This document shows positions 1-64,000 of a stretch of 64,000 bases of DNA, one piece after another (position 1 is the first letter of the stretch; every line of letters starts with the position of its first letter). Below the pieces are notes generated by a model. The model was not told the DNA's origin. It saw nothing but the letters and a program-made list of their open reading frames with translations, and did not search any database. Origin of the DNA: Rhizobiales bacterium 32-66-11 (GTDB lineage: Bacteria > Pseudomonadota > Alphaproteobacteria > Rhizobiales > Xanthobacteraceae); NCBI GenBank assembly GCA_002304505.1, contig NCEH01000015.1, positions 1 through 64,000 on the forward strand, written 5' to 3'. A program made the translations under genes and the position numbers.

Positions 1-1689
1 GCGGTGGTCAGCGCGCTGCATGCCAAAGTGATGGCGCGGCTTATCAATGCCGCGGGCCGTGCGGTACTGGCGCCGAGGACGCCCGCCCTGCGGCTTGTCG
101 CCTTGGATGACGAGGGGGCCACCTATAGCTATCTGTGGTGGCGCCGGTTCACCACGGTGGCGGTCTATGGGTATTTCCTTGTGCGCACGGGGTGGATTCT
201 CGGCCTCTCGCAGAGCGCCTTCGTGTTCCTCGGCAACCTGCTGGGCCTGCTGATCGCGGGAATGGCCATCGTGTTCGTGCTTCAGGTGCGCGCCCCGGTG
301 GCGCGGGTCCTGCGGGGCGCGCGCGATGAAACCACCACTTTTCGACGCCTGCGCCGGCATTTGTCCGATTTCTGGCATCTCCTGGCGATCGCTTATGTGG
401 CGGCGATCTATGCCGTGTGGGTGCTGGAGATACCCGGCGGCTTTGCTTATCTCGCCCGTGCCAGCGTGCTTTCCGTCCTCGTGGTCGTGGCGGCGCGCCT
501 CGCGTATCTCGGCCTCGCGCGGGTGCTTGGCACCATATTCAAGCTTTCGGCGGAGACACGCGTCCAGTTTCCCTTGCTGGAGGCGCGCGCCAATCGCTAT
601 CTGCCCTTCCTGCGTCGGGCGGGGCAAATTCTGCTTGCGGCGCTCGTCGCTCTGGTCCTGGTGGAAATCTGGGGGGGCCAACCGTTCGAATGGCTGGGTT
701 CGCTGCGCGGGCAGGCGGTGCTTGGACGGCTGGTATCCATCTCCATCGTGATGCTGGCGGGCCTCGTGGTGTGGGAATTGGGCAGCGTGTTCGCCGAGCG
801 GCTGGCGAACCGCCGTCCCGCCTCGACCCGGCTGAAAACCCTGCTGCCGTTCTTGCAGAATGCGCTGCGGATCGTCCTGCTCACCCTCGTCGGTCTGATC
901 ATCCTGTCGGAGATCGGCGTGAACATCGCGCCGCTCTTGGCCGGCGCCGGTGTGCTGGGCCTGGCCGTCGGCTTCGGTGCGCAGACCCTGGTGAAGGACG
1001 TGATCACCGGCGTGTTCATCCTGATGGAAGACACCATCTCGGTGGGCGATGTGGTGGAGCTCGGCACGCATGGCGGGCTGGTGGAGAAAATCACCATCCG
1101 CACGCTGCATCTGCGCGATTTCGACGGCAATGTTCATTCCATGCCGTTCAGCGAAGTGCAGACGGTGAAGAACATGTCCAAGCAATTCGCCTATGCGGTT
1201 GTGGACGTGCGCGTCGCCTATCGCGAGAGCATCGACGAGGCCCTTGGCGTGATGGCCGAGGTCGCCCAGGACATGGCGACCAAGGGACCGCTGGCGGAAA
1301 GCATCGTCGCGCCCTTCGAGGTCGTCGGGGTGGAAGCGCTGGAGGAATCGGGCGTGTGGCTGCGCGGCCGGTTCAAGACCCGTCCGCTCGGCCAATGGAA
1401 CGTCCGGCGCGAATTCTACCGCCGCATCAAGGGTGCGTTCGACGCCCGCGGGATCGAAATTCCGTTCCCTCACACCACGCTCTATATGGGCGTCGACAAG
1501 AAGGGCAATGCGCCGGCCCTGCATGTGACCCAAGGAGAGATGGAGCCGGCCCGCCCGGCGCCGGCGAAGCGCCGCGCCGCCCTAGAGGAAGCGCGCACGC
1601 CGGGACCGATCATCGAGGAGCATCCCGGCGCCAAGGAGCGCCAGGGAGAGGATGCACTCCTGCCGGCGCTGGAGGAAAATCCGCGCTGA
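1..1689 (+). CDS. MscS-family mechanosensitive channel, 5' end outside window
   Basis: Inner-membrane channel of the MscS superfamily that opens under membrane tension to release solutes in hypo-osmotic shock. The reading frame is open from the first base, so the true start lies upstream; the first in-window candidate is GTG at 4. About 562 codons are visible, with several hydrophobic segments and then the family core: the pore helix LLAGAGVLGLAVGFGAQTLV at about residues 310-330, followed by the beta domain with DTISVGDVVEL and the DFDGNVHSMP turn. The tail after about residue 500 is Pro/Glu/Arg rich and probably disordered. The extra N-terminal membrane segments point to the large YbdG/YbiO-type channels, not the 286-residue MscS. 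It converges on the next gene. The family call is secure; the subtype is inferred. Confidence 0.9.
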   Translation, partial: AVVSALHAKVMARLINAAGRAVLAPRTPALRLVALDDEGATYSYLWWRRFTTVAVYGYFLVRTGWILGLSQSAFVFLGNLLGLLIAGMAIVFVLQVRAPVARVLRGARDETTTFRRLRRHLSDFWHLLAIAYVAAIYAVWVLEIPGGFAYLARASVLSVLVVVAARLAYLGLARVLGTIFKLSAETRVQFPLLEARANRYLPFLRRAGQILLAALVALVLVEIWGGQPFEWLGSLRGQAVLGRLVSISIVMLAGLVVWELGSVFAERLANRRPASTRLKTLLPFLQNALRIVLLTLVGLIILSEIGVNIAPLLAGAGVLGLAVGFGAQTLVKDVITGVFILMEDTISVGDVVELGTHGGLVEKITIRTLHLRDFDGNVHSMPFSEVQTVKNMSKQFAYAVVDVRVAYRESIDEALGVMAEVAQDMATKGPLAESIVAPFEVVGVEALEESGVWLRGRFKTRPLGQWNVRREFYRRIKGAFDARGIEIPFPHTTLYMGVDKKGNAPALHVTQGEMEPARPAPAKRRAALEEARTPGPIIEEHPGAKERQGEDALLPALEENPR

Positions 1690-1698
1690 GACAGGGTC

Positions 1699-1728
1699 CC
1701 CCGGCCGCGATGCGTTTCGCAGCCGGGG
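1699..1728. terminator. Bidirectional hairpin between convergent genes
   Basis: CCCCGGC at 1699-1705 pairs with GCCGGGG at 1722-1728, and GCGA/TCGC extend the stem inside one mismatch, leaving a six-base loop. It lies in the 50 bp between the convergent MscS and glutamate-synthase-like genes. There is no strong T tract on either side, so termination is inferred from position and stem strength. Confidence 0.55.
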
Positions 1729-1739
1729 AGAGAAGGACC

Positions 1740-3392
1740 TCACGCCGCGCGGCGCGGTCCCACGGTGGTGCGAGGCGCGAAGCTGTCGGCATCGGCCGCC
1801 CGCCATTCGGCGGCATAGGGCGTGTCTTCCGGCGCCTCGTTGAGCACGCCGGTGGAGAGGAAGGGATAGAGCCGGTCGAGCGGCTGCACCTGCACCGGGG
1901 TGACGCGGTGCCAGATATGGTGCGGCAGCAGTTCGTTCGGATGATTGAGGCCGGCGGCGGCGACCAGGTCGGCGAGCGCCTCCACCGTGTGATGCTGGAA
2001 GCGCGCGACGCGCTGCGCCTTCTCCTCCACCACGAGGCCGCGCTGGAGGTGGGGATCATTGGTGGTGATGCCGGTGGGGCATTGGCCGGTGTGGCAGCGC
2101 ATGGACATGACGCAGCCGAGCGAGAACATGAAGGCGCGGGCGGCGTTGCACCAGTCGGCGCCCACCGCCATGTTGGCCGCCATGCCGAAGCCGGAGGTGA
2201 CCTTGCCGGCGGCGGCGAGCCGCACCTGGTCGCGCAGCCCGGTGCCCACCAAAGCGTTGCGCATGAGGATCAGCCCCTCGCGCAGCGGCATGCCCATATG
2301 GTCCGCGAGCTCCTGCGGCGCCGCGCCGGTGCCGCCCTCCGAGCCGTCCACCACCACGAAGTCGGGCACGATGCCGGTCTTCAGCATGGCCTTGGCGATG
2401 GCGAAGGTTTCGCTCGGATGGCCGACGCACAGCTTGATGCCCACCGGCTTGCCGCCGGAGAGCTCGCGCAATTGGGCGACGAATTCCATCATCTGCGCCG
2501 GGGTGGAGAAAGCCGGATGGCGCGAGGGCGAGATGCAATCCTCGCCGAGCGGGATGCCGCGGATCTCCGCGATTTCCGGCGTCACCTTGGCGGCCGGCAG
2601 CACGCCACCGTGGCCGGGCTTCGCGCCCTGGGAGAGCTTGATCTCCACCATCTTCACCTGCGGGTCGGCGGCCTTCTCGGCGAATCGCTCGGGGCAGAAG
2701 GAGCCATCGCGGTTGCGGCAGCCGAAATAGCCGGAGCCCAGTTCCCACACGATGTCGCCGCCGTGGATGCGGTGATAGGGGGAAAGCCCGCCCTCGCCGG
2801 TGTCGTGATAGAAGCCGCCCCGCTTGGCGCCGAGATTGAGTGCCTCGATGGCATTGTGGCCGAGCGAGCCGAAGCTCATGGCGGAAATGTTCAACGTCGC
2901 GGCGGCATAGGGCTTGGTGCAATCCTTGCCGCCCACCTGCACGCGGAACGGCTCTTTCGCCACCGGCGTCGGCGCCAGCGAATGGGTCATCCATTCATAT
3001 TGCGGGGCCTGGGTGTCGATCTCGGTGCCGAAGGGCTGGCGATCTTCCTCGCCCTTTGCGCGCGCATAGACGAGGCTGCGCACGTTTCGATTGTAGGGAT
3101 GCCCCTCCAGATCGTCCTCGACGATATATTGCCGCAGATAGGGGCGCAGCGCCTCGAAGATCCAGCGCACGCTGCCGATGACGGGATAATTGCGCAGCAG
3201 CGAATGATGCGGCTGCATCACGTCGAACACGCCCACCAGCACCATCGGAAACAGCACGCAGAATACGAACAGCCATGCCGGGTGCGTGGTGAAGGATAAA
3301 ATCAGGCTCAGCAGAGCGAGGCCGGAAACCAGCCCGAACAGGCTGTAGCGGCGCATGAGCATCATGGTGCTTGGTTCGATGGCGCCCGGCAT
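1740..3392 (-). CDS. FMN-binding glutamate synthase family protein
   Basis: About 550 residues resembling the FMN/Fe-S synthase domain of the glutamate synthase large subunit, without the amidotransferase domain. The N-terminus carries two hydrophobic segments (RRYSLFGLVSGLALLSLI and WLFVFCVLFPMVLVGVF), as in the membrane-anchored members. The barrel shows LNISAMSFGSLG, GGFYHDTGEGGLSPYH, KPGHGGVLPAAKVT, VVVDGSEGGTGAAP and the Cys-rich CVMSMRCHTGQCPTGI that would hold a 3Fe-4S cluster. ATG at 3392 is chosen because GGGGGAG lies 5-11 bases upstream; ATGs at 3365 and 3362 are alternatives. The physiological substrate of these stand-alone proteins is not established. A hairpin covers the ribosome site, and a TIM-barrel gene lies 76 bp upstream on the same strand. 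Confidence 0.88.
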   Translation of the reverse strand: MPGAIEPSTMMLMRRYSLFGLVSGLALLSLILSFTTHPAWLFVFCVLFPMVLVGVFDVMQPHHSLLRNYPVIGSVRWIFEALRPYLRQYIVEDDLEGHPYNRNVRSLVYARAKGEEDRQPFGTEIDTQAPQYEWMTHSLAPTPVAKEPFRVQVGGKDCTKPYAAATLNISAMSFGSLGHNAIEALNLGAKRGGFYHDTGEGGLSPYHRIHGGDIVWELGSGYFGCRNRDGSFCPERFAEKAADPQVKMVEIKLSQGAKPGHGGVLPAAKVTPEIAEIRGIPLGEDCISPSRHPAFSTPAQMMEFVAQLRELSGGKPVGIKLCVGHPSETFAIAKAMLKTGIVPDFVVVDGSEGGTGAAPQELADHMGMPLREGLILMRNALVGTGLRDQVRLAAAGKVTSGFGMAANMAVGADWCNAARAFMFSLGCVMSMRCHTGQCPTGITTNDPHLQRGLVVEEKAQRVARFQHHTVEALADLVAAAGLNHPNELLPHHIWHRVTPVQVQPLDRLYPFLSTGVLNEAPEDTPYAAEWRAADADSFAPRTTVGPRRAA

Positions 3393-3398
3393 GAATCT

Positions 3399-3421
3399 CC
3401 CCCGATCATCTTGTCGGGGGA
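3399..3421 (-). promoter_or_regulatory. Hairpin sequestering the ribosome-binding site
   Basis: CCCCCGA and TCGGGGG form a seven-base-pair stem with a loop of about eight bases. On the minus strand the 3' arm contains the GGGGGAG Shine-Dalgarno of the glutamate-synthase-like gene, whose ATG is at 3392. In the transcript the stem would hide that site. It could act as an intercistronic attenuator or translational control; no ligand-binding motif is visible. Confidence 0.5.
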
Positions 3422-3468
3422 ACCTAAGCCGTTGCGGCGCGCGGCACAATGAAGCTTCCTGGCCTGCC

Positions 3469-4398
3469 TCAGACGAGGATGGTGGGCGCCGTTGCGGCGA
3501 ACCGCTGGGACAAGGCGCGAACGGTGTCGATCTGCGCCGGCAATTCGCTCCAATAGCGCCGATGCAGCTCCAGATTGACGATGGCGCCGGCATCGAAGGT
3601 GCAGCGCGCGGCCAGCTCCTCCCAGGGAATGGAGCCCCAGCCCACCGGCAGATGCAGGTCGCCTTCCCCGAGCGCGAGCCGCTCGGCCTCGTCGATGGTC
3701 CAGCTTTCCAGCGGCCGGCCATAGCTGTCGTGCACATGCACGTGCCGGGCGAAGGGCGCGAGGACCGCGACCTCATTGATCAGATCCAGGCCGGCGTCGG
3801 TGCAGCGCAGGAAGGCATGGCTCACGTCCAGCGTGGCCCGCACGAAGGGATGGCCGATGGCGTCGATTTCCTCGGCGAGCCGGGAGGGCACCGCGGTTTC
3901 CCGCATGGCCTCGAAGCGGAAGACGTTTTCCACGCACAAGGTGACATTGGCTTCGGCCGCCCGGTCGCCGGCCTGCGCGAGCGCCTCGCGCTGGCGGGAA
4001 TAGGCGACGCGGATGTGATCGTCGGGATCGCGCACGCAGCCCGCGTGCAGCACCAGATTGACCGCCTTCAGGGCCCCGGCGACGGAAATCGCCGCATCCA
4101 GGAGCGCCTGGTGACGGGCGAGGCGCGGCCCCTTCTCCATCAGATTGACCGCCAGCGGGCCGTGCACGGTGTAGCCGAACGGCCGTCCGGCGGTGGCATC
4201 CACCAGCCGGGCGAGCCGGTCCTCGAGGACCTTGCAGTCGGCCATCAGGGTCCAGGCGAAAATCGGCAGCTCGACGAAATCGACGCCGAGGCGCTCGGCT
4301 TCGTCAAGCTTGGGGCCAAGGTCGTCAAAGTCGGGCGATGTGGCGCGGATGGAATAGCCGATGCCTCGGACGCCGGGAGGAAGCGCGCGCGTGTTCAT
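3469..4398 (-). CDS. Sugar phosphate isomerase/epimerase-like TIM barrel
   Basis: A 309-residue protein of the xylose isomerase-like TIM-barrel superfamily (AP_endonuc_2 type). Barrel strands with acidic and histidine metal ligands are readable: VDFVELPIF, GYTVHGPLAVN, NLVLHAGC, LCVENVFRFE, RATLDVSHAF, ARHVHVHDSYG and VNLELH. This pattern fits a divalent-metal enzyme acting on a sugar or sugar phosphate, but the substrate cannot be told from sequence. ATG at 4398 is preceded by a weak ACGGGGAC site; the frame runs about 30 codons further without homologous-looking sequence. It reads toward the glutamate-synthase-like gene on the same strand and may share its transcript. No promoter was recognised in the 260 bp upstream. 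Confidence 0.75.
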   Translation of the reverse strand: MNTRALPPGVRGIGYSIRATSPDFDDLGPKLDEAERLGVDFVELPIFAWTLMADCKVLEDRLARLVDATAGRPFGYTVHGPLAVNLMEKGPRLARHQALLDAAISVAGALKAVNLVLHAGCVRDPDDHIRVAYSRQREALAQAGDRAAEANVTLCVENVFRFEAMRETAVPSRLAEEIDAIGHPFVRATLDVSHAFLRCTDAGLDLINEVAVLAPFARHVHVHDSYGRPLESWTIDEAERLALGEGDLHLPVGWGSIPWEELAARCTFDAGAIVNLELHRRYWSELPAQIDTVRALSQRFAATAPTILV

Positions 4399-4658
4399 CT
4401 GTCCGTCCCCGTAAGTGTTGCCGGCGTCCGTAGCGTAAACCACCTTGGCCTCAGCCGATGGGCGCACAATAGAACCGGACGCGCCCCGCCGCATCTTGTT
4501 TTTTGCGGCGCATCAAAGTGCCGGAGCGTGCTGCCTGTAATGACGGCGGAATGCGGCTAAGAGCCTGTTCGGCAGGTCCCGGTGCGCCGTACATAGGCTA
4601 AGTCTTTAGCTCATTGCCGTTTCAGCGCAAAATCGCCGCGTGCCGGGGCTGAACTGCG

Positions 4659-5039
4659 TCATCCGGCCGCCTGCCGCATGAGGGCGCGCACGTCCTGCGC
4701 CAGGTGGATGGCGTCAAACGGCTTGGCGATCACGCCGATGGCGCCCAGCGTCATGAAGTGGGCGATCTCATGGGCCTGGGTCCGCGCGGTTACGAAGGCG
4801 ACGGCGGCGGGGGGCGCCAGCTGGCGTTGCTGGAGCTGCCTCAGGGTGGTGGGCCCGTCCATGGACGGCATCATCACGTCCAGCAGGATGAGATCGAAGG
4901 ATTTCTCGCCCGCGAGGGCAAGCGCCGCGGCCCCGGACGGTGCCGTATCGACGCCGATCTGTGGGTCCAGGCCGAGCGCGAGCGTCACAATCTCCCGGAT
5001 GTCGGGCTCATCGTCCACATAGAGGATATGCAGCCTCAC
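4659..5039 (-). CDS. Single-domain response regulator
   Basis: A 126-residue stand-alone receiver domain. The phosphoacceptor is Asp54 in LILLDVMMP, the acidic pair is Asp9/Asp10 in YVDDEP, the switch Thr is in FVTAR and the conserved Lys is Lys106 in IAKPFD. There is no output domain, so it should act by protein contact or as a phosphotransfer intermediate. The GTG start at 5039 overlaps the stop of the sensor kinase gene as GTGA, and GGGGGG lies about nine bases upstream. This coupling makes it the likely partner of that kinase, whose own first receiver lacks the phosphorylatable Asp. Confidence 0.9.
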   Translation of the reverse strand: MRLHILYVDDEPDIREIVTLALGLDPQIGVDTAPSGAAALALAGEKSFDLILLDVMMPSMDGPTTLRQLQQRQLAPPAAVAFVTARTQAHEIAHFMTLGAIGVIAKPFDAIHLAQDVRALMRQAAG

Positions 5040-7534
5040 GTGCTTTGTCCCCCCTGGCCGGCCGGGGTGTCGGAGACATGGTCGATCACCACATCGAGCA
5101 TCGCCGGCAGCGCGCCCGTCTCGCCCTGGAACATCTGGTCCAGCCGCCGCGCCATCAGCGGATCGTGGCTGCGCGGCGAGAGCATCGCAAGCGGCAGATG
5201 GTTTTCGGCGCAGAAGCGGCACAGCGCGCACAGATGGTCCAGCGACAGATCGAACGGCCACATGTCGACGATCACCAGGCGGCAATCGCGCTGTGCCAGA
5301 ATGGCATTGGCATCGTCCAGGCTGGCGGCGGGGATGACTTCCACGAGGTCCCGCAGGGCTTGCGCGACGGCGCGGCGTGACTCATTGCCCTGGGAGAGGT
5401 GCAGCACGCAGCCGGTACGCGCCAGCACGGCGCTGCGGGAAATCAGGGCGATCAGGCGCTCGCGCTCGGGGGGAATGTCGAACCAGTCGGCGATCTCGAC
5501 CACCGGGCCGCTGCCGCTGCGCGAAAGCAGAATCAAGGGCGTGGTCCGCGTGCGCTCGGAACGGCGCAGGGAGCGGATCAGGGCGATGCCGTCGGAATCG
5601 CGCAGCCGCAGCGCCAGCAGGATGACCGTATAGGGCTGCAGCGCGGCGTATCCCTCCGCTTTCGCGGCGGTGTCGGCGCATTCCACCACGATGCCGTGGC
5701 CGTTGAGCGTGGCCGTGATGCTGTCCGTCTGCGCGTCATCGCCGCTGACCAGCAGCACATGGGCGGCGGAGGGGCCGCCCTCGGGCGGCGGCACCGGCAG
5801 GCGGGCGGGCAGGTCGACCATGAAGGTCGTCCCGAGCCCCTCATGGGTCTCGAAGGAGACCCGGCCCGCATGGCGCTCGACGATATCCTTCACGATGGCG
5901 AGCCCCAGCCCGGTGCCGCCGCGCTGGCGCGCGTCCGAATTGTCGGCCTGGGCGAAGCGGGTGAACATATTGGCCCGGAACGCCTTGGGAATGCCCGCGC
6001 CATGGTCCTGCACGCAGGCGCGCACGATCTCGCCGCGCCGCTCCACCCTGAGGCGGACGACGCCGTCCACGGGCGAGAATTTGACCGCGTTGGATATCAG
6101 ATTGGTCAAGACCTGGATCAGGCGGTCGTGGTCGCCGACCACCGTGGAATCCCCCTCCTCGATGTCGAGGGCAAGGCGGACCCGGTGCTCGTCGGCATAA
6201 GCGGTGTTCTGCTCGATGGCTTCGCGCGCCACCTGCGCCACCGAAACCGGCGCGCGGGCGAAGGCGACCGAGGCCGACTGCATCTTCTCGATGTCGAGAA
6301 TATCGTTGATCAGGCGCACCAGCCGGCGGCTGTTCTGGTGGGCGATGCCGACCAGCCGCTTGGCGGCGTCGGGCAGCGGCCCCGCCGCGCCCGCATCCAG
6401 TAGGCCCAGGGAGCCGGCGATGGAGGTGAGGGGGGTGCGCAATTCGTGGCTGACGGTGGAGACGAAGTCATTCTTCATGATTTCGGCGCGCTTGCGCTCG
6501 CTGACGTCGTGCAGGATCGCGACCAGGCGATTGCCGTCGCTCTCGCGCATCTGGCCCACGGCCACGTCGATGGGAAAGGTCGTGCCGTTCTTGCGCCGGC
6601 CGGTCAGTTCCTGGGCATGGCCCCCTTCGAGCGCGAAATTCTCCAGCCGGTGGAGAAGATCGGCTTCGCTGCGCCCCTCGCCGAGCACGAACAGCAGCCC
6701 GAGATGGCGCCCCGTCAATTCCTCCGGCGACCAGCCGAACATCCGGATCGTCACTGGATTCGCGGTCTCGATGATGCCCTTGCTGGTGATCACCACGATC
6801 GCATCCATGGCGCTGGCGAGGATGGCGCGGTGGCGTGCCAGCGTATCGGCCAGCGCCAGCTCGGCGCGCCGGCGCCCGACCAGATGGGCGATCATCACCA
6901 GGCTGGACCCGCCCACCACGGTGATGGCGGCCGCCAGCAGCAGGAGCAGCGTGCGCTTGGTGCGTTGCCCGGCGATGCGCACTTCATAGGTCTTGCGCTC
7001 GATCGCCTCCACCTCGGCATTGCGCACCTGTTCCACCACCTGGCGGATCCGGTCCATGAGCGCCTTGCCACGCCGGGTCTCCATGACATTGGAGGCGGCG
7101 AGGGCGCCGGCGGCATTGCGGGTTTCCACCATGTCGGAAAGCAGCCGCATTTCCTGATCGGAATAACGCGCCAGCTCGCTGAGCGAGATCGCGTGCTGCG
7201 GGCGCTCGGCCGACAATTGGGAGAGCGCGTCAATCTCCTTGCGGATATCGGCGCGCACCTGGTCCAGGGGCGCGAGGAACTCGTCGCGGCCGGTCACCAC
7301 ATAGCCGAGTCCGCCGGCTTCCGCGGTCAGCAATTTCTCATAGATGCGCTGCAACTGGGCGCGCAGGGCGGTGGAATAGAGCAGGTCCTCCCGCATATGG
7401 TTGCCGGTGGCGAATTCGCGGAAGCTTGCGATGCCCACCGCCATGACGATGGCGACCGAGAGCATGGCGCCGATCAGCCCGATGATCGTCACGGAGCGGA
7501 TGGAGCGCCGATAGGCGCTGCCCTTGTCGCTCAT
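5036..7534 (-). CDS. Hybrid sensor histidine kinase with CHASE3 and PAS domains
   Basis: An 832-residue membrane sensor kinase. Membrane helices at about residues 15-36 and 195-218 flank a periplasmic CHASE3-like helical domain. A PAS domain follows (about 235-345), then HisKA with His363 in VSHELRTPL and an intact HATPase (N-box LTNLISNAVKFSP, G boxes DHGAGIP and GGTGLGLAI). Two receiver-like modules end the protein. In the first (about 592-700) the phosphoacceptor position reads VILLALRLRD, with Ala641 in place of Asp. The second (about 708-825) has a candidate Asp757 but lost the N-terminal acidic pair. ATG at 7534 lies inside a 23-bp tandem duplication. The single-domain regulator encoded next is the likely phosphate acceptor; the signal is unknown. 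Confidence 0.88.
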   Translation of the reverse strand: MSDKGSAYRRSIRSVTIIGLIGAMLSVAIVMAVGIASFREFATGNHMREDLLYSTALRAQLQRIYEKLLTAEAGGLGYVVTGRDEFLAPLDQVRADIRKEIDALSQLSAERPQHAISLSELARYSDQEMRLLSDMVETRNAAGALAASNVMETRRGKALMDRIRQVVEQVRNAEVEAIERKTYEVRIAGQRTKRTLLLLLAAAITVVGGSSLVMIAHLVGRRRAELALADTLARHRAILASAMDAIVVITSKGIIETANPVTIRMFGWSPEELTGRHLGLLFVLGEGRSEADLLHRLENFALEGGHAQELTGRRKNGTTFPIDVAVGQMRESDGNRLVAILHDVSERKRAEIMKNDFVSTVSHELRTPLTSIAGSLGLLDAGAAGPLPDAAKRLVGIAHQNSRRLVRLINDILDIEKMQSASVAFARAPVSVAQVAREAIEQNTAYADEHRVRLALDIEEGDSTVVGDHDRLIQVLTNLISNAVKFSPVDGVVRLRVERRGEIVRACVQDHGAGIPKAFRANMFTRFAQADNSDARQRGGTGLGLAIVKDIVERHAGRVSFETHEGLGTTFMVDLPARLPVPPPEGGPSAAHVLLVSGDDAQTDSITATLNGHGIVVECADTAAKAEGYAALQPYTVILLALRLRDSDGIALIRSLRRSERTRTTPLILLSRSGSGPVVEIADWFDIPPERERLIALISRSAVLARTGCVLHLSQGNESRRAVAQALRDLVEVIPAASLDDANAILAQRDCRLVIVDMWPFDLSLDHLCALCRFCAENHLPLAMLSPRSHDPLMARRLDQMFQGETGALPAMLDVVIDHVSDTPAGQGGQST

Positions 7535-7572
7535 GGGCGCGATCCGCTGTCGCTCATGGGCGCGATCCGCCG
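7527..7572. repeat. 23-bp tandem duplication over the kinase start codon
   Basis: Two perfect copies of a 23-base unit (7527-7549 and 7550-7572) lie head to tail. Each holds the complement of an ATG followed by SDS codons. Since 23 is not a multiple of three, the upstream ATG is out of frame with the kinase. The duplication may affect initiation or arise from replication slippage. Confidence 0.85.
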
Positions 7573-7854
7573 TGCCTTGGTCCCGGGGATGCCTCGGCCG
7601 ATGGGGCGCGGTCCGACACGCGTGCGCCGCCTTCAGCCGCCTTCGCCGGCGCGTGCCTGGCGCGAACCTGCATCCCGAGCCCCATCTCCCGCGGCGCGTG
7701 CCGACGTGGCGCGAAGCGTTGTCCATCGCTCCGCCGGACGCAAGGGCGCAGGGGGAGAAATTTGGGGGTTCAAGAGACTTAGGGCGTTCTGGACAGGTGG
7801 CGGTCTCGGCAGCCGTGCCGATTGCGGGCGAGGAACGCCGCCGCAGGGGCAGGA
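7573..7854. other. Region without recognised gene
   Basis: Between the kinase start and the end of the amidotransferase pseudogene. It must hold the kinase promoter on the minus strand, but I recognise no sigma motif, convincing hairpin or small ORF. Confidence 0.4.
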
Positions 7855-8498
7855 CTACCGGCTCTTCTCCGGCATGGTCAAGCCGAGCCAGCTGTCGAGG
7901 AAGCAGTCGAGCCAGTGGCATACGGCGGGATCATAGCGGCTCCAGCCGGCGAGATGGGCTTCGCCCGGCTGGGCGCCCGGCTTGGTGAGGTGATGCGCGC
8001 CGCGCGTCGCCCAGCGGCACATCATGTCCTGGGTGACCTCCGGGTGAAACTGGAGTCCGAAGGCATTCGCCCCATGGCGGAACGCCTGGTTCGGAAAGGT
8101 CTCGCCCTGGGCCAGCAGCTCGCTGCCGCGCGGCAGGTCGAACCCTTCCGAGTGCCAGTGATAGACATGGCTCGGCCAGGGCAGCAGGTCGCGTCCTGGT
8201 GCGAGACCTTCGCGCCCAGCTGCACCGCCATGATCTGCGCCCCGAGGCAGATGCCGAGGAGCGGCATATCTGCGGCCATGGCCTTGCCGACGAAGTTAAT
8301 TTCGTCGCGCATCCAGGGCAGGGGATCGTTGACGCTCATGGGGCCGCCGAACACCACCACGCCGGCATGGTCGTCGAGATGGGCCGGCAGCGCCTCGCCG
8401 AGGGCGGGGCGACGGATATCGAGCGCATAGCCACGCTGCTCCAGCCGTTCGCCGATGCGTCCGGGCCGCGAATGGGCCTGATGGAGAATAACCAGCAT
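7855..8498 (-). pseudogene. Class I glutamine amidotransferase (GMP synthase-like), deleted and frameshifted
   Basis: The first part reads as a class I glutamine amidotransferase from MLVILHQAHSRPGR to LGICLGAQIMAVQLGAKVS, including the nucleophile Cys of GICLGAQ. At about 8200-8205 the frame breaks. A +1 frame then continues the family sequence: APGRDLLPWPSHVYHWHSEGFDLP, LQFHPEV with the catalytic His and Glu, to a stop at 7855. The family segment of roughly 17 residues (EIGYYP region) that should join the halves is missing, so a deletion of about 50 bases not divisible by three fits. The product would lose the catalytic His-Glu. Start ATG at 8498 has AGGGCGG just upstream. The gene follows the TerB gene on the same strand. 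Confidence 0.8.
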
Positions 8499-8550
8499 CC
8501 GCCCTGATTCCAGGGCTTGCGGGCCGGTGTCGATCTCCGGGCTGTCCTCG

Positions 8551-9030
8551 TTAAGTGCTTTGTCCACCTTCGGTTTCCGTGTCGTCTCGGACTTCCCGGC
8601 GAATGCGTACCCGCTCGCGCGAGCTGACATTGAGCAGTTCGGCCGCGCGCCAGACCAGATTATCCTCGAATTCGGACAATGCACCATCGGCATAAGCGAC
8701 TTCGAACATCATCTCCACCACCCGCTCGCGGCCCTGGTCGTCCAGGGCGCGGTTCAGGATGCTGGTAAAGGAATAGAGATCAACCGCTTCCGCGTCGCGC
8801 GCGATGGCGAGGTCCACGAGTGTGTCGGTCTCGGTGTCGGCGAGGTCGAATCGTGTCGCCAGAACGGTTTTGAGCACGTTGCGTTCCTGCTCCGTCACGG
8901 CGCCGTCGATCGACATCACGTGCACGAGCAGCACCGCCGCGGCGAGACGGTAATCATTCTCCACGAAGGTGCTGGCGTCGCGGTGGCCGCCGGTGATTTC
9001 GGTGATGAAGTCGGACAGCGCGCGGAACAT
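8551..9030 (-). CDS. TerB family tellurite resistance-like protein
   Basis: A 159-residue, mostly helical acidic protein of the TerB superfamily. It shows the family signature of paired acidic helices, LAAAVLLVHVMSIDGAVTEQERNVLKTVL near the middle and EVAYADGALSEFEDNLVWRAAELLNV near the end. These form metal-binding sites in characterised TerB domains. Stand-alone copies like this are widespread in alphaproteobacteria, and no other ter gene is nearby, so tellurite resistance itself should not be assumed. ATG at 9030 has GGGGG seven bases upstream. It is followed after 52 bp by the amidotransferase pseudogene, probably one transcript. Confidence 0.85.
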   Translation of the reverse strand: MFRALSDFITEITGGHRDASTFVENDYRLAAAVLLVHVMSIDGAVTEQERNVLKTVLATRFDLADTETDTLVDLAIARDAEAVDLYSFTSILNRALDDQGRERVVEMMFEVAYADGALSEFEDNLVWRAAELLNVSSRERVRIRREVRDDTETEGGQST

Positions 9031-9144
9031 GTGACCCCCAGGCCGTGGCTCTGATCCAGTTGCCACGGGGTCAGGCGCCCTTGCAAGGCGCTGGGGCGGA
9101 AGGATTTGTCCCAAAAGGAAAAAGTCCCGGCTGTGACATTCCGG

Positions 9145-9399
9145 TCACTCGCCGTTCACGTTCGGCAGGGGCTTGCGCGTGGTGCCCTGGATGCGGTTCG
9201 CGGCATCGCCGGTGGAGGGGCGCGGCGGGGTGGGCGGGGGCGCAATCATCTGCTGGCGCGGCGCCGGCGGCGAGGTGTTCTGCCCCGGCACGCCGGGATA
9301 GGGGAAGGTCGGGGTCTGGTAGGGCTGGACGCGCTGCACCTGCGCCGCCGCTGGGGCGGCCACCAGCACGGCGGCGATCGCGATCAGGAGAAAACGCAT
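9145..9399 (-). CDS. Small secreted proline-rich protein
   Basis: An 84-residue protein with a clear Sec signal peptide (MRFLLIAIAAVLVAAPAAAQ, cut after Ala-Ala-Ala). The mature part is short and rich in Pro, Gln and Thr, for example PPAPRQQMIAPPPTPPRP, and looks disordered. A GAGG site lies seven bases before ATG at 9399. No family or function was recognised. The mature protein has no Cys. Its upstream region is AT-richer than the surroundings. Confidence 0.65.
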   Translation of the reverse strand: MRFLLIAIAAVLVAAPAAAQVQRVQPYQTPTFPYPGVPGQNTSPPAPRQQMIAPPPTPPRPSTGDAANRIQGTTRKPLPNVNGE

Positions 9400-9743
9400 T
9401 TGGACCTCATTCTGCCGTGCATATCGTAGCGATACCCCGCCACGTCTACCGTTCTTACGCGCTTGTGATTTCAAAATACCAACAGGCCGACAGGGTGCGC
9501 TGTTCCTACACGTTCTCGTGGCGCGCCTCGTGCTCCGGCTTCCTGGTCCGGCGTCGGGGCGGCGAGGCGTTCGACGTGCGGTCGAATTTCCCTAGGGGAG
9601 CTGGTGGAAAAAATTTGGTCAAGCGTGATCTTGACACTAGAAATCTCTGGCTTTGCCGTTATTTCTGGCCTGATTGAACGATCCGCAAATGATATTTCGA
9701 ATTGATTGCGTTTATCAGATGCAGTGTGACCTGCGTGTGCCGG
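9400..9743. other. Intergenic region, no gene seen
   Basis: A divergent spacer with unusually AT-rich stretches (about 9600-9720) compared with the rest of the window. The EcfG promoter for the PRC-barrel gene begins at its right edge. A CCCTAGGG palindrome lies near 9590. I see no ORF with coding character. Confidence 0.4.
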
Positions 9744-9768
9744 GGAACATAGCGGTGATGGTGACGTT
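9744..9768 (+). promoter_or_regulatory. EcfG-type promoter of the PRC-barrel gene
   Basis: GGAAC at 9744-9748 and CGTT at 9765-9768 with 16 bases between, the exact alphaproteobacterial EcfG pattern. It lies about 50 bases upstream of ATG 9820. Confidence 0.82.
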
Positions 9769-9819
9769 GCATTCTTCGTAATCCTGCGCTGAACGCGGCG
9801 CTAAAGAACGGAGTTTGCC

Positions 9820-10377
9820 ATGAACACGAAGATGCTCACCGTCACCGCCCTGGCCGCGCTTCTTGCCGGCCCCGCCTTCGCCCAGACCGCGACGCCGCCG
9901 AGCGCCGCGCCGTCCACGCCGTCCGCCACCACGCCGTCGACCGCCACCCCCTCCACCTCGACCAAGCCCTCGTCGTCTTCCAGCGCGATGCCGTCCACGG
10001 CGACCGGCTCCTCGGCCTTCATCGAGAGCCAGCAGCAGGAGCAGTGGCTCGCGAGCAATCTGATCGGCACCAAGGTGCGCGGCTCGGGCGACGAGAGCCT
10101 GGGCGAAGTGAACGACGTGCTGCTGGATCGCAACGGCGCCATGGTCGGCGCGGTGATCGGCGTCGGCGGCTTCCTCGGCGTCGGCGAGAAGGATGTCGCG
10201 GTGCCGTTCAATGCGCTCGAGCTGGTGCGCAATACCAACGGCGACACCCTGGTTCTGCGCAAGTCCAAGGACGAGCTGAAGGCGGCGCCGGAATTCAAGG
10301 AATATACCGCCCCGACCCCGGCCTCCACCAGCGGCACGACCGGCGCTCCGGCGACCACGACGCCTGCCGCGCGCTGA
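9820..10377 (+). CDS. Secreted PRC-barrel domain protein
   Basis: A 185-residue exported protein: signal peptide (MNTKMLTVTALAALLAGPAFAQ), then a Ser/Thr/Pro/Ala low-complexity linker to about residue 62. One PRC-barrel domain follows (WLASNLIGTKVRGSGDESLGEVNDVLLDRNGAMVGAVIGVGGFLGVGEKDVAVPFNALELV), then another Thr/Ala/Pro tail. PRC barrels are small beta domains with protein-binding roles; the exported ones in this order are often stress induced. GGAG sits eight bases before ATG. A consensus EcfG promoter upstream and a strong terminator downstream make it a single-gene general-stress unit. The precise role is unknown. Confidence 0.88.
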   Translation: MNTKMLTVTALAALLAGPAFAQTATPPSAAPSTPSATTPSTATPSTSTKPSSSSSAMPSTATGSSAFIESQQQEQWLASNLIGTKVRGSGDESLGEVNDVLLDRNGAMVGAVIGVGGFLGVGEKDVAVPFNALELVRNTNGDTLVLRKSKDELKAAPEFKEYTAPTPASTSGTTGAPATTTPAAR

Positions 10378-10399
10378 TCCGCGCATAGACCGACACATG

Positions 10400-10435
10400 G
10401 GGGTAGGTGCCGAAAGGCACCTGCCCCTTTCTTTT
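10400..10435 (+). terminator. Rho-independent terminator of the PRC-barrel gene
   Basis: GGGGTAGGTGCC (10400-10411), loop GAAA, GGCACCTGCCCC (10416-10427), then TTTCTTTT. A twelve-base-pair stem with one G-T wobble. Confidence 0.9.
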
Positions 10436-10571
10436 GGGATTTTCGCGGCGGCGAGCCGTCGCTGGCGAGCGCTATCCCTTCGTTTCGACGAAGATGCTAT
10501 CGTTCGTCGCGCGCCACGAAGCGGCCGCGCGCCGGGCGCGGAAATCCGCCCGAACGATGAAAGGGTAAGAC

Positions 10572-10970
10572 GTGTCCGACACGCCTCAGCCGCGGGGCTG
10601 TGCCCTGCTGGTGGAAGACGAACCGTTCGTCGCGATGGTGGCCGGTCAGATCCTGGCCGACGAGGGATTCGAGGTGGTCGAGGCCGCCTCGGCCGCCGCC
10701 GCGCTGTCGCATCTCGACGGTCGGCCGGGCGGCTATGTCCTGGCGGTGGTGGACCTTGGCCTGCCCGACATGCGGGGTGAGGCGCTGGTGGGGGAACTGC
10801 GCGGCCGTGCCGGGGATCTGCCGATCATCGTCGCAAGCGGGTACGACCTTGGGGAATTGAAGGATATTTTCACCACTGTCACAAAGGTCGCGCTGGTGAC
10901 CAAGCCCTATGACACCAGCGCCCTGCGCCGTGCGCTGGAAACCCTGGGATTTTCAGTGGGAACGGATTAA
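10572..10970 (+). CDS. Single-domain response regulator, FATGUY-like
   Basis: A 132-residue lone receiver domain: acidic pair in LVEDEP, phosphoacceptor Asp61 in AVVDLGLPD, Lys111 in VTKPYD. After strand 4 it reads IIVASGYD, close to the FATGUY motif of single-domain regulators that modulate PhyR phosphorylation in the alphaproteobacterial stress response (SdrG/MrrA type). That motif plus its place 1.3 kb from phyR suggests a role in the same phosphorelay; this is inference. Start is GTG 10572 with AAGGG seven bases upstream. No EcfG motif was seen in front of it. Confidence 0.82.
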   Translation: MSDTPQPRGCALLVEDEPFVAMVAGQILADEGFEVVEAASAAAALSHLDGRPGGYVLAVVDLGLPDMRGEALVGELRGRAGDLPIIVASGYDLGELKDIFTTVTKVALVTKPYDTSALRRALETLGFSVGTD

Positions 10971-11210
10971 GCGCCGACGGTCCCTTCTCGCATGCCCGTG
11001 GCATGCTCCCGGAGGGAGCCTGTCTTGCTTGGCGAGGGGGAGGCGAGCAGCGGCCATGTCGGAAGCTGGGGGGAGGGGAAGGGGTGAAAACCTCCGCCAC
11101 GTCCGCCGCTCAGTCTTTCAAACGCTGGCACGGGCCGCCGGTTCCTCCGCCGCCCACGCCGCGGCGGCTATTTTTGCATTGCACCCGTTCGCATCCCGGA
11201 TACCGTCGGC
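10971..11210. other. Spacer with two short hairpins
   Basis: Just after the response regulator, GCATGCC-CGT-GGCATGC (10990-11006) and TCCC-GGA-GGGA (11007-11017) form adjacent small hairpins without a T tract, perhaps a weak terminator. The rest up to the tandem repeat shows no coding signal. Confidence 0.4.
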
Positions 11211-11310
11211 AGGAGCCGGCAGGAGCCGGCAGGAGCCGGCAGGAGCCGGCAGGAGCCGGCAGGAGCCGGCAGGAGCCGGCAGGAGCCGGCAGGAGCCGGC
11301 AGGAGCCGGC
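11211..11310. repeat. Ten perfect copies of a 10-bp tandem repeat
   Basis: AGGAGCCGGC is repeated ten times without a change, flanked by a partial unit on each side. It lies in an intergenic region just before a terminator for the minus-strand genes. Because 10 is not divisible by three, a frame through it repeats a 10-residue Arg/Gln/Glu/Pro/Ala/Gly pattern, which I do not take as a gene. Copy number is likely variable between strains. Confidence 0.95.
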
Positions 11311-11337
11311 AGGACACGCGGCCGGGAGCTTCCGGCG

Positions 11338-11365
11338 AAAAAAGACCCCGGAGGAACCGGGGTCT
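11338..11365 (-). terminator. Terminator of the YqjD/YqjE-like pair
   Basis: AGACCCCGG (11343-11351) pairs with CCGGGGTCT (11357-11365) around a five-base loop. Six A residues at 11338-11343 give the U tract on the minus strand, which is where the upstream genes read. Confidence 0.85.
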
Positions 11366-11437
11366 GATTTGCGCAGGGCCGAAGCCGAGGCCGCTTGATC
11401 GCGCGCGGACCGGGTCTCCGCTCCGCTCGAAAAGGCG

Positions 11438-11773
11438 CTACCGTCGGCGGCCGAACAGCACCGCCTGGCCCACGCCGATCAGAGCCGCCACCGCCACGGT
11501 GGCGATGGGATGGCGCTCCGCGACGCGCGTCACCGAGGCGAATGCGCCCAGCGACAGGGGCGCCATCCCCTGGTTGCGGCGCCCGGCGGTGGCGATGGCT
11601 GCGAACAGGCCCGCCACCACGAAGCCCGCCAGGGCGGTGAAGAGGGCCGCCAGCGTCGGATCATAATGCTGGCTCAGCGCCTGATAGAGGCAGATGGCCA
11701 GGAATGCCGCGCCGATCCACAGGAAGCCGACGGCGAGGAAGATCAGCAGCGCGCGGGCCGCCATGGACTTCAC
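11438..11773 (-). CDS. Small membrane protein, YqjE/holin-like
   Basis: A 111-residue protein with two membrane segments near the N-terminus (MAARALLIFLAVGFLWIGAAFLAICLYQAL and PTLAALFTALAGFVVAGLFAAIATA), a hydrophobic C-terminal stretch (IATVAVAALIGVGQAVLFG) and a final Arg cluster. Length and order match the YqjE-type partner of YqjD proteins; the family call rests on architecture and context. GTG 11773 overlaps the upstream stop as GTGA, so the two are translationally coupled; ATG 11764 is an alternative. It shares the EcfG promoter of the upstream gene. Confidence 0.7.
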   Translation of the reverse strand: MKSMAARALLIFLAVGFLWIGAAFLAICLYQALSQHYDPTLAALFTALAGFVVAGLFAAIATAGRRNQGMAPLSLGAFASVTRVAERHPIATVAVAALIGVGQAVLFGRRR

Positions 11774-12084
11774 CGCCGAACCAGCAACTGGCCGAGCAGG
11801 GCGCCGACGCCCGCTGCGATGGCGCAGGCGGCGAGAGGTTGGGCGACGATGCGCTCGCGCAGGGTGTTCATCTGCCCCTCGGCCCAATCGGTCACTTCGT
11901 CCGCTGCGGCCTCCGCTTCTCCGGCCGCGCCGCGCACGCCGTGGCGGGCGGTCTTGCCGAGGGTACCGACCAATTGCGCGAAATCGGCCCGCAGCTTTTC
12001 CAAATCCTGCCGCAGGTCCGCGAGGCTCGGCTCCACGCCGGCGTCGAAGGGCTTTCCGGGGTTCGCGTCCGGCTGATCGACCAT
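11770..12084 (-). CDS. DUF883/YqjD-like membrane-anchored protein
   Basis: A 104-residue protein with an amphipathic, coiled-coil-prone N-terminal half (LADLRQDLEKLRADFAQLVGTLG). It ends in one membrane segment, QPLAACAIAAGVGALLGQLLVRR, typical of the YqjD/ElaB (DUF883) family. E. coli relatives sit in the inner membrane and bind ribosomes in stationary phase; whether that holds here is unknown. ATG 12084 has GGAG upstream. A consensus EcfG promoter lies about 60 bases upstream, with a triplicated -35 hexamer, so the gene should be induced by general stress. Confidence 0.82.
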   Translation of the reverse strand: MVDQPDANPGKPFDAGVEPSLADLRQDLEKLRADFAQLVGTLGKTARHGVRGAAGEAEAAADEVTDWAEGQMNTLRERIVAQPLAACAIAAGVGALLGQLLVRR

Positions 12085-12141
12085 GCTCTTTTCTCCGCTG
12101 TGTGGAAGCTTTCGGGCGGGCCTTTACCCGCTCGCGCACAC

Positions 12142-12166
12142 AACGCGGGGACCGCTGTCCAGTTCC
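12142..12166 (-). promoter_or_regulatory. EcfG-type promoter with triplicated -35 element
   Basis: On the minus strand GGAAC (12166-12162), 16 bases, CGTT (12145-12142). Two more GGAAC copies follow upstream at six-base steps (up to about 12180), but only the first has the right spacing. Confidence 0.82.
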
Positions 12167-12224
12167 AGTTCCAGTTCCGGTCTCGGGAGAGCGGGGCCCT
12201 CCCCCGGGGACCGGACGAAGCGCG

Positions 12225-13013
12225 TCAGGCGGAACGCGCTTCCGGCCCGAGGGAGCGCGCCTCATGGAAGAACAGCGCCTGGGCGATGGTCGCCTTCACG
12301 GTCTCGCTCAGGAACGGCTTGGTGATGAGATAGGTCGGCTCCGGCCGCTCGCCAGTCAAAAGGCGATCGGGGAAGGCGGTGATGAAGATCACCGGCACGT
12401 TGAAGGTCTGGAGAATGTCGGTCACCGCATCGATGCCGGAGGAGCCGTCCGCCAGCTGGATGTCGGCGAGCACGAGGCCGAAGTCGCTCTGCTGTGCCAG
12501 TTCCACCGCCTTGGAATGGGTGGGCGCGACGCCCACCACTTCATGCCCGAGTTCGGTCACCAGGGTTTTCAGGTCGAGCGCGATCACCCATTCGTCCTCG
12601 ATGATGAGCACGCGGGTGGCCAGCTGCTCGTCGATCTCCTGTTGCGCGGCGACCACCTGGGCCTCCACCTCGTCCAGCGAGATCTGGAGAATGGAGGCCG
12701 CCTCGGCGAAGGAGAATCCTTCCATTGCCGTCAGCAGCAGCGCCACGCGGGAGGAGGAGTCCAGCAATTGCAGACGCTGGTCGGCACGGCTCGACACCGC
12801 CGCCTGGCCCTCCGGGCGCCGGGCCCACACATGGTGGAACGCCTGGTAGAGCGCGACCCGCGGCGATACCGAAAGATCCAGCGGCACGCTCGCGTCGAGG
12901 ACGCCTTGCAGGGTCGCCTGCACGATCGCGTCGCCGGCTTTCTGGGAGCCAAGAAGCGCGCGGGCATAGCGGCGCAAATAGGGAAGCTGCTTGATGAGCT
13001 GTTGCTGTGGCAT
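12225..13013 (-). CDS. phyR: Anti-anti-sigma factor PhyR
   Basis: Master regulator of the alphaproteobacterial general stress response. When phosphorylated, its sigma-like domain binds NepR and frees EcfG. The 262 residues are the usual length. The N-terminal EcfG-like domain covers about 1-125 (LPYLRRYARALLGSQKAGD, then the region-4-like FSFAEAASILQISLDEVEAQV). The C-terminal receiver has the acidic residues in LIIEDEW, phosphoacceptor Asp184 in LADIQLADG and Lys232 in ITKPF. ATG 13013 is the start. A consensus EcfG promoter at 13043-13067 indicates autoactivation. A degenerate HisKA_2 protein is divergently encoded 230 bp away, and ecfG and nepR lie 3-4 kb further. Confidence 0.96.
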   Translation of the reverse strand: MPQQQLIKQLPYLRRYARALLGSQKAGDAIVQATLQGVLDASVPLDLSVSPRVALYQAFHHVWARRPEGQAAVSSRADQRLQLLDSSSRVALLLTAMEGFSFAEAASILQISLDEVEAQVVAAQQEIDEQLATRVLIIEDEWVIALDLKTLVTELGHEVVGVAPTHSKAVELAQQSDFGLVLADIQLADGSSGIDAVTDILQTFNVPVIFITAFPDRLLTGERPEPTYLITKPFLSETVKATIAQALFFHEARSLGPEARSA

Positions 13014-13042
13014 GCTCTCTCGCCTCGGGACAGGTCGCTCAT

Positions 13043-13067
13043 AACGCGGCCGTGCGGGAAAAGTTCC
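13043..13067 (-). promoter_or_regulatory. EcfG-type promoter of phyR
   Basis: Minus strand: GGAAC (13067-13063), 16 bases, CGTTAT starting at 13046. About 30 bases before the phyR ATG. Its -35 region is one arm of a perfect inverted repeat shared with the plus-strand motif. Confidence 0.88.
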
Positions 13068-13075
13068 CGTGTATA

Positions 13076-13101
13076 GGAACTTTTCAACGCGCGTGCGCAT
13101 T
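13076..13101 (+). promoter_or_regulatory. Imperfect EcfG-like promoter toward the kinase-like gene
   Basis: GGAAC at 13076-13080, 17 bases, CATT at 13098-13101, one base off the -10 consensus. Together with the phyR -35 it makes the 10-bp inverted repeat GAAAAGTTCC/GGAACTTTTC (13058-13085, spacer 8). Confidence 0.5.
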
Positions 13102-13242
13102 ATAGACGTGGTCGGTCGACGTTGCAGCCTCCCACAGAGCTTCAGGTCGGCCGGCGTGAACTGTTCCGTGAAAACAGCAGGATCAGGCCTGGCGCAGCGG
13201 CCGGGTGGGGTGGTCAGAACAGGCCGAACCGCGGAGCGAGGC

Positions 13243-14976
13243 ATGTGGTGGGTGAGAGGCGAGGCGGCTCGGGCGCGTCATCGCGAACGGGCGGCCATCT
13301 TCGCTTCTGCGGTCGGACAACCGCGTCATTTGCTGGACAGCGTGCGGCGCGGCCTGCTGGTGGTGATCCTGCTGGCGATCGCGCCGATCGCCTCCGCGAG
13401 CATGTTGCAAGGTGTCCTGCAATTGCGGCGCGCGGGAGAAGAAGCGCAGCATCGGCTGCTCCAGGGGGCCATCGCCGGCGCCGGCAGCCAGCAGAATGTC
13501 TTTGCGTCCGCCGAGAACGTGCTTCAGGCGTTGAAGAATGTGCAGGCCGTGCGCGCCGCCGGCGGCGAATGCGCGCCCACCTTGTATGGCGCCACCTTGA
13601 GCCTGCCGTTTGCCTCCAACATCGCGCTGATCGGCAAGGACGGGCGCGTCGCGTGCTCGGCCCTGGCCGCGCCCGGGCAGGATCTGTCGAAGTACGAATG
13701 GTGGCGCGAGGTGCTCGCCTCCAAGGTGTTCGTGATCAGCCATCGGATGCTGAGCCCGATCACCCGCCAGCAGGTCCTCGCCGCCACACTCCCCCTTTAT
13801 GGCGATACCGGTGTGTTCGAGGGCGCGATCTCGATCGCGATCGACGCGGGCTGGCTGGACAATCTGCTGAAGCGCGAAACCCCCCTTAGCGACGGCGTCG
13901 CGGCAGTGCTGGACGATGATGGCACCGAGTTGGTCTCGAACGCGCCGGACATCTCGCGCCGCCTGTTCGCCGACACGGCCGCCGTGCAGACCTCCGGCGC
14001 GCTCGAGCAAGCGACCGACGAAGCCGGCCGCTCCTGGACCTTCGCCACCGCCCCGCTGGATCGCCAGGGGCTAAGGGTCGCGTTCGCCAAGCCCACCGAC
14101 CAGTTGTTCGCCTGGACCACCTTGCATGTCGCGGTGAGCTTCGTGCTGCCGGTGGTCATGGTGCTGTTCACGATCGTCGCCATCTGGCTCGCGACCGACC
14201 GCATCGTGCTGCAATGGCTGCTCTATCTGCGCCGGGTGACGGCGGTGTACGCGCAAGGCCATTATGGGTTCCGTCCCTCGCGCATGGGGGACGCGCCGAG
14301 TGAATTCCGGGTGCTCGGCAATGCCATCGAGGACATGGCGCTGGCGGTGCGCGAGCGCGACGGCAAGCTGCGCGAGGCGCTGGCGGAAAAGACCGCGCTG
14401 GTGCGCGAGATCCATCACCGCATCAAGAATTCGCTCCAGGTGGTGGTGTCCCTGCTCAGCCTCTACGGCTCGGGTATCCCGCAGGGGCCGGACCGGCGGC
14501 GGTTCGAGCAATTGCGCACGCGGGTGAACACACTCGCCGTGGTGCACCGCATCCTGTTCGAGGCCAATGAAGGATCGGAAGTGCGCCTGCGCGAGCTGCT
14601 GCGCGAGCTGAGCGCGCTGCTGGAGGGCTCTTCCGACCGCAATGTGATGGTGATCGTCGATGCCGAGGACGTCACCTTGTCCACCGATCTTGCGGTGCCG
14701 CTGGCTTTGATGCTTTCGGAAATCGTCATGGCGTTGTCCGTCAGCAAGGCGCGCGGGCCGGTGCGCATCGCGCTGCATTGCGTGCAGGAAGCGGAGCTGA
14801 TCGCGCTGCGCATCGAAATCGGCGAGCCGCTCGGCGATCGCCTGGCCGAGGGCAATGCGGACCTTGCCTATGGCTTCGCCCGGCAGATGGGCGGCTCCAT
14901 CGTCACGGAGGAGAGCCTGACCGGGGCGCGGGTGATCGTGCGCTTTCCCCCCCGCCAGATCCACCGGGCGACGTAA
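13243..14976 (+). CDS. HisKA_2-type sensor protein with degenerate ATP-binding domain (PhyP-like)
   Basis: A 577-residue membrane protein beside phyR. TM1 at about 36-55 and TM2 at about 295-317 bracket a periplasmic Cache-like sensor. A HAMP-like linker and HisKA_2 dimerisation domain follow, with EIHHRIKNSLQ at 390-399. The catalytic domain looks degraded. The N-box position reads SEIVMALSVSKA instead of an Asn-containing ELVTNALKHA, and the DxGxG and GxG boxes are absent (IEIGEPLGD, then GFARQMGGSI). It may therefore be a poor kinase and act mainly as a PhyR phosphatase, as reported for PhyP of Sphingomonas. Start ATG 13243 follows GGAGCGAGG. Sensor and PhyR link are strong from context; the activity is inference. 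Confidence 0.85.
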   Translation: MWWVRGEAARARHRERAAIFASAVGQPRHLLDSVRRGLLVVILLAIAPIASASMLQGVLQLRRAGEEAQHRLLQGAIAGAGSQQNVFASAENVLQALKNVQAVRAAGGECAPTLYGATLSLPFASNIALIGKDGRVACSALAAPGQDLSKYEWWREVLASKVFVISHRMLSPITRQQVLAATLPLYGDTGVFEGAISIAIDAGWLDNLLKRETPLSDGVAAVLDDDGTELVSNAPDISRRLFADTAAVQTSGALEQATDEAGRSWTFATAPLDRQGLRVAFAKPTDQLFAWTTLHVAVSFVLPVVMVLFTIVAIWLATDRIVLQWLLYLRRVTAVYAQGHYGFRPSRMGDAPSEFRVLGNAIEDMALAVRERDGKLREALAEKTALVREIHHRIKNSLQVVVSLLSLYGSGIPQGPDRRRFEQLRTRVNTLAVVHRILFEANEGSEVRLRELLRELSALLEGSSDRNVMVIVDAEDVTLSTDLAVPLALMLSEIVMALSVSKARGPVRIALHCVQEAELIALRIEIGEPLGDRLAEGNADLAYGFARQMGGSIVTEESLTGARVIVRFPPRQIHRAT

Positions 14977-15035
14977 CGCGATACCCTTATCCCGCGTACG
15001 GCACCCCGATAAGGACAGGTTCCTTGTCTTTAGTC

Positions 15036-15060
15036 GGAACCTCTCCCGCTCCCGCTCGTT
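15036..15060 (+). promoter_or_regulatory. EcfG-type promoter of the KGG-repeat gene
   Basis: GGAAC (15036-15040), 16 bases, CGTT (15057-15060), 53 bases before ATG 15114. Confidence 0.85.
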
Positions 15061-15113
15061 GTGTCGAGGAGTCTCAGGAAGGGCTCATTCCCCCAACGCT
15101 AAGGAGCGAGGAG

Positions 15114-15380
15114 ATGACGAAGGCTCAAGGAAAGGGCTCGTCCAACCGCGGCTTTGCGGCGATGGACGCCGAAAAGCAGCGTGCCATCGCCCGGAAGGGC
15201 GGCGAAAGCGTGCCTGCGGAAAAGCGCAGCTTCTCCCAGGATCGCGCTTTGGCCTCCGCCGCGGGGCGCAAGGGCGGTCAGAGCGTGGCGGACGAGGATC
15301 GCAGCTTCTCGCGTGATCGTTCGTTGGCTTCGCAGGCGGGCCAGAAAGGCGGCCAGGCCTCCCATTCCGGCCGGTCCTGA
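15114..15380 (+). CDS. KGG-repeat stress-induced hydrophilic protein (GsiB-like)
   Basis: An 88-residue, very hydrophilic protein with repeated KGG motifs (RAIARKGGESVPAEKRSF, SAAGRKGGQSVADEDRSF, SQAGQKGGQAS), the signature of the general stress protein family that includes GsiB and YciG. Such proteins behave as small disordered protectants in desiccation or salt stress; a direct activity is not known. AAGGAGCGAGGAG precedes the ATG. A consensus EcfG promoter and a strong terminator frame it as a single-gene general-stress unit between the sensor gene and ecfG. Confidence 0.9.
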   Translation: MTKAQGKGSSNRGFAAMDAEKQRAIARKGGESVPAEKRSFSQDRALASAAGRKGGQSVADEDRSFSRDRSLASQAGQKGGQASHSGRS

Positions 15381-15405
15381 GAACCGGCGGGATTCGTTGC
15401 CTGGG

Positions 15406-15440
15406 CGGGGAAGCCGGCTTGGCTTCCCCGTTTCTTTTTT
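15406..15440 (+). terminator. Rho-independent terminator of the KGG-repeat gene
   Basis: CGGGGAAGCC (15406-15415), loop GGCTT, GGCTTCCCCG (15421-15430), then TTTCTTTTTT. A perfect ten-base-pair stem. Confidence 0.93.
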
Positions 15441-15470
15441 GCGGTGGCGACGCATTTTGCCGGCATCCCG

Positions 15471-15495
15471 GGAACTTCGACCCGCGTCGTGCGTT
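15471..15495 (+). promoter_or_regulatory. EcfG-type promoter of ecfG (autoregulation)
   Basis: GGAAC (15471-15475), 16 bases, CGTT (15492-15495). Transcription would begin near 15502, leaving a leader of more than 100 bases before the favoured start codon. Confidence 0.87.
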
Positions 15496-15617
15496 AGGTC
15501 GGGAAGGAAGGGATGATACGCTTCGCGATCGCCATGGCTTTGGGTCCACGCCGACAGGCGTCGAGACCGGCCGTGCCGCTTTTCACCGGCGTGCGTCGTC
15601 CGGGTGGGAGGATGATC

Positions 15618-16250
15618 GTGGACGCACAGATCTGTCATCCAAAGGAAGCGGAAACCAGAAGCCCCATGGATGCTGACACCGAGACTTCCGCCCCCGTGGC
15701 TTTCGACCTGCGAACGCAGGTTCTGGGACTTCTCCCGGCTCTGCGCGCCTTCGCCCGCTCCTTGACGCGGAACCGCACCGAGGCGGACGACCTGGTGCAG
15801 GAGACGTTGCTGAAGGCGCTGTCGAACATCGACAAGTTCGATCCCGGCACCAATCTGCGGGCCTGGCTGTTCACCATCCTGCGCAATACCTATTACACCG
15901 AGATCCGCAAGCGCCGGCGCGAGAACGACGGCATGGCGACCTTGGCCCAGCAGGATTCCAACATGGGTCCGGGCCAGGAATGGGCGGTCACGCTCACCAG
16001 CCTCAAGGAAGCGCTGGAATTGCTGCCGGCGGACCAGCGCGAAGCGCTGGTGCTGGTGGGCGCGGCGGGCCTGTCCTACGAAGAGGCGGCCGATGTCTGC
16101 GGCTGTGCGCTCGGCACCATCAAAAGCCGGGTCAATCGTGCGCGCGCCAAGCTTCTGACCCTCATGGGCGCGGAAGACACCGCCGATGTGGTGGAGGGCG
16201 ATGCCCTCGCGATGTCGGCCGCCCGGGTCACCAGCAACAGCAGCACCTGA
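15618..16250 (+). CDS. ecfG: General stress response sigma factor EcfG
   Basis: ECF sigma factor of the EcfG (ECF15) group that drives GGAAC-N16-CGTT promoters. Region 2 is VLGLLPALRAFARSLTRNRTEADDLVQETLLKAL with LRAWLFTILRNTYYTEIRKRRREND. Region 4 is LPADQREALVLVGAAGLSYEEAADVCGCALGTIKSRVNRARAKL. The C-terminal tail (about 25 residues) is poorly conserved. The start is uncertain. GTG 15618 has GGGAGG six bases upstream; ATG 15666 (MDADTETS) is just before the conserved region; ATG 15513 would lie only about ten bases after the predicted transcript start. Its own promoter is EcfG type, so it should autoactivate. nepR converges on it from the right. Confidence 0.92.
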   Translation: MDAQICHPKEAETRSPMDADTETSAPVAFDLRTQVLGLLPALRAFARSLTRNRTEADDLVQETLLKALSNIDKFDPGTNLRAWLFTILRNTYYTEIRKRRRENDGMATLAQQDSNMGPGQEWAVTLTSLKEALELLPADQREALVLVGAAGLSYEEAADVCGCALGTIKSRVNRARAKLLTLMGAEDTADVVEGDALAMSAARVTSNSST

Positions 16251-16436
16251 GTCTTCCCGCGAGGATGGACCGCGCCGCTCGCCCGGCTCTGGCGTTCGCG
16301 CGTCCGTGCGGGCACAGCTCCCTCATCCCTTCGCTACCCCCCATTCCGCCATTCCGGCCGGCGCAGGGCCCCTTGAATCTTTCCGGAATCCCAGGACGGG
16401 GCCGCCGCTTGCGGATGGGGAAATCAATCCCGATCG

Positions 16437-16483
16437 AAAAAACAAAAACGCGGCACCTCTTCCTTTAGGGAAGGGATGTCGCG
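16437..16483 (-). terminator. Terminator of nepR
   Basis: A long imperfect stem (left arm from CGCGGCACCTCTTCC at 16449, right arm ending GTCGCG at 16483) is preceded on the plus strand by A-rich 16437-16448, which gives a U-rich tail on the minus strand. It lies in the 258 bp between the convergent ecfG and nepR genes. Confidence 0.75.
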
Positions 16484-16508
16484 TGCGAACAGACGGGGCG
16501 GGCGGGTG

Positions 16509-16730
16509 TCACGCCTCGTCTTTTTCCTTCGGCGCGTCGGGAGCCGCTGGCGTGGCGTCGGCATTCGCGTCGCCCCCGGATCGGGCCTGAACCGCGCCCT
16601 GCAATTGCTGCGCGAGGCGCAGCAGATCGTCGGGCACGTCTTCCTGGGTGAATTCATCGAACAGCTGGCGCAGTTCCTTACCCAGAAGATCCTGGCGTGC
16701 GGAAATGTCCCTGCGATGAGGGGCTCGCAT
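16509..16730 (-). CDS. nepR: Anti-sigma factor NepR
   Basis: A 73-residue NepR-family anti-sigma factor that holds EcfG until phospho-PhyR displaces it. The core LLGKELRQLFDEFTQEDVPDDLLRLAQQL (residues 15-43) matches the family pattern of two short helices joined by a V/I-P turn. The C-terminal 30 residues (GGDANADATPAAPDAPKEKDEA) are disordered and acidic. Start ATG 16730 has AGAGGAAGG upstream; ATG 16757 is an alternative that adds nine residues. It is encoded convergently to ecfG, not as the more usual nepR-ecfG operon. I saw no EcfG motif directly upstream, so its control may differ from that of ecfG and phyR. Confidence 0.88.
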   Translation of the reverse strand: MRAPHRRDISARQDLLGKELRQLFDEFTQEDVPDDLLRLAQQLQGAVQARSGGDANADATPAAPDAPKEKDEA

Positions 16731-16911
16731 ACCGCCTTCCTCTCTTTGGTCCTGCATGGTCACGGTTTGGTCTGGACGCAGAGTGCGCATGACGTGGGTT
16801 CGCCAAATGGCAGGTGGGCACTGCACAAGAGCAAGCCAAGCTTTGCCATGTCAGTATCCGTACCTGCAAGGGGCCAGTATGGAAAGGGACGCGGGCGGGC
16901 GATGGAAGGTG

Positions 16912-17217
16912 TCATTCGCGATACAACCGCGATGAGCCATCCGCGGGCCCACTGTCATTGTCCCAACGCGGGGTGTGCGCCGGGGCCGGCGGCCGAGGCA
17001 GCGGGCGCTGGGCTTTGCCGGGGGTCTCTCCGTCGCCGATGGCGGCCGAGACCGCGCGCAGATGCCGGCGCTCCTCGTCCGGACCGCGGGGTTTGCGCGG
17101 ACGGGCATAATCACGCGGCGCCTGGGCGGGCGTGAATTCGCACTGGTCATATCCGTGCGGGGTCAAGACGCCCTGAGGCATGGTCTCTTCGGCCGGGTCA
17201 TGGTGCGGTCCGGGCAT
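16912..17217 (-). CDS. Proline/arginine-rich hypothetical protein, EcfG-regulated
   Basis: A 101-residue hydrophilic protein rich in Pro, Arg, Asp and His with no recognised domain. It starts [16 protein letters not shown], has one Cys, and looks disordered; [22 protein letters not shown] is the only helix-like part. The gene is supported by a strong ribosome site (GGCGGAGGAGAG) before ATG 17217 and by a consensus EcfG promoter 36 bases further up. It is divergent from the DUF1328 gene. A role in the general stress response is inferred from the promoter only. Confidence 0.65.
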
Positions 17218-17252
17218 TCTGCTCTCCTCCGCCTATGCACTATTCGCAGACA

Positions 17253-17277
17253 AACGCGGCGCCGGGGGCTTTGTTCC
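17253..17277 (-). promoter_or_regulatory. EcfG-type promoter of the Pro/Arg-rich protein gene
   Basis: Minus strand: GGAAC (17277-17273), 16 bases, CGTT (17256-17253), with the start codon at 17217. Confidence 0.83.
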
Positions 17278-17336
17278 GGCGGATCGGGTGGCGGCACAAA
17301 ATATTCCTCATCCCTCGCAAAGGCCGCTCGGAGGCG

Positions 17337-17361
17337 GGAACTCCTGCCGCATGAGGCGGTT
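17337..17361 (+). promoter_or_regulatory. Imperfect EcfG-like promoter of the DUF1328 gene
   Basis: GGAAC (17337-17341), 16 bases, GGTT (17358-17361), one base off consensus, about 80 bases before ATG 17444. Confidence 0.45.
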
Positions 17362-17443
17362 GACAGGGGCAAGGCTTCATTTGCCCCGCAGCGCGCCGCA
17401 TCAGGACGCGTCGCCGCCGGGGCACAACACGAAAGGCAATGCC

Positions 17444-17623
17444 ATGATCAGCTGGGCCATTACGTTTCTTGTGGTCGCCCTGATCGCCGCGGTCCTCGGC
17501 TTCGGCGCCATCGCCGGCACCGCCATCGAGATCGCGAAGATCATCTTCTATGTGGCGATCGTTTTGTTTCTCATCTCCGCGGTCGTCGGCTTCATGCGGC
17601 GCGGCGGGCGAAGCGTGCCCTGA
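17444..17623 (+). CDS. DUF1328 (YtjA-like) small membrane protein
   Basis: A 59-residue protein made of two membrane helices ([45 protein letters not shown]) and a short basic tail RRGGRS. Length and pattern match the DUF1328 family, often stress induced in alphaproteobacteria and of unknown function. AAAGG lies seven bases before ATG 17444. A one-mismatch EcfG motif upstream and a terminator downstream suggest a single-gene unit in the stress island. Confidence 0.85.
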
Positions 17624-17662
17624 GTGGCTCCGCGCCGGGCCGAGGGCGCGGCTCCAATCTGC

Positions 17663-17689
17663 AAACCCCGGCTTCGGCCGGGGTTTTCG
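17663..17689. terminator. Bidirectional terminator after the DUF1328 gene
   Basis: AAACCCCGGC (17663-17672), TTCG loop, GCCGGGGTTT (17677-17686), then T. The A and T runs on both sides let it work in either direction. Confidence 0.88.
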
Positions 17690-17716
17690 TATGTGCGGGC
17701 TAAAAACCGCGCGGCT

Positions 17717-17787
17717 AAAAAAAATGGCGGACCCCAAGATGGGCCCGCCAATGAAGATGACTTGGAGGCGTCGGCAGCAAGCCGACA
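17717..17787 (-). ncRNA. Candidate stress-regulated small RNA, about 70 nt
   Basis: Minus-strand unit with no ORF of coding character. Just after a near-consensus EcfG promoter come hairpin 1 (GTCGGC-TTGCT-GCCGAC, 17786-17770), a single-stranded linker with CCTCC (able to pair with Shine-Dalgarno sequences), and hairpin 2 (TGGCGGGCCC, six-base loop, GGGTCCGCCA, 17750-17725). Eight U residues follow (17724-17717). Promoter, two stems, an anti-SD linker and an intrinsic terminator are the usual anatomy of a trans-acting sRNA. I do not recognise a named family. The ends are estimates: the 5' end is set by the usual distance from the -10. Confidence 0.55.
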
Positions 17788-17794
17788 CGCAATC

Positions 17795-17819
17795 AACATG
17801 ATAACCCGGCTCTGGTTCC
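17795..17819 (-). promoter_or_regulatory. Near-consensus EcfG promoter of the candidate sRNA
   Basis: Minus strand: GGAAC (17819-17815), 16 bases, TGTT (17798-17795), one mismatch in the -10. Confidence 0.5.
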
Positions 17820-17860
17820 CTGCGAAACCACGCCGCGGTGGAAATAAAAAAGGCGGAAAA

Positions 17861-17890
17861 TAAAAAAGGGCGCCCCGGTGAGGGCGCCCT
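17861..17890 (-). terminator. Terminator of the lipoprotein operon
   Basis: AGGGCGCC (17867-17874) pairs with GGCGCCCT (17883-17890) around a seven-to-eight-base loop. The A run at 17862-17867 provides the U tract on the minus strand. Confidence 0.88.
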
Positions 17891-17927
17891 GATTGCTTGT
17901 GGCCCCAAATCCGGGGCAGGCGAGGCC

Positions 17928-18203
17928 TCAGGGGCAGGTGACGCGGTAGGAATTGCCATAGGCGTCGCGCGCCCAGCAAGCCTTGGGTGTGGTGGCCGCG
18001 CCGACGATCGCGCCGGTGGCGCCGCCGAGCACGCCGCCCACCACGGCGCCGCCGGCCGTGCCGGTGGCCGCGCCGCCAATCAAGGCACCCGCGCCAGCGC
18101 CGAGAAGACCGCCGCCGACAGCGCGATCAGATTCCGAATACTGGCTGCAGCCGCCGAGCGCCAAAGCCGCCGCGAACACGATGATAGCCGCCCTCATTTT
18201 CAT
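17928..18203 (-). CDS. Glycine-zipper lipoprotein (OsmB-like)
   Basis: A 91-residue outer-membrane-type lipoprotein: signal peptide with lipobox ALGGC (Cys at about 20). A glycine-zipper region follows (GGGLLGAGAGALIGGAATGTAGGAVVGGVLGGATGAIVG), then a short C-terminal part with two Cys (KACWARDAYGNSYRVTC). Similar small lipoproteins are osmotically or stress induced. ATG 18203 overlaps the upstream stop as ATGA and is preferred; ATG 18197 has GGAG at better spacing. It is the second gene of an EcfG-driven pair and is followed by a strong terminator. Confidence 0.87.
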   Translation of the reverse strand: MKMRAAIIVFAAALALGGCSQYSESDRAVGGGLLGAGAGALIGGAATGTAGGAVVGGVLGGATGAIVGAATTPKACWARDAYGNSYRVTCP

Positions 18204-18631
18204 CTCCACATATCCTTGTCGCCGGCGGGCGCCGGGATGCGTCCGGCCGATTGCCGCCGCGACGACGCACCTGTCATAGCATACAGCACATACCCGACGG
18301 TCAAGCCCACGACCACCGCGCCCAGCAGGATCGATCCCGGCTTGCGGGCCACCAGATCATGAGCCTGGTCGACGACGTCATCAATGTGACGCCCCGCCTC
18401 GTGGCGCCCCTTGCGCGCCAGGGAGAGGCCGTCAGCGGCGAGGCTCGCGGCCTCCCGCTCCAGTGATTTGACGGCGCTGCTAAGATAGCGCCCAGCTTCG
18501 TGTCGCGGTGTCCGCGTATTCTCCTCGGCGGCACCCGCAAGGGCCTCACCCAATAGGGTAATATCGTTGCGTAGAGCCTCCAGGCGCTTGGAAATGTCAG
18601 CGGTGGATGAGTGGGAGCCATATCCGAACAT
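18200..18631 (-). CDS. DUF883/YqjD-like membrane-anchored protein
   Basis: A 143-residue protein. Its long helical, charged N-terminal part (ADISKRLEALRNDITLLGEALAGAAEEN through RHIDDVVDQAHDLVARKPG) ends in one membrane segment, SILLGAVVVGLTVGYVLYAMTG, and a basic tail, the DUF883/YqjD plan. It is the second such gene in the island. ATG 18631 has GGAGAG eight bases upstream. A consensus EcfG promoter lies just above, and the stop overlaps the start of the glycine-zipper lipoprotein gene, so the two are co-translated. The function of the family in this order is not established. Confidence 0.8.
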   Translation of the reverse strand: MFGYGSHSSTADISKRLEALRNDITLLGEALAGAAEENTRTPRHEAGRYLSSAVKSLEREAASLAADGLSLARKGRHEAGRHIDDVVDQAHDLVARKPGSILLGAVVVGLTVGYVLYAMTGASSRRQSAGRIPAPAGDKDMWR

Positions 18632-18661
18632 TAGCGAGTCTCTCCGTGTGTTCCCGGAGAA

Positions 18662-18686
18662 AACGCACATGAGCGCCGTCGGTTCC
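18662..18686 (-). promoter_or_regulatory. EcfG-type promoter of the DUF883-lipoprotein operon
   Basis: Minus strand: GGAAC (18686-18682), 16 bases, CGTT (18665-18662), about 30 bases before ATG 18631. Confidence 0.85.
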
Positions 18687-18770
18687 GGCCGAGGTCGCGG
18701 TTGATCTATAAAATCGGACTCCAGCCACGCTTCAGAATTGACCATGGCGCTTTTTTGGTCGCATGTTAGG

Positions 18771-18796
18771 GGAACCTGAGGCCAAGCGGAGACGTT
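18771..18796 (+). promoter_or_regulatory. EcfG-type promoter of otsBA
   Basis: GGAAC (18771-18775), 17 bases, CGTT (18793-18796), 33 bases before ATG 18829. Trehalose genes are well-known general stress targets. Confidence 0.8.
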
Positions 18797-18828
18797 TCAA
18801 TGGCGATAATCACTGAACGGACGCTTCA

Positions 18829-19701
18829 ATGTCGACCCTGGAATCGGGTTTTTCTCCGTCATCTCCGCCTCGGAGCACAGCCTCCGAGGGAAAAGAGATA
18901 GAGGTGGGTAAGGTTGGCGCCGCGAACAGCGGCGTCAACGGAGGGTTCGGGCAATCGCTCATCGAGCGGCTAGACCCTGTGACTTGTGCCTTTTTCTTCG
19001 ATGTTGACGGAACCTTGGTCGACATCGCCGATCATCCTGATGCGATCATCGTTTCCCCCGAGCTGAGGGACAATCTTTCGGCGCTTCAGGATCGGGCTGC
19101 CGGCGCGCTGGCGCTGGTAAGCGGCCGATCCATCGAGGGCCTCGACCGGGTGTTCGATCCGCTCCGGCTGCCCTGCTCTGGAATTCACGGGGCACAGATT
19201 CGCACCGCCGCCAATGCCGGGATTACATCGGCGGCGCCGCTCCTGCCTGATGATCTGCGGGAGCAATTGCGCAAAATCGCCGATGACCTGGACGGCGTCA
19301 TGGCCGAGGACAAAGGCGCCAGCATCGCCATGCATTTTCGCCATGCGCCGGAATGCGGTCCGCTTCTGGAGCTAATGCTTCGGGCCCTTGTGGATGCGCG
19401 CAGCGAACACCTGGCGATCCTGCCCGGGCGCATGGTCTTCGAGGTGAAGCACGCCGGGCACGACAAGGGAATGGGCGTGCGTGCCTTTATGGAGCACATG
19501 CCATTTGCCGGCCGCACGCCGGTCTTCCTGGGCGATGACGTGACCGACCAGGCGGGGTTTGCCGCTGTCTCCGCCCTCGGCGGTATCGCCGTTTCCGTCG
19601 GCCGCCGGTTTCCCGGTGTCGATGCCGTCCTGCCGGAACCGGCGGATGTGCGTGCGCTCATCGCCTCCCTTGCGGCGAACCCCATCGAACGGAGGAATTG
19701 A
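18829..19701 (+). CDS. otsB: Trehalose-6-phosphate phosphatase
   Basis: Removes phosphate from trehalose-6-phosphate, the second step of trehalose synthesis. It is a HAD-superfamily enzyme. Nucleophile motif DVDGTL is at 58-63 (Asp58/Asp60), motif II is LVSGRS and the metal motif is FLGDDVTD near residue 230. Its 290 residues include about 45 N-terminal residues ahead of the catalytic domain that look unconserved. The ATG has only a weak ribosome site, but the promoter position fits a start there. otsA follows two bases after the stop. An EcfG promoter places both under the general stress response, making trehalose as an osmotic and desiccation protectant. Confidence 0.95.
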   Translation: MSTLESGFSPSSPPRSTASEGKEIEVGKVGAANSGVNGGFGQSLIERLDPVTCAFFFDVDGTLVDIADHPDAIIVSPELRDNLSALQDRAAGALALVSGRSIEGLDRVFDPLRLPCSGIHGAQIRTAANAGITSAAPLLPDDLREQLRKIADDLDGVMAEDKGASIAMHFRHAPECGPLLELMLRALVDARSEHLAILPGRMVFEVKHAGHDKGMGVRAFMEHMPFAGRTPVFLGDDVTDQAGFAAVSALGGIAVSVGRRFPGVDAVLPEPADVRALIASLAANPIERRN

Positions 19702-19703
19702 CC

Positions 19704-21176
19704 GTGTCGCGTCTCATCGTCGTATCGAACAGGGTTGCCGTTCCCCAGCAGGGCGGAAAGACCGCCGCCGGCGGCCTGACCGTCGCCGTCAATGCCGCCC
19801 TGAAGGACCATTCCGGCATCTGGTTCGGCTGGTCCGGCCGCATCACCGACACGCCGTCCGACCGTCCGGTGGTTTCGACCCGCGGCAAGATCAAATATGC
19901 GGTGGTGGATCTGAAGGACGACGATTACCAGGAATATTACAACGGCTTCGCCAATCGCGTGCTGTGGCCGATCCTGCATTACCGCGTCGATCTCGCCGAA
20001 TTCCAGCGGGCAGATCTTTCCGGCTATATTCGCGTCAACCGCAATTTCGCCGAGCACGTCTCGAAAATATTGCAGGAAGACGATGTCGTGTGGATCCACG
20101 ATTATCACATGATGCCGCTTGCCAAATATCTGCGCGAGCGCGGGCACAAGAACCGCATCGGCTTCTTCCTGCACATTCCCATGCCGCCGCCGGAATTGCT
20201 GGCGACCTTGCCGCGCCATGGCGAAATCATCGGCTCGCTCGCCCATTACGATCTCGTGGGCTTCCAGACCGAGAGCGACCGCGACAATTTCGGCCGCTAT
20301 CTGGAGACCCGCGGCGGACAGGCCACATCCGACGGCACGGCTTATGATATCGCCGGCCGGCGCGTGAAGATCGGCGCCTTCCCTGTCGCCATCGAGACCG
20401 AGGCCTTCGCCCGCCGCGCCCGCCATGCCGGCCGCACCGCCTATGTGAAGAGCTTCGGCGAGAGCCTCACCGGCAAGAAGCTGATCCTCGGCGTGGACCG
20501 GCTCGATTATTCCAAGGGCATTCCCAATCGCCTGGAAGCTTATGAACATCTGCTGCGCACCGCGCCCGAGCTGCACGAGAAGATGACCTTCGTGCAGATC
20601 ACGCCCAAGAGCCGCACCGAGGTGCCCGAATATATCGAGATGGACCGCTTCATCTCCCACAAGGCCGGGCAGATCAACGGGCTGTATGGCGATGTCTCCT
20701 GGACCCCGCTGCGCTATGTGAACAAGACCTATTCGCGGTCCGCGCTCGCGGGTTTCTACCGTCTGGCGGATGTCGCGCTCGTCACCCCGCTGCGCGACGG
20801 CATGAACCTGGTCGCCAAGGAATTCGTCGCGGCGCAGAAGCCGGATGATCCCGGCGTGCTCGTGCTCTCGCAATTCGCCGGCGCGGCGGCGGAGCTGTCC
20901 GGCGGCGCGCTGATGGTGAACCCGCATGAGACCGAGGGCATGGCGCTCGCCCTGCGGCGCGCTTTGGAAATGCCGCTCGATGAACGCCGCGAACGCCACG
21001 CCCGCATGATGGCGGTGCTGATGCGCAACGACATCGACAGCTGGGCGAAATCCTTCCTGGAAGCGCTCAACGAGAAGCCGCGCGTTGCGGCCAGCCATTT
21101 CGTCACCCGCTCGCCGCTCCAGAGCCTGAGCTTCGGCACCGGCTGGCACGGCGTGCACCGGCCGCAGGGCTTGTGA
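19704..21176 (+). CDS. otsA: Trehalose-6-phosphate synthase
   Basis: GT20 glycosyltransferase that joins UDP-glucose and glucose-6-phosphate to trehalose-6-phosphate. The 490 residues match the family. Visible motifs are RLIVVSNRVAVP at the N-terminus, GGLTVAV and WFGWSG for the phosphate sugar, VWIHDYHMMPL, GFFLHIPMPPPE, GVDRLDYSKGIPNRLEAYE, and the nucleotide-sugar site LVTPLRDGMNLVAKEFVAAQ with the DDPGVLVLSQFAGAA loop. GTG 19704 is preferred because GGAGGA ends seven bases before it; TTG 19698 is possible. It follows otsB in one operon, the order otsB-otsA. Confidence 0.96.
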   Translation: MSRLIVVSNRVAVPQQGGKTAAGGLTVAVNAALKDHSGIWFGWSGRITDTPSDRPVVSTRGKIKYAVVDLKDDDYQEYYNGFANRVLWPILHYRVDLAEFQRADLSGYIRVNRNFAEHVSKILQEDDVVWIHDYHMMPLAKYLRERGHKNRIGFFLHIPMPPPELLATLPRHGEIIGSLAHYDLVGFQTESDRDNFGRYLETRGGQATSDGTAYDIAGRRVKIGAFPVAIETEAFARRARHAGRTAYVKSFGESLTGKKLILGVDRLDYSKGIPNRLEAYEHLLRTAPELHEKMTFVQITPKSRTEVPEYIEMDRFISHKAGQINGLYGDVSWTPLRYVNKTYSRSALAGFYRLADVALVTPLRDGMNLVAKEFVAAQKPDDPGVLVLSQFAGAAAELSGGALMVNPHETEGMALALRRALEMPLDERRERHARMMAVLMRNDIDSWAKSFLEALNEKPRVAASHFVTRSPLQSLSFGTGWHGVHRPQGL

Positions 21177-21294
21177 CGCAGTAGGCCGCCCTGCGCGGGG
21201 CGTTTGGCGCTTCTGGCCGTGACGCCGCTCCAGGCGGGAGAACCGCGCTTTTTTTGTTGGCGCGCCCCGCAAGCCGTTATAGATAGCGCCTGAT

Positions 21295-21379
21295 GCGGGC
21301 GTGGTGGAACTGGTAGACGCGCCGGACTCAAAATCCGGTTCCGAGAGGAGTGTCGGTTCGATTCCGACCGCCCGCACCA
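21295..21379 (+). tRNA. tRNA-Leu (anticodon CAA)
   Basis: Acceptor stem GCGGGCG/CGCCCGC, a D loop with GGTAGAC, anticodon stem CCGGA-CTCAAAA-TCCGG giving CAA, a long variable arm, a T arm with GGTTCGATTCC and an encoded CCA end. Reads UUG codons. The long variable arm confirms a class II tRNA. Confidence 0.97.
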
Positions 21380-21390
21380 TATTCCGCTTG

Positions 21391-21417
21391 AACGTGCGCC
21401 GGCGCACGTCCCGTTTT
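21391..21417 (+). terminator. Hairpin after tRNA-Leu
   Basis: An 18-bp perfect palindrome, ACGTGCGCC/GGCGCACGT (21392-21409), can fold with a CCGG loop and is followed by CCCGTTTT. It fits a tRNA terminator. Confidence 0.6.
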
Positions 21418-21577
21418 CCCACCCATTTGCCGCACCCTTCTTCGCGCACTCCGCATCGCCTCAAACTCCTGAGGACATCGCGCGCCGCGCCGATTTAGCG
21501 CTTGTGATCGTGTGCGGCACGCCGGAGACTCTGGGCCAGATCGGCTCTTTGGTCTGGGCTCGGCGGGAAGAAGTGCG

Positions 21578-22846
21578 TTGCCGTTCCGTTTCATCCATGC
21601 CGCAGACATTCATCTTGATTCGCCGCTGCGTTCGCTCGCCCTGCGCGATCCCGAGCTTGCGGCGCTGATCGGCACCGCCACGCGGCGCGCCTTCACCCGC
21701 ATCATCGATCTGTGCCTTGAGGAGCAGGTGGACGCGCTGGTGCTCGCCGGCGATCTCTATGATGGCGACCAGACCTCCATGAAGACCGCCCGGTTCCTGG
21801 GCGCGCAGATCCAGCGGCTGGGTGCGGCGGGCATCCAGGTCTTCATCGTTCGGGGCAATCACGACGCGCTGTCCAGGATCACCAAGGAGCTGGTTTTTCC
21901 GGACACGGTGAAGGTCTTCACCGGCCGCGCGGAGGCCATCGCGGCGGCGCGCGGGCCCGGCGGGGTCCCGGTGGTGATCCATGGCCTCAGCTTCGCCCAG
22001 CCGCACGCCCCGGAAAGCCTGCTCTCAAAATACCGGCCGCCGGTGGAGGGCGCGGTCAATATCGGCATCCTGCACACCAGCCTGGCCGGCGCGCCCGGCC
22101 ATGACCCTTATGCGCCCTGTAGCCTCGCCGATCTCCGGGCCACCGGCTTTCGCTATTGGGCGCTCGGCCATGTGCACAAGCGCGCGGTGGTCGAGGGGCC
22201 GTGCGCCATCGTCATGCCGGGCATGCCGCAGGGCCGCGACATCAACGAGGCGGGGGCAAAATCGGTCACGCTGGTCACCATCGCCGACGATCTTTCGATC
22301 CGCATCGAGGCGCGCGCCACCAGCATCGCGCAATTTTCCCGCGTGCCGGTGGATGCCACCGGGATCGAGGATTGGCGCGACCTGGTCGCGGCGGTGACGC
22401 GTGCGCTGGAGCAGGAGCGGTCCGGGGTCGGCGCGGAACATCTCGTCGCCCGCGTTGAGGTGACCGGAGCGACGCCCCTGGCGTGGCGCATGCGGCGCGA
22501 TCTCGACCTGCTGAAGACCGAGGCGGATGCCCGCGCCGCCCACATCGGCGCCTGCTGGATCGAAAAGCTCGAGGTTTCAACCGCGGCGCCCCCGCTGGGC
22601 GCGGGCTCGGCCGCCGACCCGCTGCGCGAGCTGCACCGCCTGATCGAGGACGAGATCCTTGGCTCCGATGCGTTCCAGGCGGATCTGGTCGCGATCGCGG
22701 AGGAAGTGCGGCTGCAACTGCCCGCGGAATGCCGCGATGCGTTCGGTGCGGACGAGGCGGCGTTCAAGGCCGTCCTGGCGCGCCTGGCGCACCAGGGCGC
22801 CGAGGACGTGCTGGCGCGGCTCCATGCGGCGGGCGGGGACGCCTAG
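21578..22846 (+). CDS. DNA repair exonuclease, YhaO/SbcD-like metallophosphoesterase
   Basis: A 422-residue calcineurin-like phosphoesterase of the SbcD/Mre11 superfamily, closest in layout to YhaO, which pairs with the YhaN SMC-like ATPase. Metal-binding motifs are clear: FIHAADIHLDSPL (D-x-H), VLAGDLYDGDQ, VRGNHD and ALGHVHK. The C-terminal third (ADPLRELHRLIEDEILGSDAF onward) is the family cap. TTG 21578 (LPFRFIHAADIH) is chosen because homologous sequence begins there and GGGAAGAAG lies upstream; an in-frame GTG at 21512 would add unconserved residues. The ATPase gene starts two bases after the stop, but it is frameshifted, so the complex may not be functional. Confidence 0.88.
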   Translation: MPFRFIHAADIHLDSPLRSLALRDPELAALIGTATRRAFTRIIDLCLEEQVDALVLAGDLYDGDQTSMKTARFLGAQIQRLGAAGIQVFIVRGNHDALSRITKELVFPDTVKVFTGRAEAIAAARGPGGVPVVIHGLSFAQPHAPESLLSKYRPPVEGAVNIGILHTSLAGAPGHDPYAPCSLADLRATGFRYWALGHVHKRAVVEGPCAIVMPGMPQGRDINEAGAKSVTLVTIADDLSIRIEARATSIAQFSRVPVDATGIEDWRDLVAAVTRALEQERSGVGAEHLVARVEVTGATPLAWRMRRDLDLLKTEADARAAHIGACWIEKLEVSTAAPPLGAGSAADPLRELHRLIEDEILGSDAFQADLVAIAEEVRLQLPAECRDAFGADEAAFKAVLARLAHQGAEDVLARLHAAGGDA

Positions 22847-22848
22847 CC

Positions 22849-25800
22849 ATGCGCCTCCAACGCCTCGACCTCACGCGCTACGGCACATTCACCGGCCGCA
22901 GCATCGATTTCGGCGCGCGGCGCGATGGGGAGGGCGACCTTCACATCATCTACGGTCCGAACGAAGCGGGAAAATCCACCACGCTCGCGGCCTTTCTCGA
23001 TCTCCTGTTCGGCATCGGGGGCGATGCCTATCGCACCATGTTTTCGCTCGATGACGAGACGCTGGAAAAAGGCGGGGAAAGCATTCTCGCCAGCAAGGGC
23101 GATCTGGGCGAGCTGCTGTTCTCGGCCAGCGCGGGCCTGGCGGACCTGAGCCGCAGGCTGCTCGACCTGAAGGGTGAGGCGGATCGCTTTTATAAATATC
23201 GCGCGCGCAGCGGCGAATTGTCCGACCTGAAGGCGCGCCTCGCGCAACTGAAGCTCGAACGGGAGCAAATCGACACCCTGGCCTCGGAGCATGCGCGGCT
23301 GACGGAGGAGCGCGACCGCGCGGCCGCCCAGTATGAAGCCGCGATTGGGCAGCGCACGCAAATCCAGGGCCGGATGGAGGAGATCCAGCGCCAGCTTCGA
23401 TGCGCCACGCGCCTGGAGCGAGGAATTGCCGGCGCTGCAAAGGGAAGAGATTGAACTTGCGGTCCAGCTTCAGGCCGCCGCCGAGGCGATCGACCGGCTC
23501 GCCGGAGAGGCGGACCGGATCGTCGTCGACACCGTCGCGCTCGGCCTGTCCGACCGGGTGGCGCGGCTCGCGGATCTGCGCGCGCGCCATGTGACGGCGG
23601 AGAAGGACATTCCCGAACGGCGCATGCAGATGCGCGAGGCCGAGCACGCCGTCGCCCGGCTCCTCGCCCGGATGGATCGCGAGGGGGAGGGGGAGCCGCA
23701 CCGGCTGATCCTGAAGGCCGCGAGCGTCGGCCGTCTGCGCGAGTTGATCGAGGCGCGCTCGGGCATCGAGGCCGCGACGCGCGGGACCGCCGCCGAACTG
23801 GCAGAGTCGCAACGCCGCCTGGCGCAAGCGGAGGCCAAATTCCAGGCGGCCGGCACGGACCTGAGCTTCGCGGCGAAGGCCGAGCCTTCGGCCGGGCGGG
23901 AACAGGCGATGCGGAACGAGCGGGCGTGGCGGGACGAACTGGCGTTGCGGGACTTGGCGGCCACCCTCGCGGCCGTCCGTGCGCATGATCCGCGCGCGCG
24001 CCTGCGGCCGGCCGAACGCGCCTGCGAGACGGCGAAGGCGTTGTTTGTCGACCGGATGCGGGCACTCAATCCCTGGTCCGGCGACCCGGACGATCTCGTC
24101 GCCCTGCGATGCCCCTCCGCCGAGACCCTCCAGGGGTGGAAAACGGCGCGCGGCGAAAGCGAACGGGCGCTCGCGCGCCACTTCGACGACATCGAACGCC
24201 TGACGTGGGAAACCCTGCGGCTGGAGGCGGCGTGCGCCGCCGTTGCCGATCTGACCGGGGTGGTCACGGACCAGGAGGCCGCCGCGCTCCGCAGTGCGCG
24301 CGAGCAGGCCTGGGCCGCGCATCGGCGCGACCTCGCGCCCGCCTCCGCCGATGCTTTCGAGGCCCTGCTGCGGCGCGAGGACATCATCGCCGCCAGCCGG
24401 CTCGGCCATATGTCTGACCTCGCAAAGCTGCATCAGAGCCGGCAGGCGCTCGCAATGGCCGAGGCCGAGCTGAAGCGTGCGATTGCGCTCCGGGACGCGG
24501 CCGCCGCGCATTTGCAGGCGCAGGAGGCCGCGGTTTCGGCCGCGGTTCGCGCGATGGCGCCTGCGCTTGCCGAAACCATGGCCCTGCCGGATCTGGAATC
24601 CTGGCTCGCGCGGCGCGCGGCGGCGCTCGAGGCGCATGCCGCCCTGCGCACGGCCGCACTGGATCTCGACGAGGTGCGTGCCGACATGGCCGATTCGGAG
24701 CGCCGGCTTGCGGCCGCGCTCGGCGCATCGGGCCCGGTCCCCGCGCCCGATGCCGGGCTCGATACCTTGCTGGCGTTGGCGCAGGAGACGGTGGACCGGA
24801 TCGCCGGCATCCGGGCGCTGAAAGAGGCCGTCGACGAACGGCGCAGCGAAATGGCGGCGCGTGCGCGTGTCGCCGCGCAGGCCGAGGCGGCGGAACAGGC
24901 CTGGACCGCCGCCTGGGGTGCCGCCTGTGAGGCGTGCTGGCTGGGCGAGCGGGGGGACGTGCCTGCGCTCGGATCGGTGCGCGAGATCCTCGCCGCCGTG
25001 GCCGAGCTTGCACCGGCGCTGGAGACGCAGGCCGGCTTTCGCGATCGCATCGCGAAGATGGAGAAGGACCAGGCGCAGTTTCGCGAGGAGGTGCGCGCCC
25101 TCGCGGTCGCCCTCGGCGGAGCCCTCGCGCTTGAGGCTGGCACCCTGCCGGTGCTCGACCTTGCCCAGCGGATCGCCGAAAGAGTGCAGGACGCCGCCGC
25201 CGAACGGGACCGTCACGCGAAGCTGCTCGTTCAGCTGGAGGAGGCGCGGCAACGCGGGGGCGCGCTTGCCGAGGCCGAGGCCATCCATGCGCGGCGCAAG
25301 GCACAGATGACCGCCCTCTTCGGCGTCGCCGCGCTTGCGGACGTGGCCGCCCGGCTGTCCGACCTCGCGCGGCGGGCCGAATTGCGCACGCAGGCGGACG
25401 AGGCCGCGCGCGATGTCCTCGATGCTTTGCGCCTCGGCGAGATGGCGCAGGCGGAATGGGTCCTGGACGCCGCCGACCGGCCTGCCCTCGACGCGGAACT
25501 GCTGGAACTGAAGGCGCGTTTCGACGATCACGACCGGCGCTGCCATGCGCTTTTTGCGGCTCGCAGCACTGCCATCGACCAGGTGGAGGCGATCGGCGGC
25601 GATTCCCGGGTCGCGGAGATCGAGGGCCGGCGGCGCACCATCCTGCTGGAGATCGAGGACGGGGCGATGCGATACCTGCTCCTGCGCGCAGGCACGACCG
25701 CCACCGAACTGGCGCTACGGGCCTATCGCGAGCGCCACCGCAGCTCGATGATGGCGCGCGCCTCCGCGGCGTTCCGCACCATCAGCCGCGGGGCCTATGT

Positions 25801-26167
25801 CGGCCTTGCCACCCAGCCGGCGAAGGAGGGCGAGACGCTGATCGCGCAGGCGGCGGGCGGCGGTTCCAAGGCGGCCGACACGCTCTCGAAAGGCACACGC
25901 TTCCAGCTCTACCTCGCGCTGCGGGTTGCCGGCTATTACGAGTTCGCCCAGGCGCGCAGCCCGGTGCCGTTCGTTGCCGACGACATCATGGAGACCTTCG
26001 ACGATTTCCGTGCCGAGGAAGCCTTTCGCCTGTTCGCCGATATGGCGCGGGTGGGGCAGGTGATCTATCTCACCCATCACCGCCATCTGTGCGAGCTTGC
26101 CCGCAAGGTCTGCCCCGGGGTGCGCATTCACGATCTTTCCCAGGCGGCGCCGGCAACGGGCGCATGA
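22849..26167 (+). pseudogene. YhaN-like SMC-type ATPase gene with a frameshift
   Basis: Partner of the YhaO-like nuclease. The N-terminal part is intact: MRLQRLDLTRYGTFTGRSIDFG, Walker A YGPNEAGKSTT, then coiled coil to EIQRQLR near 23400, where this frame ends at 23454. The family sequence resumes in another frame at FDAPRAWSEELPALQREEIEL (about 23395 onward). It runs through a long Ala/Glu/Arg coiled coil to the Walker B end (VPFVADDIMETFDDFRAEEA, VIYLTHHRHLCELA) and stops at 26167. The span of 3,319 bases is not divisible by three and looks shorter than the family, so a deletion of some tens of bases near 23390-23410 is likely. A sequencing error, or two separately translated halves, cannot be excluded. 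ATG 22849. Confidence 0.72.
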
Positions 26168-26338
26168 TCGCAGAAACCCGGCGGTCGCCTGAAGGGCGTA
26201 TCCCCGCTCGCTTCCCTCCCGAGACAACGAGGTCTTTCGCCGCGCCAGACGCCGGCCGCGCCGGTCTTTCGCGCGCGCGGTGCCGCGCCTTTTGGCGCCC
26301 GGGCGGCGAAAGGGGCTTGATCTTTTTAAGCGCATGAT

Positions 26339-26355
26339 CATAGATAATATAGGAT
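26339..26355 (+). promoter_or_regulatory. Operator copy 1 of the GntR regulon
   Basis: CATAGATAATATAGGAT. It aligns with copies at 33782-33798 and, reversed, 34696-34712, identical at 12 of 17 positions. AT-rich sequence around it probably also holds the promoter of the TctCBA operon. Confidence 0.6.
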
Positions 26356-26371
26356 CTACGAAATTCCGACG

Positions 26372-26418
26372 CCGCCTGCGCCCGGATTTCGTGACTGGCG
26401 AAGTCCGGGCGCAGGCGG
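26372..26418. repeat. Perfect 15-bp inverted repeat in the leader of the transporter operon
   Basis: CCGCCTGCGCCCGGA (26372-26386) and TCCGGGCGCAGGCGG (26404-26418) with a 17-base loop. No T tract follows, so it is not a simple terminator. It lies between the operator and the first gene. Confidence 0.8.
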
Positions 26419-26680
26419 GCTCCGGTGGTCAGGTCCGATGGTCGCTCAAGAAGGACATTTTGAGATCGCCTGCGCTTTCATCCGCGACAATTCCGGCCGC
26501 GGATCCGCAACGCCCAAGAATCAATCAAGTCATTCTGAATAATCTTCTCTCTGAAGCCCGTCATCCGTCAGGGATGAATGCAGAGAAAAGCGAGGGGGCA
26601 CCCGCCTCTTAAAAACGCCTATCCAACGAAGCGCGTTTTGCGAAGACTGCGCCGACAAAATATAAAATGGGAGGAATACC
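26419..26680. other. Untranslated leader of the TctCBA operon
   Basis: The rest of the 513-bp spacer before the transporter operon. It becomes AT-richer toward the gene and ends in GGGAGGAATACC, a strong ribosome site for ATG 26681. No ORF or riboswitch class was recognised. Confidence 0.4.
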
Positions 26681-27703
26681 ATGAAAAAGACAGCGTCTTA
26701 CTTAGGTCTGGCGGCGGCGATTGCCGTCACGGCAAGTGTTTCCGCTCCGGACGCCGCGCGCGCCGAGTGGAAGCCCGATCGCCCGGTGGAGATCGTGGTC
26801 TCGGCCGGCCCCGGCGGCGGAACCGACATTTTCGCCCGCGTGGTCCAGGCCGCCCTCACCAAGAATGCCTTGCTCACCACGCCGATCCTCGTGCTGAACA
26901 AGGGCGGCGGCAGCGGCTCGGAGGCGTTCAACTACGCCAAGGACAATCCCGACAGCCCCTATAAGATCTATTTCGGCACCCAGGATGCTTACGTTCTGCC
27001 GCTCGGCACGAAGGTGAACTATAGCTTCAACGACCTGACGCCGGTCGCCTCGATGGTGTTCGACGTCTTCATCCTGTGGAGCAATCCCAAGGCCTCGGGG
27101 CTGAACACCGCCCAGGAGTTCATCGCCAAGGCCAAGGCCAATCCGGGCAAGGTGCGGGTCGCCGGCGCCAAGGCCAAGGATGCGGACGAAACGGTCGTAA
27201 CCCTCATCGAGCGCGCCACCGGCACCGACCTTGCCTATATCCCCTACAAGAGCGGCAGCGAAGCGGCGATCCAGGTCGCCGGCGGCCATATCGAGGCCAA
27301 TACCAACAATCCGAGCGAGAGCCTCGAACAGTGGAAGGCCGGCAACCAGAAGCCGCTGTGCGTATTCACCAGCGCGCGCCTGACCGACAAGACCGTGGTC
27401 GCGGACGGGATGAGCTGGGCGGATATTCCCACCTGCGTCGAGGCGGGGATCGACGTGAAGGACTTCCTCCAGCCGCGCACCGTGTGGATGGGCGCGAAGG
27501 TGCCGCCGGAGGCGCTCGCTTATTACACCGACCTCATGAAGAAGGTGACCGAGACGCCCGAGTTCAAGTCTTACGTCGAGCGTAACGTTCAGATCAACAA
27601 GATGTTGGTCGGACAGGATTTCAAGACCTTCCTGGACCAGCAGATCAAGACCTACGCGGAGATCTACAAGGCCAACGGCTGGCTCGTCGCCACCGGACAA
27701 TAG
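26681..27703 (+). CDS. tctC: Tripartite tricarboxylate transporter substrate-binding protein
   Basis: A 340-residue periplasmic Bug/TctC-family receptor that captures a carboxylic acid for the TctAB membrane pair. The signal peptide runs to about residue 28 (SAPDAARA). The mature protein starts EWKPDRPVEIVVSAGPGGGTDIFARVV, the ligand loop typical of the family, and carries the second loop near VRVAGAKAKDADE. The ligand cannot be read from sequence. A strong GGGAGGA site precedes the ATG. It is the first gene of tctC-tctB-tctA, behind an operator shared with the GntR regulator, so the cargo is probably the substrate of the dehydrogenases encoded downstream. Confidence 0.9.
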   Translation: MKKTASYLGLAAAIAVTASVSAPDAARAEWKPDRPVEIVVSAGPGGGTDIFARVVQAALTKNALLTTPILVLNKGGGSGSEAFNYAKDNPDSPYKIYFGTQDAYVLPLGTKVNYSFNDLTPVASMVFDVFILWSNPKASGLNTAQEFIAKAKANPGKVRVAGAKAKDADETVVTLIERATGTDLAYIPYKSGSEAAIQVAGGHIEANTNNPSESLEQWKAGNQKPLCVFTSARLTDKTVVADGMSWADIPTCVEAGIDVKDFLQPRTVWMGAKVPPEALAYYTDLMKKVTETPEFKSYVERNVQINKMLVGQDFKTFLDQQIKTYAEIYKANGWLVATGQ

Positions 27704-27769
27704 CGATAGCAGGGGCGCGAAGCCCTCGTCCGACCGGCTTTGCGCCCCCTCCTCGTGGAGTTGCCTGAC

Positions 27770-28294
27770 ATGAAGATCTCCTGGAAAGCCATGGAAGTTG
27801 TGACCGCCGCAGCGACCGGCCTCATCGGCGCGGTGGTCTGCTACGGATCGCTCGAAAACGGCATCGCTTGGAACTCCAGCGGCCCTGAGCCGGGGTATTT
27901 TCCCTTCGGCATCGGCTGCCTCATCATGCTCGGCAGCGTGGGAACCATGGTTCAGGCCCTGATGAAGCGCTCCGTTGCCCCCGTGACGGCGAGTGCCACG
28001 GGCGGGGAGATCGTCGACGACGACGAGCCGTTCATGGATACGCGCGGCTTCCGCACGGTTGCGCTCTTCTTCCTGCCGATCGTCGCCATGGCCGCGATTT
28101 CTGTCTGGCTCGGCCTCTATATCGGCATGGCGCTCTATATTTTCTATGCCATGCGCGTGTCGGCGGGGTTCCGCACCAGCACCAGCCTGTTGACCGCCGC
28201 CATCGTGGTCGCGGTCAATTTCATCGTCTTTGAAAAGCTGTTCATGGTTCCGCTGCTCAAAGGGCCGATCCTCGAATACTTCGGCATTTATTGA
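27770..28294 (+). CDS. tctB: Tripartite tricarboxylate transporter small membrane subunit
   Basis: A 174-residue TctB-family protein with four membrane segments. It begins MKISWKAMEVVTAAATGLIGAVVCYGSLENGIAWNSSGPEPGYFPF and shows the family GPGYFP-like motif (EPGYFPFGIG), then an acidic cytoplasmic loop GGEIVDDDEPFMDTRG and two closing helices. It assists the large TctA subunit. ATG 27770 is chosen over the upstream frame because it opens the first helix and follows GTGGAG. tctA begins 26 bases after its stop. Confidence 0.9.
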   Translation: MKISWKAMEVVTAAATGLIGAVVCYGSLENGIAWNSSGPEPGYFPFGIGCLIMLGSVGTMVQALMKRSVAPVTASATGGEIVDDDEPFMDTRGFRTVALFFLPIVAMAAISVWLGLYIGMALYIFYAMRVSAGFRTSTSLLTAAIVVAVNFIVFEKLFMVPLLKGPILEYFGIY

Positions 28295-28320
28295 AAAATA
28301 AAGAAAAGAGGAAACGAGCC

Positions 28321-29835
28321 ATGGGCAATTTTGGCCAATTGATGGACGGGTTCGCGATCGCCCTCACGACCCATCACATTCTCATCATGGTGTTCGGGGT
28401 GCTGCTGGGCCTGGTGGTCGGCGTGCTGCCAGGCCTCGGCGCGCCCAATGGCGTGTCGCTGCTGATGCCGCTGACCTTCACCATGGAGCCCATTTCGGCG
28501 ATCATCCTGCTGACCTCCATGTATTGGGGCGCGCTGTTCGGCGGTTCGACCACATCCATCCTGTTCAATATTCCGGGCGAGCCGTCCTCGGTCGCGACCA
28601 CTTTCGACGGCCATCCCATGGCCAAGCAGGGACAGGCGGTGCGCGCGCTCACGCTGGCGTTCGCCTCCGCCGGCATCGGCGCGCTGATCGGCGTCCTCGT
28701 CATCACCCTGATGTCGGGCTGGGTCGCGAATTTCGCGCTCCGGTTCGGGTCGCCGGAATATTTCGCGGTCTATTTCCTCGCCTTCGCCAGCTTCATCGGC
28801 ATGGCCGGCGGGTCGCCGTTCAAGACGCTGGTGTCGATCATGCTCGGCCTTGCCGCCGGCACCATCGGAATGGACACGATTTCGGGCGAAGGGCGACTGA
28901 CCTTCGGCATCAATGAGCTGACCGCCGGCATCTCGTTCCTGATCGTGGTGATCGGCCTGTTCGGCATCGGCGAATTGCTGGTGACCATCGACGAGGGATA
29001 TAAGTTCGAGGGCGTGAAGGCGAAGCTCAGCCTGCGCGAGATCTTCCGCACGCTGGCCGAAATGCCGCGCTATTGGGTCACGATCCTGCGCAGCGCGCTG
29101 ATCGGCTGCTGGATGGGGATCACGCCCGGCGGGCCCACGGCGGCCTCGTTCATGAGCTATGCGCTGGGGCGGCGGTTTTCCAAGCGCGGCTGGAATTTCG
29201 GCAAGGGCGAGCCGGAGGGCATCATCTCCCCCGAGACCGCCGACCATTCGGCCGGCTCGTGCGCCTTGCTGCCCATGCTGGCGCTCGGCGTTCCCGGTTC
29301 CGCGACCGCCGCGGTGATGATGGGCGGGCTGATGATCTGGGGCCTGTCTCCCGGACCCATGCTGTTCACCAGCCAGCCGGATTTCGTCTGGGGCCTGATC
29401 GCCTCCATGTATGCGGGCAATCTGATTGCGGTGGTCCTGGTGCTGGCGACCGTGCCGCTGTTCGCCTTCATCCTGCGCGCGCCGTTCTCCGTGGTCGGCC
29501 CGCTGATCGCGATCATCTGCGTCATCGGCGCCTATACGGTGGCGAACCATGTCTTCGACATCTGGCTGGCGCTGGTCTTCGGCCTCGTGGGCTATGTCTT
29601 CAAGAAATTGTCCTATCCGCTGGCGCCCTTCGTTCTTGCGGTGGTGCTGGGGGACAAGGCGGAAGACGCGTTCCGGCAATCCATGCTCTCGTCCGGGGGA
29701 ACGCTGCGCGTCTTCTTCGAAACCCCGCTGGTCGCCACGATGATGACGATCGGGATCTTCCTTCTGCTGCTTCCGCTCATCACCCGCGTCTTCGGCGCCG
29801 TGTTCAACAGCGGGACCAAGCGCGGCGTGGCATAG
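28321..29835 (+). CDS. tctA: Tripartite tricarboxylate transporter large membrane subunit
   Basis: A 504-residue integral membrane subunit with about twelve helices. The family signatures are in place: GVLPGLGAPNGVSLLMPLTFTMEP near the N-terminus, LTSMYWGALFGGSTTSILFNIPGEP, ITPGGPTAASFMSYALG, and a C-terminal GVPGSATAAVMMGGLMIWGLSPGP that repeats the first motif. It moves the substrate delivered by TctC, coupled to an ion gradient. ATG 28321 follows AAGAGGAAACG; an in-frame start ten codons earlier lacks a ribosome site. The next gene, the iron alcohol dehydrogenase, starts 102 bases later. Confidence 0.93.
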   Translation: MGNFGQLMDGFAIALTTHHILIMVFGVLLGLVVGVLPGLGAPNGVSLLMPLTFTMEPISAIILLTSMYWGALFGGSTTSILFNIPGEPSSVATTFDGHPMAKQGQAVRALTLAFASAGIGALIGVLVITLMSGWVANFALRFGSPEYFAVYFLAFASFIGMAGGSPFKTLVSIMLGLAAGTIGMDTISGEGRLTFGINELTAGISFLIVVIGLFGIGELLVTIDEGYKFEGVKAKLSLREIFRTLAEMPRYWVTILRSALIGCWMGITPGGPTAASFMSYALGRRFSKRGWNFGKGEPEGIISPETADHSAGSCALLPMLALGVPGSATAAVMMGGLMIWGLSPGPMLFTSQPDFVWGLIASMYAGNLIAVVLVLATVPLFAFILRAPFSVVGPLIAIICVIGAYTVANHVFDIWLALVFGLVGYVFKKLSYPLAPFVLAVVLGDKAEDAFRQSMLSSGGTLRVFFETPLVATMMTIGIFLLLLPLITRVFGAVFNSGTKRGVA

Positions 29836-29937
29836 GCCGCGACGGGCTGCGGCCACTGATTTCACGGCCTGGATCCAGGCGACCTGTCACCCTTTGAGAC
29901 GGCCGGGTGCCGTCACATATTGAGAGAGAATTGCGCC

Positions 29938-31071
29938 ATGTTCGGAGCTTTGCGTCTCCCCCAAACGATCCTCTTCGGGCGCGGCCAGCGTCATGTCATG
30001 GGCACCCACGCCGCCGGCGTGAAGACCCGCGTGTACGACCAGACCATCGCCGACCTGCCGCTCGAATCCATCGCCGATTGCATGGCCAAGGTCAGCGATT
30101 TCGGACCCGACCTTGTGATCGGCATCGGCGGCGGCAGCTGCATGGACCTTGCCAAGATCGTGTCGGTGCTCATCACCCACGGCGGTGAGGTCAGCGCCTA
30201 TTACGGCGAGTTCGCGGTTCCCGGCCCGGTGTTGCCGCTGATCGCGCTACCGACCACCGCCGGTACCGGCTCCGAAGTGACGCCCGTCGCTGTCGTGCAC
30301 GACACGGCGCGCGGCTCCAAGATCGGCGTCGCCAGCCCCTATATCATTCCCCAGATGGCGGTGTGCGATCCGGAACTGACGATCACCTGCCCGCCCGGCC
30401 TCACCGCCTGTTCCGGCGCCGATGCGCTAGCCCATGCGGTGGAGGCGTTCACCAGCATGGCCCGGCCGCCGGAGCCCCAGCTGACCGAAAAGCATGTGTT
30501 CATCGGCAAGAATCTCTTGTCCGACCATTTCGCCAAGCTCGCGGTGGTGAACGTGTTCCGCTATCTGGCGCGCGCCCATGCGAACGGCGCCGACATGGAG
30601 GCCCGCGAGGGCCTCATGCTCGCGTCGCTGGCGGCCGGATGCGCGTTCGGCACCGCCGGCACGGCGGCCGCGCATGCGCTGCAATATCCGGTGGGCAATC
30701 TCACCCACACGGCCCATGGCGACGGGGTCGGCGCGCTGCTGCCGTTCGTGATGCAATATAATCGCTCCGCCTGCCCGGAGGCGTTCGCCGAGCTTGCCCG
30801 CACCATCGGCCTCGGCGATGCCGGCATGAGCACGGATGCGCTGTCGCAGGCGTTCATCGACGCCGTTGCCGAATTGTTCGCGACCATCGGCATCCCGCGC
30901 TCGCTCGCCGCGCTTGGGCTCGCCAGCGGCCATGAGCACGAGGTCGCCTCGGGCTCCCTCAAGGCCGAGCGGCTGGTGAAGAACAACCCGCGCCCGCTCG
31001 ACCTGGCCGCGATGCTTCACATCACCGAAGCGGCGTTCCGCGGCGAACGCGCCGCGCTGCTCAATCTCTGA
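29938..31071 (+). CDS. Iron-containing alcohol dehydrogenase, probably internally deleted
   Basis: A 377-residue group III alcohol dehydrogenase related to 4-hydroxybutyrate dehydrogenase and maleylacetate reductase. NAD-binding loop VIGIGGGSCMDLAK, PTTAGTGSEVTPVA, and metal ligands in CSGADALAHAVEAF and HALQYPVGNLTHTAHGDGVGALLP are intact. Near the N-terminus FGRGQRHVMGTHAA runs straight into GVKTRVYDQTIADLP. The family normally has about 30-35 residues here, including the first Rossmann strand and helix (xRxLLVTD type), so an in-frame deletion is likely and cofactor binding may suffer. ATG 29938 follows GAGAGAG. The neighbouring semialdehyde dehydrogenase suggests an omega-hydroxyacid oxidation; the substrate is inference. 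Confidence 0.82.
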   Translation: MFGALRLPQTILFGRGQRHVMGTHAAGVKTRVYDQTIADLPLESIADCMAKVSDFGPDLVIGIGGGSCMDLAKIVSVLITHGGEVSAYYGEFAVPGPVLPLIALPTTAGTGSEVTPVAVVHDTARGSKIGVASPYIIPQMAVCDPELTITCPPGLTACSGADALAHAVEAFTSMARPPEPQLTEKHVFIGKNLLSDHFAKLAVVNVFRYLARAHANGADMEAREGLMLASLAAGCAFGTAGTAAAHALQYPVGNLTHTAHGDGVGALLPFVMQYNRSACPEAFAELARTIGLGDAGMSTDALSQAFIDAVAELFATIGIPRSLAALGLASGHEHEVASGSLKAERLVKNNPRPLDLAAMLHITEAAFRGERAALLNL

Positions 31072-31092
31072 CACCCAGCAGGATCTATTGCC

Positions 31093-32607
31093 ATGTCATC
31101 CAGCACTGCGAGCCTCAGCCCGATCGCATCCGAGCCGACCTATGTCGTGCCCGGCTTTGAAGGCAAGGGCGGTTTTGCCATCCCCACCGGCCTGCTGATC
31201 GGCGACGCCTGGGTCGCCGGTTCCAACGGCGCGCAGATCGAGGTCCTCAATCCCTCGACCGGCGGCGTGCTCGCCAGCGTGGCCGATGCCACCGTCGCCG
31301 ACGGCATGGCAGCGGTCGATGCGGCGGCGGGCGCCGCGGCGGCCTGGGCGGCGACCCCGCCACGTGCCCGCGCGGTGATCCTGCAGCGCTGCTTCACGGC
31401 CATGATCGAGCAGGCCGACTGGCTGGCCCAGATCATCTCGCTCGAAAACGGCAAGGCGCTGCCCGACGCCCGTTCCGAAGTGCTGTACGCGGCCGAATTC
31501 TTTCGCTGGTATGCCGAGGAAGCGGTGCGCATCAATGGCGACATCTCCATCGCCCCGGCCGGCGGCAATCGCATCCTCGTGCAATATCAGCCGATCGGCA
31601 TTTCGCTGCTGATCACGCCGTGGAATTTTCCCGCCGCGATGGCGACGCGCAAGATCGCGCCGGCCCTCGCCGCGGGCTGCACCTGCATTCTCAAGCCGGC
31701 GGAGGAAACCCCGCTGACCGCGCTTGCCGTGGGCGAGATCCTGCGCCGTGCCGGCGTGCCCGCCGGTGTGGTGAATATCGTCAACACCTCCGATCCCGGC
31801 CCGCTGTGCAGCGCCATTCTGCGTGATCCGCGCGTGCGCAAGCTCTCGTTCACGGGCTCGACCGAAGTCGGCCGGATCCTGCTGCGCGAGGCGTCCTACA
31901 ACGTCATCAATTCGTCCATGGAGCTCGGCGGCAACGCCCCGTTCCTGGTGCTCGACGATGCCGATCTGGAAGCCGCGCTCGACGGCGCGATGATCGCCAA
32001 GATGCGCAATGCCGGCGAAGCCTGCACGGCCGCCAACCGCTTCTATGTGCAGGAAGGCATCTATCCGGCGTTCGTCGACAAGCTGGTGGAGCGCATGGCC
32101 GCGCTGAAGCTGGGCGCGGGCACCGACACCACCACCCAATGCGGGGCGATGATCAACCCGGCGGCGATCGAGAAGATCGACATGCTCGTTGGCGACGCGC
32201 TCGGCAAGGGCGCCAGCGTGCGCCTCGGCTGCGCCGCCGGTGCCGGCCCGGGCTTCTTCTACCCGCCCTCGGTGCTGGCCGACGTGCCGCTGAACGCCGC
32301 CATCCTGCGCGAGGAAGTGTTCGGCCCGGTGGCGGCGGTGGTTCCGTTCAAGGATGTCGAAGATGCCGTGCGCATGGCCAACGACACCGAATACGGCCTC
32401 GCCGCCTATGTCTATACCGGCGATATGAAGCGCGGCCTGCAACTGGCCGAGCGGCTCGAATACGGCATGGTGGCGCTCAATCGCGGGCTGGTTTCCGATC
32501 CGGCGGCGCCGTTCGGCGGCGTCAAGCAGAGCGGGCTTGGCCGCGAGGGCGCCCATCACGGCCTGCTCGAATTCACCGAGGCCAAATATGTGGCGGTGAA
32601 CTGGTAG
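31093..32607 (+). CDS. NAD(P)-dependent aldehyde dehydrogenase, succinate-semialdehyde type
   Basis: A 504-residue aldehyde dehydrogenase closest to succinate-semialdehyde dehydrogenases. Catalytic parts: ITPWNFPAAMATRKIAPALAAGCTCILKPAEETPLT (cofactor), FTGSTEVGR, the general-base Glu in SMELGGNAPFLV, the nucleophile Cys in NAGEACTAANRFYV, and EEVFGPVAAVVPF. The motif around the Cys (EACTAAN) differs from the usual QTCVCAN, so the substrate may not be succinate semialdehyde. It starts 21 bases after the alcohol dehydrogenase stop, and together they would take an omega-hydroxy acid to a dicarboxylate. ATG 31093. Confidence 0.9.
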   Translation: MSSSTASLSPIASEPTYVVPGFEGKGGFAIPTGLLIGDAWVAGSNGAQIEVLNPSTGGVLASVADATVADGMAAVDAAAGAAAAWAATPPRARAVILQRCFTAMIEQADWLAQIISLENGKALPDARSEVLYAAEFFRWYAEEAVRINGDISIAPAGGNRILVQYQPIGISLLITPWNFPAAMATRKIAPALAAGCTCILKPAEETPLTALAVGEILRRAGVPAGVVNIVNTSDPGPLCSAILRDPRVRKLSFTGSTEVGRILLREASYNVINSSMELGGNAPFLVLDDADLEAALDGAMIAKMRNAGEACTAANRFYVQEGIYPAFVDKLVERMAALKLGAGTDTTTQCGAMINPAAIEKIDMLVGDALGKGASVRLGCAAGAGPGFFYPPSVLADVPLNAAILREEVFGPVAAVVPFKDVEDAVRMANDTEYGLAAYVYTGDMKRGLQLAERLEYGMVALNRGLVSDPAAPFGGVKQSGLGREGAHHGLLEFTEAKYVAVNW

Positions 32608-32709
32608 CACCCATCCCCGCGGGATGCCCATGCGCAGAGGGATGCGCGGGCATGGGCCTCCCGCGGAACCGGGGGCGATGGCGATGATGCGCACAGATCG
32701 GGAGGTCAG

Positions 32710-33738
32710 ATGCCGTCCTTAAGCGAGATCGAGCGTATCGGACGGGCGGCGCTCGGGCGCGCCGGCGTGCCGGCAGATCATGCCGAACAGCAGCTCAGCC
32801 TGCTGGTGGAGGCGGAATTGCGCGGCTTCCCCTCGCACGGGCTCCTGCGGCTCTCGCGGATCCTGGAGCGCATCGCCAATGGCGTGGTCGATCCCCGCGC
32901 CACGGGGGAGGGCCGCTGGCGCGGCGCGGCGCTGCTGGAGGTGGACGGCATGCAGGGGCTCGGCCCGGTGGTCGCGCTGAATGCGCTCGACACCATCGCG
33001 GCACGCGCCAAGGACACCGGCATCGCCATGGCTGCGATCCGCCGATGCGACCATCTGGGCATGCTGGCCTGGTATGCCGAGAAGATCGCGCGCAAGGGCC
33101 AGGTGCTGCTCGCGCTGACCATCAGCGAGGCGCTGGTCCATCCCTGGGGCGGGCGCAAGGCCATGCTGGGCACCAATCCCATCGCCATCGGCGTGCCCGC
33201 GCAGCCGAACCCGTTCGTCTTCGACATGGCGACCAGCATCGTCGCCATGGGCAAGATCCATGATCACGCGGCGCGCGGCGCGCCGATCCCGCTCGGCTGG
33301 GCGCTCGATGCGCACGGCGATCCCACCACCGACGCCAGTGCGGCGAAGGCCGGCGCCATTGCCCCGTTCGGCGGGGCGAAAGGCTATGGGCTGGGGCTCG
33401 CGTTCGAAGTGCTGGTGGCGAGCCTTGCGGCCTGCGCGCTCGGGCCCGACGTGCGGGGAACGCTGGATTCCACGCACCCCTGCAACAAGGGCGACGTGTT
33501 CATCGTCATGGAGCCGGCGGCGCATATGGCGGGGCTCGTCTCCGAGTTTCTCGACGATCTGCGCACCTCCATGCCGTCGGATCCGGACCATCCGGTCCGC
33601 ATTCCCGGCGACCGGGCGTTCGAGACCCGCAACGCGCGCAGGGGTCAGGATATTCCGGTCGCGCCGGCGGTGTGGGCGCATCTGCTCGGCCTGGCCGGGG
33701 AAAGCCCGGAACCCGCGCGGATCGTCGGCCATGCCTGA
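32710..33738 (+). CDS. Malate/lactate/ureidoglycolate dehydrogenase family oxidoreductase
   Basis: A 342-residue NAD(P)-dependent dehydrogenase of the Ldh_2 family, which oxidises 2-hydroxy acids such as malate, lactate, sulfolactate or ureidoglycolate. Family landmarks: VEAELRGFPSHGLLRL, RRCDHLGMLAWYAE, SEALVHPWGGRKAMLGTNPIAIGVP, FDMATSIVAMGKI, PLGWALDAHGDPTTD and PFGGAKGYGLGLAFEVL. The ATG follows GGGAGG. It is the last gene before the GntR regulator. Substrate specificity is not decidable from sequence; a 2-hydroxy acid entering through TctCBA would fit. Confidence 0.88.
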   Translation: MPSLSEIERIGRAALGRAGVPADHAEQQLSLLVEAELRGFPSHGLLRLSRILERIANGVVDPRATGEGRWRGAALLEVDGMQGLGPVVALNALDTIAARAKDTGIAMAAIRRCDHLGMLAWYAEKIARKGQVLLALTISEALVHPWGGRKAMLGTNPIAIGVPAQPNPFVFDMATSIVAMGKIHDHAARGAPIPLGWALDAHGDPTTDASAAKAGAIAPFGGAKGYGLGLAFEVLVASLAACALGPDVRGTLDSTHPCNKGDVFIVMEPAAHMAGLVSEFLDDLRTSMPSDPDHPVRIPGDRAFETRNARRGQDIPVAPAVWAHLLGLAGESPEPARIVGHA

Positions 33739-33781
33739 GGGCGGGTGCGCCTTGTGGCCAGCTTGGTTCGGGTTTCGAGAT

Positions 33782-33798
33782 TATATATTTTATAGCAT
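33782..33798 (+). promoter_or_regulatory. Operator copy 2 of the GntR regulon, at the regulator itself
   Basis: TATATATTTTATAGCAT, 25 bases before the regulator start codon. The position suggests autorepression. Confidence 0.6.
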
Positions 33799-33822
33799 CA
33801 CGCGTTCTGGGTTTGATTCTCA

Positions 33823-34620
33823 ATGACCACCAATGATCAGGAATTGCCCTCCTTCGCGCGCCTCGTCGCGCTGGAGGACGCACGCCCGGCTTATCCGCAA
33901 TCGCTGGTGGAGCTGGCCTACGAGCAATTGCTGTCGATGCTGGTGACGATGAAGATCGCGCCCGGCGCCCACATCGGGATCGAGGCGCTCGCGCGGAAGT
34001 TGCAGATTTCGCAAACCCCGATCCGCGAGGCGCTGACGCTTCTGGAAGCGCAGAAGCTGGCGCACAAGATCCCGAATGTGGGCTTTCGGGCCGCGAGCCT
34101 GCTCACCCGCGAGGAAATCGCCGATCTGTTCGAGCTGCGGCTTCTGATCGAGCCGCAGGCGGCGGCCTTCGCGGCCGAGCGGAGCGACGAGACCGCGTTG
34201 CGCGCGCTGGCGAAACTCTCCGGCGAGATGTCGCTGGCGCAGACCGGTGATGAGCTCGCCTATGCGCAGTTCGCCGAGGGCGACGCGAAGCTTCATCATC
34301 TGGTGGCCACCGCGAGCGGCAACAGGTTCATTGCGGAGACCATCGAGGGGCTGCACGTGCACCTTCATATCTTCCGCTTCCTGTTCAAGACCAATGCGCC
34401 GTCCGAGGCGGTGAAGGAGCACGAAACCATCATCGACGCGCTCCTCGCCCGCGATCCGGTGGCGGCGGAAGCGGCCATGCGCGCGCATCTGCATGCCTCG
34501 CGGCAGCGCATGGATCAGGCCTTCGCGGAGCAGGAGCGCGCGACCGCGGCCGGCGATGTGCCGGGTGGGGAGGGGCGTTCTCCCCGCGCGCCGCGCACCC
34601 GCCGACGACGCACGGTGTGA
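33823..34620 (+). CDS. GntR-family transcriptional regulator with FCD domain
   Basis: A 265-residue regulator. The winged helix lies at about 25-90 (LAYEQLLSMLVTMKIAPGAHIGIEALARKLQISQTPIREALTLLEAQKLAHKIPNVGFRAA). The FCD effector domain follows (EEIADLFELRLLIEPQAAAFAA, later HHLVATASGNRFIAETIEGLH and KEHETIIDALLARDP), which binds a carboxylate, often with a metal held by Asp/His residues. The C-terminus is an Arg-rich tail. It lies between the dehydrogenase operon and the CoA-transferase operon, and the same 17-bp operator occurs before all three units, so it is the probable local repressor. ATG 33823 has no strong ribosome site and lies close to the operator. Confidence 0.9.
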   Translation: MTTNDQELPSFARLVALEDARPAYPQSLVELAYEQLLSMLVTMKIAPGAHIGIEALARKLQISQTPIREALTLLEAQKLAHKIPNVGFRAASLLTREEIADLFELRLLIEPQAAAFAAERSDETALRALAKLSGEMSLAQTGDELAYAQFAEGDAKLHHLVATASGNRFIAETIEGLHVHLHIFRFLFKTNAPSEAVKEHETIIDALLARDPVAAEAAMRAHLHASRQRMDQAFAEQERATAAGDVPGGEGRSPRAPRTRRRRTV

Positions 34621-34695
34621 TCCGCTTGCCGCCAAGATTCCACTTGCCTCCAAGATTCCGCACCGGGTTTGACAGGAAAATTGCTGACCATTAAA

Positions 34696-34712
34696 ATCCT
34701 ATATGATATAGA
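34696..34712 (-). promoter_or_regulatory. Operator copy 3 of the GntR regulon
   Basis: Plus strand ATCCTATATGATATAGA contains the perfect palindrome CTATAT-G-ATATAG (34699-34711). It lies upstream of the CoA-transferase operon. Confidence 0.65.
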
Positions 34713-34875
34713 AAAGTACCTTTAAGGCGACGGCAGGGTTCAGGGGCGATCGCCACGGCGGGAAGCTGGTCGCCCGTGCGCTGCGCGTCTGACGCAGACC
34801 GACGGTTCCAAGCCCTGGGGACATCAGCCCCCGGCCGCGCAACGAAGAACAAAGACACCAATGGGAGGACTTACG

Positions 34876-36087
34876 ATGGCACTGCCTCTTGCAGGCATAC
34901 GTGTGCTCGACATTACGCAGGTCATGGCCGGTCCCTTCTGCTGCATGCTGCTGGCGGACATGGGCGCGGACGTGATCAAGATCGAACCGCCGGGCACCGG
35001 CGATTCCACGCGCCATTCCATGGGCTTCCGCCTGAAGGGCACCGACAGCCCGGGCTTTCTCGCGCTCAACCGCAACAAGCGCAGCATCACGCTTGATCTG
35101 AAGTCGCCGGCCGACCGGGAAGTCCTCTACGCTCTGGTGAAAACCGCCGATGTGCTGGTGGAGAACGGCCGCCCCGGCGTCGCGGCGCGCCTGGGCATGG
35201 ATTACGATACCTTGCGGCCGCTCAATCCGCGGCTGGTCTATGCGAGCATTTCCGGCTTCGGCCAGACCGGCCCCTGGTCGCAGCGTCCCGGCTTCGACCT
35301 GATCGCCCAGGCGGTCACGGGGGTTCTGAGCTCGAACGGATTTCCCGGCATGGAGCCGGCGAAAAATTCCATCGCGGTGGCCGATCTCGGCGCCGGCCTG
35401 TTCTCGGCCTATGCCATCTTGAGCGCCGTCATCGGCCGGCAGGCCTCGGGGGAGGGGCAATATATTGACGCCTCCCTGTTCGAAGCCGCGCTGGCGCTGT
35501 CGATCTGGGAAACCACCGAGCTTTGGGGCACCGGCAAGTCGCCCACCCCGATCGGCTCGGCGAACCGCATGTCCGCGCCCTATCAGGCGGTCCAGGCCTC
35601 CGACGGCTGGTTCGTCATCGGCGCCGCCAACCAGGGCCTGTGGCTCAGCTTCCTGAAGGTGATCGGGCGGGAGGAGTTGCAGCAGGACGAGCGGTTCTCG
35701 ACCAATGCGGCCCGCGTCACGAACCGCCTCGTGCTGATCGAGGCGCTGGCGCCCACCTTCCTCACCCGCACCCGCGCGGAATGGATCGAGGCCATGCTGG
35801 CCGCCGGCGTGCCCGCGGCCGACATTCTCGATTATGGCGAGGCGCTCGCCAGCGAGCAGGCGGTCGCCCGCGACATGGTGCAGATGGTGCCGCACCCGGT
35901 GGAAGGCGAGTTCCGCGCGCTCGGCTTTCCGGTGAAGCTCAGCGCGACGCCCCAGGAATTGCGCCTGCCGCCGCCGCTGCTCGGCGAGCACGGGGAGGAA
36001 ATCCGGCAGGAACTCATCAGCAAGGGGCTGCTTGGCCCGAAGGACACCAGGAGTGAGCGCGATGAGCAGCCCGTGCATCAAGTTTGA
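34876..36087 (+). CDS. CaiB/BaiF (class III) CoA-transferase
   Basis: A 403-residue class III CoA-transferase that moves CoA between carboxylic acids through an aspartyl intermediate. The N-terminal signature is GIRVLDITQVMAGPFCCMLLADMGADVIKIEPP. RNKRSITLDLKSP and the catalytic region NSIAVADLGAGLFSAYAILSAVIGRQASGEGQYIDASLFEA follow, with the nucleophile Asp in VADLG. ATG 34876 has GGGAGGA six bases upstream. The end overlaps the enoyl-CoA hydratase start by 26 bases, so they form one operon that probably activates and then hydrates or cleaves an acyl-CoA. Donor and acceptor are unknown. Confidence 0.92.
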   Translation: MALPLAGIRVLDITQVMAGPFCCMLLADMGADVIKIEPPGTGDSTRHSMGFRLKGTDSPGFLALNRNKRSITLDLKSPADREVLYALVKTADVLVENGRPGVAARLGMDYDTLRPLNPRLVYASISGFGQTGPWSQRPGFDLIAQAVTGVLSSNGFPGMEPAKNSIAVADLGAGLFSAYAILSAVIGRQASGEGQYIDASLFEAALALSIWETTELWGTGKSPTPIGSANRMSAPYQAVQASDGWFVIGAANQGLWLSFLKVIGREELQQDERFSTNAARVTNRLVLIEALAPTFLTRTRAEWIEAMLAAGVPAADILDYGEALASEQAVARDMVQMVPHPVEGEFRALGFPVKLSATPQELRLPPPLLGEHGEEIRQELISKGLLGPKDTRSERDEQPVHQV

Positions 36088-36844
36088 GACGACCGGCGAC
36101 GTCGCCCGCATCACGTTTCACAATCCGTCGGCGCATAACGCGCTCACCAGCCAGATGTGGCTGGATCTGCGCGATGCGGCGCGCGCGATCGCCGCGGATC
36201 CTGCGATCCGGGTCGCGGTGCTGCGCGGCGCGGGCGGCAAGGCGTTCGTGTCCGGAACCGATATTTCCGGCTTCACGAAATTCACCAGCGGCGCCGACGG
36301 GCAGGCCTACGAACACACCATCGACGAATGCATGAGCGCCGTCGACGCCATCCCCGTCACGACCATTGCCGTGGTGGATGGCTGGGCGGTGGGCGGTGGG
36401 CTCAACATCGCGTCGAGCTGCGATTTCCGCATCGCGACGCCGAGCGCCCGCTTCGGCTCGCCCATCGGCCGCACGCTGGGCAATTGCCTTTCCGCCCAGA
36501 GCGTCGCGCGCATCGGCGGGGCGATCGGCGTCGCCGTGGCCAAGCGCATGGTGCTGCTGGGCGAGATCATTTCCGCCCAGGAACTGGTCGCGAGCGGATT
36601 CCTGCTCCGGCTGGTCGAGCCGGACGCGATGGAGGGGGAAATCGAAAGCCTCTGCCGCCGCGCGGCGGAGAATGCGCCGCTGACCACGCGCGCCACCAAG
36701 GCGACGTTGCGCACGATGATGTTCGGCAATCTGCCGAACGTCGATGCCCTGATCGAAGAAGTCTATGGCAGCGACGACTTCCGCCTCGGCGTGCGCGATT
36801 TCCTCGCCCGCACGAAGGCCGTTCCCCAATGGACCGGCTCCTGA
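36062..36844 (+). CDS. Enoyl-CoA hydratase/isomerase family protein
   Basis: A 260-residue crotonase-fold enzyme. The oxyanion-hole regions are FVSGTDISGF and GWAVGGGLNIASSCDFRIATPSARFGSPIGRTLGN. The catalytic Glu positions of classical hydratases are not both present in the expected LPGxGGTQRL segment, which reads GRTLGNCLSAQSVARIGG. A lyase or a different crotonase reaction is therefore possible. AGGAGTGAG precedes ATG 36062, which overlaps the CoA-transferase gene. It should act on the acyl-CoA that enzyme makes. Confidence 0.88.
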   Translation: MSSPCIKFETTGDVARITFHNPSAHNALTSQMWLDLRDAARAIAADPAIRVAVLRGAGGKAFVSGTDISGFTKFTSGADGQAYEHTIDECMSAVDAIPVTTIAVVDGWAVGGGLNIASSCDFRIATPSARFGSPIGRTLGNCLSAQSVARIGGAIGVAVAKRMVLLGEIISAQELVASGFLLRLVEPDAMEGEIESLCRRAAENAPLTTRATKATLRTMMFGNLPNVDALIEEVYGSDDFRLGVRDFLARTKAVPQWTGS

Positions 36845-36965
36845 GGCGGGGCCGCTGAACGCGTCGACACGATGAAAGAGGGCGTTTTCCCGGGTGCATG
36901 ACGCGGGGAAACGCCCTGGTGCCGATCGGTATTCATGGTCCGGCCTGGTTCCAGCAGAGCATCGT

Positions 36966-37070
36966 CATGCACGGGCTTGCCCCGTGCATCCACGCGGACC
37001 CACTGGCGCCAGCTTTTCAAGGCCCGCGCGGTCGGCCCGGCATGGATGGCCGGGACACGCCCGGCCATGA
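36966..37070. repeat. Hyphomicrobiales-type intergenic palindromic repeat
   Basis: Two strong palindromes, ATGCACGGG-N5-CCCGTGCAT (36967-36989) and ATGGCCGGG-N5-CCCGGCCAT (37046-37068), are separated by about 55 bases. On the minus strand the element reads as the spurious peptide MAGRVPAIHAGPTARALK, which I recognise as a frequent false ORF in alphaproteobacterial genomes. It lies between convergent operons and may serve as a terminator. Confidence 0.75.
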
Positions 37071-37099
37071 CGAACCCATCGCTGCGCCTGGGGTAGACC

Positions 37100-37849
37100 T
37101 CACCGGCTCTCGGGCGGGGTTGCCTCAGCGAGGCGCGCCGCCTCGGCCTGTTGCTTGCGCTCGGAATAGCGGTCCACCAGATAATCCGCGCGGTCGCGCG
37201 CCATCAGGGTGAATTTCATCAATTCCTCCATGACGTCCACCACCCGGTCGTAATAAGGCGATGGCTTCATGCGGCCCGCCTCGTCGAATTCCAGATAGGC
37301 CTTGGCGACCGAGGATTGGTTCGGGATCGTCACCATCCGCATCCAGCGTCCGAGCACGCGCAGGGCGTTCACCGCGTTGAAGGATTGCGAACCGCCGCTG
37401 ACCTGCATCACCGCCAGGGTCTTCCCCTGGGTCGGGCGCACGGCGCCGAGTTCTAGGGGAATCCAGTCGATCTGGCTCTTGAAGATGCCGGTGATCGTTC
37501 CATGCCGTTCCGGGCTGCACCAGACCTGGCCTTCGGACCAGGTGGAGAGCGCCCGCAATTCCTGGACCTTGGGATGATCCACCGGCACGGTGTCGGGCTG
37601 CGGCAGGCCGCGGGGATCGAAGATCCGCGTCTCCGCGCCCATGCGCGTGAGCAGGCGCGCCGCTTCCTCGGTGAGCAGCCGGCTGTAGGAGCGCTCCCGC
37701 AGGGAACCATAGAGCAGCAGGATGCGCGGCGGGTGCGTGGAAGCGCCGGGCAGGGCCAGCCTTTCGACGTCGGGTGCATCGAAATAGGCGTCGTCGAGCG
37801 CGGGAAATACAAGGTCCAAGTCATGCGCCATGGCACGGTTCCAAGACAT
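37100..37849 (-). CDS. arsH: ArsH NADPH-dependent FMN reductase
   Basis: A 249-residue flavoprotein that oxidises trivalent organoarsenicals and protects against arsenic-linked oxidative stress. The flavodoxin-like core is clear: [26 protein letters not shown] (FMN phosphate loop), [60 protein letters not shown], the region that defines ArsH, and a helical C-terminus. The start at 37849 overlaps the stop of the MFS gene as TGATG; ATG 37831 ([10 protein letters not shown]) is nearly as likely. Last gene of the padR-MFS-arsH operon. Confidence 0.92.
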
Positions 37850-39096
37850 CAAAGGCTGGCGGGAAGGGTTTTTGGGGAGAGGATGGCGGCGGTCCAGAAC
37901 CCGCCGACCAGCACCAGGGAGCCGGCGATGGTGGCGATCAGGACCGCATCATAGTTGCCCGACCACGCCCAGAGCGCGGCCGCGCCCACCGGCGCCAGCG
38001 CCCGCGCCACCATGCCGGGCGCCGCCAGGATGCCATTGACCGCGCCATAGGATTCCGGCGTCAGCATTTCCGGCACGGCGAGCCCGCGCACGATGGTCAT
38101 GATGCCGTTGGCGCCGCCATAGAGCGCGGCGACGAAGGCGACCAGCGTGAAGCTCGGGGGCAGGGCTTCAAGCGCGATCAGCGCCGCCGGAAAGGCCACC
38201 ACGACAAAGCAGCCGATCAGCCGGACCGAAGCGCGCGGCGCAAACACCCAGATGGCGATCCGCCCTGCCACCTGCGCGGGGCCGATGATCGCCATCGCCG
38301 CGACCACGGTTGCGGTATCGAAGCCGCGCTCCACCAGCAGCGGGTAGAAGTGAAAGGTGAAGGCGGAAAACGTCCCGTAATAGGCCGTCAAGGCCAGGGC
38401 CAGCGCCCAGAAGGCCGGCTGGCGCATCACCGCGCGAATGGCGGTGCTACCGGAAAAGGCGAGGCGCTTCGCCGAGACCCGCTGGGGGAAATCGGCCCTC
38501 GGATTGATGATCATGCCATAGAGGCCGGCGCACAGGACGAGATTGATGGCGCCGAGCACCATCAGCGTGCCGCGCCAGCCGCAGGCGTCCATCAGGATTT
38601 GCACCAGCGGAATGAACACCGTGGAGGCAAAGCCGCCCCACAATGTCAAGGCGGTGATGCCGGCCCGCGCCCCGCGCGTGCCGCTGCGCCGGGCAACCAC
38701 CGCGAAGGCGGGCTCGTAGAGCGTCGCCGCTTGCAGCACGCCGACCCCGGCGGCGAAGAGATAGAAGGCGCCGAGCGTCTCCACCCGCGACCAGCCGAAC
38801 AGGCACAATCCCGCCAGGAATGATCCCGCCCCCATGACGAGGCGGCCATGGCCGCGATCGATCGCCGCGCCGACCGGATAGGCGGCAAGGCCCGCGAGCA
38901 CCAGGCCCAGCGTTGCCGCGCCATAGATTTCGGGCTTCGTCCAGCCGAGATCCCGCCCCATGGCCTCGGCGATCAGGGGGAAGCTGTAATAGAGCGACCC
39001 CCAGGAGCAGATCTGGCCGATGCCCAGCCCGGTAATGAACAGGCTGCGCCCGCTCAGCGGCGTGAAGCCGGACGCGCCTTCCGCGAGTTCGCTCAT
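37849..39096 (-). CDS. MFS transporter of the arsenic operon
   Basis: A 415-residue major facilitator with twelve predicted helices, beginning [35 protein letters not shown]. The motif-A-like loop is [12 protein letters not shown]. Its place between a regulator and arsH suggests export of an arsenical, like ArsK or ArsJ; no glyceraldehyde-3-phosphate dehydrogenase gene is beside it, which argues against the ArsJ system. Start and stop overlap both neighbours (ATGA upstream, TGATG downstream), so the three genes are translated as a unit. Substrate is inference from context. Confidence 0.85.
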
Positions 39097-39512
39097 GGGC
39101 AGCAGTCGGATTTCGGCGCGTCGGCGTTCACCATCCGCTCGGAATCGATCAGGCAGCGCGTGACGTCCATCCAGGCTTCCACCGCCACCTTGAAGGCCTC
39201 GCGGCCCTTGGCGGTGAGCGTATAGACCTTGCGCTCGCGGCCGCAGACCACTTCGCTCGCCGAGGTGAGATAGCCGCCCTCCTCGAACTCGCGGAGCACG
39301 GGATAGATGGTGCCCTCGGTGGGCGAGCAGCAGCCGTTCGTGGTGCGCTCCACGGCGCGGGCGACATCATAGCCGTGCATCGGCTTGTGGTGCAGCACGC
39401 TCAAGATGAAGAATTTGGACAAGCTCATCTTGATGGTGCCGTTCCAATAGGCGCGGCTCAAGAAGTCGGGGCTGGGCTTGGCGACGGCGACAGGCATCGA
39501 AGGTCCAGTCAT
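39093..39512 (-). CDS. Cysteine-rich PadR-family regulator of the arsenic operon
   Basis: A 139-residue PadR-type winged-helix regulator (LSKFFILSVLHHKPMHGYDVARAVERT, then GTIYPVLREFEEGGYLTS and KVYTLTAKGREAF). It carries six Cys, unusual for PadR proteins: vicinal Cys61-Cys62 in NGCCSPTEGTIYP just before the recognition helix, Cys90 in VVCGRERK of the wing, Cys120, and a C-terminal SDCCP (Cys137-Cys138). These could bind As(III) or another thiophilic metal(loid) and release DNA. First gene of the operon with the MFS and arsH genes. ATG 39512 is the outer start; ATG 39497 is the alternative. No ArsR protein is encoded nearby. Confidence 0.88.
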   Translation of the reverse strand: MTGPSMPVAVAKPSPDFLSRAYWNGTIKMSLSKFFILSVLHHKPMHGYDVARAVERTTNGCCSPTEGTIYPVLREFEEGGYLTSASEVVCGRERKVYTLTAKGREAFKVAVEAWMDVTRCLIDSERMVNADAPKSDCCP

Positions 39513-39545
39513 CGAGGGGCCGGATCGGGCGATCGATATACCTTG

Positions 39546-39569
39546 ATCATCGATGCGTCAATGGATGAT
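39546..39569. promoter_or_regulatory. Candidate operator of the PadR-type regulator
   Basis: Inverted repeat ATCATC-N12-GATGAT, 34 bases upstream of the regulator start, in the spacer after arsC. Proposed only from symmetry and position. Confidence 0.4.
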
Positions 39570-39689
39570 GCATAGCCTTCCCCCTGCATGCGCGGCGCCA
39601 ACGCACGGGGAACCGCCGACCCTCTGTCCCGCCGCGCCGCCGAGGCACGGGGCACCTGCGAACACAGGCGCCCCGCTGGGATAGGGGTT

Positions 39690-40217
39690 TCAGGCGGCCG
39701 ATGCGGCCGCGGCTGCGCCCGCGGCCTTGCCGATGGCGTCAAGCTGCTTCTGCAGGGCGAGCCGGTCGAGGGAGCGGAACGGCAAAGCGGTGAAGATCGA
39801 GATGCGGTTGTTGAGCATCCGGAAGGTGTCGGCGAAGGCCAGTGCGATCTCCGCGGGCGACCCCGTGGCGGCGGCCGGATCGGGAATGCCCCAGTGGGCG
39901 GTCATCGGCTGGCCCGGCCAAACCGGGCAGACTTCCTGGGCGGTGTCATCGCAGACGGTGAAGACGAAATCCAGCCGCGGCGCGCCCGGCTGGGCGAACT
40001 CGGTCCAGCTCTTGGAGCGCAGCCCGCTGACATCGAAATTCATGCCGCGCAGCAGCTTCAAGGTCTCGGGATGCACATTGCCCTTGGGGTGGCTGCCCGC
40101 CGAATAGGCTTTGAACCGGCTCATTCCCAGCCGGTTCAAGATGCACTCGCCCATGATCGAACGTGCCGAATTTCCCGTGCACAGGAACAGCACGTTGAAA
40201 ATCTTATCCTCGCTCAT
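39690..40217 (-). CDS. arsC: Thioredoxin-type arsenate reductase ArsC
   Basis: A 175-residue low-molecular-weight phosphatase-fold arsenate reductase. The P-loop is FLCTGNSARS with nucleophile Cys13. RSKSW and the region VFTVCDDTAQEVCPVWPG carry the further Cys residues that relay the disulfide, and GIPDPAAATG holds the general acid Asp. It reduces arsenate to arsenite for export. The C-terminus is Ala rich. ATG 40217 follows GAGGCAATATG. It is transcribed in the same direction as the padR-MFS-arsH operon, with about 180 bp between. Confidence 0.92.
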   Translation of the reverse strand: MSEDKIFNVLFLCTGNSARSIMGECILNRLGMSRFKAYSAGSHPKGNVHPETLKLLRGMNFDVSGLRSKSWTEFAQPGAPRLDFVFTVCDDTAQEVCPVWPGQPMTAHWGIPDPAAATGSPAEIALAFADTFRMLNNRISIFTALPFRSLDRLALQKQLDAIGKAAGAAAAASAA

Positions 40218-40539
40218 ATTGCCTCCTCAGGCCGCAGCCTGGCGGTTCCAGTGAAGTCCAAGCGCCGTCCATCGCGCCGATCCCGGCGGGATGCCCGGCA
40301 AGGCCGGAGGGCCTCGCTCGCATCCACCTTCGGGCGCTTCATCGAACGGCGCGCTCCCTTTGATTATGATATGTCGAGAAGTATGGAAATGTCGAGAGGT
40401 TTCGGCGCGATGCAGTTGCCCCGTGCCTGGCCGCGCGTGTGGCAGGCCGTGAGGCCCCCGCGATTGGGACATTATGGCCGATTGCCGGGGCCTATATTTC
40501 CCCACCGACAGGCGGCATAATCCGGCCGGGGAGTTGGGG
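40218..40539. other. Divergent spacer between arsC and the copper island
   Basis: 322 bp without a gene. It contains a direct repeat ATGTCGAGA at 40371-40379 and 40389-40397 (18-base period) in an AT-rich patch that probably holds the arsC promoter and a regulator site. No known metal-regulator box was recognised. Confidence 0.45.
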
Positions 40540-40941
40540 ATGATCGAGCGGCTGGGGCGGCATTGGGGCGGCGCGCGCATCGTTGCGTGGACGATTGTCT
40601 ACGCGCTGGTGTTTCAGGCCGTCCTGACGAGCGCTTTCCTGACGAGCTCTTTCCTGGCGAGCCGCGTGTCGGGCACTGCGCCCGGCCTGTTCCAGATCTG
40701 CCAGAACGATCCCTCCGCCGCGGCGCCCCACGGCCCTACGGACGATCGCACCAAGGCGTTCGTCCATTGCCCGCTCTGCCTTGCCCGCGTGGATCTGGCG
40801 ATCCTCCCGACACCGCCCGCGACCCCCGCCATCGCGCGGCTGGCGGTTGTGTTCCGGTTCCTGCCCGGCGGGACCGCCGATCCCACATTGTCCGGCGTGC
40901 GCGTGGCGCACCGGCCGCGCGGGCCGCCGATCGCGGCCTGA
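40540..40941 (+). CDS. DUF2946-like protein at the copper locus
   Basis: A 133-residue protein with an N-terminal membrane/signal segment (ARIVAWTIVYALVFQAVLTSAFL). The exported part has paired Cys (LFQICQN and HCPLCLARVDL). DUF2946 proteins accompany TonB receptors for copper in many proteobacteria. The HCPLC segment could bind copper, but no activity has been shown to my knowledge. GGGGAG lies upstream of ATG 40540. It precedes the OprC-like receptor gene by 133 bp. Confidence 0.75.
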   Translation: MIERLGRHWGGARIVAWTIVYALVFQAVLTSAFLTSSFLASRVSGTAPGLFQICQNDPSAAAPHGPTDDRTKAFVHCPLCLARVDLAILPTPPATPAIARLAVVFRFLPGGTADPTLSGVRVAHRPRGPPIAA

Positions 40942-41074
40942 CGCGCCGCCGGCCCAGCTGGCGTTAAAGCCCTTCTTTCCGATTTGGCCGAGCCCCCGCA
41001 GCGGCAGCGCGCCTTTGTGCGTTGCGCCGCTCTGCGTGCCGTGGCCGGCCCCGACCTGAATTTTTGGAAACGCC

Positions 41075-43342
41075 ATGAGATCGCAAACCAACAACACCCC
41101 GCAAACCAACACTCCATCCCGACCGCGCACCTCACGTCATCACGTCCTGCGCCGGACGACGGCCCTGGTTCGTCCCGCGCTGGCGGCCCTCTGCCTCACC
41201 CCGTTCGCGGTCGGCGCGGCGATGGCGCAGGTGGTTCAGGATCTGCCGACCATCGTGGTCCGGCCCTCGACCCCCGCCGCCGTCGCCGGCGGACAAGGCT
41301 TTGGCCCCTATACGCCCGTCGACACCGCCTTCATTTCCGCCCCTGAAGCCCAGAATGCGACGCTGTGGACCAGCGATTCCGGTTCGCTCATCTCCCGCAT
41401 TCCGGGCGGCGCGACCTGGGGCGCGGGCGGGGTGTCGAGCCTGCCGGCGGTGAACGGCATGGGGGCCGACCGGGTGCAGGTCGCCATCAACAACATGATC
41501 TTCAGCCCGGCCTGCCCGAACGAGATGAACCCGCCGCTCTCCTATGTGAACCCGGCGATGATCTCTTCGGTGAAGGTCTATACGGGCACCGCACCGGTGA
41601 GCGTCGGCGGCGACTATACGGGCGCGAAGGCGGACGTTACCGTCGCCCCGCCGAAATTCACCCCCGGCCAGGCGCTCAAGGTGTCCGGCAGCCTGTCCGG
41701 CTTCTACCGCAGCAACGGCAATTCCTACGGCACCGACTTCAACGGCACCGTTTCAAACCAAGATACCAGCGTGACCTATACCGGCGGCTGGGCGCGCGCG
41801 AGCGATTACACGTCCGGCAACGGCACGGTCATCAAGTCAACCATGTATGAGACCCAGAACCATTCCTTGACCATCGCCAAACAGGTCAATCAGAGTCTGT
41901 TCACCTTCCAGATCGGTGGGCAGTTCATCCCGTACCAAGGCTATGTCAACCAATATATGGACATGGTCGACAACAAGAGCATCTATGCCAACGGCAATTA
42001 CGAGGGCCTGTTCGACTGGGGCAAGCTCGAAGCCTCGATCTTCGCCAACCGCGTCCGCCACACCATGGGCTTCATCCAGCCGGACAAGACCGGCGACATG
42101 CCCATGGATACCCGCAGCACCGACCTCGGCTACAAGGTGAAAGGCACCATCGGCGCGTCAGCCATCGACATCGTGCGCGTCGGCAACGAGCTTTATTACA
42201 ACAATCTCGACGATTGGTGGCCGCCGGTCGCGAACTCCATGATGATGGGTCCCGACACGTTCGAGAACATCAACAACGGCCAGCGCCTGCGCTTCGGCTA
42301 TTTCGGCGAATGGGAACGCCATCTCGACGCGCAATGGACCACCATCATCGGCCTGCGCAACGATATCGTCTGGATGAACACCGGCGACGTGCAGGGCTAT
42401 AATGAGATGATGTACGGCGCGAACGCCGCCGCCTTCAATGCCCAGAGCCACGCGCGCACCGACTTCAACATCGATGGCTCGGCGATCCTGCGCTATGAGG
42501 CCAACGCCTTCAGCCTTTATGAGCTCGGCCTGTCCCGCAAGACGCGCTCGCCGAACCTGTACGAGCGCTATGCCTGGTCCACGAACGGCATGGCCATGCA
42601 GATGATCGGCTGGTTCGGCGACGGCAACGGCTATGTGGGCAATCTCGACCTGGTGCCGGAAAAGGCCCACACCGTGAGCTTCACGGCCGATTGGCACGAT
42701 CCGGCGCAGAAGGTTTGGCAGGTGCGGGTTTCGCCCTATTACAGCTATGTGCAGGACTATATCGACGTGCAGCGCTGCGCTCTGCCCGGATGCCTGGCCA
42801 ATTTGCCGAACAACCTCACCGCCGACAACACGTTCGTCTATCTGCAGTTCGCCAATTACGACGCCTGGCTCTATGGCGTGAACATCGATGGCAAGCTGGC
42901 GCTGTGGGACGATCGCACCTACGGCCAGGGCGCCTTTCGCGGCGGCCTGAACTTCGTGCGCGGACAGCGCACCGACGGGGTCAATCTCTACCACATCATG
43001 CCGGTCAACGCGACGCTGGCGCTCGACCACACCCTCGGCAATTGGAGCTCGAGCGTCGAGGTCCAGCTGGTGGCGTCGAAGACGCAGGTCAGCCAGGTGC
43101 ACAACGAGCTGGAGACCTCGGCCTATGCCCTGCTGAACTTCCACACCAGCTATACGGCGGGCCAGCTCAAGGTCGATTTCGGCATCGATAACATCCTCGA
43201 TACCCAATACGACCTGCCGCTCGGCGGCGCGAACCTGGTCAATTACCAGGTCTCCAGCATGATGGGCACCTCGACCGCCTGGGGCTATCCGGTGGCCGGC
43301 TATGGCCGCTCCATCAACACGCGGGTGACCGTGTCTTTCTGA
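41075..43342 (+). CDS. OprC-like TonB-dependent copper receptor
   Basis: A 755-residue outer-membrane receptor. A long signal region (to about residue 51, GAAMAQ) precedes a plug domain with a TonB-box-like VVQDLPTIVVRP, then the 22-strand barrel ending INTRVTVSF. The plug carries SLPAVNGMGADRVQVAINNMIFSPACPNEMNPPLSY, where Cys147 and Met151 match the CxxxM copper site described in Pseudomonas OprC (NosA). PVSVGGDYTG follows, as in that subfamily. It should bind and import copper under limitation. Flanked by two DUF2946-like genes and followed by PCu(A)C and SCO genes. ATG 41075. Confidence 0.9.
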   Translation: MRSQTNNTPQTNTPSRPRTSRHHVLRRTTALVRPALAALCLTPFAVGAAMAQVVQDLPTIVVRPSTPAAVAGGQGFGPYTPVDTAFISAPEAQNATLWTSDSGSLISRIPGGATWGAGGVSSLPAVNGMGADRVQVAINNMIFSPACPNEMNPPLSYVNPAMISSVKVYTGTAPVSVGGDYTGAKADVTVAPPKFTPGQALKVSGSLSGFYRSNGNSYGTDFNGTVSNQDTSVTYTGGWARASDYTSGNGTVIKSTMYETQNHSLTIAKQVNQSLFTFQIGGQFIPYQGYVNQYMDMVDNKSIYANGNYEGLFDWGKLEASIFANRVRHTMGFIQPDKTGDMPMDTRSTDLGYKVKGTIGASAIDIVRVGNELYYNNLDDWWPPVANSMMMGPDTFENINNGQRLRFGYFGEWERHLDAQWTTIIGLRNDIVWMNTGDVQGYNEMMYGANAAAFNAQSHARTDFNIDGSAILRYEANAFSLYELGLSRKTRSPNLYERYAWSTNGMAMQMIGWFGDGNGYVGNLDLVPEKAHTVSFTADWHDPAQKVWQVRVSPYYSYVQDYIDVQRCALPGCLANLPNNLTADNTFVYLQFANYDAWLYGVNIDGKLALWDDRTYGQGAFRGGLNFVRGQRTDGVNLYHIMPVNATLALDHTLGNWSSSVEVQLVASKTQVSQVHNELETSAYALLNFHTSYTAGQLKVDFGIDNILDTQYDLPLGGANLVNYQVSSMMGTSTAWGYPVAGYGRSINTRVTVSF

Positions 43343-43444
43343 GCCTTCGCCAAAGAAGCGGCGGCGCGGCGGAAACGCCCCGCTGCCGCTTGTGCCCTGC
43401 GAGGACGTGCCGCACGACTTTGGTCTACGGTTGTCGGCGTCCCA

Positions 43445-43885
43445 ATGTCATACTGTCATCCGACGATCCTTCGAGACATCTTGATCTTGGCCAAGCCGCG
43501 CACATCCTGGAGAGCCTGGGCCGCCATCGCGGCGGCCTATATGCTTGTCCTTCAGATGCTGGCCGTGGGGCTTGCCGCGGGCGCCCAGGCGGCGCAAGTG
43601 GCAGCCCAGGGTCCGGATGCGTTCGCCATCCTCTGTTCCGGTGCCCCGGCCGAGGACGGGTCCCAGACCGGGGACGGGCCCCCCTCCCATCATGAGGGGA
43701 TGGACTGCTGCGTCATGGGCTGTCCCATGTTCGGGCCGGCCGCCGCACCGCCGCCGGCGGCGGCGGGGTTTGTCGCGCCGATCCGCCACGCGGCATCGCT
43801 CCTCATGCGCGGGGCGGATTTTTCCGCCGCGCCGGGCCAGCGCCGGTCCCCCAGCCGCGCCAGGGCTCCACCCGCGATCGCCTGA
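43445..43885 (+). CDS. DUF2946-like protein
   Basis: A 146-residue protein with one N-terminal hydrophobic segment (WAAIAAAYMLVLQMLAVGLAAG) and a periplasmic part holding HHEGMDCCVMGCPMFGP, a His/Cys/Met cluster suited to Cu(I). The C-terminus is an Arg/Pro-rich tail. It is the second of three such genes in this island. ATG 43445 has no strong ribosome site, so the exact start is uncertain. It lies between the copper receptor and the PCu(A)C chaperone gene. Confidence 0.75.
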   Translation: MSYCHPTILRDILILAKPRTSWRAWAAIAAAYMLVLQMLAVGLAAGAQAAQVAAQGPDAFAILCSGAPAEDGSQTGDGPPSHHEGMDCCVMGCPMFGPAAAPPPAAAGFVAPIRHAASLLMRGADFSAAPGQRRSPSRARAPPAIA

Positions 43886-43966
43886 CGCCTGCGTTCGCGC
43901 AGGGAAAGTCCGCCGATCGTGACATCCGGTCCTCCCCTGGAGGAGGCCGTATCGTGGAGCCAAGCC

Positions 43967-44536
43967 ATGTTGAATTCTTTCCGCATTCCCGGCGCGTTCG
44001 CGCGCCTCTGCCGCCGCATGTATCTCGAAGAGGCGCTCGCGGCCGCCGCCTTCGCCATGTTCCTGCTGACCCTCTCGGCGCAGGCCCTGATGGCGCACGA
44101 GTTCAAGGCCGGCGCGATCGAGATCGAGCACCCCTGGACCCGCGCGACGCCCAACGGCGCCAGCGTCGGGGCCGGCTATCTGGTGCTGAAGAACGAGGGC
44201 ACGACGCCGGATCGCCTCGTCGCGGCCACTGCCGAGGGCGCGCAGAAGGTGGAAATCCACGAAATGTCCATGAAGGACGGGGTGATGATCATGCGCCCGG
44301 TGGCGGGCGGCATTGCGGTTCCCGCGCAGGGATCCGTGGCGCTGAAGCCGGGTTCCTACCACCTCATGCTCATGGGGCTGAAGCAGCCCCTGAAGCAAGG
44401 CGCCATGGTCAACGGCACGCTGACGTTCGAAAAGGCCGGGACCGTGCCGGTTCAGTTCAAGGTGGAGTCCATCGCCGCCCAGGGCGGCAGCGACGGTGGC
44501 GGGCACGACCATATGACGATGCCGTCCGGCAAGTGA
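43967..44536 (+). CDS. PCu(A)C periplasmic copper chaperone
   Basis: A 189-residue exported chaperone that binds Cu(I) and passes it to the CuA centre of cytochrome oxidase or to SCO. The family site is present: VEIHEMSMKDGVMIMRP and HLMLMGL, matching H(M)-x10-M-x21-H-x-M. The C-terminus adds GGGHDHMTMPSGK, a second His/Met copper site seen in PcuC-type proteins. The N-terminal hydrophobic stretch ends near ALMAHEF. GTGGAG precedes ATG 43967. The SCO gene starts ten bases after its stop, the usual pairing. Confidence 0.93.
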   Translation: MLNSFRIPGAFARLCRRMYLEEALAAAAFAMFLLTLSAQALMAHEFKAGAIEIEHPWTRATPNGASVGAGYLVLKNEGTTPDRLVAATAEGAQKVEIHEMSMKDGVMIMRPVAGGIAVPAQGSVALKPGSYHLMLMGLKQPLKQGAMVNGTLTFEKAGTVPVQFKVESIAAQGGSDGGGHDHMTMPSGK

Positions 44537-44546
44537 GCCGACGGCC

Positions 44547-45182
44547 GTGAAAAGCTCCAAGCTCTCCAGCGGCACGCTGGTGGCCCTCGGCGTGGCCGCG
44601 TTCGCGCTGGTGGCCGCGGCCGTGGTGGCGGCAGCCCCCTTCATCCGGCCGGGCGATGCCGGCGTTGCCAGCGTTGCGTCCGCAGCGACGGTCGGCGGGC
44701 CGTTCCGCCTCGTCTCCTCGCGCGGCGGGGCGCTCTCCGATGTCGATCTCAAAGGCAAGCCGTTCGCCATTTTCTTCGGCTTCACCCATTGCCCCGAGGT
44801 CTGCCCCACCAGCCTGTGGGACATGTCCGAGGCGCTGAAGCGCCTCGGACCGAAGGGCGAGGACCTGAAGGTGCTGTTCGTCACCGTGGATCCGGAGCGC
44901 GACACGCCGGAGATCCTTGCCCGCTATCTCCAGTCGTTCGACCCGCGGATCATCGGCTTGTCGGGCGCACGCAAGGACATTGATGCGGTGGCCCGGGCCT
45001 ACCGGGTGTATTGGCGCAAGATCCCGACCAGCGACGGCGACTATACGATGGATCACACCTCCCTGATCTATCTGATGGACGCCGAGGGCGGGTATTCCGG
45101 CTTCATCGCCTATAAGGACGACGCCGAGACGCGGGACCGCAAGCTGAACGCGCTGCTCGACGCCAAGGGACCCACCGGATGA
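44547..45182 (+). CDS. SCO1/SenC family copper chaperone
   Basis: A 211-residue membrane-anchored thioredoxin-fold protein that loads or reduces the CuA site of cytochrome oxidase. N-terminal helix LVALGVAAFALVAAAVVAAAPF, copper ligands Cys82 and Cys86 in FTHCPEVCP, His170 in YTMDHTS. GTG 44547 is the start. It is translationally coupled to the next small gene (ATGA) and follows the PCu(A)C gene, so it belongs to the copper delivery operon. Confidence 0.93.
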   Translation: MKSSKLSSGTLVALGVAAFALVAAAVVAAAPFIRPGDAGVASVASAATVGGPFRLVSSRGGALSDVDLKGKPFAIFFGFTHCPEVCPTSLWDMSEALKRLGPKGEDLKVLFVTVDPERDTPEILARYLQSFDPRIIGLSGARKDIDAVARAYRVYWRKIPTSDGDYTMDHTSLIYLMDAEGGYSGFIAYKDDAETRDRKLNALLDAKGPTG

Positions 45183-45412
45183 GGCCCGCCGCAGCGCTGG
45201 CCGTGGATCTCGGCTGCACCTTCGCATCCGGCGCCGCTGCCGGGTGCCTGCTGATGGCCGGTGTGGTGACGCTCGATCTTCACGCGATCCGGCCCTTCCT
45301 GGATATCCTCGGCGACGGAATCGACCTGCGCGATACCGCCGCCGTGGCCTTCATCTTCGGTCAGCTGGCCGTCCTGGCGCGCTATGTCCTGCCGGGACTC
45401 CTGATTCTGTAA
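45179..45412 (+). CDS. Small membrane protein in the copper operon
   Basis: A 77-residue hydrophobic protein with two probable membrane helices (LAVDLGCTFASGAAAGCLLMAGVVTL and TAAVAFIFGQLAVLARYVLPGLLIL). Its ATG overlaps the SCO stop as ATGA, which argues that it is real and co-translated. I do not recognise a family. Two Cys in the first helix might be relevant to metal handling, but this is speculation. Confidence 0.65.
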   Translation: MRPAAALAVDLGCTFASGAAAGCLLMAGVVTLDLHAIRPFLDILGDGIDLRDTAAVAFIFGQLAVLARYVLPGLLIL

Positions 45413-45486
45413 CGCATGCCGGGGCGAGGGGCGGCGCGGCGCGTGCCGCCGCCCCTCGCCGGAAACCGGCAGAGGAGCCGCAGCCC

Positions 45487-45672
45487 ATGGGCATCATCAA
45501 GCTGAGACCCGTGCCGTCTCCCGAAACGCAGGTGCGCACCATCGCGATGGCGGACGGATGCTTGGAAAGTGCCGATCTGTTTCGCGCGGCGCGCACGGTA
45601 CGCATCGTTCACGGCGATCAGGTCTATACCCTGACTTTGACATCCAAGAACAAGCTGATCCTGACCAAATAA
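45487..45672 (+). CDS. hemP: Hemin uptake protein HemP
   Basis: A 61-residue HemP-family protein. The C-terminal consensus is present: LESADLFRAARTVRIVHGDQVYTLTLTSKNKLILTK, with the SxxLF start, the H-G-x-x-Y turn and the closing KLILTK. HemP is usually next to heme or iron uptake genes and in some bacteria activates heme receptor expression. AGAGGAG lies upstream of ATG 45487. Here it stands at the end of the copper operon without an obvious heme receptor in the window. Confidence 0.85.
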   Translation: MGIIKLRPVPSPETQVRTIAMADGCLESADLFRAARTVRIVHGDQVYTLTLTSKNKLILTK

Positions 45673-45944
45673 CCGCCGCGCTGAGGGCGCTCCTGCGCCC
45701 CGCTCCCACCCGCGCGGCGCGTCCTGCGGCGCGTCGTGACAGAACAGCGCCGATGACGATCTGTCCTTACGTAAATCCTAGGGCGCAATCATCGCAGGAC
45801 GCTCCTTCCGGCAACCGCCTCGGGCGGCACATGCCAGCCGGCGCCCTGCTTTTCCCTCGGCGCGACAAAGAATCGTCATATCCAGGTGCGCGGCCGCGCC
45901 TCGACCTTGACATGAAGCGGAGGTTGGCCGCTCCTGAACGCGCG
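45673..45944. other. Spacer between hemP and the riboswitch
   Basis: A GC hairpin without T tract (GGGCGC-TCCT-GCGCCC, 45685-45700) follows hemP. The remainder probably contains the promoter for the riboswitch transcript; a TTACGTAAAT patch at about 45770 is the only AT-rich part. No gene seen. Confidence 0.4.
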
Positions 45945-46142
45945 AATGGTTCTTCCGGCACGACGCACATGCCGGAGGTGAAATGGGAACGGGGGAGGGG
46001 CCGATGACGCCCTGAGCCCCGACCGCCCCCGCGACTGTGAGCGGCGAGCGGCCTTCCACGATGTCACTGAAGCAATCCCCTCAAGGTGCGCTTCGGGAAG
46101 ACGGGAGGCATGCGGCGACCCGCGAGTCAGGAGACCGGCCAG
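45945..46142 (+). promoter_or_regulatory. Cobalamin riboswitch
   Basis: The conserved blocks of the AdoCbl riboswitch appear in order: AATGGGAAC near 45980, CCCCCGCGACTGTGAGCGG (46026-46044), TCACTG (46064-46069), CGGGAAGACGGG (46094-46105) and GACCCGCGAGTCAGGAGACC (46117-46136). It ends 50 bases before the CbiM-like permease start, so B12 should repress cobalt uptake. Outer borders are approximate. Confidence 0.9.
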
Positions 46143-46191
46143 GCGCACGGATCTAACGCAGGCCGTCGGGTGAGACGGCGGAGGAGCAGTC

Positions 46192-46869
46192 ATGCATATC
46201 GAACCTGGACTCGTGGATAGCGGGAAAATCTGGCTCAGCTACGTCACGGCGGCCGGTGCCGGCGGCTATGCCGTGAAGCTGGCGTATGAGGCCGTCCGCG
46301 AGCGCGGCATCCTCTCCCTGGTGTCGCGCAGCGTGATCGCGAGCGTCCTCGTGTTCTCGTTCTTCGAGGTGCTGCCGCATTATCCCGTCGGGGTCTCGGA
46401 GGTTCACCTGATCCTCGGCTCGACCCTGTTCCTGATCTTCGGCATGGCGCCGGCCGCCATCGGCCTTGCCGCCGGCCTGCTGGTGCAGGGCATCTTCTTC
46501 GCGCCGTTCGACCTGCCGCAATTCGGCATGAACGTCACGACGCTGCTGGTGCCGCTGTTCGCCTTGCAGGTCGTGGCCCAGAAAATCATCGCGCCCAACA
46601 CGCCGTATGTGGAATTGCGCTACCGCCAGGCGCTCGCGCTCTCCACGACCTACCAGGCGGGCATCGTCGGCTGGGTGGCCTTCTGGGCGCTTTATGGCCA
46701 GGGCTTTGCGACCGACAATATCGCCGCGATTTCCACCTTCGGCGGCGCCTATATGCTGGTCATCATCATCGAGCCCTTGGCCGACCTCGCGGTGCTCGCC
46801 GCCGCCAAGGCGCTGAGCCGCCTGCATGGCTCCCCGCTGCTGGAGCGCCGCCTGTACGAAGCCGTCTGA
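46192..46869 (+). CDS. CbiM-like energy-coupling factor transporter permease
   Basis: A 225-residue membrane protein with six or so helices, related to CbiM/CbtA-type cobalt permeases. It begins MHIEPGLVDSGK, keeping the N-terminal Met-His that binds Co(II) in CbiM, followed by IWLSYVTAAGAGGYAVK. The last two helices are STFGGAYMLVIIIEPLADLAV. No CbiN, CbiQ or CbiO gene follows, so it may be a solo permease or use components encoded elsewhere. GGAGGAG precedes the ATG, and a cobalamin riboswitch controls it. The metal is inferred from the riboswitch and the N-terminus. Confidence 0.85.
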   Translation: MHIEPGLVDSGKIWLSYVTAAGAGGYAVKLAYEAVRERGILSLVSRSVIASVLVFSFFEVLPHYPVGVSEVHLILGSTLFLIFGMAPAAIGLAAGLLVQGIFFAPFDLPQFGMNVTTLLVPLFALQVVAQKIIAPNTPYVELRYRQALALSTTYQAGIVGWVAFWALYGQGFATDNIAAISTFGGAYMLVIIIEPLADLAVLAAAKALSRLHGSPLLERRLYEAV

Positions 46870-46885
46870 GGCGCGCCTCGCACTA

Positions 46886-46910
46886 TCCGTGGGCGGCCTT
46901 CGCCCACGGA
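46886..46910 (+). terminator. Hairpin after the cobalt permease gene
   Basis: TCCGTGGGCG (46886-46895), GCCTT loop, CGCCCACGGA (46901-46910): a perfect ten-base-pair stem 17 bases after the stop. It lacks a T tract. Confidence 0.65.
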
Positions 46911-46985
46911 CAAGTTGCCGCATCGCCACTTCCCGGGAGAACGCGCGGGCCGCGTGCCCTATAACCGGGACATGATGTCGCCCCC

Positions 46986-47384
46986 ATGTGCCTCATGAGC
47001 CGCTCCGCGCCGGCCTGGAAGCTGCCCTTCGCGCTTCTCGCCGCCTATCTGCTCGTCTTGCAGATGGTGTTGGCGGGGTTCGCGCTGGGCGCGCTGGCGG
47101 CGCCTGATTCGGCCGATCATCAAGGCATTTTCTGCTCCGCCTCGGGCGCGACTGAGGCGGCCCCTGACGCGGCCCCCGATCCGTCGCAGACGCGGCATTT
47201 CGACTGCTGCGCCCGCAGCTGCCCCATGCTGGGCGGCCTGCTCATCACGCCGCCGCCCGCCGCCGAGGTGTCGGCGATCGGCTTCGTGGTCGCGCCCGGA
47301 CCGGCCCCGACCCCCGATCCCAGCGCAAGGTCGAGCTACCCCCGCAATCAACGAACCGCCAGAGGGCCGCCCGGCGCGGCCTAA
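46986..47384 (+). CDS. DUF2946-like protein before the siderophore-type receptor
   Basis: A 132-residue protein with an N-terminal hydrophobic segment (LPFALLAAYLLVLQMVLAGFALGAL) and a Cys cluster HFDCCARSCPMLGG. It resembles the 43445-43885 protein (FDCCARSCPM against MDCCVMGCPM). This third DUF2946-like gene again stands just before a TonB receptor gene. ATG 46986 lies after a GC-rich stretch without a strong ribosome site. Metal binding is inferred. Confidence 0.75.
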   Translation: MCLMSRSAPAWKLPFALLAAYLLVLQMVLAGFALGALAAPDSADHQGIFCSASGATEAAPDAAPDPSQTRHFDCCARSCPMLGGLLITPPPAAEVSAIGFVVAPGPAPTPDPSARSSYPRNQRTARGPPGAA

Positions 47385-47513
47385 TCGTCCGCGCGCGGAT
47401 CCTATGCGCGCCGCGTCCCCCAGGCCTTCTTGCCAAGGCGTCGCGGGGCCGCGTCGTGCGATCCGTGGTGCGCTGATCGCCCTCTGCGCAACCCAATTCA
47501 TTGAAGTGCAACC

Positions 47514-49715
47514 ATGAATCAGCCCCCCGCACGTGGCGGCGGAAAGCGGCTTTGCGCCGTGCTCCTGCTCGCGACCTCGCCCGCCCTTGCCCAGACCGCC
47601 GTTGCCCAGACCGCCGTCGAGCTTCCCGAAATCACGGTGCAGGACGGCGGAGCCGGCTCCCTGCTCCTGCCGCAGATCCAGAAGCTTAAGATCCCGAACG
47701 AGACCGGCAGCCTGGTTGGGCTGACCCCGTTCGAGACCCCTGCCGCGATCGACATCGTGACCCAGCAGGAGATGCAGGAGCGCGGCCTCAACACCCTCAC
47801 CGAGGTCTACAACACGGTACCGGGCGTGATGGCCGGCAATCTGCCGGGAGAGCCGGGCGTGACCTCCATGCGCGGCTTCTCGCGCGGCGCCGTGGGCTAT
47901 TCGGTGGACGGGATGCAGGTGCCCGATCCGCTGCTGGTCTCGCGCAATTACGACAGCTTCAGCTTCGATCGGGTGGAGATCCTCAAGGGCCCCGCCTCGG
48001 TGGTTTCCGGCAATGGCGCGCTCGCCGGCTCCATCAATCTCGTGACCAAGCAGCCGTCCTTCGAGCGCAATTTCGGCCAGGCCATCGGCAGCATCGGCAG
48101 TTTCGACACCTACCGGGTCGGCGCCGATTACAACGTGGTGGTCAATCCGAACCTGGCGCTGCGCGCGAGCGGGATCTATTCGCAGTCGAACGGCTATGTC
48201 GACGATACGGACTCGACCCAGGGCGCCTTCACCCTCGGCGCCACGGTGAAGCTTACGGACCGCCTCACCAACACCACGTCGGTGGATTATTTCCACGACG
48301 ATTACGAGACCCCCTATCAAGGGGCGCCGCTGATCGCGCGGTCGGCCGCGCTTTCGCCCTCCAATATCGTCTCGGCTCCGGGCGGGCTCGTCATCGACGA
48401 GGCGCTGCGCGACAAGAATTACAATGTCTATAATGGCGAGATGAGTTCCACCGCCTGGTGGGTGCGCAACCGCACCGATTATGAATTGAACGACGACTGG
48501 ACCATCCGCAACGATTTCAATTATTATACTGCGAGCCGGGTGTGGGCGAACTCCGAGGATTTCACCTATAATAGCGCGACCGGCCTGCTGAACCGCAGCA
48601 CCACCTATATCTCGCACGACCAGAACGTGTGGTCCGACCGCGTCGCCGCCCTGTATGACGGCCAGCTCTGGGGCATGCGGCACCGCTTCGCGGCGGGGGC
48701 CGAATATATCGACACCACCTTCTATTCCCAGCGCCGCTTTGGAAACACCACGCCGGTCAGCCCCTATTTTCCGGCGCGCGGCTTCTTCCCGGCGGATACG
48801 GCGGCGAACTTCCCCACCCGCCAGGATTATGACAGCCAGGTCGGCACCGCGGCCGTCTTCACCGAGGATGCGGTGAACATCACCGACAAATGGCTGGTGG
48901 TGGGCGGCATCCGCTATGAGAACATCCAGCTGGATCGCCAGATCTTCAATCTGAACACAAACGGGCTCTCCAGCTTCGACAATACCTACGACAGCGTGTC
49001 CTGGCGTGTCGGCACGGTCTACAATATCCTGCCCGAGACGGCGCTCTATGCGCAGTATAATCAGGCCACGGTGCCGATCTCCAGCCTGTTGCTGAGCAAT
49101 CTCGCCAATTCCCAGTTCGAATTGTCCTATGGAAATTCGGTCGAGGCCGGCATCAAATCCGCCATGTGGGACAATCGTGTGGTCACGACGGCGTCGATCT
49201 ATGAGATCGAGCAGTACAACATCCTGACCCGCGATCCGCTCAACCCCGCCCTGACCGTACAAGGCGGCTCGCAGCGCTCGCGCGGTGCGGAGGCGGAAAT
49301 CGCGGTGGCGCTCACCGACCGGTGGAAGGTGATGGCCAATGTCTCCTACATCAATGCGGAATTCACGCAACTCTACAGCGCCTCGGCCAATCTGGCCGGC
49401 AACCGGCCGCCGAACGTGCCGGAGCTGACCTATATGTTCCTCACCAGCTACCGGTTCGAGCAGATTCCGCTGACGGTCAGCGGCTCCCTGCAATATGTCA
49501 GCTCCTTCTATACCGACACGGCCAACACCATCGAGGTGCAGGGCCGCACCGTATTCGATGCCTGGCTCGATTATGAGGTCGGCAAGGGTGTTGTGCGCCT
49601 GCGCGGCAAGAATTTGACCAATGAATTCTATGCCGACTGGTCCGGCTATAGTTCAACCCAGGTCTATATCGCGCCGCCGCGCAGCTTCGAGCTGTCCTAT
49701 GCGGTGAAATTCTGA
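47514..49715 (+). CDS. TonB-dependent siderophore-type receptor
   Basis: A 733-residue outer-membrane receptor: signal peptide to about residue 27, TonB-box-like VELPEITVQDG, plug domain with SLVGLTPFETPAAIDIVTQQEMQERG, VPGVMAGNLPGEPGVTSMRGFSRGAVGYSVDGMQVPDP and VEILKGPASVVSGNGALAGSINLVTKQP, then a barrel ending RSFELSYAVKF. The plug pattern is that of ferric siderophore receptors. Its neighbours (DUF2946-like gene before, PepSY protein after) also occur with iron and copper chelate systems, so the ligand is open. A tandem AQTAV repeat sits at the end of the signal region. ATG 47514 has a weak ribosome site. Confidence 0.92.
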   Translation: MNQPPARGGGKRLCAVLLLATSPALAQTAVAQTAVELPEITVQDGGAGSLLLPQIQKLKIPNETGSLVGLTPFETPAAIDIVTQQEMQERGLNTLTEVYNTVPGVMAGNLPGEPGVTSMRGFSRGAVGYSVDGMQVPDPLLVSRNYDSFSFDRVEILKGPASVVSGNGALAGSINLVTKQPSFERNFGQAIGSIGSFDTYRVGADYNVVVNPNLALRASGIYSQSNGYVDDTDSTQGAFTLGATVKLTDRLTNTTSVDYFHDDYETPYQGAPLIARSAALSPSNIVSAPGGLVIDEALRDKNYNVYNGEMSSTAWWVRNRTDYELNDDWTIRNDFNYYTASRVWANSEDFTYNSATGLLNRSTTYISHDQNVWSDRVAALYDGQLWGMRHRFAAGAEYIDTTFYSQRRFGNTTPVSPYFPARGFFPADTAANFPTRQDYDSQVGTAAVFTEDAVNITDKWLVVGGIRYENIQLDRQIFNLNTNGLSSFDNTYDSVSWRVGTVYNILPETALYAQYNQATVPISSLLLSNLANSQFELSYGNSVEAGIKSAMWDNRVVTTASIYEIEQYNILTRDPLNPALTVQGGSQRSRGAEAEIAVALTDRWKVMANVSYINAEFTQLYSASANLAGNRPPNVPELTYMFLTSYRFEQIPLTVSGSLQYVSSFYTDTANTIEVQGRTVFDAWLDYEVGKGVVRLRGKNLTNEFYADWSGYSSTQVYIAPPRSFELSYAVKF

Positions 49716-49770
49716 ACCCCGGCCGCCCGGCGTCCACGTGGCGCCGGGCGGCGGGTGTGGGAGATGTTCC

Positions 49771-51198
49771 ATGCGGGATGCTCGATGGTCCGCCGCCGCC
49801 CTCTATCGCGCGGTCTGGCGCTGGCATTTTTATGCGGGGCTCATCTGTGCTCCGTTCCTGATAATACTTGCCGTGACTGGCGCCATCTATCTCTTCAATG
49901 ATGAGATCAATGATTTCGTCTATCCGGACCTGCGGTTTGTCCCCTCCGCGCAAGGGGCGGTGCCGCTCAGCGCAATGGCCGCCGCCGCGCTTGCCGCTTA
50001 TCCGGACGGGAAGGTCACGCGCATCGACACGCCGAAGGGCGAGGGGCGCAGCGTCGAACTGTTCGTGACGCCGCAGCAGGGCGCGCCGCGCCGGGTGTTC
50101 GTCGATCCCGGCACCGGGCGCGTCCTCGGCTCCTATGTCTATACGCGCACCCTGGTGGGCTTTGCCGATGTGGCGCACGGCTCGCTGATGCTCGGCACGT
50201 TCGGCGATGCGGTTGTGGAGCTCGCGGCCTGCTGGGGCTTCATCCTGATCGTCACCGGCCTTTATCTGTGGTGGCCGCGGCCGGGCATGGGGATTGCGGG
50301 CGTCCTCGTGCCGCGCTTCAGCCTCCGTGGGCGCGCGTTCTGGAAGGAATGGCACGCGGCCATTGGGCTCTGGACGGCGGTGCTGGTCATGTTTCTCATC
50401 CTCACCGGCCTGCCCTGGGCGAGCGTCTGGGGCGATCTGCTGCGGCGCGGCACCGATTTCGCAGGCATCGGCTATCCCGTGAGCCATCGCGGGCATGGGG
50501 CAAGCATCACCTCCACCACCGTCAAGCAGGCGACCGACGGCGCCGGCCCCTGGACCACGGAAAATGCCCCAGCTCCCGAGTCGGCTGCCCCGCAGTCGGC
50601 TGCTCCCCAGCCGGCAGTTCCCGAGTCGGATCCGCACGCGCACCACGGCGCGGCCATGGCTCCGGCGGCGCAGGCGGAATCGCAGGCGATCGGCGTGGAC
50701 GCGGTGGCGCAGGTGGCGGCGGCGCACGGCATGGCAGGGCCCTACCGGATGAACCTGCCGCGCAATCCCACGGCGGCCTATATCGTCTTCAGCTATCCCG
50801 ACCAGCCGGAAGGCCAGCGCACGCTCTATGTGGACCAATATTCGGGACGCGTGCTCGACGACGTCCGCTTCGCGGACTACGGCATCGCCGCCAAGGCGGT
50901 GGAACTGGGCGTGCAGCTCCACATGGGGAATTATTTCGGCCGCCTGAACCAGATCGTCATGTTGATCCCGTGCCTCGGCATTATCTTCCTGTCGATCACC
51001 GGCCCCTATATGTGGTGGCGCCGCCGGCCGCGCGGGCGACTTGCCGCGCCGCGCGCGCTCGCGGCGCCCACCTTGCGGACGCTGGTTCTGCTGATCCTCG
51101 CGCTGGCCATTCCCTTCCCCCTCGCCGGCGCCTCGCTGCTGCTGTGCCTGGCCCTGGATGGGGCGATACGGGCGTTGCGGCACCCGCGCGCGGCCTGA
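49771..51198 (+). CDS. PepSY-associated membrane protein (PiuB-like)
   Basis: A 475-residue inner-membrane protein of the PepSY_TM family found with siderophore receptors and implicated in reductive iron release. It opens ALYRAVWRWHFYAGLICAPFLIILAVTGAIYLFNDEI, with further helices around VELAACWGFILIVTGLYLWWPR, WHAAIGLWTAVLVMFLILTGLPW and LGIIFLSITGPYMWWRRRP. Conserved His in RWHFYAG and EWHAAIG could bind heme. A central low-complexity insert (about 255-300: ESAAPQSAAPQPAVPESDPHAHHGAAM) is His/Met containing. GGGAG precedes ATG 49771. It follows the receptor by 55 bp. Confidence 0.88.
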   Translation: MRDARWSAAALYRAVWRWHFYAGLICAPFLIILAVTGAIYLFNDEINDFVYPDLRFVPSAQGAVPLSAMAAAALAAYPDGKVTRIDTPKGEGRSVELFVTPQQGAPRRVFVDPGTGRVLGSYVYTRTLVGFADVAHGSLMLGTFGDAVVELAACWGFILIVTGLYLWWPRPGMGIAGVLVPRFSLRGRAFWKEWHAAIGLWTAVLVMFLILTGLPWASVWGDLLRRGTDFAGIGYPVSHRGHGASITSTTVKQATDGAGPWTTENAPAPESAAPQSAAPQPAVPESDPHAHHGAAMAPAAQAESQAIGVDAVAQVAAAHGMAGPYRMNLPRNPTAAYIVFSYPDQPEGQRTLYVDQYSGRVLDDVRFADYGIAAKAVELGVQLHMGNYFGRLNQIVMLIPCLGIIFLSITGPYMWWRRRPRGRLAAPRALAAPTLRTLVLLILALAIPFPLAGASLLLCLALDGAIRALRHPRAA

Positions 51199-51251
51199 GA
51201 GGCGGGCCGCCGCCGTCGCCGCGGCGAGGGGATCCATCCTTGTCGGCGATA

Positions 51252-51270
51252 ATTGTAAACAGTATACAGA
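51252..51270 (+). promoter_or_regulatory. Operator copy A, ATTGTA-type
   Basis: ATTGTAAACAGTATACAGA. Shares its first nine bases with the site at 58907-58925 and eight with the site at 58602-58620, and keeps the ACA of the right half. It lies 140 bases before the hydrolase start. Confidence 0.6.
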
Positions 51271-51410
51271 TGAGGGGCGTTCGGCGGCCCGGCCACCGCG
51301 CCGGGCGCTCGAACCGCCGGGACGACAAGCGGACGGGCGCCGCCGCGCATCGCAGCGCCGGTGCGCATGTCCCGCAAATGGTGTGCGCAAATCCAATCGG
51401 GGAATGGACC

Positions 51411-52295
51411 ATGGCCTACGCGACGACGGACGACGGAGTGCGCCTGCATTATGAGGAAACCGGCACCGGCCGGCTGGTGATCTTCGTCCATGAGTTCGCC
51501 GGCGATATCCGCAGCTGGGAACCGCAGATGCGCCATTTCGGCCAGCGCTATCGCTGCGTCGCCTTCGCCGCGCGCGGCTTCCTGCCCTCCGATGTGCCGG
51601 AAAGCGCCAGCTCCTATTCCCAGGCCCGCGCGGCCGACGACATCGCCGCCGTGCTCGCGGCGACGGGGGAAAAGCAGGCCCATGTGGTGGGCCTGTCCAT
51701 GGGCGGGTTCGCAACCTTGCATTTCGGCTTCCGCCATCCGCAGCTGGCGCTTTCGCTCTGCGTCGGCGGGTGCGGCTATGGCGCCGAGCTGGAGCAGCGC
51801 CCCCGCTTCCAGGCCGAGGCCGACACCATCGCCGCCTTCATCACCTCCGCCGGCATGCCCGCCTTCGCCGAGAAATATGCCTATGGGCCGACCCGCGTGC
51901 AGTTCGAGAACAAGGACCCGCGCGGCTTTGCCGAGTTCAAGCAGATGCTGGCCGAGCATTCGGCCCTGGGCTCCGCCAACACCCAATTGGGCGTGCAGCG
52001 CGAGCGGCCCTCGCTTTATACTATCGTGGAGGAGATGAAACGGCTGACCGTGCCGACGCTGGTGATCACCGGCGACGAGGATTGGCCCTGCCTCACGCCC
52101 GGCCTGCTGATGAAGCAGCACATTCCCTCGGCCGCCTTGGCGGTGATGCCCAATTGCGGGCACACCATCAATTTGGAGGATCCCGACGAATACAACCGCC
52201 TCGTCGGCGACTTCCTGACCAAGGTGGATTGCGGCCGCTGGCCGACCCGCGACCCGCGCGCCATGAGCACCTCCATCACCGGCATGAAGGACTGA
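51411..52295 (+). CDS. Alpha/beta hydrolase
   Basis: A 294-residue alpha/beta-fold hydrolase. The oxyanion region is FVHEFAGDIRSWEPQM, the nucleophile elbow is VVGLSMGGFAT (Ser), the acid is in ITGDEDWPCLTP and the His is in MPNCGHTINLEDPDEYN. All three triad residues are present. Substrate unknown; the neighbours suggest an amide, ester or ring compound containing nitrogen. ATG 51411 follows GGGGAATGGACC. An operator shared with the transport and hydantoinase genes lies upstream. Downstream on the other strand is a carbamoyl amino acid hydrolase remnant. Confidence 0.88.
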   Translation: MAYATTDDGVRLHYEETGTGRLVIFVHEFAGDIRSWEPQMRHFGQRYRCVAFAARGFLPSDVPESASSYSQARAADDIAAVLAATGEKQAHVVGLSMGGFATLHFGFRHPQLALSLCVGGCGYGAELEQRPRFQAEADTIAAFITSAGMPAFAEKYAYGPTRVQFENKDPRGFAEFKQMLAEHSALGSANTQLGVQRERPSLYTIVEEMKRLTVPTLVITGDEDWPCLTPGLLMKQHIPSAALAVMPNCGHTINLEDPDEYNRLVGDFLTKVDCGRWPTRDPRAMSTSITGMKD

Positions 52296-52820
52296 GCGCC
52301 AAAGCGCGAGAGCCTGCTTTGCAAACAGGCTCTGCTTCCACAAGCGCTCCGGCGCAGGCGTTTTCGGCGAGCCACCGGGCGATCTGGGCATTGGGATAGC
52401 GGAAATTGCCGGGAATGTCGGTGCATACCGCGAGCGGAAGGCCGGCCTCCACGAGGCTCGGCGCCTGTTCGATATGCCCTTCCAGGAAGGCGCGGACCGT
52501 GCGCGGGTCGAGATGCCGGTAACCCTGGCGCAGCAGGTCCGGATCGCCGCCGCGGGGCGCCGCGCGGTCGCGGCCGGGCAAGGTCATATAAGTGTTGGCG
52601 GCGGCGTCGGTCGCACTGTCGAGGCCGAGGCGCAGCGCATGGTCGCGCATCAGGCCGTGGGCGAAATTCTCGCCGGCGCCATAAGTGTCGCGGGTGACGC
52701 CCGGCGCGCCGATGCTGCCGTTCCGCAGGGACTCGAACAGCCGCGTGGCGAGGTCCAGCTGGGCGGCGGTGGGCCGAGGCGAAAGCCACGTTCGATCATG
52801 TTGCCTACTGTTGACACTTG
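52276..52820 (-). pseudogene. Remnant of a Zn-dependent N-carbamoyl-L-amino acid hydrolase
   Basis: Reads as the family start, LDLATRLFESLRNGSIGAPGVTRDTYGAGENFAHGLMRDHALRLGLDSATDAAANTYMTLPGRDRAAP. It then jumps directly to GGDPDLLRQGYRHLDPRTVRAFLEGHIEQAPSLVEAGLPLAVCTDIPGNFRYPNAQI, a segment that normally lies over 100 residues later, and degenerates into RWLAENACAG before a stop at 52276. The lost part carries metal ligands such as the GSHLDSV-type motif. The C-terminal dimerisation and catalytic parts are also missing. No start codon is apparent in frame at the 5' end, and coordinates are approximate. Its presence supports a former ureide or hydantoin pathway here. Confidence 0.75.
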
Positions 52821-52918
52821 TCCATACTGAGGACGAAACCCCACCCGTCGGCGCACGCATGCGGCGGAAGGGGCGGGTCGGGTGGCGCGGCCGGGATGAG
52901 GGCGAGGCGAGGGCGAGC

Positions 52919-54349
52919 ATGGCGAAAATCGCGGTCCGAAATGCGGAGGCTTCCCCCGGCGGCTATGACCCCGACAGCCGGCTGCCCGCCTTCGTCGCGG
53001 CGCGGGCCGCTTTCCTCGCCGGGCGCTCTACGCCGCGCCTCCTGCTGGAGGAAAGCCTGGAGCGCATCGACCGGCTCGACACTGTCATCCAGGCGTTCTG
53101 CTTCCTCGATCTGCGCGGCGCCCGCGCCGCCGCCGATGCGTCCACGCAGCGCTATGCGCAGAACCGCCCGCTTTCGCCCCTCGATGGCTGTCCCATGGGC
53201 ATCAAGGACACCATCAATGTGCGCGGCATGCCCTCGAAGATGAACAGCGCGGTGTATGACGACACGCCGGTGCGGTTCGATGCGGCGAGCACTTATGCGC
53301 TGCGGCAGGCGGGCGCGGTGCTCCTCGGCAAGACCCATGTGCCGGAATTCGCCATGGGCAAATCCCCGCCCACCCGCAATCCCTTCGATGCCCGCCGCAC
53401 CGCCGGCGGCTCCTCCAGCGGCTGCGGGGCGGCGGTGGGGGCGGGAATGGTGCCGGTCGCGCTCGGCAACCAGACCGGCGGCTCGCTGATCCGCCCGTCC
53501 TCCTTCAATGCCAATTACGGCTTCAAGCCCACCCACGGGGCGCTGAACGTGGGCGGCATGCATCCCATCGCCCCGAGCCAGGACCATATCGGCCCCATGG
53601 CGGCCAGCCTCGCCGATGCCTGGCTGACCGCCTTCGAGATTTCCGCGCGCATCGGCGGCCATAACGGCCATCCCGGCCTTTCCGGCGCGCCGGCCATGCC
53701 ACGCGCCTTAAAGCCGCTGCGCCTCGCGCGCCTGGACACCCTCGGCATGGCGCAGCTCGACGAGGCGACGCGGGAGGCCATGGCGCAGATGTGCGCTCGC
53801 CTCGAAGCCCTCGGCGTCGGCCTGCTCGACCGCGCGTGCGACGATCGGATCGCCGTGCTGGAAGACTTGCTGCTGGACGCGGACGAGGTCTCCGACCGGA
53901 TCTTCGTGTACGAGCTGCGCTGGCCGCTGGTGGCCTATCTCGACGCGAACGGCCCCGAGGCCATCAGCGCCACCGCCAAGGCCCGGCTGGAGCGCGGCCT
54001 TGCCATGACGCCGGGCGATTATCGCCAGGCGCTCGCCAAGCGCGACCGCATCCGCGCGCAGGTGGCGCTGGTGGGCCAGCAGGTGGATGGGTTCATCACC
54101 CTGGCCTCCTCCGGCCCCGCGCCGTTCGACGGTGTGGACCAAGCCGGCACAGTGGACCGGCCGAACGCGCATCTCTCCACCGGCAGCCGCAGCTTTCTCA
54201 GCCCCTGGTCCATGGTGGGTGGCCCGGCCTTCAGCCTGCCGCTCATGGCGGTGGACGCCATGCCGGTCGGCCTCCAACTGATGGGCACGGCGGACACCGA
54301 TTACCGCCTGACGGCGGTGGCGCGCTGGCTCGACGAGATGTGCGGGTGA
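52919..54349 (+). CDS. Amidase signature family enzyme
   Basis: A 476-residue amidase of the Ser-cisSer-Lys class. The catalytic Lys is in CPMGIKDTINVRGMP, the cis-Ser region is TAGGSSSGCGAAVGAGMVPVALGNQTGGSLIRPSSFN with the nucleophile Ser in TGGSLIRP (GGSIR in most members). The C-terminal AGTVDRPNAHLSTGSRSFLSPWSMVGGPAFSLPL and LPVGLQLMG-like end are typical. It hydrolyses an aliphatic or carbamoyl amide; the true substrate is unknown. ATG 52919 follows GAGGCGAGGG. It is divergent from the carbamoyl amino acid hydrolase remnant and convergent with the CobW gene. Confidence 0.9.
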   Translation: MAKIAVRNAEASPGGYDPDSRLPAFVAARAAFLAGRSTPRLLLEESLERIDRLDTVIQAFCFLDLRGARAAADASTQRYAQNRPLSPLDGCPMGIKDTINVRGMPSKMNSAVYDDTPVRFDAASTYALRQAGAVLLGKTHVPEFAMGKSPPTRNPFDARRTAGGSSSGCGAAVGAGMVPVALGNQTGGSLIRPSSFNANYGFKPTHGALNVGGMHPIAPSQDHIGPMAASLADAWLTAFEISARIGGHNGHPGLSGAPAMPRALKPLRLARLDTLGMAQLDEATREAMAQMCARLEALGVGLLDRACDDRIAVLEDLLLDADEVSDRIFVYELRWPLVAYLDANGPEAISATAKARLERGLAMTPGDYRQALAKRDRIRAQVALVGQQVDGFITLASSGPAPFDGVDQAGTVDRPNAHLSTGSRSFLSPWSMVGGPAFSLPLMAVDAMPVGLQLMGTADTDYRLTAVARWLDEMCG

Positions 54350-54428
54350 GCGCGGGCGAAATTCGGCCGGCCTGAATTTCGGCGACGCACATTTTGCCGA
54401 AATTCACGTAAATTCCGGTTTGGTCACG

Positions 54429-54459
54429 CGGAGAAGCTTTTGAACCGAAGGCTTCTCCG
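54429..54459. terminator. Hairpin between convergent amidase and CobW genes
   Basis: CGGAGAAGC (54429-54437) and GCTTCTCCG (54451-54459) with a 13-base loop, in the 248 bp between convergent genes. No T tract; likely a bidirectional transcript barrier. Confidence 0.5.
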
Positions 54460-54470
54460 TGGGGGCCAAG

Positions 54471-54486
54471 TGTTTCACGTGAAACA
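54471..54486. other. parS site (ParB-binding centromere sequence)
   Basis: TGTTTCACGTGAAACA, a perfect 16-base palindrome identical to the consensus chromosomal parS bound by ParB. It lies in an intergenic region just after the convergent hairpin. Such sites cluster around the replication origin, so this window is probably in the origin-proximal part of the chromosome or on a replicon with a parABS system. Confidence 0.9.
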
Positions 54487-54597
54487 TTTCTGCCGCGCGC
54501 CTTGTTTTACATGGGTTTGCGGCAGGGCGAACCATAAGCGGCACCCCTGATCCTGGCGTATCTGGGATTTTTGCAAAAAATGCCCTGAATTTCGGAA

Positions 54598-55944
54598 TCA
54601 GGCGTTTTCCGCCGCCGCCCGCACATCCGCGCAGATCGCCTCCAGCAGCCGCGCCGGCCAGCGCGGGGGAAGAGACGCGCCGATGAACATCATGCGCGTG
54701 TGCCGTTCGCCGCCCGGCCACCCCTCGAGCCATTCCGGCGGCGCGAACACATGCTGCACGCCATGAACCAGCGCCGGCCGCTCCGGCATTTCGGCGATGA
54801 AGACCAAGCCCTTGACCCGCAGCAGCCGGTCGCCCGCCTGGTCCGCCAGGGCCTGGAGAAACAGCGCCAAGGCGATGGCGGGGATGGGGGCATCGCGGGT
54901 CAAAGCGAGGGCGTCGCGCCCGCCGGAATGGCGCGCGGCCTGATCCACGCATCCCGTTGCGATCTGCCGGACGCGGGCGGCGCCGCTGCCGGCCAGCAGC
55001 CCCGCTGCCGCCTCTTCCGCGTGGAAAACCCTGTCCGCAGAAGGGTTGAGGGCGTTCAGATCCTTAAGCAGGCCGGCCGAGGCGGGCGCGAGATCGGTCT
55101 TGGTGATGAGGAGGCGATCGGCCACCACCACTTGCCGGCGCGCCTCCACATGGCCCGCCAAAGTGGAGGGTCCGTGAACCGCGTCCACCAGGGTCAGGAC
55201 CCCCTCCAGGGTGAAGCGGGCCGCCACCGCCGGGTCGCTCATGAGGGCCTGGAGGATCGGCACCGGGTCCGCAAGCCCGGAGGTCTCGATGATGACGCGG
55301 TCGAACGCCACCTCGCCGCCGGACCGGCGGGCGTCTAGGTCCAGCAAGGTGTCGATCAGATCGCTGCGCACCGCGCAGCACAGGCAGCCGGTGGACAGGC
55401 GGATCAGGGCATCGCTGCTGCTCGCCAATATGTCGTGGTCGAGCCCGATTTCCCCGAACTCATTCACGATCACCGCCGACCGGGCGAACCGGGGGTCGCT
55501 CAACAGCTTGCGGATGAAGGTGGTTTTTCCGCTGCCCAGAAATCCGGTCACCACCAGCACCGGGGTTGTGCCCGGTGTGGCGCCTCGCATCCCGGCGGGA
55601 GCGGGAGCGGGAGCGGGGGCGGCGTGGTCCGTGCGTGGCTCCGGCCCGATCTCCGCCCGGCCGACCTTCAGCGCCGGCCCCGCCGTTCCCCCGCCCAGCG
55701 CCTTGCGCAAGGCGCCGAGCAGGCCGACGATGGAGGCCGCAGGCCGGGGTGGGCGCACCGCGCCTCCCGTTGTCTCCAGCATCCAGCGCGCCGGTCGCTC
55801 CGCCGCATGTGCTTGCCGGATGTGGAGAAAGAGGCCCGACATCGTGCGCACCTCCACCCCGTCCCCGCGCGCCGCGCATCGCCCCCAGATCCCCCAGAGC
55901 CGCAGGCAATCGGCGATCAGGCCGCGCAGGTCGGCCGGCGTCAC
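54598..55944 (-). CDS. CobW-type GTP-dependent metallochaperone with an N-terminal extension
   Basis: A 448-residue protein. Residues about 120-448 are a CobW/COG0523 GTPase: Walker A GFLGSGKT (134-141), metal-binding CLCC (187-190), IETSGLADP, LITKTD for guanine, and the CobW C-terminal domain (RLLRVKGLVFIAEMPERPALVHGVQHVFAPPEWL). The first 85 residues, LRGLIADCLRLWGIWGRCAARGDGVEVRTMSGLFLHI onward, are of a type I do not recognise, joined by an Ala/Pro linker. GTG 55944 overlaps the hydantoinase stop as GTGA. The coupling suggests it inserts the metal into that amidohydrolase. Specificity for zinc is inferred from the family. Confidence 0.88.
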   Translation of the reverse strand: MTPADLRGLIADCLRLWGIWGRCAARGDGVEVRTMSGLFLHIRQAHAAERPARWMLETTGGAVRPPRPAASIVGLLGALRKALGGGTAGPALKVGRAEIGPEPRTDHAAPAPAPAPAGMRGATPGTTPVLVVTGFLGSGKTTFIRKLLSDPRFARSAVIVNEFGEIGLDHDILASSSDALIRLSTGCLCCAVRSDLIDTLLDLDARRSGGEVAFDRVIIETSGLADPVPILQALMSDPAVAARFTLEGVLTLVDAVHGPSTLAGHVEARRQVVVADRLLITKTDLAPASAGLLKDLNALNPSADRVFHAEEAAAGLLAGSGAARVRQIATGCVDQAARHSGGRDALALTRDAPIPAIALALFLQALADQAGDRLLRVKGLVFIAEMPERPALVHGVQHVFAPPEWLEGWPGGERHTRMMFIGASLPPRWPARLLEAICADVRAAAENA

Positions 55945-57368
55945 AAGGCGGCGCCCGCGAGAATATCGTCTGTGATCCGCCGGTGCAGCCATTGCCCGTC
56001 GGTGGGCGCGCCATGGAATCGGCCGTCCTCCACCATCACCTTGCCGCGCAGGATCGTGACGCTCGGCCACGCATCCACGGCATGCCCCTCCCAGGGCGAA
56101 TAATCGGTCTCGTGGAGGTCCTCGTTGCGGATCACCCGCCGCAAGGCCGGATCCAGCACCACGATGTCCGCATCCGACCCGACGGCGATGGCGCCCTTGC
56201 GCGGATAGAGCCCCATGATCTTCGCGGCATTGCTGGAGACGAGATCGGCGAACTGCGTCAGGGAATAGCCCCGCCGGCCCACCATTTCCGTATACATCAG
56301 CGCGACCCGCGGCTCGCACGCGGCATTGCCTCCGGTGGTGTCGTCGATGCGGCTGCCCTGGACCTTGGTCGCGAGGCTGCAGCACAATTCGTCCGTCGCC
56401 ACCGCATGAATCGAGCCGTCGCGCGTTCCCGCCCAAAGCGCGGCCTGGTCCTCCGGCGATTTGAGCGAGGGATAGGTGTGGTAGATCTGCCCGTTGGGGC
56501 GGCGATAATCGGCGCTGTTGTAGAGCATGTATTGGTGCAGCGTCTCGCCGTAGATGGGCAGCCCACGGGCGCGCGCCTCGCGTACCGCCGCGACCCCGGT
56601 GGCCGCGCTGACATGCATCATGTAGAGCGCCGTGCCCGGCACGCTTTCCGCCAAGCGGATGATGCGGCGGAACGAGAGGTCTTCCGACAGCGTGTTGTGG
56701 ACTTCCGCCAGGTTCTCGAACCCGGTGCGGCCCTCGCGGATCAGCTTGCCATACATGTGCATGACGATGTCATTGTCCTCGGCATGTATCACGCCGAGGC
56801 CGCGATTGGCCGCAAGTACCTGGAAGACTTCCCAGATATCGCCGAAATCCACCATCCGGCCGCGCCGGCTGGGGGTGATGTCCGTGGTGAAAAGCTTGAT
56901 CGTCGGATAGCCCGCCTGGATGGTTTCGGCGAGCTGGCCGGGGATGTCGGGCGGCAGGTCGCCTTCAACCATCACGTGATAGGCATAGTCGCAATGGCAG
57001 GCGCCACGCCAATCCTGGTCGCGCCGCTCGATGGTGCCCCGGATGGTGGTGCCATGGGTCCAGCGCGCGAAATCGATGAGCGTGGTGGTGCCGCCGAACA
57101 GCGCCGCGCGGCTGACCACCGATGGCGGCTCCGTGAAGCTGGGTGGCCCGTCCGGCACCGGCATCGGCCAAGCGCAATGCACGTGGGGATCAATGCCACC
57201 CGGCATCACGATCTTTCCCCGCGCATCGATCACCCGTGCCCCCTCGGGCGCCTGCAAGGTGTCGGGGGCGTGGAGCGCGGCGATGATGCCGTCGGCGACA
57301 GCGATGTCATAGGCGCCGACGCCGTGCGGCGTGATCACCGTATCTGCGCGGATTATCAGATCGATCAT
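55941..57368 (-). CDS. Dihydropyrimidinase/hydantoinase family amidohydrolase
   Basis: A 475-residue cyclic amidohydrolase. Metal ligands are in IVMPGGIDPHVHC (His62, His64), the likely carbamylated Lys is in YPTIKLFTTD, and further ligands are in VIHAEDND and MMHVSAATG; the final Asp is in AVATDELCC. The family opens cyclic imides such as hydantoins and dihydropyrimidines. SDADIVVLDP and the closing strand pattern are typical. ATG 57368 (MIDLIIRADTVITPHG) is the start. It follows the asparaginase-family gene by 62 bp and is coupled to the CobW gene. The exact ring substrate is unknown. Confidence 0.92.
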   Translation of the reverse strand: MIDLIIRADTVITPHGVGAYDIAVADGIIAALHAPDTLQAPEGARVIDARGKIVMPGGIDPHVHCAWPMPVPDGPPSFTEPPSVVSRAALFGGTTTLIDFARWTHGTTIRGTIERRDQDWRGACHCDYAYHVMVEGDLPPDIPGQLAETIQAGYPTIKLFTTDITPSRRGRMVDFGDIWEVFQVLAANRGLGVIHAEDNDIVMHMYGKLIREGRTGFENLAEVHNTLSEDLSFRRIIRLAESVPGTALYMMHVSAATGVAAVREARARGLPIYGETLHQYMLYNSADYRRPNGQIYHTYPSLKSPEDQAALWAGTRDGSIHAVATDELCCSLATKVQGSRIDDTTGGNAACEPRVALMYTEMVGRRGYSLTQFADLVSSNAAKIMGLYPRKGAIAVGSDADIVVLDPALRRVIRNEDLHETDYSPWEGHAVDAWPSVTILRGKVMVEDGRFHGAPTDGQWLHRRITDDILAGAAL

Positions 57369-57430
57369 CGGGTTCCCAATCGGCGGCAAGGGCGGTTTCG
57401 GGGGACGCGGCAGCGTTTCGCGGCGCGGGG

Positions 57431-58435
57431 TCAGCAGCGGGCGAAGATGGCGGCGATCTCCGCGGTATCGTCGGTCCGCGCCAAGGCGAGGGACAGCAGG
57501 ATGCGCGCCTTCTGCGGGCTGAAATCCTCGCCCGCGATGATCCCCGCCTCCTGGAGATAGCGCCGCCGCCCGACCCGCCCGCTGGCGGCGCGGGTGCATT
57601 GGACGACCACGATGCCGGACGCGACCGCCCGCTCGTACGCGACGCGTTCCGCCGGCGTGACGAGGCCCGGCGCAAGGCCGGCGGACACGAGGCCGCGCGC
57701 CCCGGCCGCGATCGCGGCGTCGATGAAAGTTGCATCCGCGCCGGCATAGGACATGAGGATGTCGACGCGCGGCAGGACAATGTCTCCGAGCGCCGAGAAT
57801 TCGCCCTCGGGCGCATGGGCGGGCGTGGGCGCGCGATAAATATGGATGCCGTCTCCATCGACATGCCCGAGCGCGCCGAAATCCAGCGAGCGGAAGGTGT
57901 GCTGGCGATAGGTGGAGGTCTTCACCACGTCGCGCGCGGCATGGATCTCGTCGTTCAGCACCACCAGCACGCCGAGCCCGCGGGCGAGCGGCGACCCCGC
58001 CACGCGCAGGGCGTTGACGAGATTGATGCCGGCATCGCTGCCGAGCGCGCTCGCCGGCCGCTGCGCCCCCACCAGCACCACGGTCTGGGGAATGGCGAGG
58101 GTCAGGTTCAGGAAGAAGGCGGTCTCTTCCAGCGTCGCGGTGCCGTGCAGGATGACGAAGCCGGCGAGATCCGGCTGGCGCGCGGCGGTCGCGTGCACCA
58201 GTTCGCGCAGCTCCACCCAGTCCGCCGGGCCGATCGCCGTGCTGCCGACCGAGCGGAAGGGCACGGGCAGCGGATCGGCGACCTGCCGTGCTTCCTTTAC
58301 GTGCTCCAGGATCTCGTCGACCGGCCGTTTCGCGCCGAATTCCGGGTAGTCCATGGTGTCCAGGCTGGATTGGGCCCAGGAGGAAATCGTGCCGCCGGTC
58401 CCGATCACCGCGACCCTGGGAAGAGAAGACGTCAT
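57431..58435 (-). CDS. Asparaginase-family amidohydrolase with GTAT motif
   Basis: A 334-residue enzyme of the type I/II asparaginase family. The first catalytic Thr is Thr16 in VIGTGGTISSW. The second motif reads LHGTATLEET: Thr99 is kept, but the Asp of the usual GTDT is Ala100. The Lys is in ARDVVKTSTYRQHTF. The missing Asp binds the alpha-amino group of asparagine in E. coli AnsB, so a non-amino-acid amide may be the substrate. GGAAGCGG precedes ATG 58435. First gene of the operon with the hydantoinase and CobW genes, and divergent from the ABC transporter, with an operator on each side of the spacer. Confidence 0.88.
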   Translation of the reverse strand: MTSSLPRVAVIGTGGTISSWAQSSLDTMDYPEFGAKRPVDEILEHVKEARQVADPLPVPFRSVGSTAIGPADWVELRELVHATAARQPDLAGFVILHGTATLEETAFFLNLTLAIPQTVVLVGAQRPASALGSDAGINLVNALRVAGSPLARGLGVLVVLNDEIHAARDVVKTSTYRQHTFRSLDFGALGHVDGDGIHIYRAPTPAHAPEGEFSALGDIVLPRVDILMSYAGADATFIDAAIAAGARGLVSAGLAPGLVTPAERVAYERAVASGIVVVQCTRAASGRVGRRRYLQEAGIIAGEDFSPQKARILLSLALARTDDTAEIAAIFARC

Positions 58436-58601
58436 ATTCCGCTTCCGTCTGTGATGAAGTGATGGCCCGACCGCCTGCGGATGGGTTCCGGGCGGTTGGA
58501 CGATGCGGTGTCGTTCTGAAGGTCCGGCTGCGCAGCCGGGAAGGCTATGATCGGCAAGGCCGATCCCCCTTGCGCCGTGAAAGCCTGAAAACGTTATGAC
58601 G

Positions 58602-58620
58602 AGTGTTGACGATTTACAAT
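58602..58620 (-). promoter_or_regulatory. Operator copy B, upstream of the asparaginase-hydantoinase operon
   Basis: Minus strand ATTGTAAATCGTCAACACT, matching the other copies in ATTGTAAA, GT and ACA. Confidence 0.5.
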
Positions 58621-58906
58621 GCTGGATTTCGGCCGGCGTGACGCGCGAAACTGTGCCGAGGCGACGCCGCTGGGCGCCCCATTGGGCGTTTCGCAAGGTG
58701 CGATATCCGTCAGGCGTTTACATCGCTGACCTGTTTCTATCGGTGGTGAATTTGCATGCATTAAGCAGGGCGCAAGCATCCAATATGTGATGACCTGCGA
58801 ATATTTTGGCCGCACCTGTCTTCGCAATCATCGGCCCTCGCGCGAAAATGCGGCAGGCTCCGCCGTTCGCCGCTGCACCGATATCGCGCCGCCTGCACAA
58901 AAATTC
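58621..58906. other. Central part of a divergent control region
   Basis: The 625-bp spacer between the asparaginase operon and the ABC transporter operon carries one operator near each end. This middle part shows no gene. It is AT-richer around 58735-58800. Confidence 0.4.
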
Positions 58907-58925
58907 ATTGTAAACTGTCTACAAT
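58907..58925 (+). promoter_or_regulatory. Operator copy C, upstream of the ABC transporter operon
   Basis: ATTGTAAACTGTCTACAAT, a perfect ATTGTA-N7-TACAAT palindrome, 136 bases before the binding-protein start. This is the best copy of the three. Confidence 0.7.
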
Positions 58926-59060
58926 TTGTGCTGCGATTTTACCGCCCTCCGTGCAAAATAAGATCAACCGAGCGGGAGGGCCGGTGGCTGCTCAATGCGG
59001 CACTGTATTCGCGCTCCGGAGGTCGCCAAACCGCAAGCAGCGGAAGGTTTAGAGATTCTC

Positions 59061-60233
59061 ATGACCAACGATCAGACTGCGTTCCGCATCAGCCGGCGAG
59101 GCCTTGGTCGCCTCGCCGCCGGCACCGTCCTCGGGCTGGCCATGCCGCCGACGATCGGGCGGGCCGAGCCCGCAGTCCTGCGGGTCAGCAGCATTCAGGC
59201 GATCACCGGGCCGTCTTCGCCCTATGGCTGGCGCGTGCGCGATGGGGCGCAGCTCGCCGCCGACGACATCAATGCCGCGGGCCTGACCCTCGGCGGCACG
59301 ACGTATCGCGTCCAGATCGCCACCGAAGACATGGCCAACGACCCGCAGCAGGCGATCACGCTGCTGCGTCAGGCGGCGTCCAACGCGGACGTGCTCGCGG
59401 TGATCGGCCCGTCCAACTCGGTCGGCTATGTGCCGTCCGTCCCGGCGGCGGGCCAGTTGCAGATTCCTCTGGTGGGCGCCGGCTCGGGCGCGCCGGTCAA
59501 GCAATGGAACATCTGGTCGTACCGGGTGAATCCGGTCTCCGAGACGGCGATCCCGGTGCTGCTGCGCAAGGTGCATGCGAAGGTGGGGTTCAAGCGCCTC
59601 GGCGTGATCTACGACCAGACCCAGGACGGCCAGGCGGGCGATGCCCAAGCCTGCAAGACCCTGGCGCAGGAACTGGGCTATGAGGTGGTCGCGTTCGAAG
59701 CATTCCGCGCCGGAGACCAGGACTTCTCGGCCCAGCTCGCCACCATCCGCAGCAAGAAGCCCGACGCCATGTTCGTCGCCGCCGCCACCGGCGACGGGGT
59801 GAAGGTCACGTCCCAGATCCGGGAGGCGGGCTTTACCGTGCCCCTGATGACGGGCTTCGGCTCGTTCCAGGATCCGGTCTATTGGGACGGCACCCACGGC
59901 GAGATCAAGGGCTGCTATACGTGGCTCGCGCAGGATCTCGCCTCCCCCACGCCCTCGGTGAAGACCTTCATCGACCGCTATAAGGCGAAGTTTTCGCAGG
60001 AAGCGACGTCCTTCTCCACCTACGGCGCCGATGCGCTTTCCACCATCGCGGAAGCGCTGAGGAAGGCCGGCGCCCCCACGCGTGCCAAGCTTCAGGAAGC
60101 GCTGTCGGAGCTGGATTTCGTGTCTCCGCTGGGCACCCATATGACGTTCCACAACCCGCCCAGCGGCAATAACAATACGCCAAACGTGGTCGCGATCGAG
60201 ATCACCGGCCGCGGCACCTATACCGCGATCTGA
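59061..60233 (+). CDS. Branched-chain amino acid-type ABC transporter substrate-binding protein
   Basis: A 390-residue periplasmic binding protein of the LivJ/Peripla_BP_6 family. It has a twin-arginine-style leader (ISRRGLGRLAAGTVLGLAMPP, cut near GRAEP). The two-lobed core starts LRVSSIQAITGPSSPYGWRVRDGAQLAADDINAAG, with VIGPSNSVGYVPSVPAAGQLQIPLVGAGSG and the hinge region around FKRLGVIYDQTQDGQAG. Members bind amino acids, amides, urea or aromatic acids. The neighbouring amide hydrolases suggest a nitrogenous ligand. It is the first gene of a five-gene transporter operon. Confidence 0.92.
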   Translation: MTNDQTAFRISRRGLGRLAAGTVLGLAMPPTIGRAEPAVLRVSSIQAITGPSSPYGWRVRDGAQLAADDINAAGLTLGGTTYRVQIATEDMANDPQQAITLLRQAASNADVLAVIGPSNSVGYVPSVPAAGQLQIPLVGAGSGAPVKQWNIWSYRVNPVSETAIPVLLRKVHAKVGFKRLGVIYDQTQDGQAGDAQACKTLAQELGYEVVAFEAFRAGDQDFSAQLATIRSKKPDAMFVAAATGDGVKVTSQIREAGFTVPLMTGFGSFQDPVYWDGTHGEIKGCYTWLAQDLASPTPSVKTFIDRYKAKFSQEATSFSTYGADALSTIAEALRKAGAPTRAKLQEALSELDFVSPLGTHMTFHNPPSGNNNTPNVVAIEITGRGTYTAI

Positions 60234-60236
60234 CCC

Positions 60237-60992
60237 GTGCTCCAGATCAGCCAGCTCACGCGGCGCTTCGGCGGCCTGGTCGCCGTCAATGACGTGACGT
60301 TCTCGGTGGGGGCCGGCGAGGTGGTCTCCGTGGTCGGCCCCAACGGTGCCGGAAAGACCACCTTGTTCAACCTGATCACCGGGGTTCTCAAGCCGGATTT
60401 CGGCTCGGTGGTCCTCGATGGCAAGGACATTACCGGGGCCGCGCCGCATCGGCTGGCGGCCATGGGCATCGCGCGCACCTTCCAGAACATTCGCCTGTTC
60501 GGGCATCTGAATGCGCTGGAAAACGTGATGATCGGCCAGGTGGCCGGCGGGCGGTCCGGCGTATTCGACGCGCTCGCCTGCACGTCGCGCGATCGCACGG
60601 ACCGCCGGGAGATGGTCGAGCGCGCGGAGGCGCTGCTGGATTGGGTCGGGGTCGGTGCAAACCGGTTCCGCATGCCGGGCGAGCTGCCGTATGGCGATCA
60701 GCGGCGGGTGGAAATCGCCCGGGCGCTCGGGCTTCAGCCGCGGCTGCTGATCCTTGATGAACCCACCGCCGGCATGGTGGCGCGGGAAGCGCACGCGGTG
60801 ATCGAGATGATCGACCGCCTGCGCGAACGCGGCATCGCGCTGCTGCTGATCGAGCACAACATGAATGTCGTCATGTCCGCTTCCGACCGCATCGTGGTGA
60901 TCAGCTTCGGCCAGAAGATCGCCGAAGGCCTGCCCGCCGAGATCCGCGCCGATCCCAAGGTGATCGAAGCCTATCTGGGAGTGGAGGATTGA
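60237..60992 (+). CDS. livG: LivG-type ABC transporter ATP-binding protein
   Basis: A 251-residue ATPase of the branched-chain transporter family. Walker A is GPNGAGKTT, the LivG-specific ARTFQNIRLFGHLNALENVMIGQ follows, and the signature region reads LPYGDQRRVEIARALGLQPRLLILDEPTAGM, with the Walker B Asp-Glu. The signature LPYGDQRRVE is the LivG form of LSGGQ. GTG 60237 lies three bases after the previous stop. Pairs with LivF to power the permeases. Confidence 0.93.
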   Translation: MLQISQLTRRFGGLVAVNDVTFSVGAGEVVSVVGPNGAGKTTLFNLITGVLKPDFGSVVLDGKDITGAAPHRLAAMGIARTFQNIRLFGHLNALENVMIGQVAGGRSGVFDALACTSRDRTDRREMVERAEALLDWVGVGANRFRMPGELPYGDQRRVEIARALGLQPRLLILDEPTAGMVAREAHAVIEMIDRLRERGIALLLIEHNMNVVMSASDRIVVISFGQKIAEGLPAEIRADPKVIEAYLGVED

Positions 60993-61711
60993 GCGCGCTC
61001 CTGAAAATCGAAGGGCTCGCCGTCTCCTACGGCTCCGTCCCGGCGGTCGATGGCGTATCGCTGGAGATCGAGCCGGGCGAACTGCGGGTCATCCTGGGCG
61101 CGAACGGCGCCGGCAAGACCACCATCATCAAGACCATCATGGGGCTGCTGAAGCCGCGCAGCGGCAGCGTCCGCTTCGACGGCGAAAACGACCTGCTGCG
61201 CCTGCGGCCGCATCAGATCCACCAGCTCGGCATCGCCTGGGTCCCCGAGGCGCGGCAATTGTGGAACACCATGACGGTGCTCGACAATTTGCGCATGGGG
61301 GCGTTCGAGGTTCGCGACCAGGCGACCGTCGAGCGCCGCATCGGCGAGATGTTCGAGCGGTTTCCCCGCCTCGCCGAGCGGCGCCACCAGCTGGCGGGCT
61401 CCCTCAGCGGCGGCGAGCAGCAGATGGTCGCCATCGCCCGCGCCCTCGTGTCCAGCCCGCGCCTGCTCCTGATGGACGAGCCCTCGCTCGGCCTTGCGCC
61501 GATCGTGGTGCGGGACGTGTTCGCGCTGGCGCGCGAGATCAACACCATGGGCATCGCGGTGCTGATGGTGGAGCAGAACGCGCGCCAGTCGCTGAAAGTC
61601 GCCCACTTCGCCTATCTGCTGGAGCTTGGACGCGTGGTGGAAGCCGGGCCGGCGGCGGAGATCGCCGGCAAGAAAAGCGTACAGGACGTGTTCCTGGGCG
61701 GCAGCGCATAG
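60989..61711 (+). CDS. livF: LivF-type ABC transporter ATP-binding protein
   Basis: A 240-residue ATPase. Walker A is GANGAGKTT, LivF-typical GIAWVPEARQLWNTMTVLDNLRMGA, signature LSGGEQQMVAIARALVSSPRLLLMDEPSLGLAP, and the closing MVEQNARQSLKVAHFAYLLELGRVVEAG. TTG 60989 overlaps the livG stop as TTGA, with GGAGTGGAGGA upstream, so the two are translated together. Confidence 0.93.
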   Translation: MSALLKIEGLAVSYGSVPAVDGVSLEIEPGELRVILGANGAGKTTIIKTIMGLLKPRSGSVRFDGENDLLRLRPHQIHQLGIAWVPEARQLWNTMTVLDNLRMGAFEVRDQATVERRIGEMFERFPRLAERRHQLAGSLSGGEQQMVAIARALVSSPRLLLMDEPSLGLAPIVVRDVFALAREINTMGIAVLMVEQNARQSLKVAHFAYLLELGRVVEAGPAAEIAGKKSVQDVFLGGSA

Positions 61712-61723
61712 GACGGCGTCGAG

Positions 61724-62596
61724 ATGGATCTTTTCCTGCAACAACTCAGCAACGGTCTGGTGATCGGCAGTACCTATGCCGTGGTCGCGGTGGGTTTCGC
61801 GCTCGCCTTCACGGTGCTGCGCGTGATCCAGTTTGCCCATCCCGACGTGTTCATGATCGGCATGTTCACCGGCATGGTGGCGGCGGGGCTCGTGCCCGGC
61901 GGCGGGCTGGCGGTCGCCCTGCTGGGCGGGGCGGTGGGGTCCACCGCCATCGGCGCGATCATCGAGCGCACGGTGGTCGCCCCTTTGCGCGGGCGGGACG
62001 TGCTGACGACCCTGATCGCAACGCTGGGGGTTTCCGTCATCCTGCAGAACGGCATGGCGGTGATCGTCGGTCCCGATCCGATCCCCTATCCGCGCCTGCT
62101 GCCGGCGCGGTTCTACGAAATCGGCCCGGTGCTGCTCACCTTGCGCCAGATGTTCTGCCTCGGCCTGTGCGCGGTGCTGCTGGTGCTGGCGAGCCTGTAT
62201 GTGCGGCGCACCCACATCGGCCGGGCGACGCGGGCGATCGCCGAGCGTCCCGACGTTGCCGCCGCGTTCGGCGTGGACGTGCGGCGCGTGTGCCAGATCA
62301 CCTTCTGGCTCGCCTCGACCATGGCCGGCCTCGCCGCCGTGGCGGTGGGGTCGCTGTATGGCTCGGCCTCGGCCTTCGTGGGGCTTTTGTACGGGTTGAA
62401 GGCGTTCATCTGCATGCTCGTGGCGGGCAATCGCTATTTCGAGGCGGTGATCGCGGTCGGCCTCGCGCTCGGCGTGCTCGAGGCGCTGGTGACCGGCTAC
62501 GTCTCCTCATCCCTGCGCGATGCGGTGGCCTTCTTCGTGCTGATCGGCGTGCTCTACCTGCGGCCGAACGGCTTGTTCGGTTCCTACGCCACTTGA
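61724..62596 (+). CDS. livH: LivH-type ABC transporter permease
   Basis: A 290-residue inner-membrane permease with about eight helices, beginning LFLQQLSNGLVIGSTYAVVAVGFALAFTVLRVIQFAHPDVFMIGMF. The coupling region is GRATRAIAERPDVAAAFGVDVRRVCQITFWLASTMAGLAAV, and the end is the usual LRDAVAFFVLIGVLYLRPNGLFG. One family segment, normally GGLGSIPGA, reads AGNRYFEAV, a small departure. ATG 61724 follows the livF stop by 12 bases. Confidence 0.92.
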   Translation: MDLFLQQLSNGLVIGSTYAVVAVGFALAFTVLRVIQFAHPDVFMIGMFTGMVAAGLVPGGGLAVALLGGAVGSTAIGAIIERTVVAPLRGRDVLTTLIATLGVSVILQNGMAVIVGPDPIPYPRLLPARFYEIGPVLLTLRQMFCLGLCAVLLVLASLYVRRTHIGRATRAIAERPDVAAAFGVDVRRVCQITFWLASTMAGLAAVAVGSLYGSASAFVGLLYGLKAFICMLVAGNRYFEAVIAVGLALGVLEALVTGYVSSSLRDAVAFFVLIGVLYLRPNGLFGSYAT

Positions 62597-62608
62597 GCTG
62601 GAGGCATC

Positions 62609-63550
62609 ATGCCCAATCTTGCCTTCTTCGAACCGATCCTGATCTTCACCTTGCTGAACGTGGCGATGACGATCGGACTTTATGTCACCGCTTTATCCGG
62701 GCAGCTGTCCATGGCCACGGCGGCGATCGCGGGTGTCGGCGGCTATGCCTCGGGAATCCTGACGGTGAAGTTCGGCGTCCCGTTCCTGCCCGCCGTGGCG
62801 GCGGGGGCGTTCATGGGCGGCGCGCTCGGGGGCGTCCTGGCGCTGCTGACCCTGAAGATGCGGGATTTCATCCTGAAGCTGACCACGCTCGCGGCCGGCG
62901 AAGCGCTCTCTGTGCTGGCGTTCAACTGGGATTATATCGGCGGGGCGAACAGCTTTACCGGGCTTGAGCCGCATACCGGGCTCTTCACCTGCGTGGTGGT
63001 CGCGCTGATCTCATTCTACGTCGCATGGCGGTTCGACGGGTCGCGCCTCGGCTATGCGGCGCGCGCGGTGCGCGATGACCCGCTGGCGGCCGCCTCCATG
63101 GGGGTTTCGGTTGCCCAGGTGCGCATCATCACCTTCGCGCTGGGCAGTGCGCTGATCGGCATGGCTGGCGCCGTGCAGGCCCATTATCTGCTGGTGATCA
63201 CGCCGTCCCAGCTCGGCTTCTTCGTTTCGCTCAACTATGTGATCTTCCTCCTGTTCGGCGGTTTGCAGACCCTGGCCGGCCCGATCCTCGGCGCTGTCGT
63301 CCTGACCGCCTTGCCGGAGGCTTTGCGCTTCGCGAACGAATATCGGCTGATCGTCTACGGGGTGATCATCGTCGGCGTCATGCTGTGGCGTCCGGACGGG
63401 CTCTTGACGCGGACCCCGCTCGGGGTCGCCCGCCGTATCCTCGGCTTCACGCTGCGCCCGGCGCGCCTGCCGAACGGCGCCCTGCGGCCGGAGGATGTGC
63501 TGTCCCCGATCCTGCCCGGGGACGCTGTCGCCATGACGAAGCGCAATTGA
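62609..63550 (+). CDS. livM: LivM-type ABC transporter permease
   Basis: A 313-residue second permease of the transporter, with about nine helices. It shows MTIGLYVTALSGQLSMATAAIAGVGGYASGIL at the start, the coupling helix RLGYAARAVRDDPLAAASMGVSVAQVRIITFALGSALIGMAGAVQAHYL, and VIFLLFGGLQTLAGPILGAVVLTALPEAL. The cytoplasmic tail (PNGALRPEDVLSPILPGDAVAMTKRN) is longer than in many homologues. The stop lies inside the first unit of a 16-bp tandem repeat. ATG 62609 follows the livH stop by 12 bases. Confidence 0.92.
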   Translation: MPNLAFFEPILIFTLLNVAMTIGLYVTALSGQLSMATAAIAGVGGYASGILTVKFGVPFLPAVAAGAFMGGALGGVLALLTLKMRDFILKLTTLAAGEALSVLAFNWDYIGGANSFTGLEPHTGLFTCVVVALISFYVAWRFDGSRLGYAARAVRDDPLAAASMGVSVAQVRIITFALGSALIGMAGAVQAHYLLVITPSQLGFFVSLNYVIFLLFGGLQTLAGPILGAVVLTALPEALRFANEYRLIVYGVIIVGVMLWRPDGLLTRTPLGVARRILGFTLRPARLPNGALRPEDVLSPILPGDAVAMTKRN

Positions 63551-63584
63551 GCCGAAGCGCAATTGAGACGGCGCACAATTGAGG
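63537..63584. repeat. 16-bp tandem repeat spanning the livM stop
   Basis: Two copies of CGAAGCGCAATTGAG plus one base (63537-63552 and 63553-63568) and a diverged third (63569-63584). The first holds the livM stop codon. The third ends just before the GGAGG ribosome site of the next gene. Confidence 0.85.
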
Positions 63585-63592
63585 AGGCGCAT

Positions 63593-64000
63593 GTGGAACT
63601 CATTGATCTGAGCCGCGAGATTTTCCATCGCACGCAGGTGCATCCCTCGCATCCGCCGGTGGTGATTTCGGTGTGGTATGACCATTCCGAGAAGAAGCGG
63701 GCGGGGAATACGGATTTCACATCCAAGGCATTGTCCATCGCCTTCAGCGATCATGCGGGCACCCATGTGGACGCCCCCGTTCATTTCGATTCCCGCCCCG
63801 AGGCGCAGTCCATCGACCAGATGCCGCTGGAGAAATTCTACACCTCCGCCATCTGCCTCGACCTCTCGCACGTCGCCCTGCGCCACGCGGTGACGGTCGC
63901 CGAGATGGAGGCGGCGCTGGCGGCCTCAGGAGAGGAGATCCGCCCCGGCGATACCGTTCTGCTCCACATGGCGACCAACGACCGCCTGCTTGGCAAACCC
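63593..64000 (+). CDS. Cyclase-family (kynurenine formamidase-like) hydrolase, 3' end outside window
   Basis: The first 136 codons of a metal-dependent hydrolase of the cyclase family (PF04199), which includes kynurenine formamidase and isatin hydrolase. The start is ELIDLSREIFHRTQVHPSHPP, and the metal motif DHAGTHVDAPVHF (HxGTHxDxPxH) is intact. GTG 63593 has GGAGG six bases upstream; the overlapping ATG at 63591 stops after six codons. It is cut off by the window end. As the sixth gene after the transporter it probably acts on the imported compound or its product, an amide or lactam. Confidence 0.88.
   Translation, partial: MELIDLSREIFHRTQVHPSHPPVVISVWYDHSEKKRAGNTDFTSKALSIAFSDHAGTHVDAPVHFDSRPEAQSIDQMPLEKFYTSAICLDLSHVALRHAVTVAEMEAALAASGEEIRPGDTVLLHMATNDRLLGKP

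Follow-up and report, generated by a model that had tools for sequence, protein, structure and literature searches.

The general stress locus in the 64-kb stretch of DNA analysed here (the window) raises the question of whether a short segment of its minus strand, 17819–17717, gives rise to a small RNA (sRNA) under the control of EcfG and, if so, what that RNA would do. An earlier note had proposed a trans-acting sRNA of about 70 nt with an anti-Shine-Dalgarno linker, and had named an Rfam search, covariation among relatives and target prediction as checks. On the evidence set out below, a real EcfG-controlled trans-acting sRNA is the most likely explanation.

Anatomy of the predicted sRNA and its locus

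The window holds the full general stress locus, made up of phyR, a kinase gene, ecfG, nepR, a DUF1328 gene, the sRNA, a glycine-zipper gene and otsBA (trehalose). The sRNA lies inside this locus with phyR, ecfG, nepR and otsBA, in a conserved order, and was thus rightly described as sitting among stress genes. The anti-anti-sigma response regulator gene phyR (12225–13244, minus strand) carries the Pfam domains PhyR_sigma2, PhyR_sigma-like and Response_reg; a dCache/HWE-type histidine kinase gene follows at about 13069–14976 (plus strand). The presumed activator gene ecfG (15513–16250, plus strand), with Sigma70 regions 2 and 4, is 77–97% identical to Xanthobacteraceae homologues (97% to the MAG 'Rhizobiales bacterium 24-66-13', 79–88% to Azorhizobium and Aquabacter), which places the host among Xanthobacteraceae-type Hyphomicrobiales. 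The anti-sigma factor gene nepR (16509–16826, minus strand) lies beside ecfG, and the upstream neighbour of the sRNA is a small glycine-zipper protein gene (17928–18209, minus strand; weak PF13488 match) that is syntenic in all relatives compared. Because their Pfam matches fall just under the curated cut-offs, the names nepR and glycine-zipper rest partly on position; the assignment of otsA follows from the adjacent otsB and from conserved synteny. Downstream of the sRNA, a GC-rich palindrome (17664–17685, direct reading) closes the convergent DUF1328 gene.

Direct reading of the minus strand recovers the layout exactly as claimed: the −35 box GGAAC of an EcfG-type promoter (17819–17815), a 16-nt spacer, the −10 box TGTT (17798–17795), a 5′ hairpin, CCTCC, a 10-bp hairpin and T8. 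From promoter to T-run the predicted transcript, with its inferred start site, spans 17790–17717 on the minus strand and is 70–74 nt long, in agreement with the length first proposed. The predicted 5′ hairpin, GUGUCGGC-UUGCU-GCCGACGC (17788–17768), has 6 bp or 8 bp according to where transcription is taken to begin. It leads into CCTCCA (17768–17763, of which CCTCC is 17768–17764), the proposed pairing seed, then into a variable linker (17762–17751) conserved within the genus only, and finally into an intrinsic terminator identified by terminator scan (17750–17717), which consists of a 10-bp stem with a 6-nt loop (17750–17725) and T8 (17724–17717). In the 8-bp version of this stem, the first C of CCTCC takes part in pairing and CUCCA is the motif left open, so that the earlier picture of a 6-bp hairpin with an open CCTCC describes one possible fold but not the longer one. 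Across the copies and the start-site models, most predicted folds leave CUCCA unpaired, and they often pair the first C of CCTCC.

The arrangement is unlikely to have arisen by chance. None of 300 dinucleotide-preserving shuffles of the window yielded an EcfG-type promoter with a strict terminator at the spacing of the sRNA, and the real window has one; the RNA folding z-score is −6.3 against shuffles. A near-consensus EcfG promoter directly upstream and a location near the stress genes are both features of EcfG-controlled general-stress sRNAs; here nepR is about 1 kb and ecfG 1.5 kb away. The promoter is moreover one of 13 GGAAC-N16-18-GTT sites in an island of about 10 kb (8863–18796, or 8.8–18.9 kb), against 0.6 expected in shuffles, and the rest of the window contains a single such site; this island points to a dense cluster of the EcfG regulon at phyR, ecfG and otsBA. 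A sigma-70-like match at 17826–17798 was rejected, as it overlaps the EcfG boxes and is not kept in relatives on inspection of the aligned promoters.

The sRNA is single-copy in its own genome. The Rfam search placed it in no known family, none reaching the curated gathering score on the window sRNA, and over eight loci with sRNA copies it returned chance-level matches only. Elsewhere in the window, at 45930–46157 on the plus strand, lies a cobalamin riboswitch (Rfam RF00174, 106 bits).

Distribution, conservation and coding capacity

Further copies came from searching the GSR loci of relatives, and nine distinct sequences, the window's included, are now known from three genera of one family (Xanthobacteraceae); a same-genus genome is 89% identical. 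Carriers include Aquabacter strains, such as A. spiritensis DSM 9035 and A. cavernae. A simple pattern of hairpin plus CCTCC was swamped by chance matches, and addition of the promoter isolated the true relatives among the chance matches that remained. A covariance model run over 249 genomes of the family scored the nine copies at 74–93 bits (88 bits for the window) and the best other match at 27 bits; as the model was built from the same nine sequences, their own scores are bound to be high, and what is informative is the distance to 27 bits. With this model no copy was detected in the rest of the family, and BLASTN over the family gave matches in the window's own genus only. Two weak model matches in other GSR loci were discarded, one (L114) being a plain terminator behind phyR and the other (L108) a hairpin without EcfG boxes, and a scan of viral contigs with NepR found nothing.

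Loci from the three genera have in common the gene order phyR, kinase, ecfG, nepR, sRNA, glycine-zipper gene, otsBA. In L003 (same genus), L006, L007, L009 and L012, the sRNA lies just downstream of the glycine-zipper gene, with nepR on its other side. Azorhizobium keeps the gene order with no sRNA at the syntenic place, which indicates that the sRNA is lineage-restricted.

In the nine-copy alignment GGAAC, the GTT of the −10 box, the hairpin core and CCTCCA are invariant (9/9), while most of the spacer, the linker and the terminator sequence change. The check for covariation gave a divided result: at four base pairs of the terminator stem both partners change and the stem is preserved, whereas the 5′ hairpin has one pair with a compensatory change and three core pairs that never vary, its support from covariation being thin because the core is invariant.

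We considered whether the segment is instead a short protein-coding gene or leader peptide. One GTG-start frame is indeed open through the RNA in the window on direct reading; however, the 5′ hairpin loop measures 7, 8, 9 or 11 nt among the copies, differences that shift any frame and so exclude a shared one, and ATG is absent from seven of the nine predicted transcripts. A coding function is therefore scarcely credible, and the statement that the segment has no protein-coding character stands.

A second possibility is that the RNA derives from the 3′-UTR of the glycine-zipper mRNA, or is simply its terminator region, and has no promoter of its own. This would fit the fact that it always directly follows that gene in the same orientation, but the promoter boxes are conserved upstream of the sRNA, and each of the five loci compared has a separate terminator for the glycine-zipper gene, formed by a hairpin and a T-rich tail (the window, where a terminator scan places it at 17867–17890 on the minus strand, and L006, L007, L009 and L012). 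We regard such an origin as most unlikely. To judge from these conserved elements, the sRNA is a unit independent of the neighbouring transcripts.

Proposed action and candidate targets

We consider it likely that this is a general-stress sRNA, transcribed by EcfG, whose CUCCA/CCUCCA seed pairs with G-rich stretches and changes the translation of a set of mRNAs. Under stress, PhyR would free EcfG from NepR, and EcfG would then transcribe the 70–74 nt RNA from its own GGAAC-N16-TGTT promoter to its own terminator. The 5′ hairpin would protect the RNA and present the short single-stranded seed. Pairing of this seed with G-rich stretches in a set of mRNAs, for the most part at their Shine-Dalgarno sequences, may then alter their translation, with repression a more likely outcome than activation. 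From the anatomy and from the precedents of ReC64 and GsrN, described below, we infer that the sRNA is transcribed and controlled by EcfG; base pairing, the direction of the effect and the need for Hfq are likewise presumed. The narrow distribution of the RNA, the thin covariation of its 5′ hairpin, the often paired first C of CCTCC and a non-significant target scan within the window weigh against this reading.

CCTCCA is the sole invariant stretch in the predicted single-stranded region, which is otherwise variable, and this fits a pairing seed. Anti-Shine-Dalgarno action of the CCUCC region is plausible, and CCTCC may block the ribosome sites of many mRNAs, as the earlier note had suggested; a 5-nt seed is unspecific. 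Target prediction within the window singled out no specific mRNA: across its 43 ORFs the best duplex reached −21.1 kcal/mol, a value matched by a third of shuffled linkers. Nor do the ecfG, nepR and phyR leaders have a conserved GGAGG in common. The ribosome site of the glycine-zipper gene reads TGGAGA, complementary to CUCCA, in the same five loci (18205–18230 in the window); this could mark a neighbour target or be just a generic Shine-Dalgarno sequence.

That one short single-stranded motif is all that is conserved would also suit an RNA that uses its CUCCA stretch to titrate something else, such as another sRNA or a protein. We think this very unlikely, since no partner was found and the RNA lacks the repeated motif seen in protein-titrating RNAs.

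The direction of the effect deserves separate comment, as an EcfG-controlled sRNA might mainly activate its targets or pair away from the ribosome site. In Caulobacter crescentus, GsrN pairs with the very 5′ end of the katG mRNA and thereby increases KatG (PMC5869019), and katG has a GGAGG before its start in the window's host and in some relatives. Yet this GGAGG is the Shine-Dalgarno site, the complementarity amounts to five bases only, and a family search did not find katG in two sRNA carriers (G018 and G050) that are both reported to be at least 99% complete. We accordingly rejected katG as a conserved target and hold mainly activating or off-site pairing to be unlikely, although less so than titration or a 3′-UTR origin; seed pairing that changes translation, probably by repression, remains our preferred reading.

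Relation to known RNAs and to other stress loci

The closest precedents are found in Caulobacter and Rhizobium. GsrN, the most closely studied RNA of this kind, is controlled by the orthologous sigma factor and pairs via a C-rich loop, and its effect on katG, the target known for it, is activation and not a block; it is about 100 nt long with a full-length form that depends on Hfq, is cleaved into a stable 51–54 nt 5′ form, has six tandem C in the loop and was detected by published BLASTN in Caulobacteraceae only (PMC5869019). Tien et al. reported EcfG-regulated sRNAs near the stress locus across Alphaproteobacteria, with predictions in R. palustris and B. diazoefficiens (PMC5869019). The window sRNA resembles GsrN in its general-stress sigma factor promoter and in a terminal intrinsic terminator, possibly also in an exposed C-rich tract near the 5′ end, and it shares the setting of GsrN homologues, which usually lie beside the phyR-nepR-ecfG genes. 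Unlike GsrN, it is 70–74 nt long with CCUCC at the hairpin foot, and in place of six tandem C it has a shorter seed, CUCCA, which is conserved and mostly open, the first C of CCTCC often being paired. Across L015, L019 and L032, three GSR loci of the Caulobacterales type, nothing scored above background with our covariance model (R1).

ReC64 of Rhizobium etli (88 nt) owes its assignment as EcfG1-dependent to mutants, 5′ RACE, promoter fusions and reconstitution in E. coli (PMC3892343). Like the window sRNA it is a short RNA beside phyR with an EcfG promoter; it belongs to another lineage and occupies a different place in the locus, and the likeness noted here concerns layout. In S. meliloti, 23 sRNAs carry a motif for the same sigma factor (PMC3616915). 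The sRNA would work like GsrN and ReC64, and we do not claim membership in GsrN proper.

Anti-Shine-Dalgarno motifs in unpaired RNA also occur in alpha-r14/NfeR1 and the cuckoo RNAs, where they are used as seeds (PMC10746234, PMC3927594); NfeR1, from the same order as the host, silences mRNAs with such seeds (PMC10746234). Those RNAs fold into three or four hairpins whose loops each contain CCUCCUCCC, and the NfeR1 promoter is of the sigma-70 type. In contrast, the window sRNA has a single CCUCC outside the loop and an EcfG promoter, and lacks the CCUCCUCCC loops that mark members of that group.

The combination of an EcfG promoter, a C-rich short RNA and a terminator at phyR recurs elsewhere in the order, in three further families represented by 3–5 genomes each. 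For example, five genomes of another family (L115:4704–4805, plus strand; L168–L171) have an RNA of about 75 nt with CCCTTCCCGCGATGTGGACCTCT near phyR. In three genomes (L125:9464–9584, minus strand; L172 and L173) an RNA of about 95 nt with GGTCCTCCCCCGCATTCCCCTT lies directly downstream of phyR. In the last case (L117:9463–9615, plus strand), the RNA, also directly downstream of phyR, is about 127 nt long and carries CGCCTCCTCTTCCCCCC in a long hairpin loop, with similar DNA in four sister genomes (L174–L177). These RNAs show no obvious similarity to the window sRNA beyond layout. We tentatively suggest, as a possibility short of probable, that short RNAs driven by EcfG, with C-rich or anti-Shine-Dalgarno seeds, entered the alphaproteobacterial general stress locus on several separate occasions and have no common sequence ancestor. 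A single order would then contain four or more families that look unrelated, and the window sRNA would found one of them, a family absent from Rfam.

The sRNA joins a class already described from Caulobacter and Rhizobium and does not represent a novel type of system. Within a branch of the Xanthobacteraceae that has received little study, it would add a post-transcriptional arm to the general stress response, and a defined seed and a nine-sequence model are now available to test. Together with the candidates in three other families, it supports the view that an EcfG-driven C-rich sRNA beside phyR may be a standard, fast-evolving part of the stress system.
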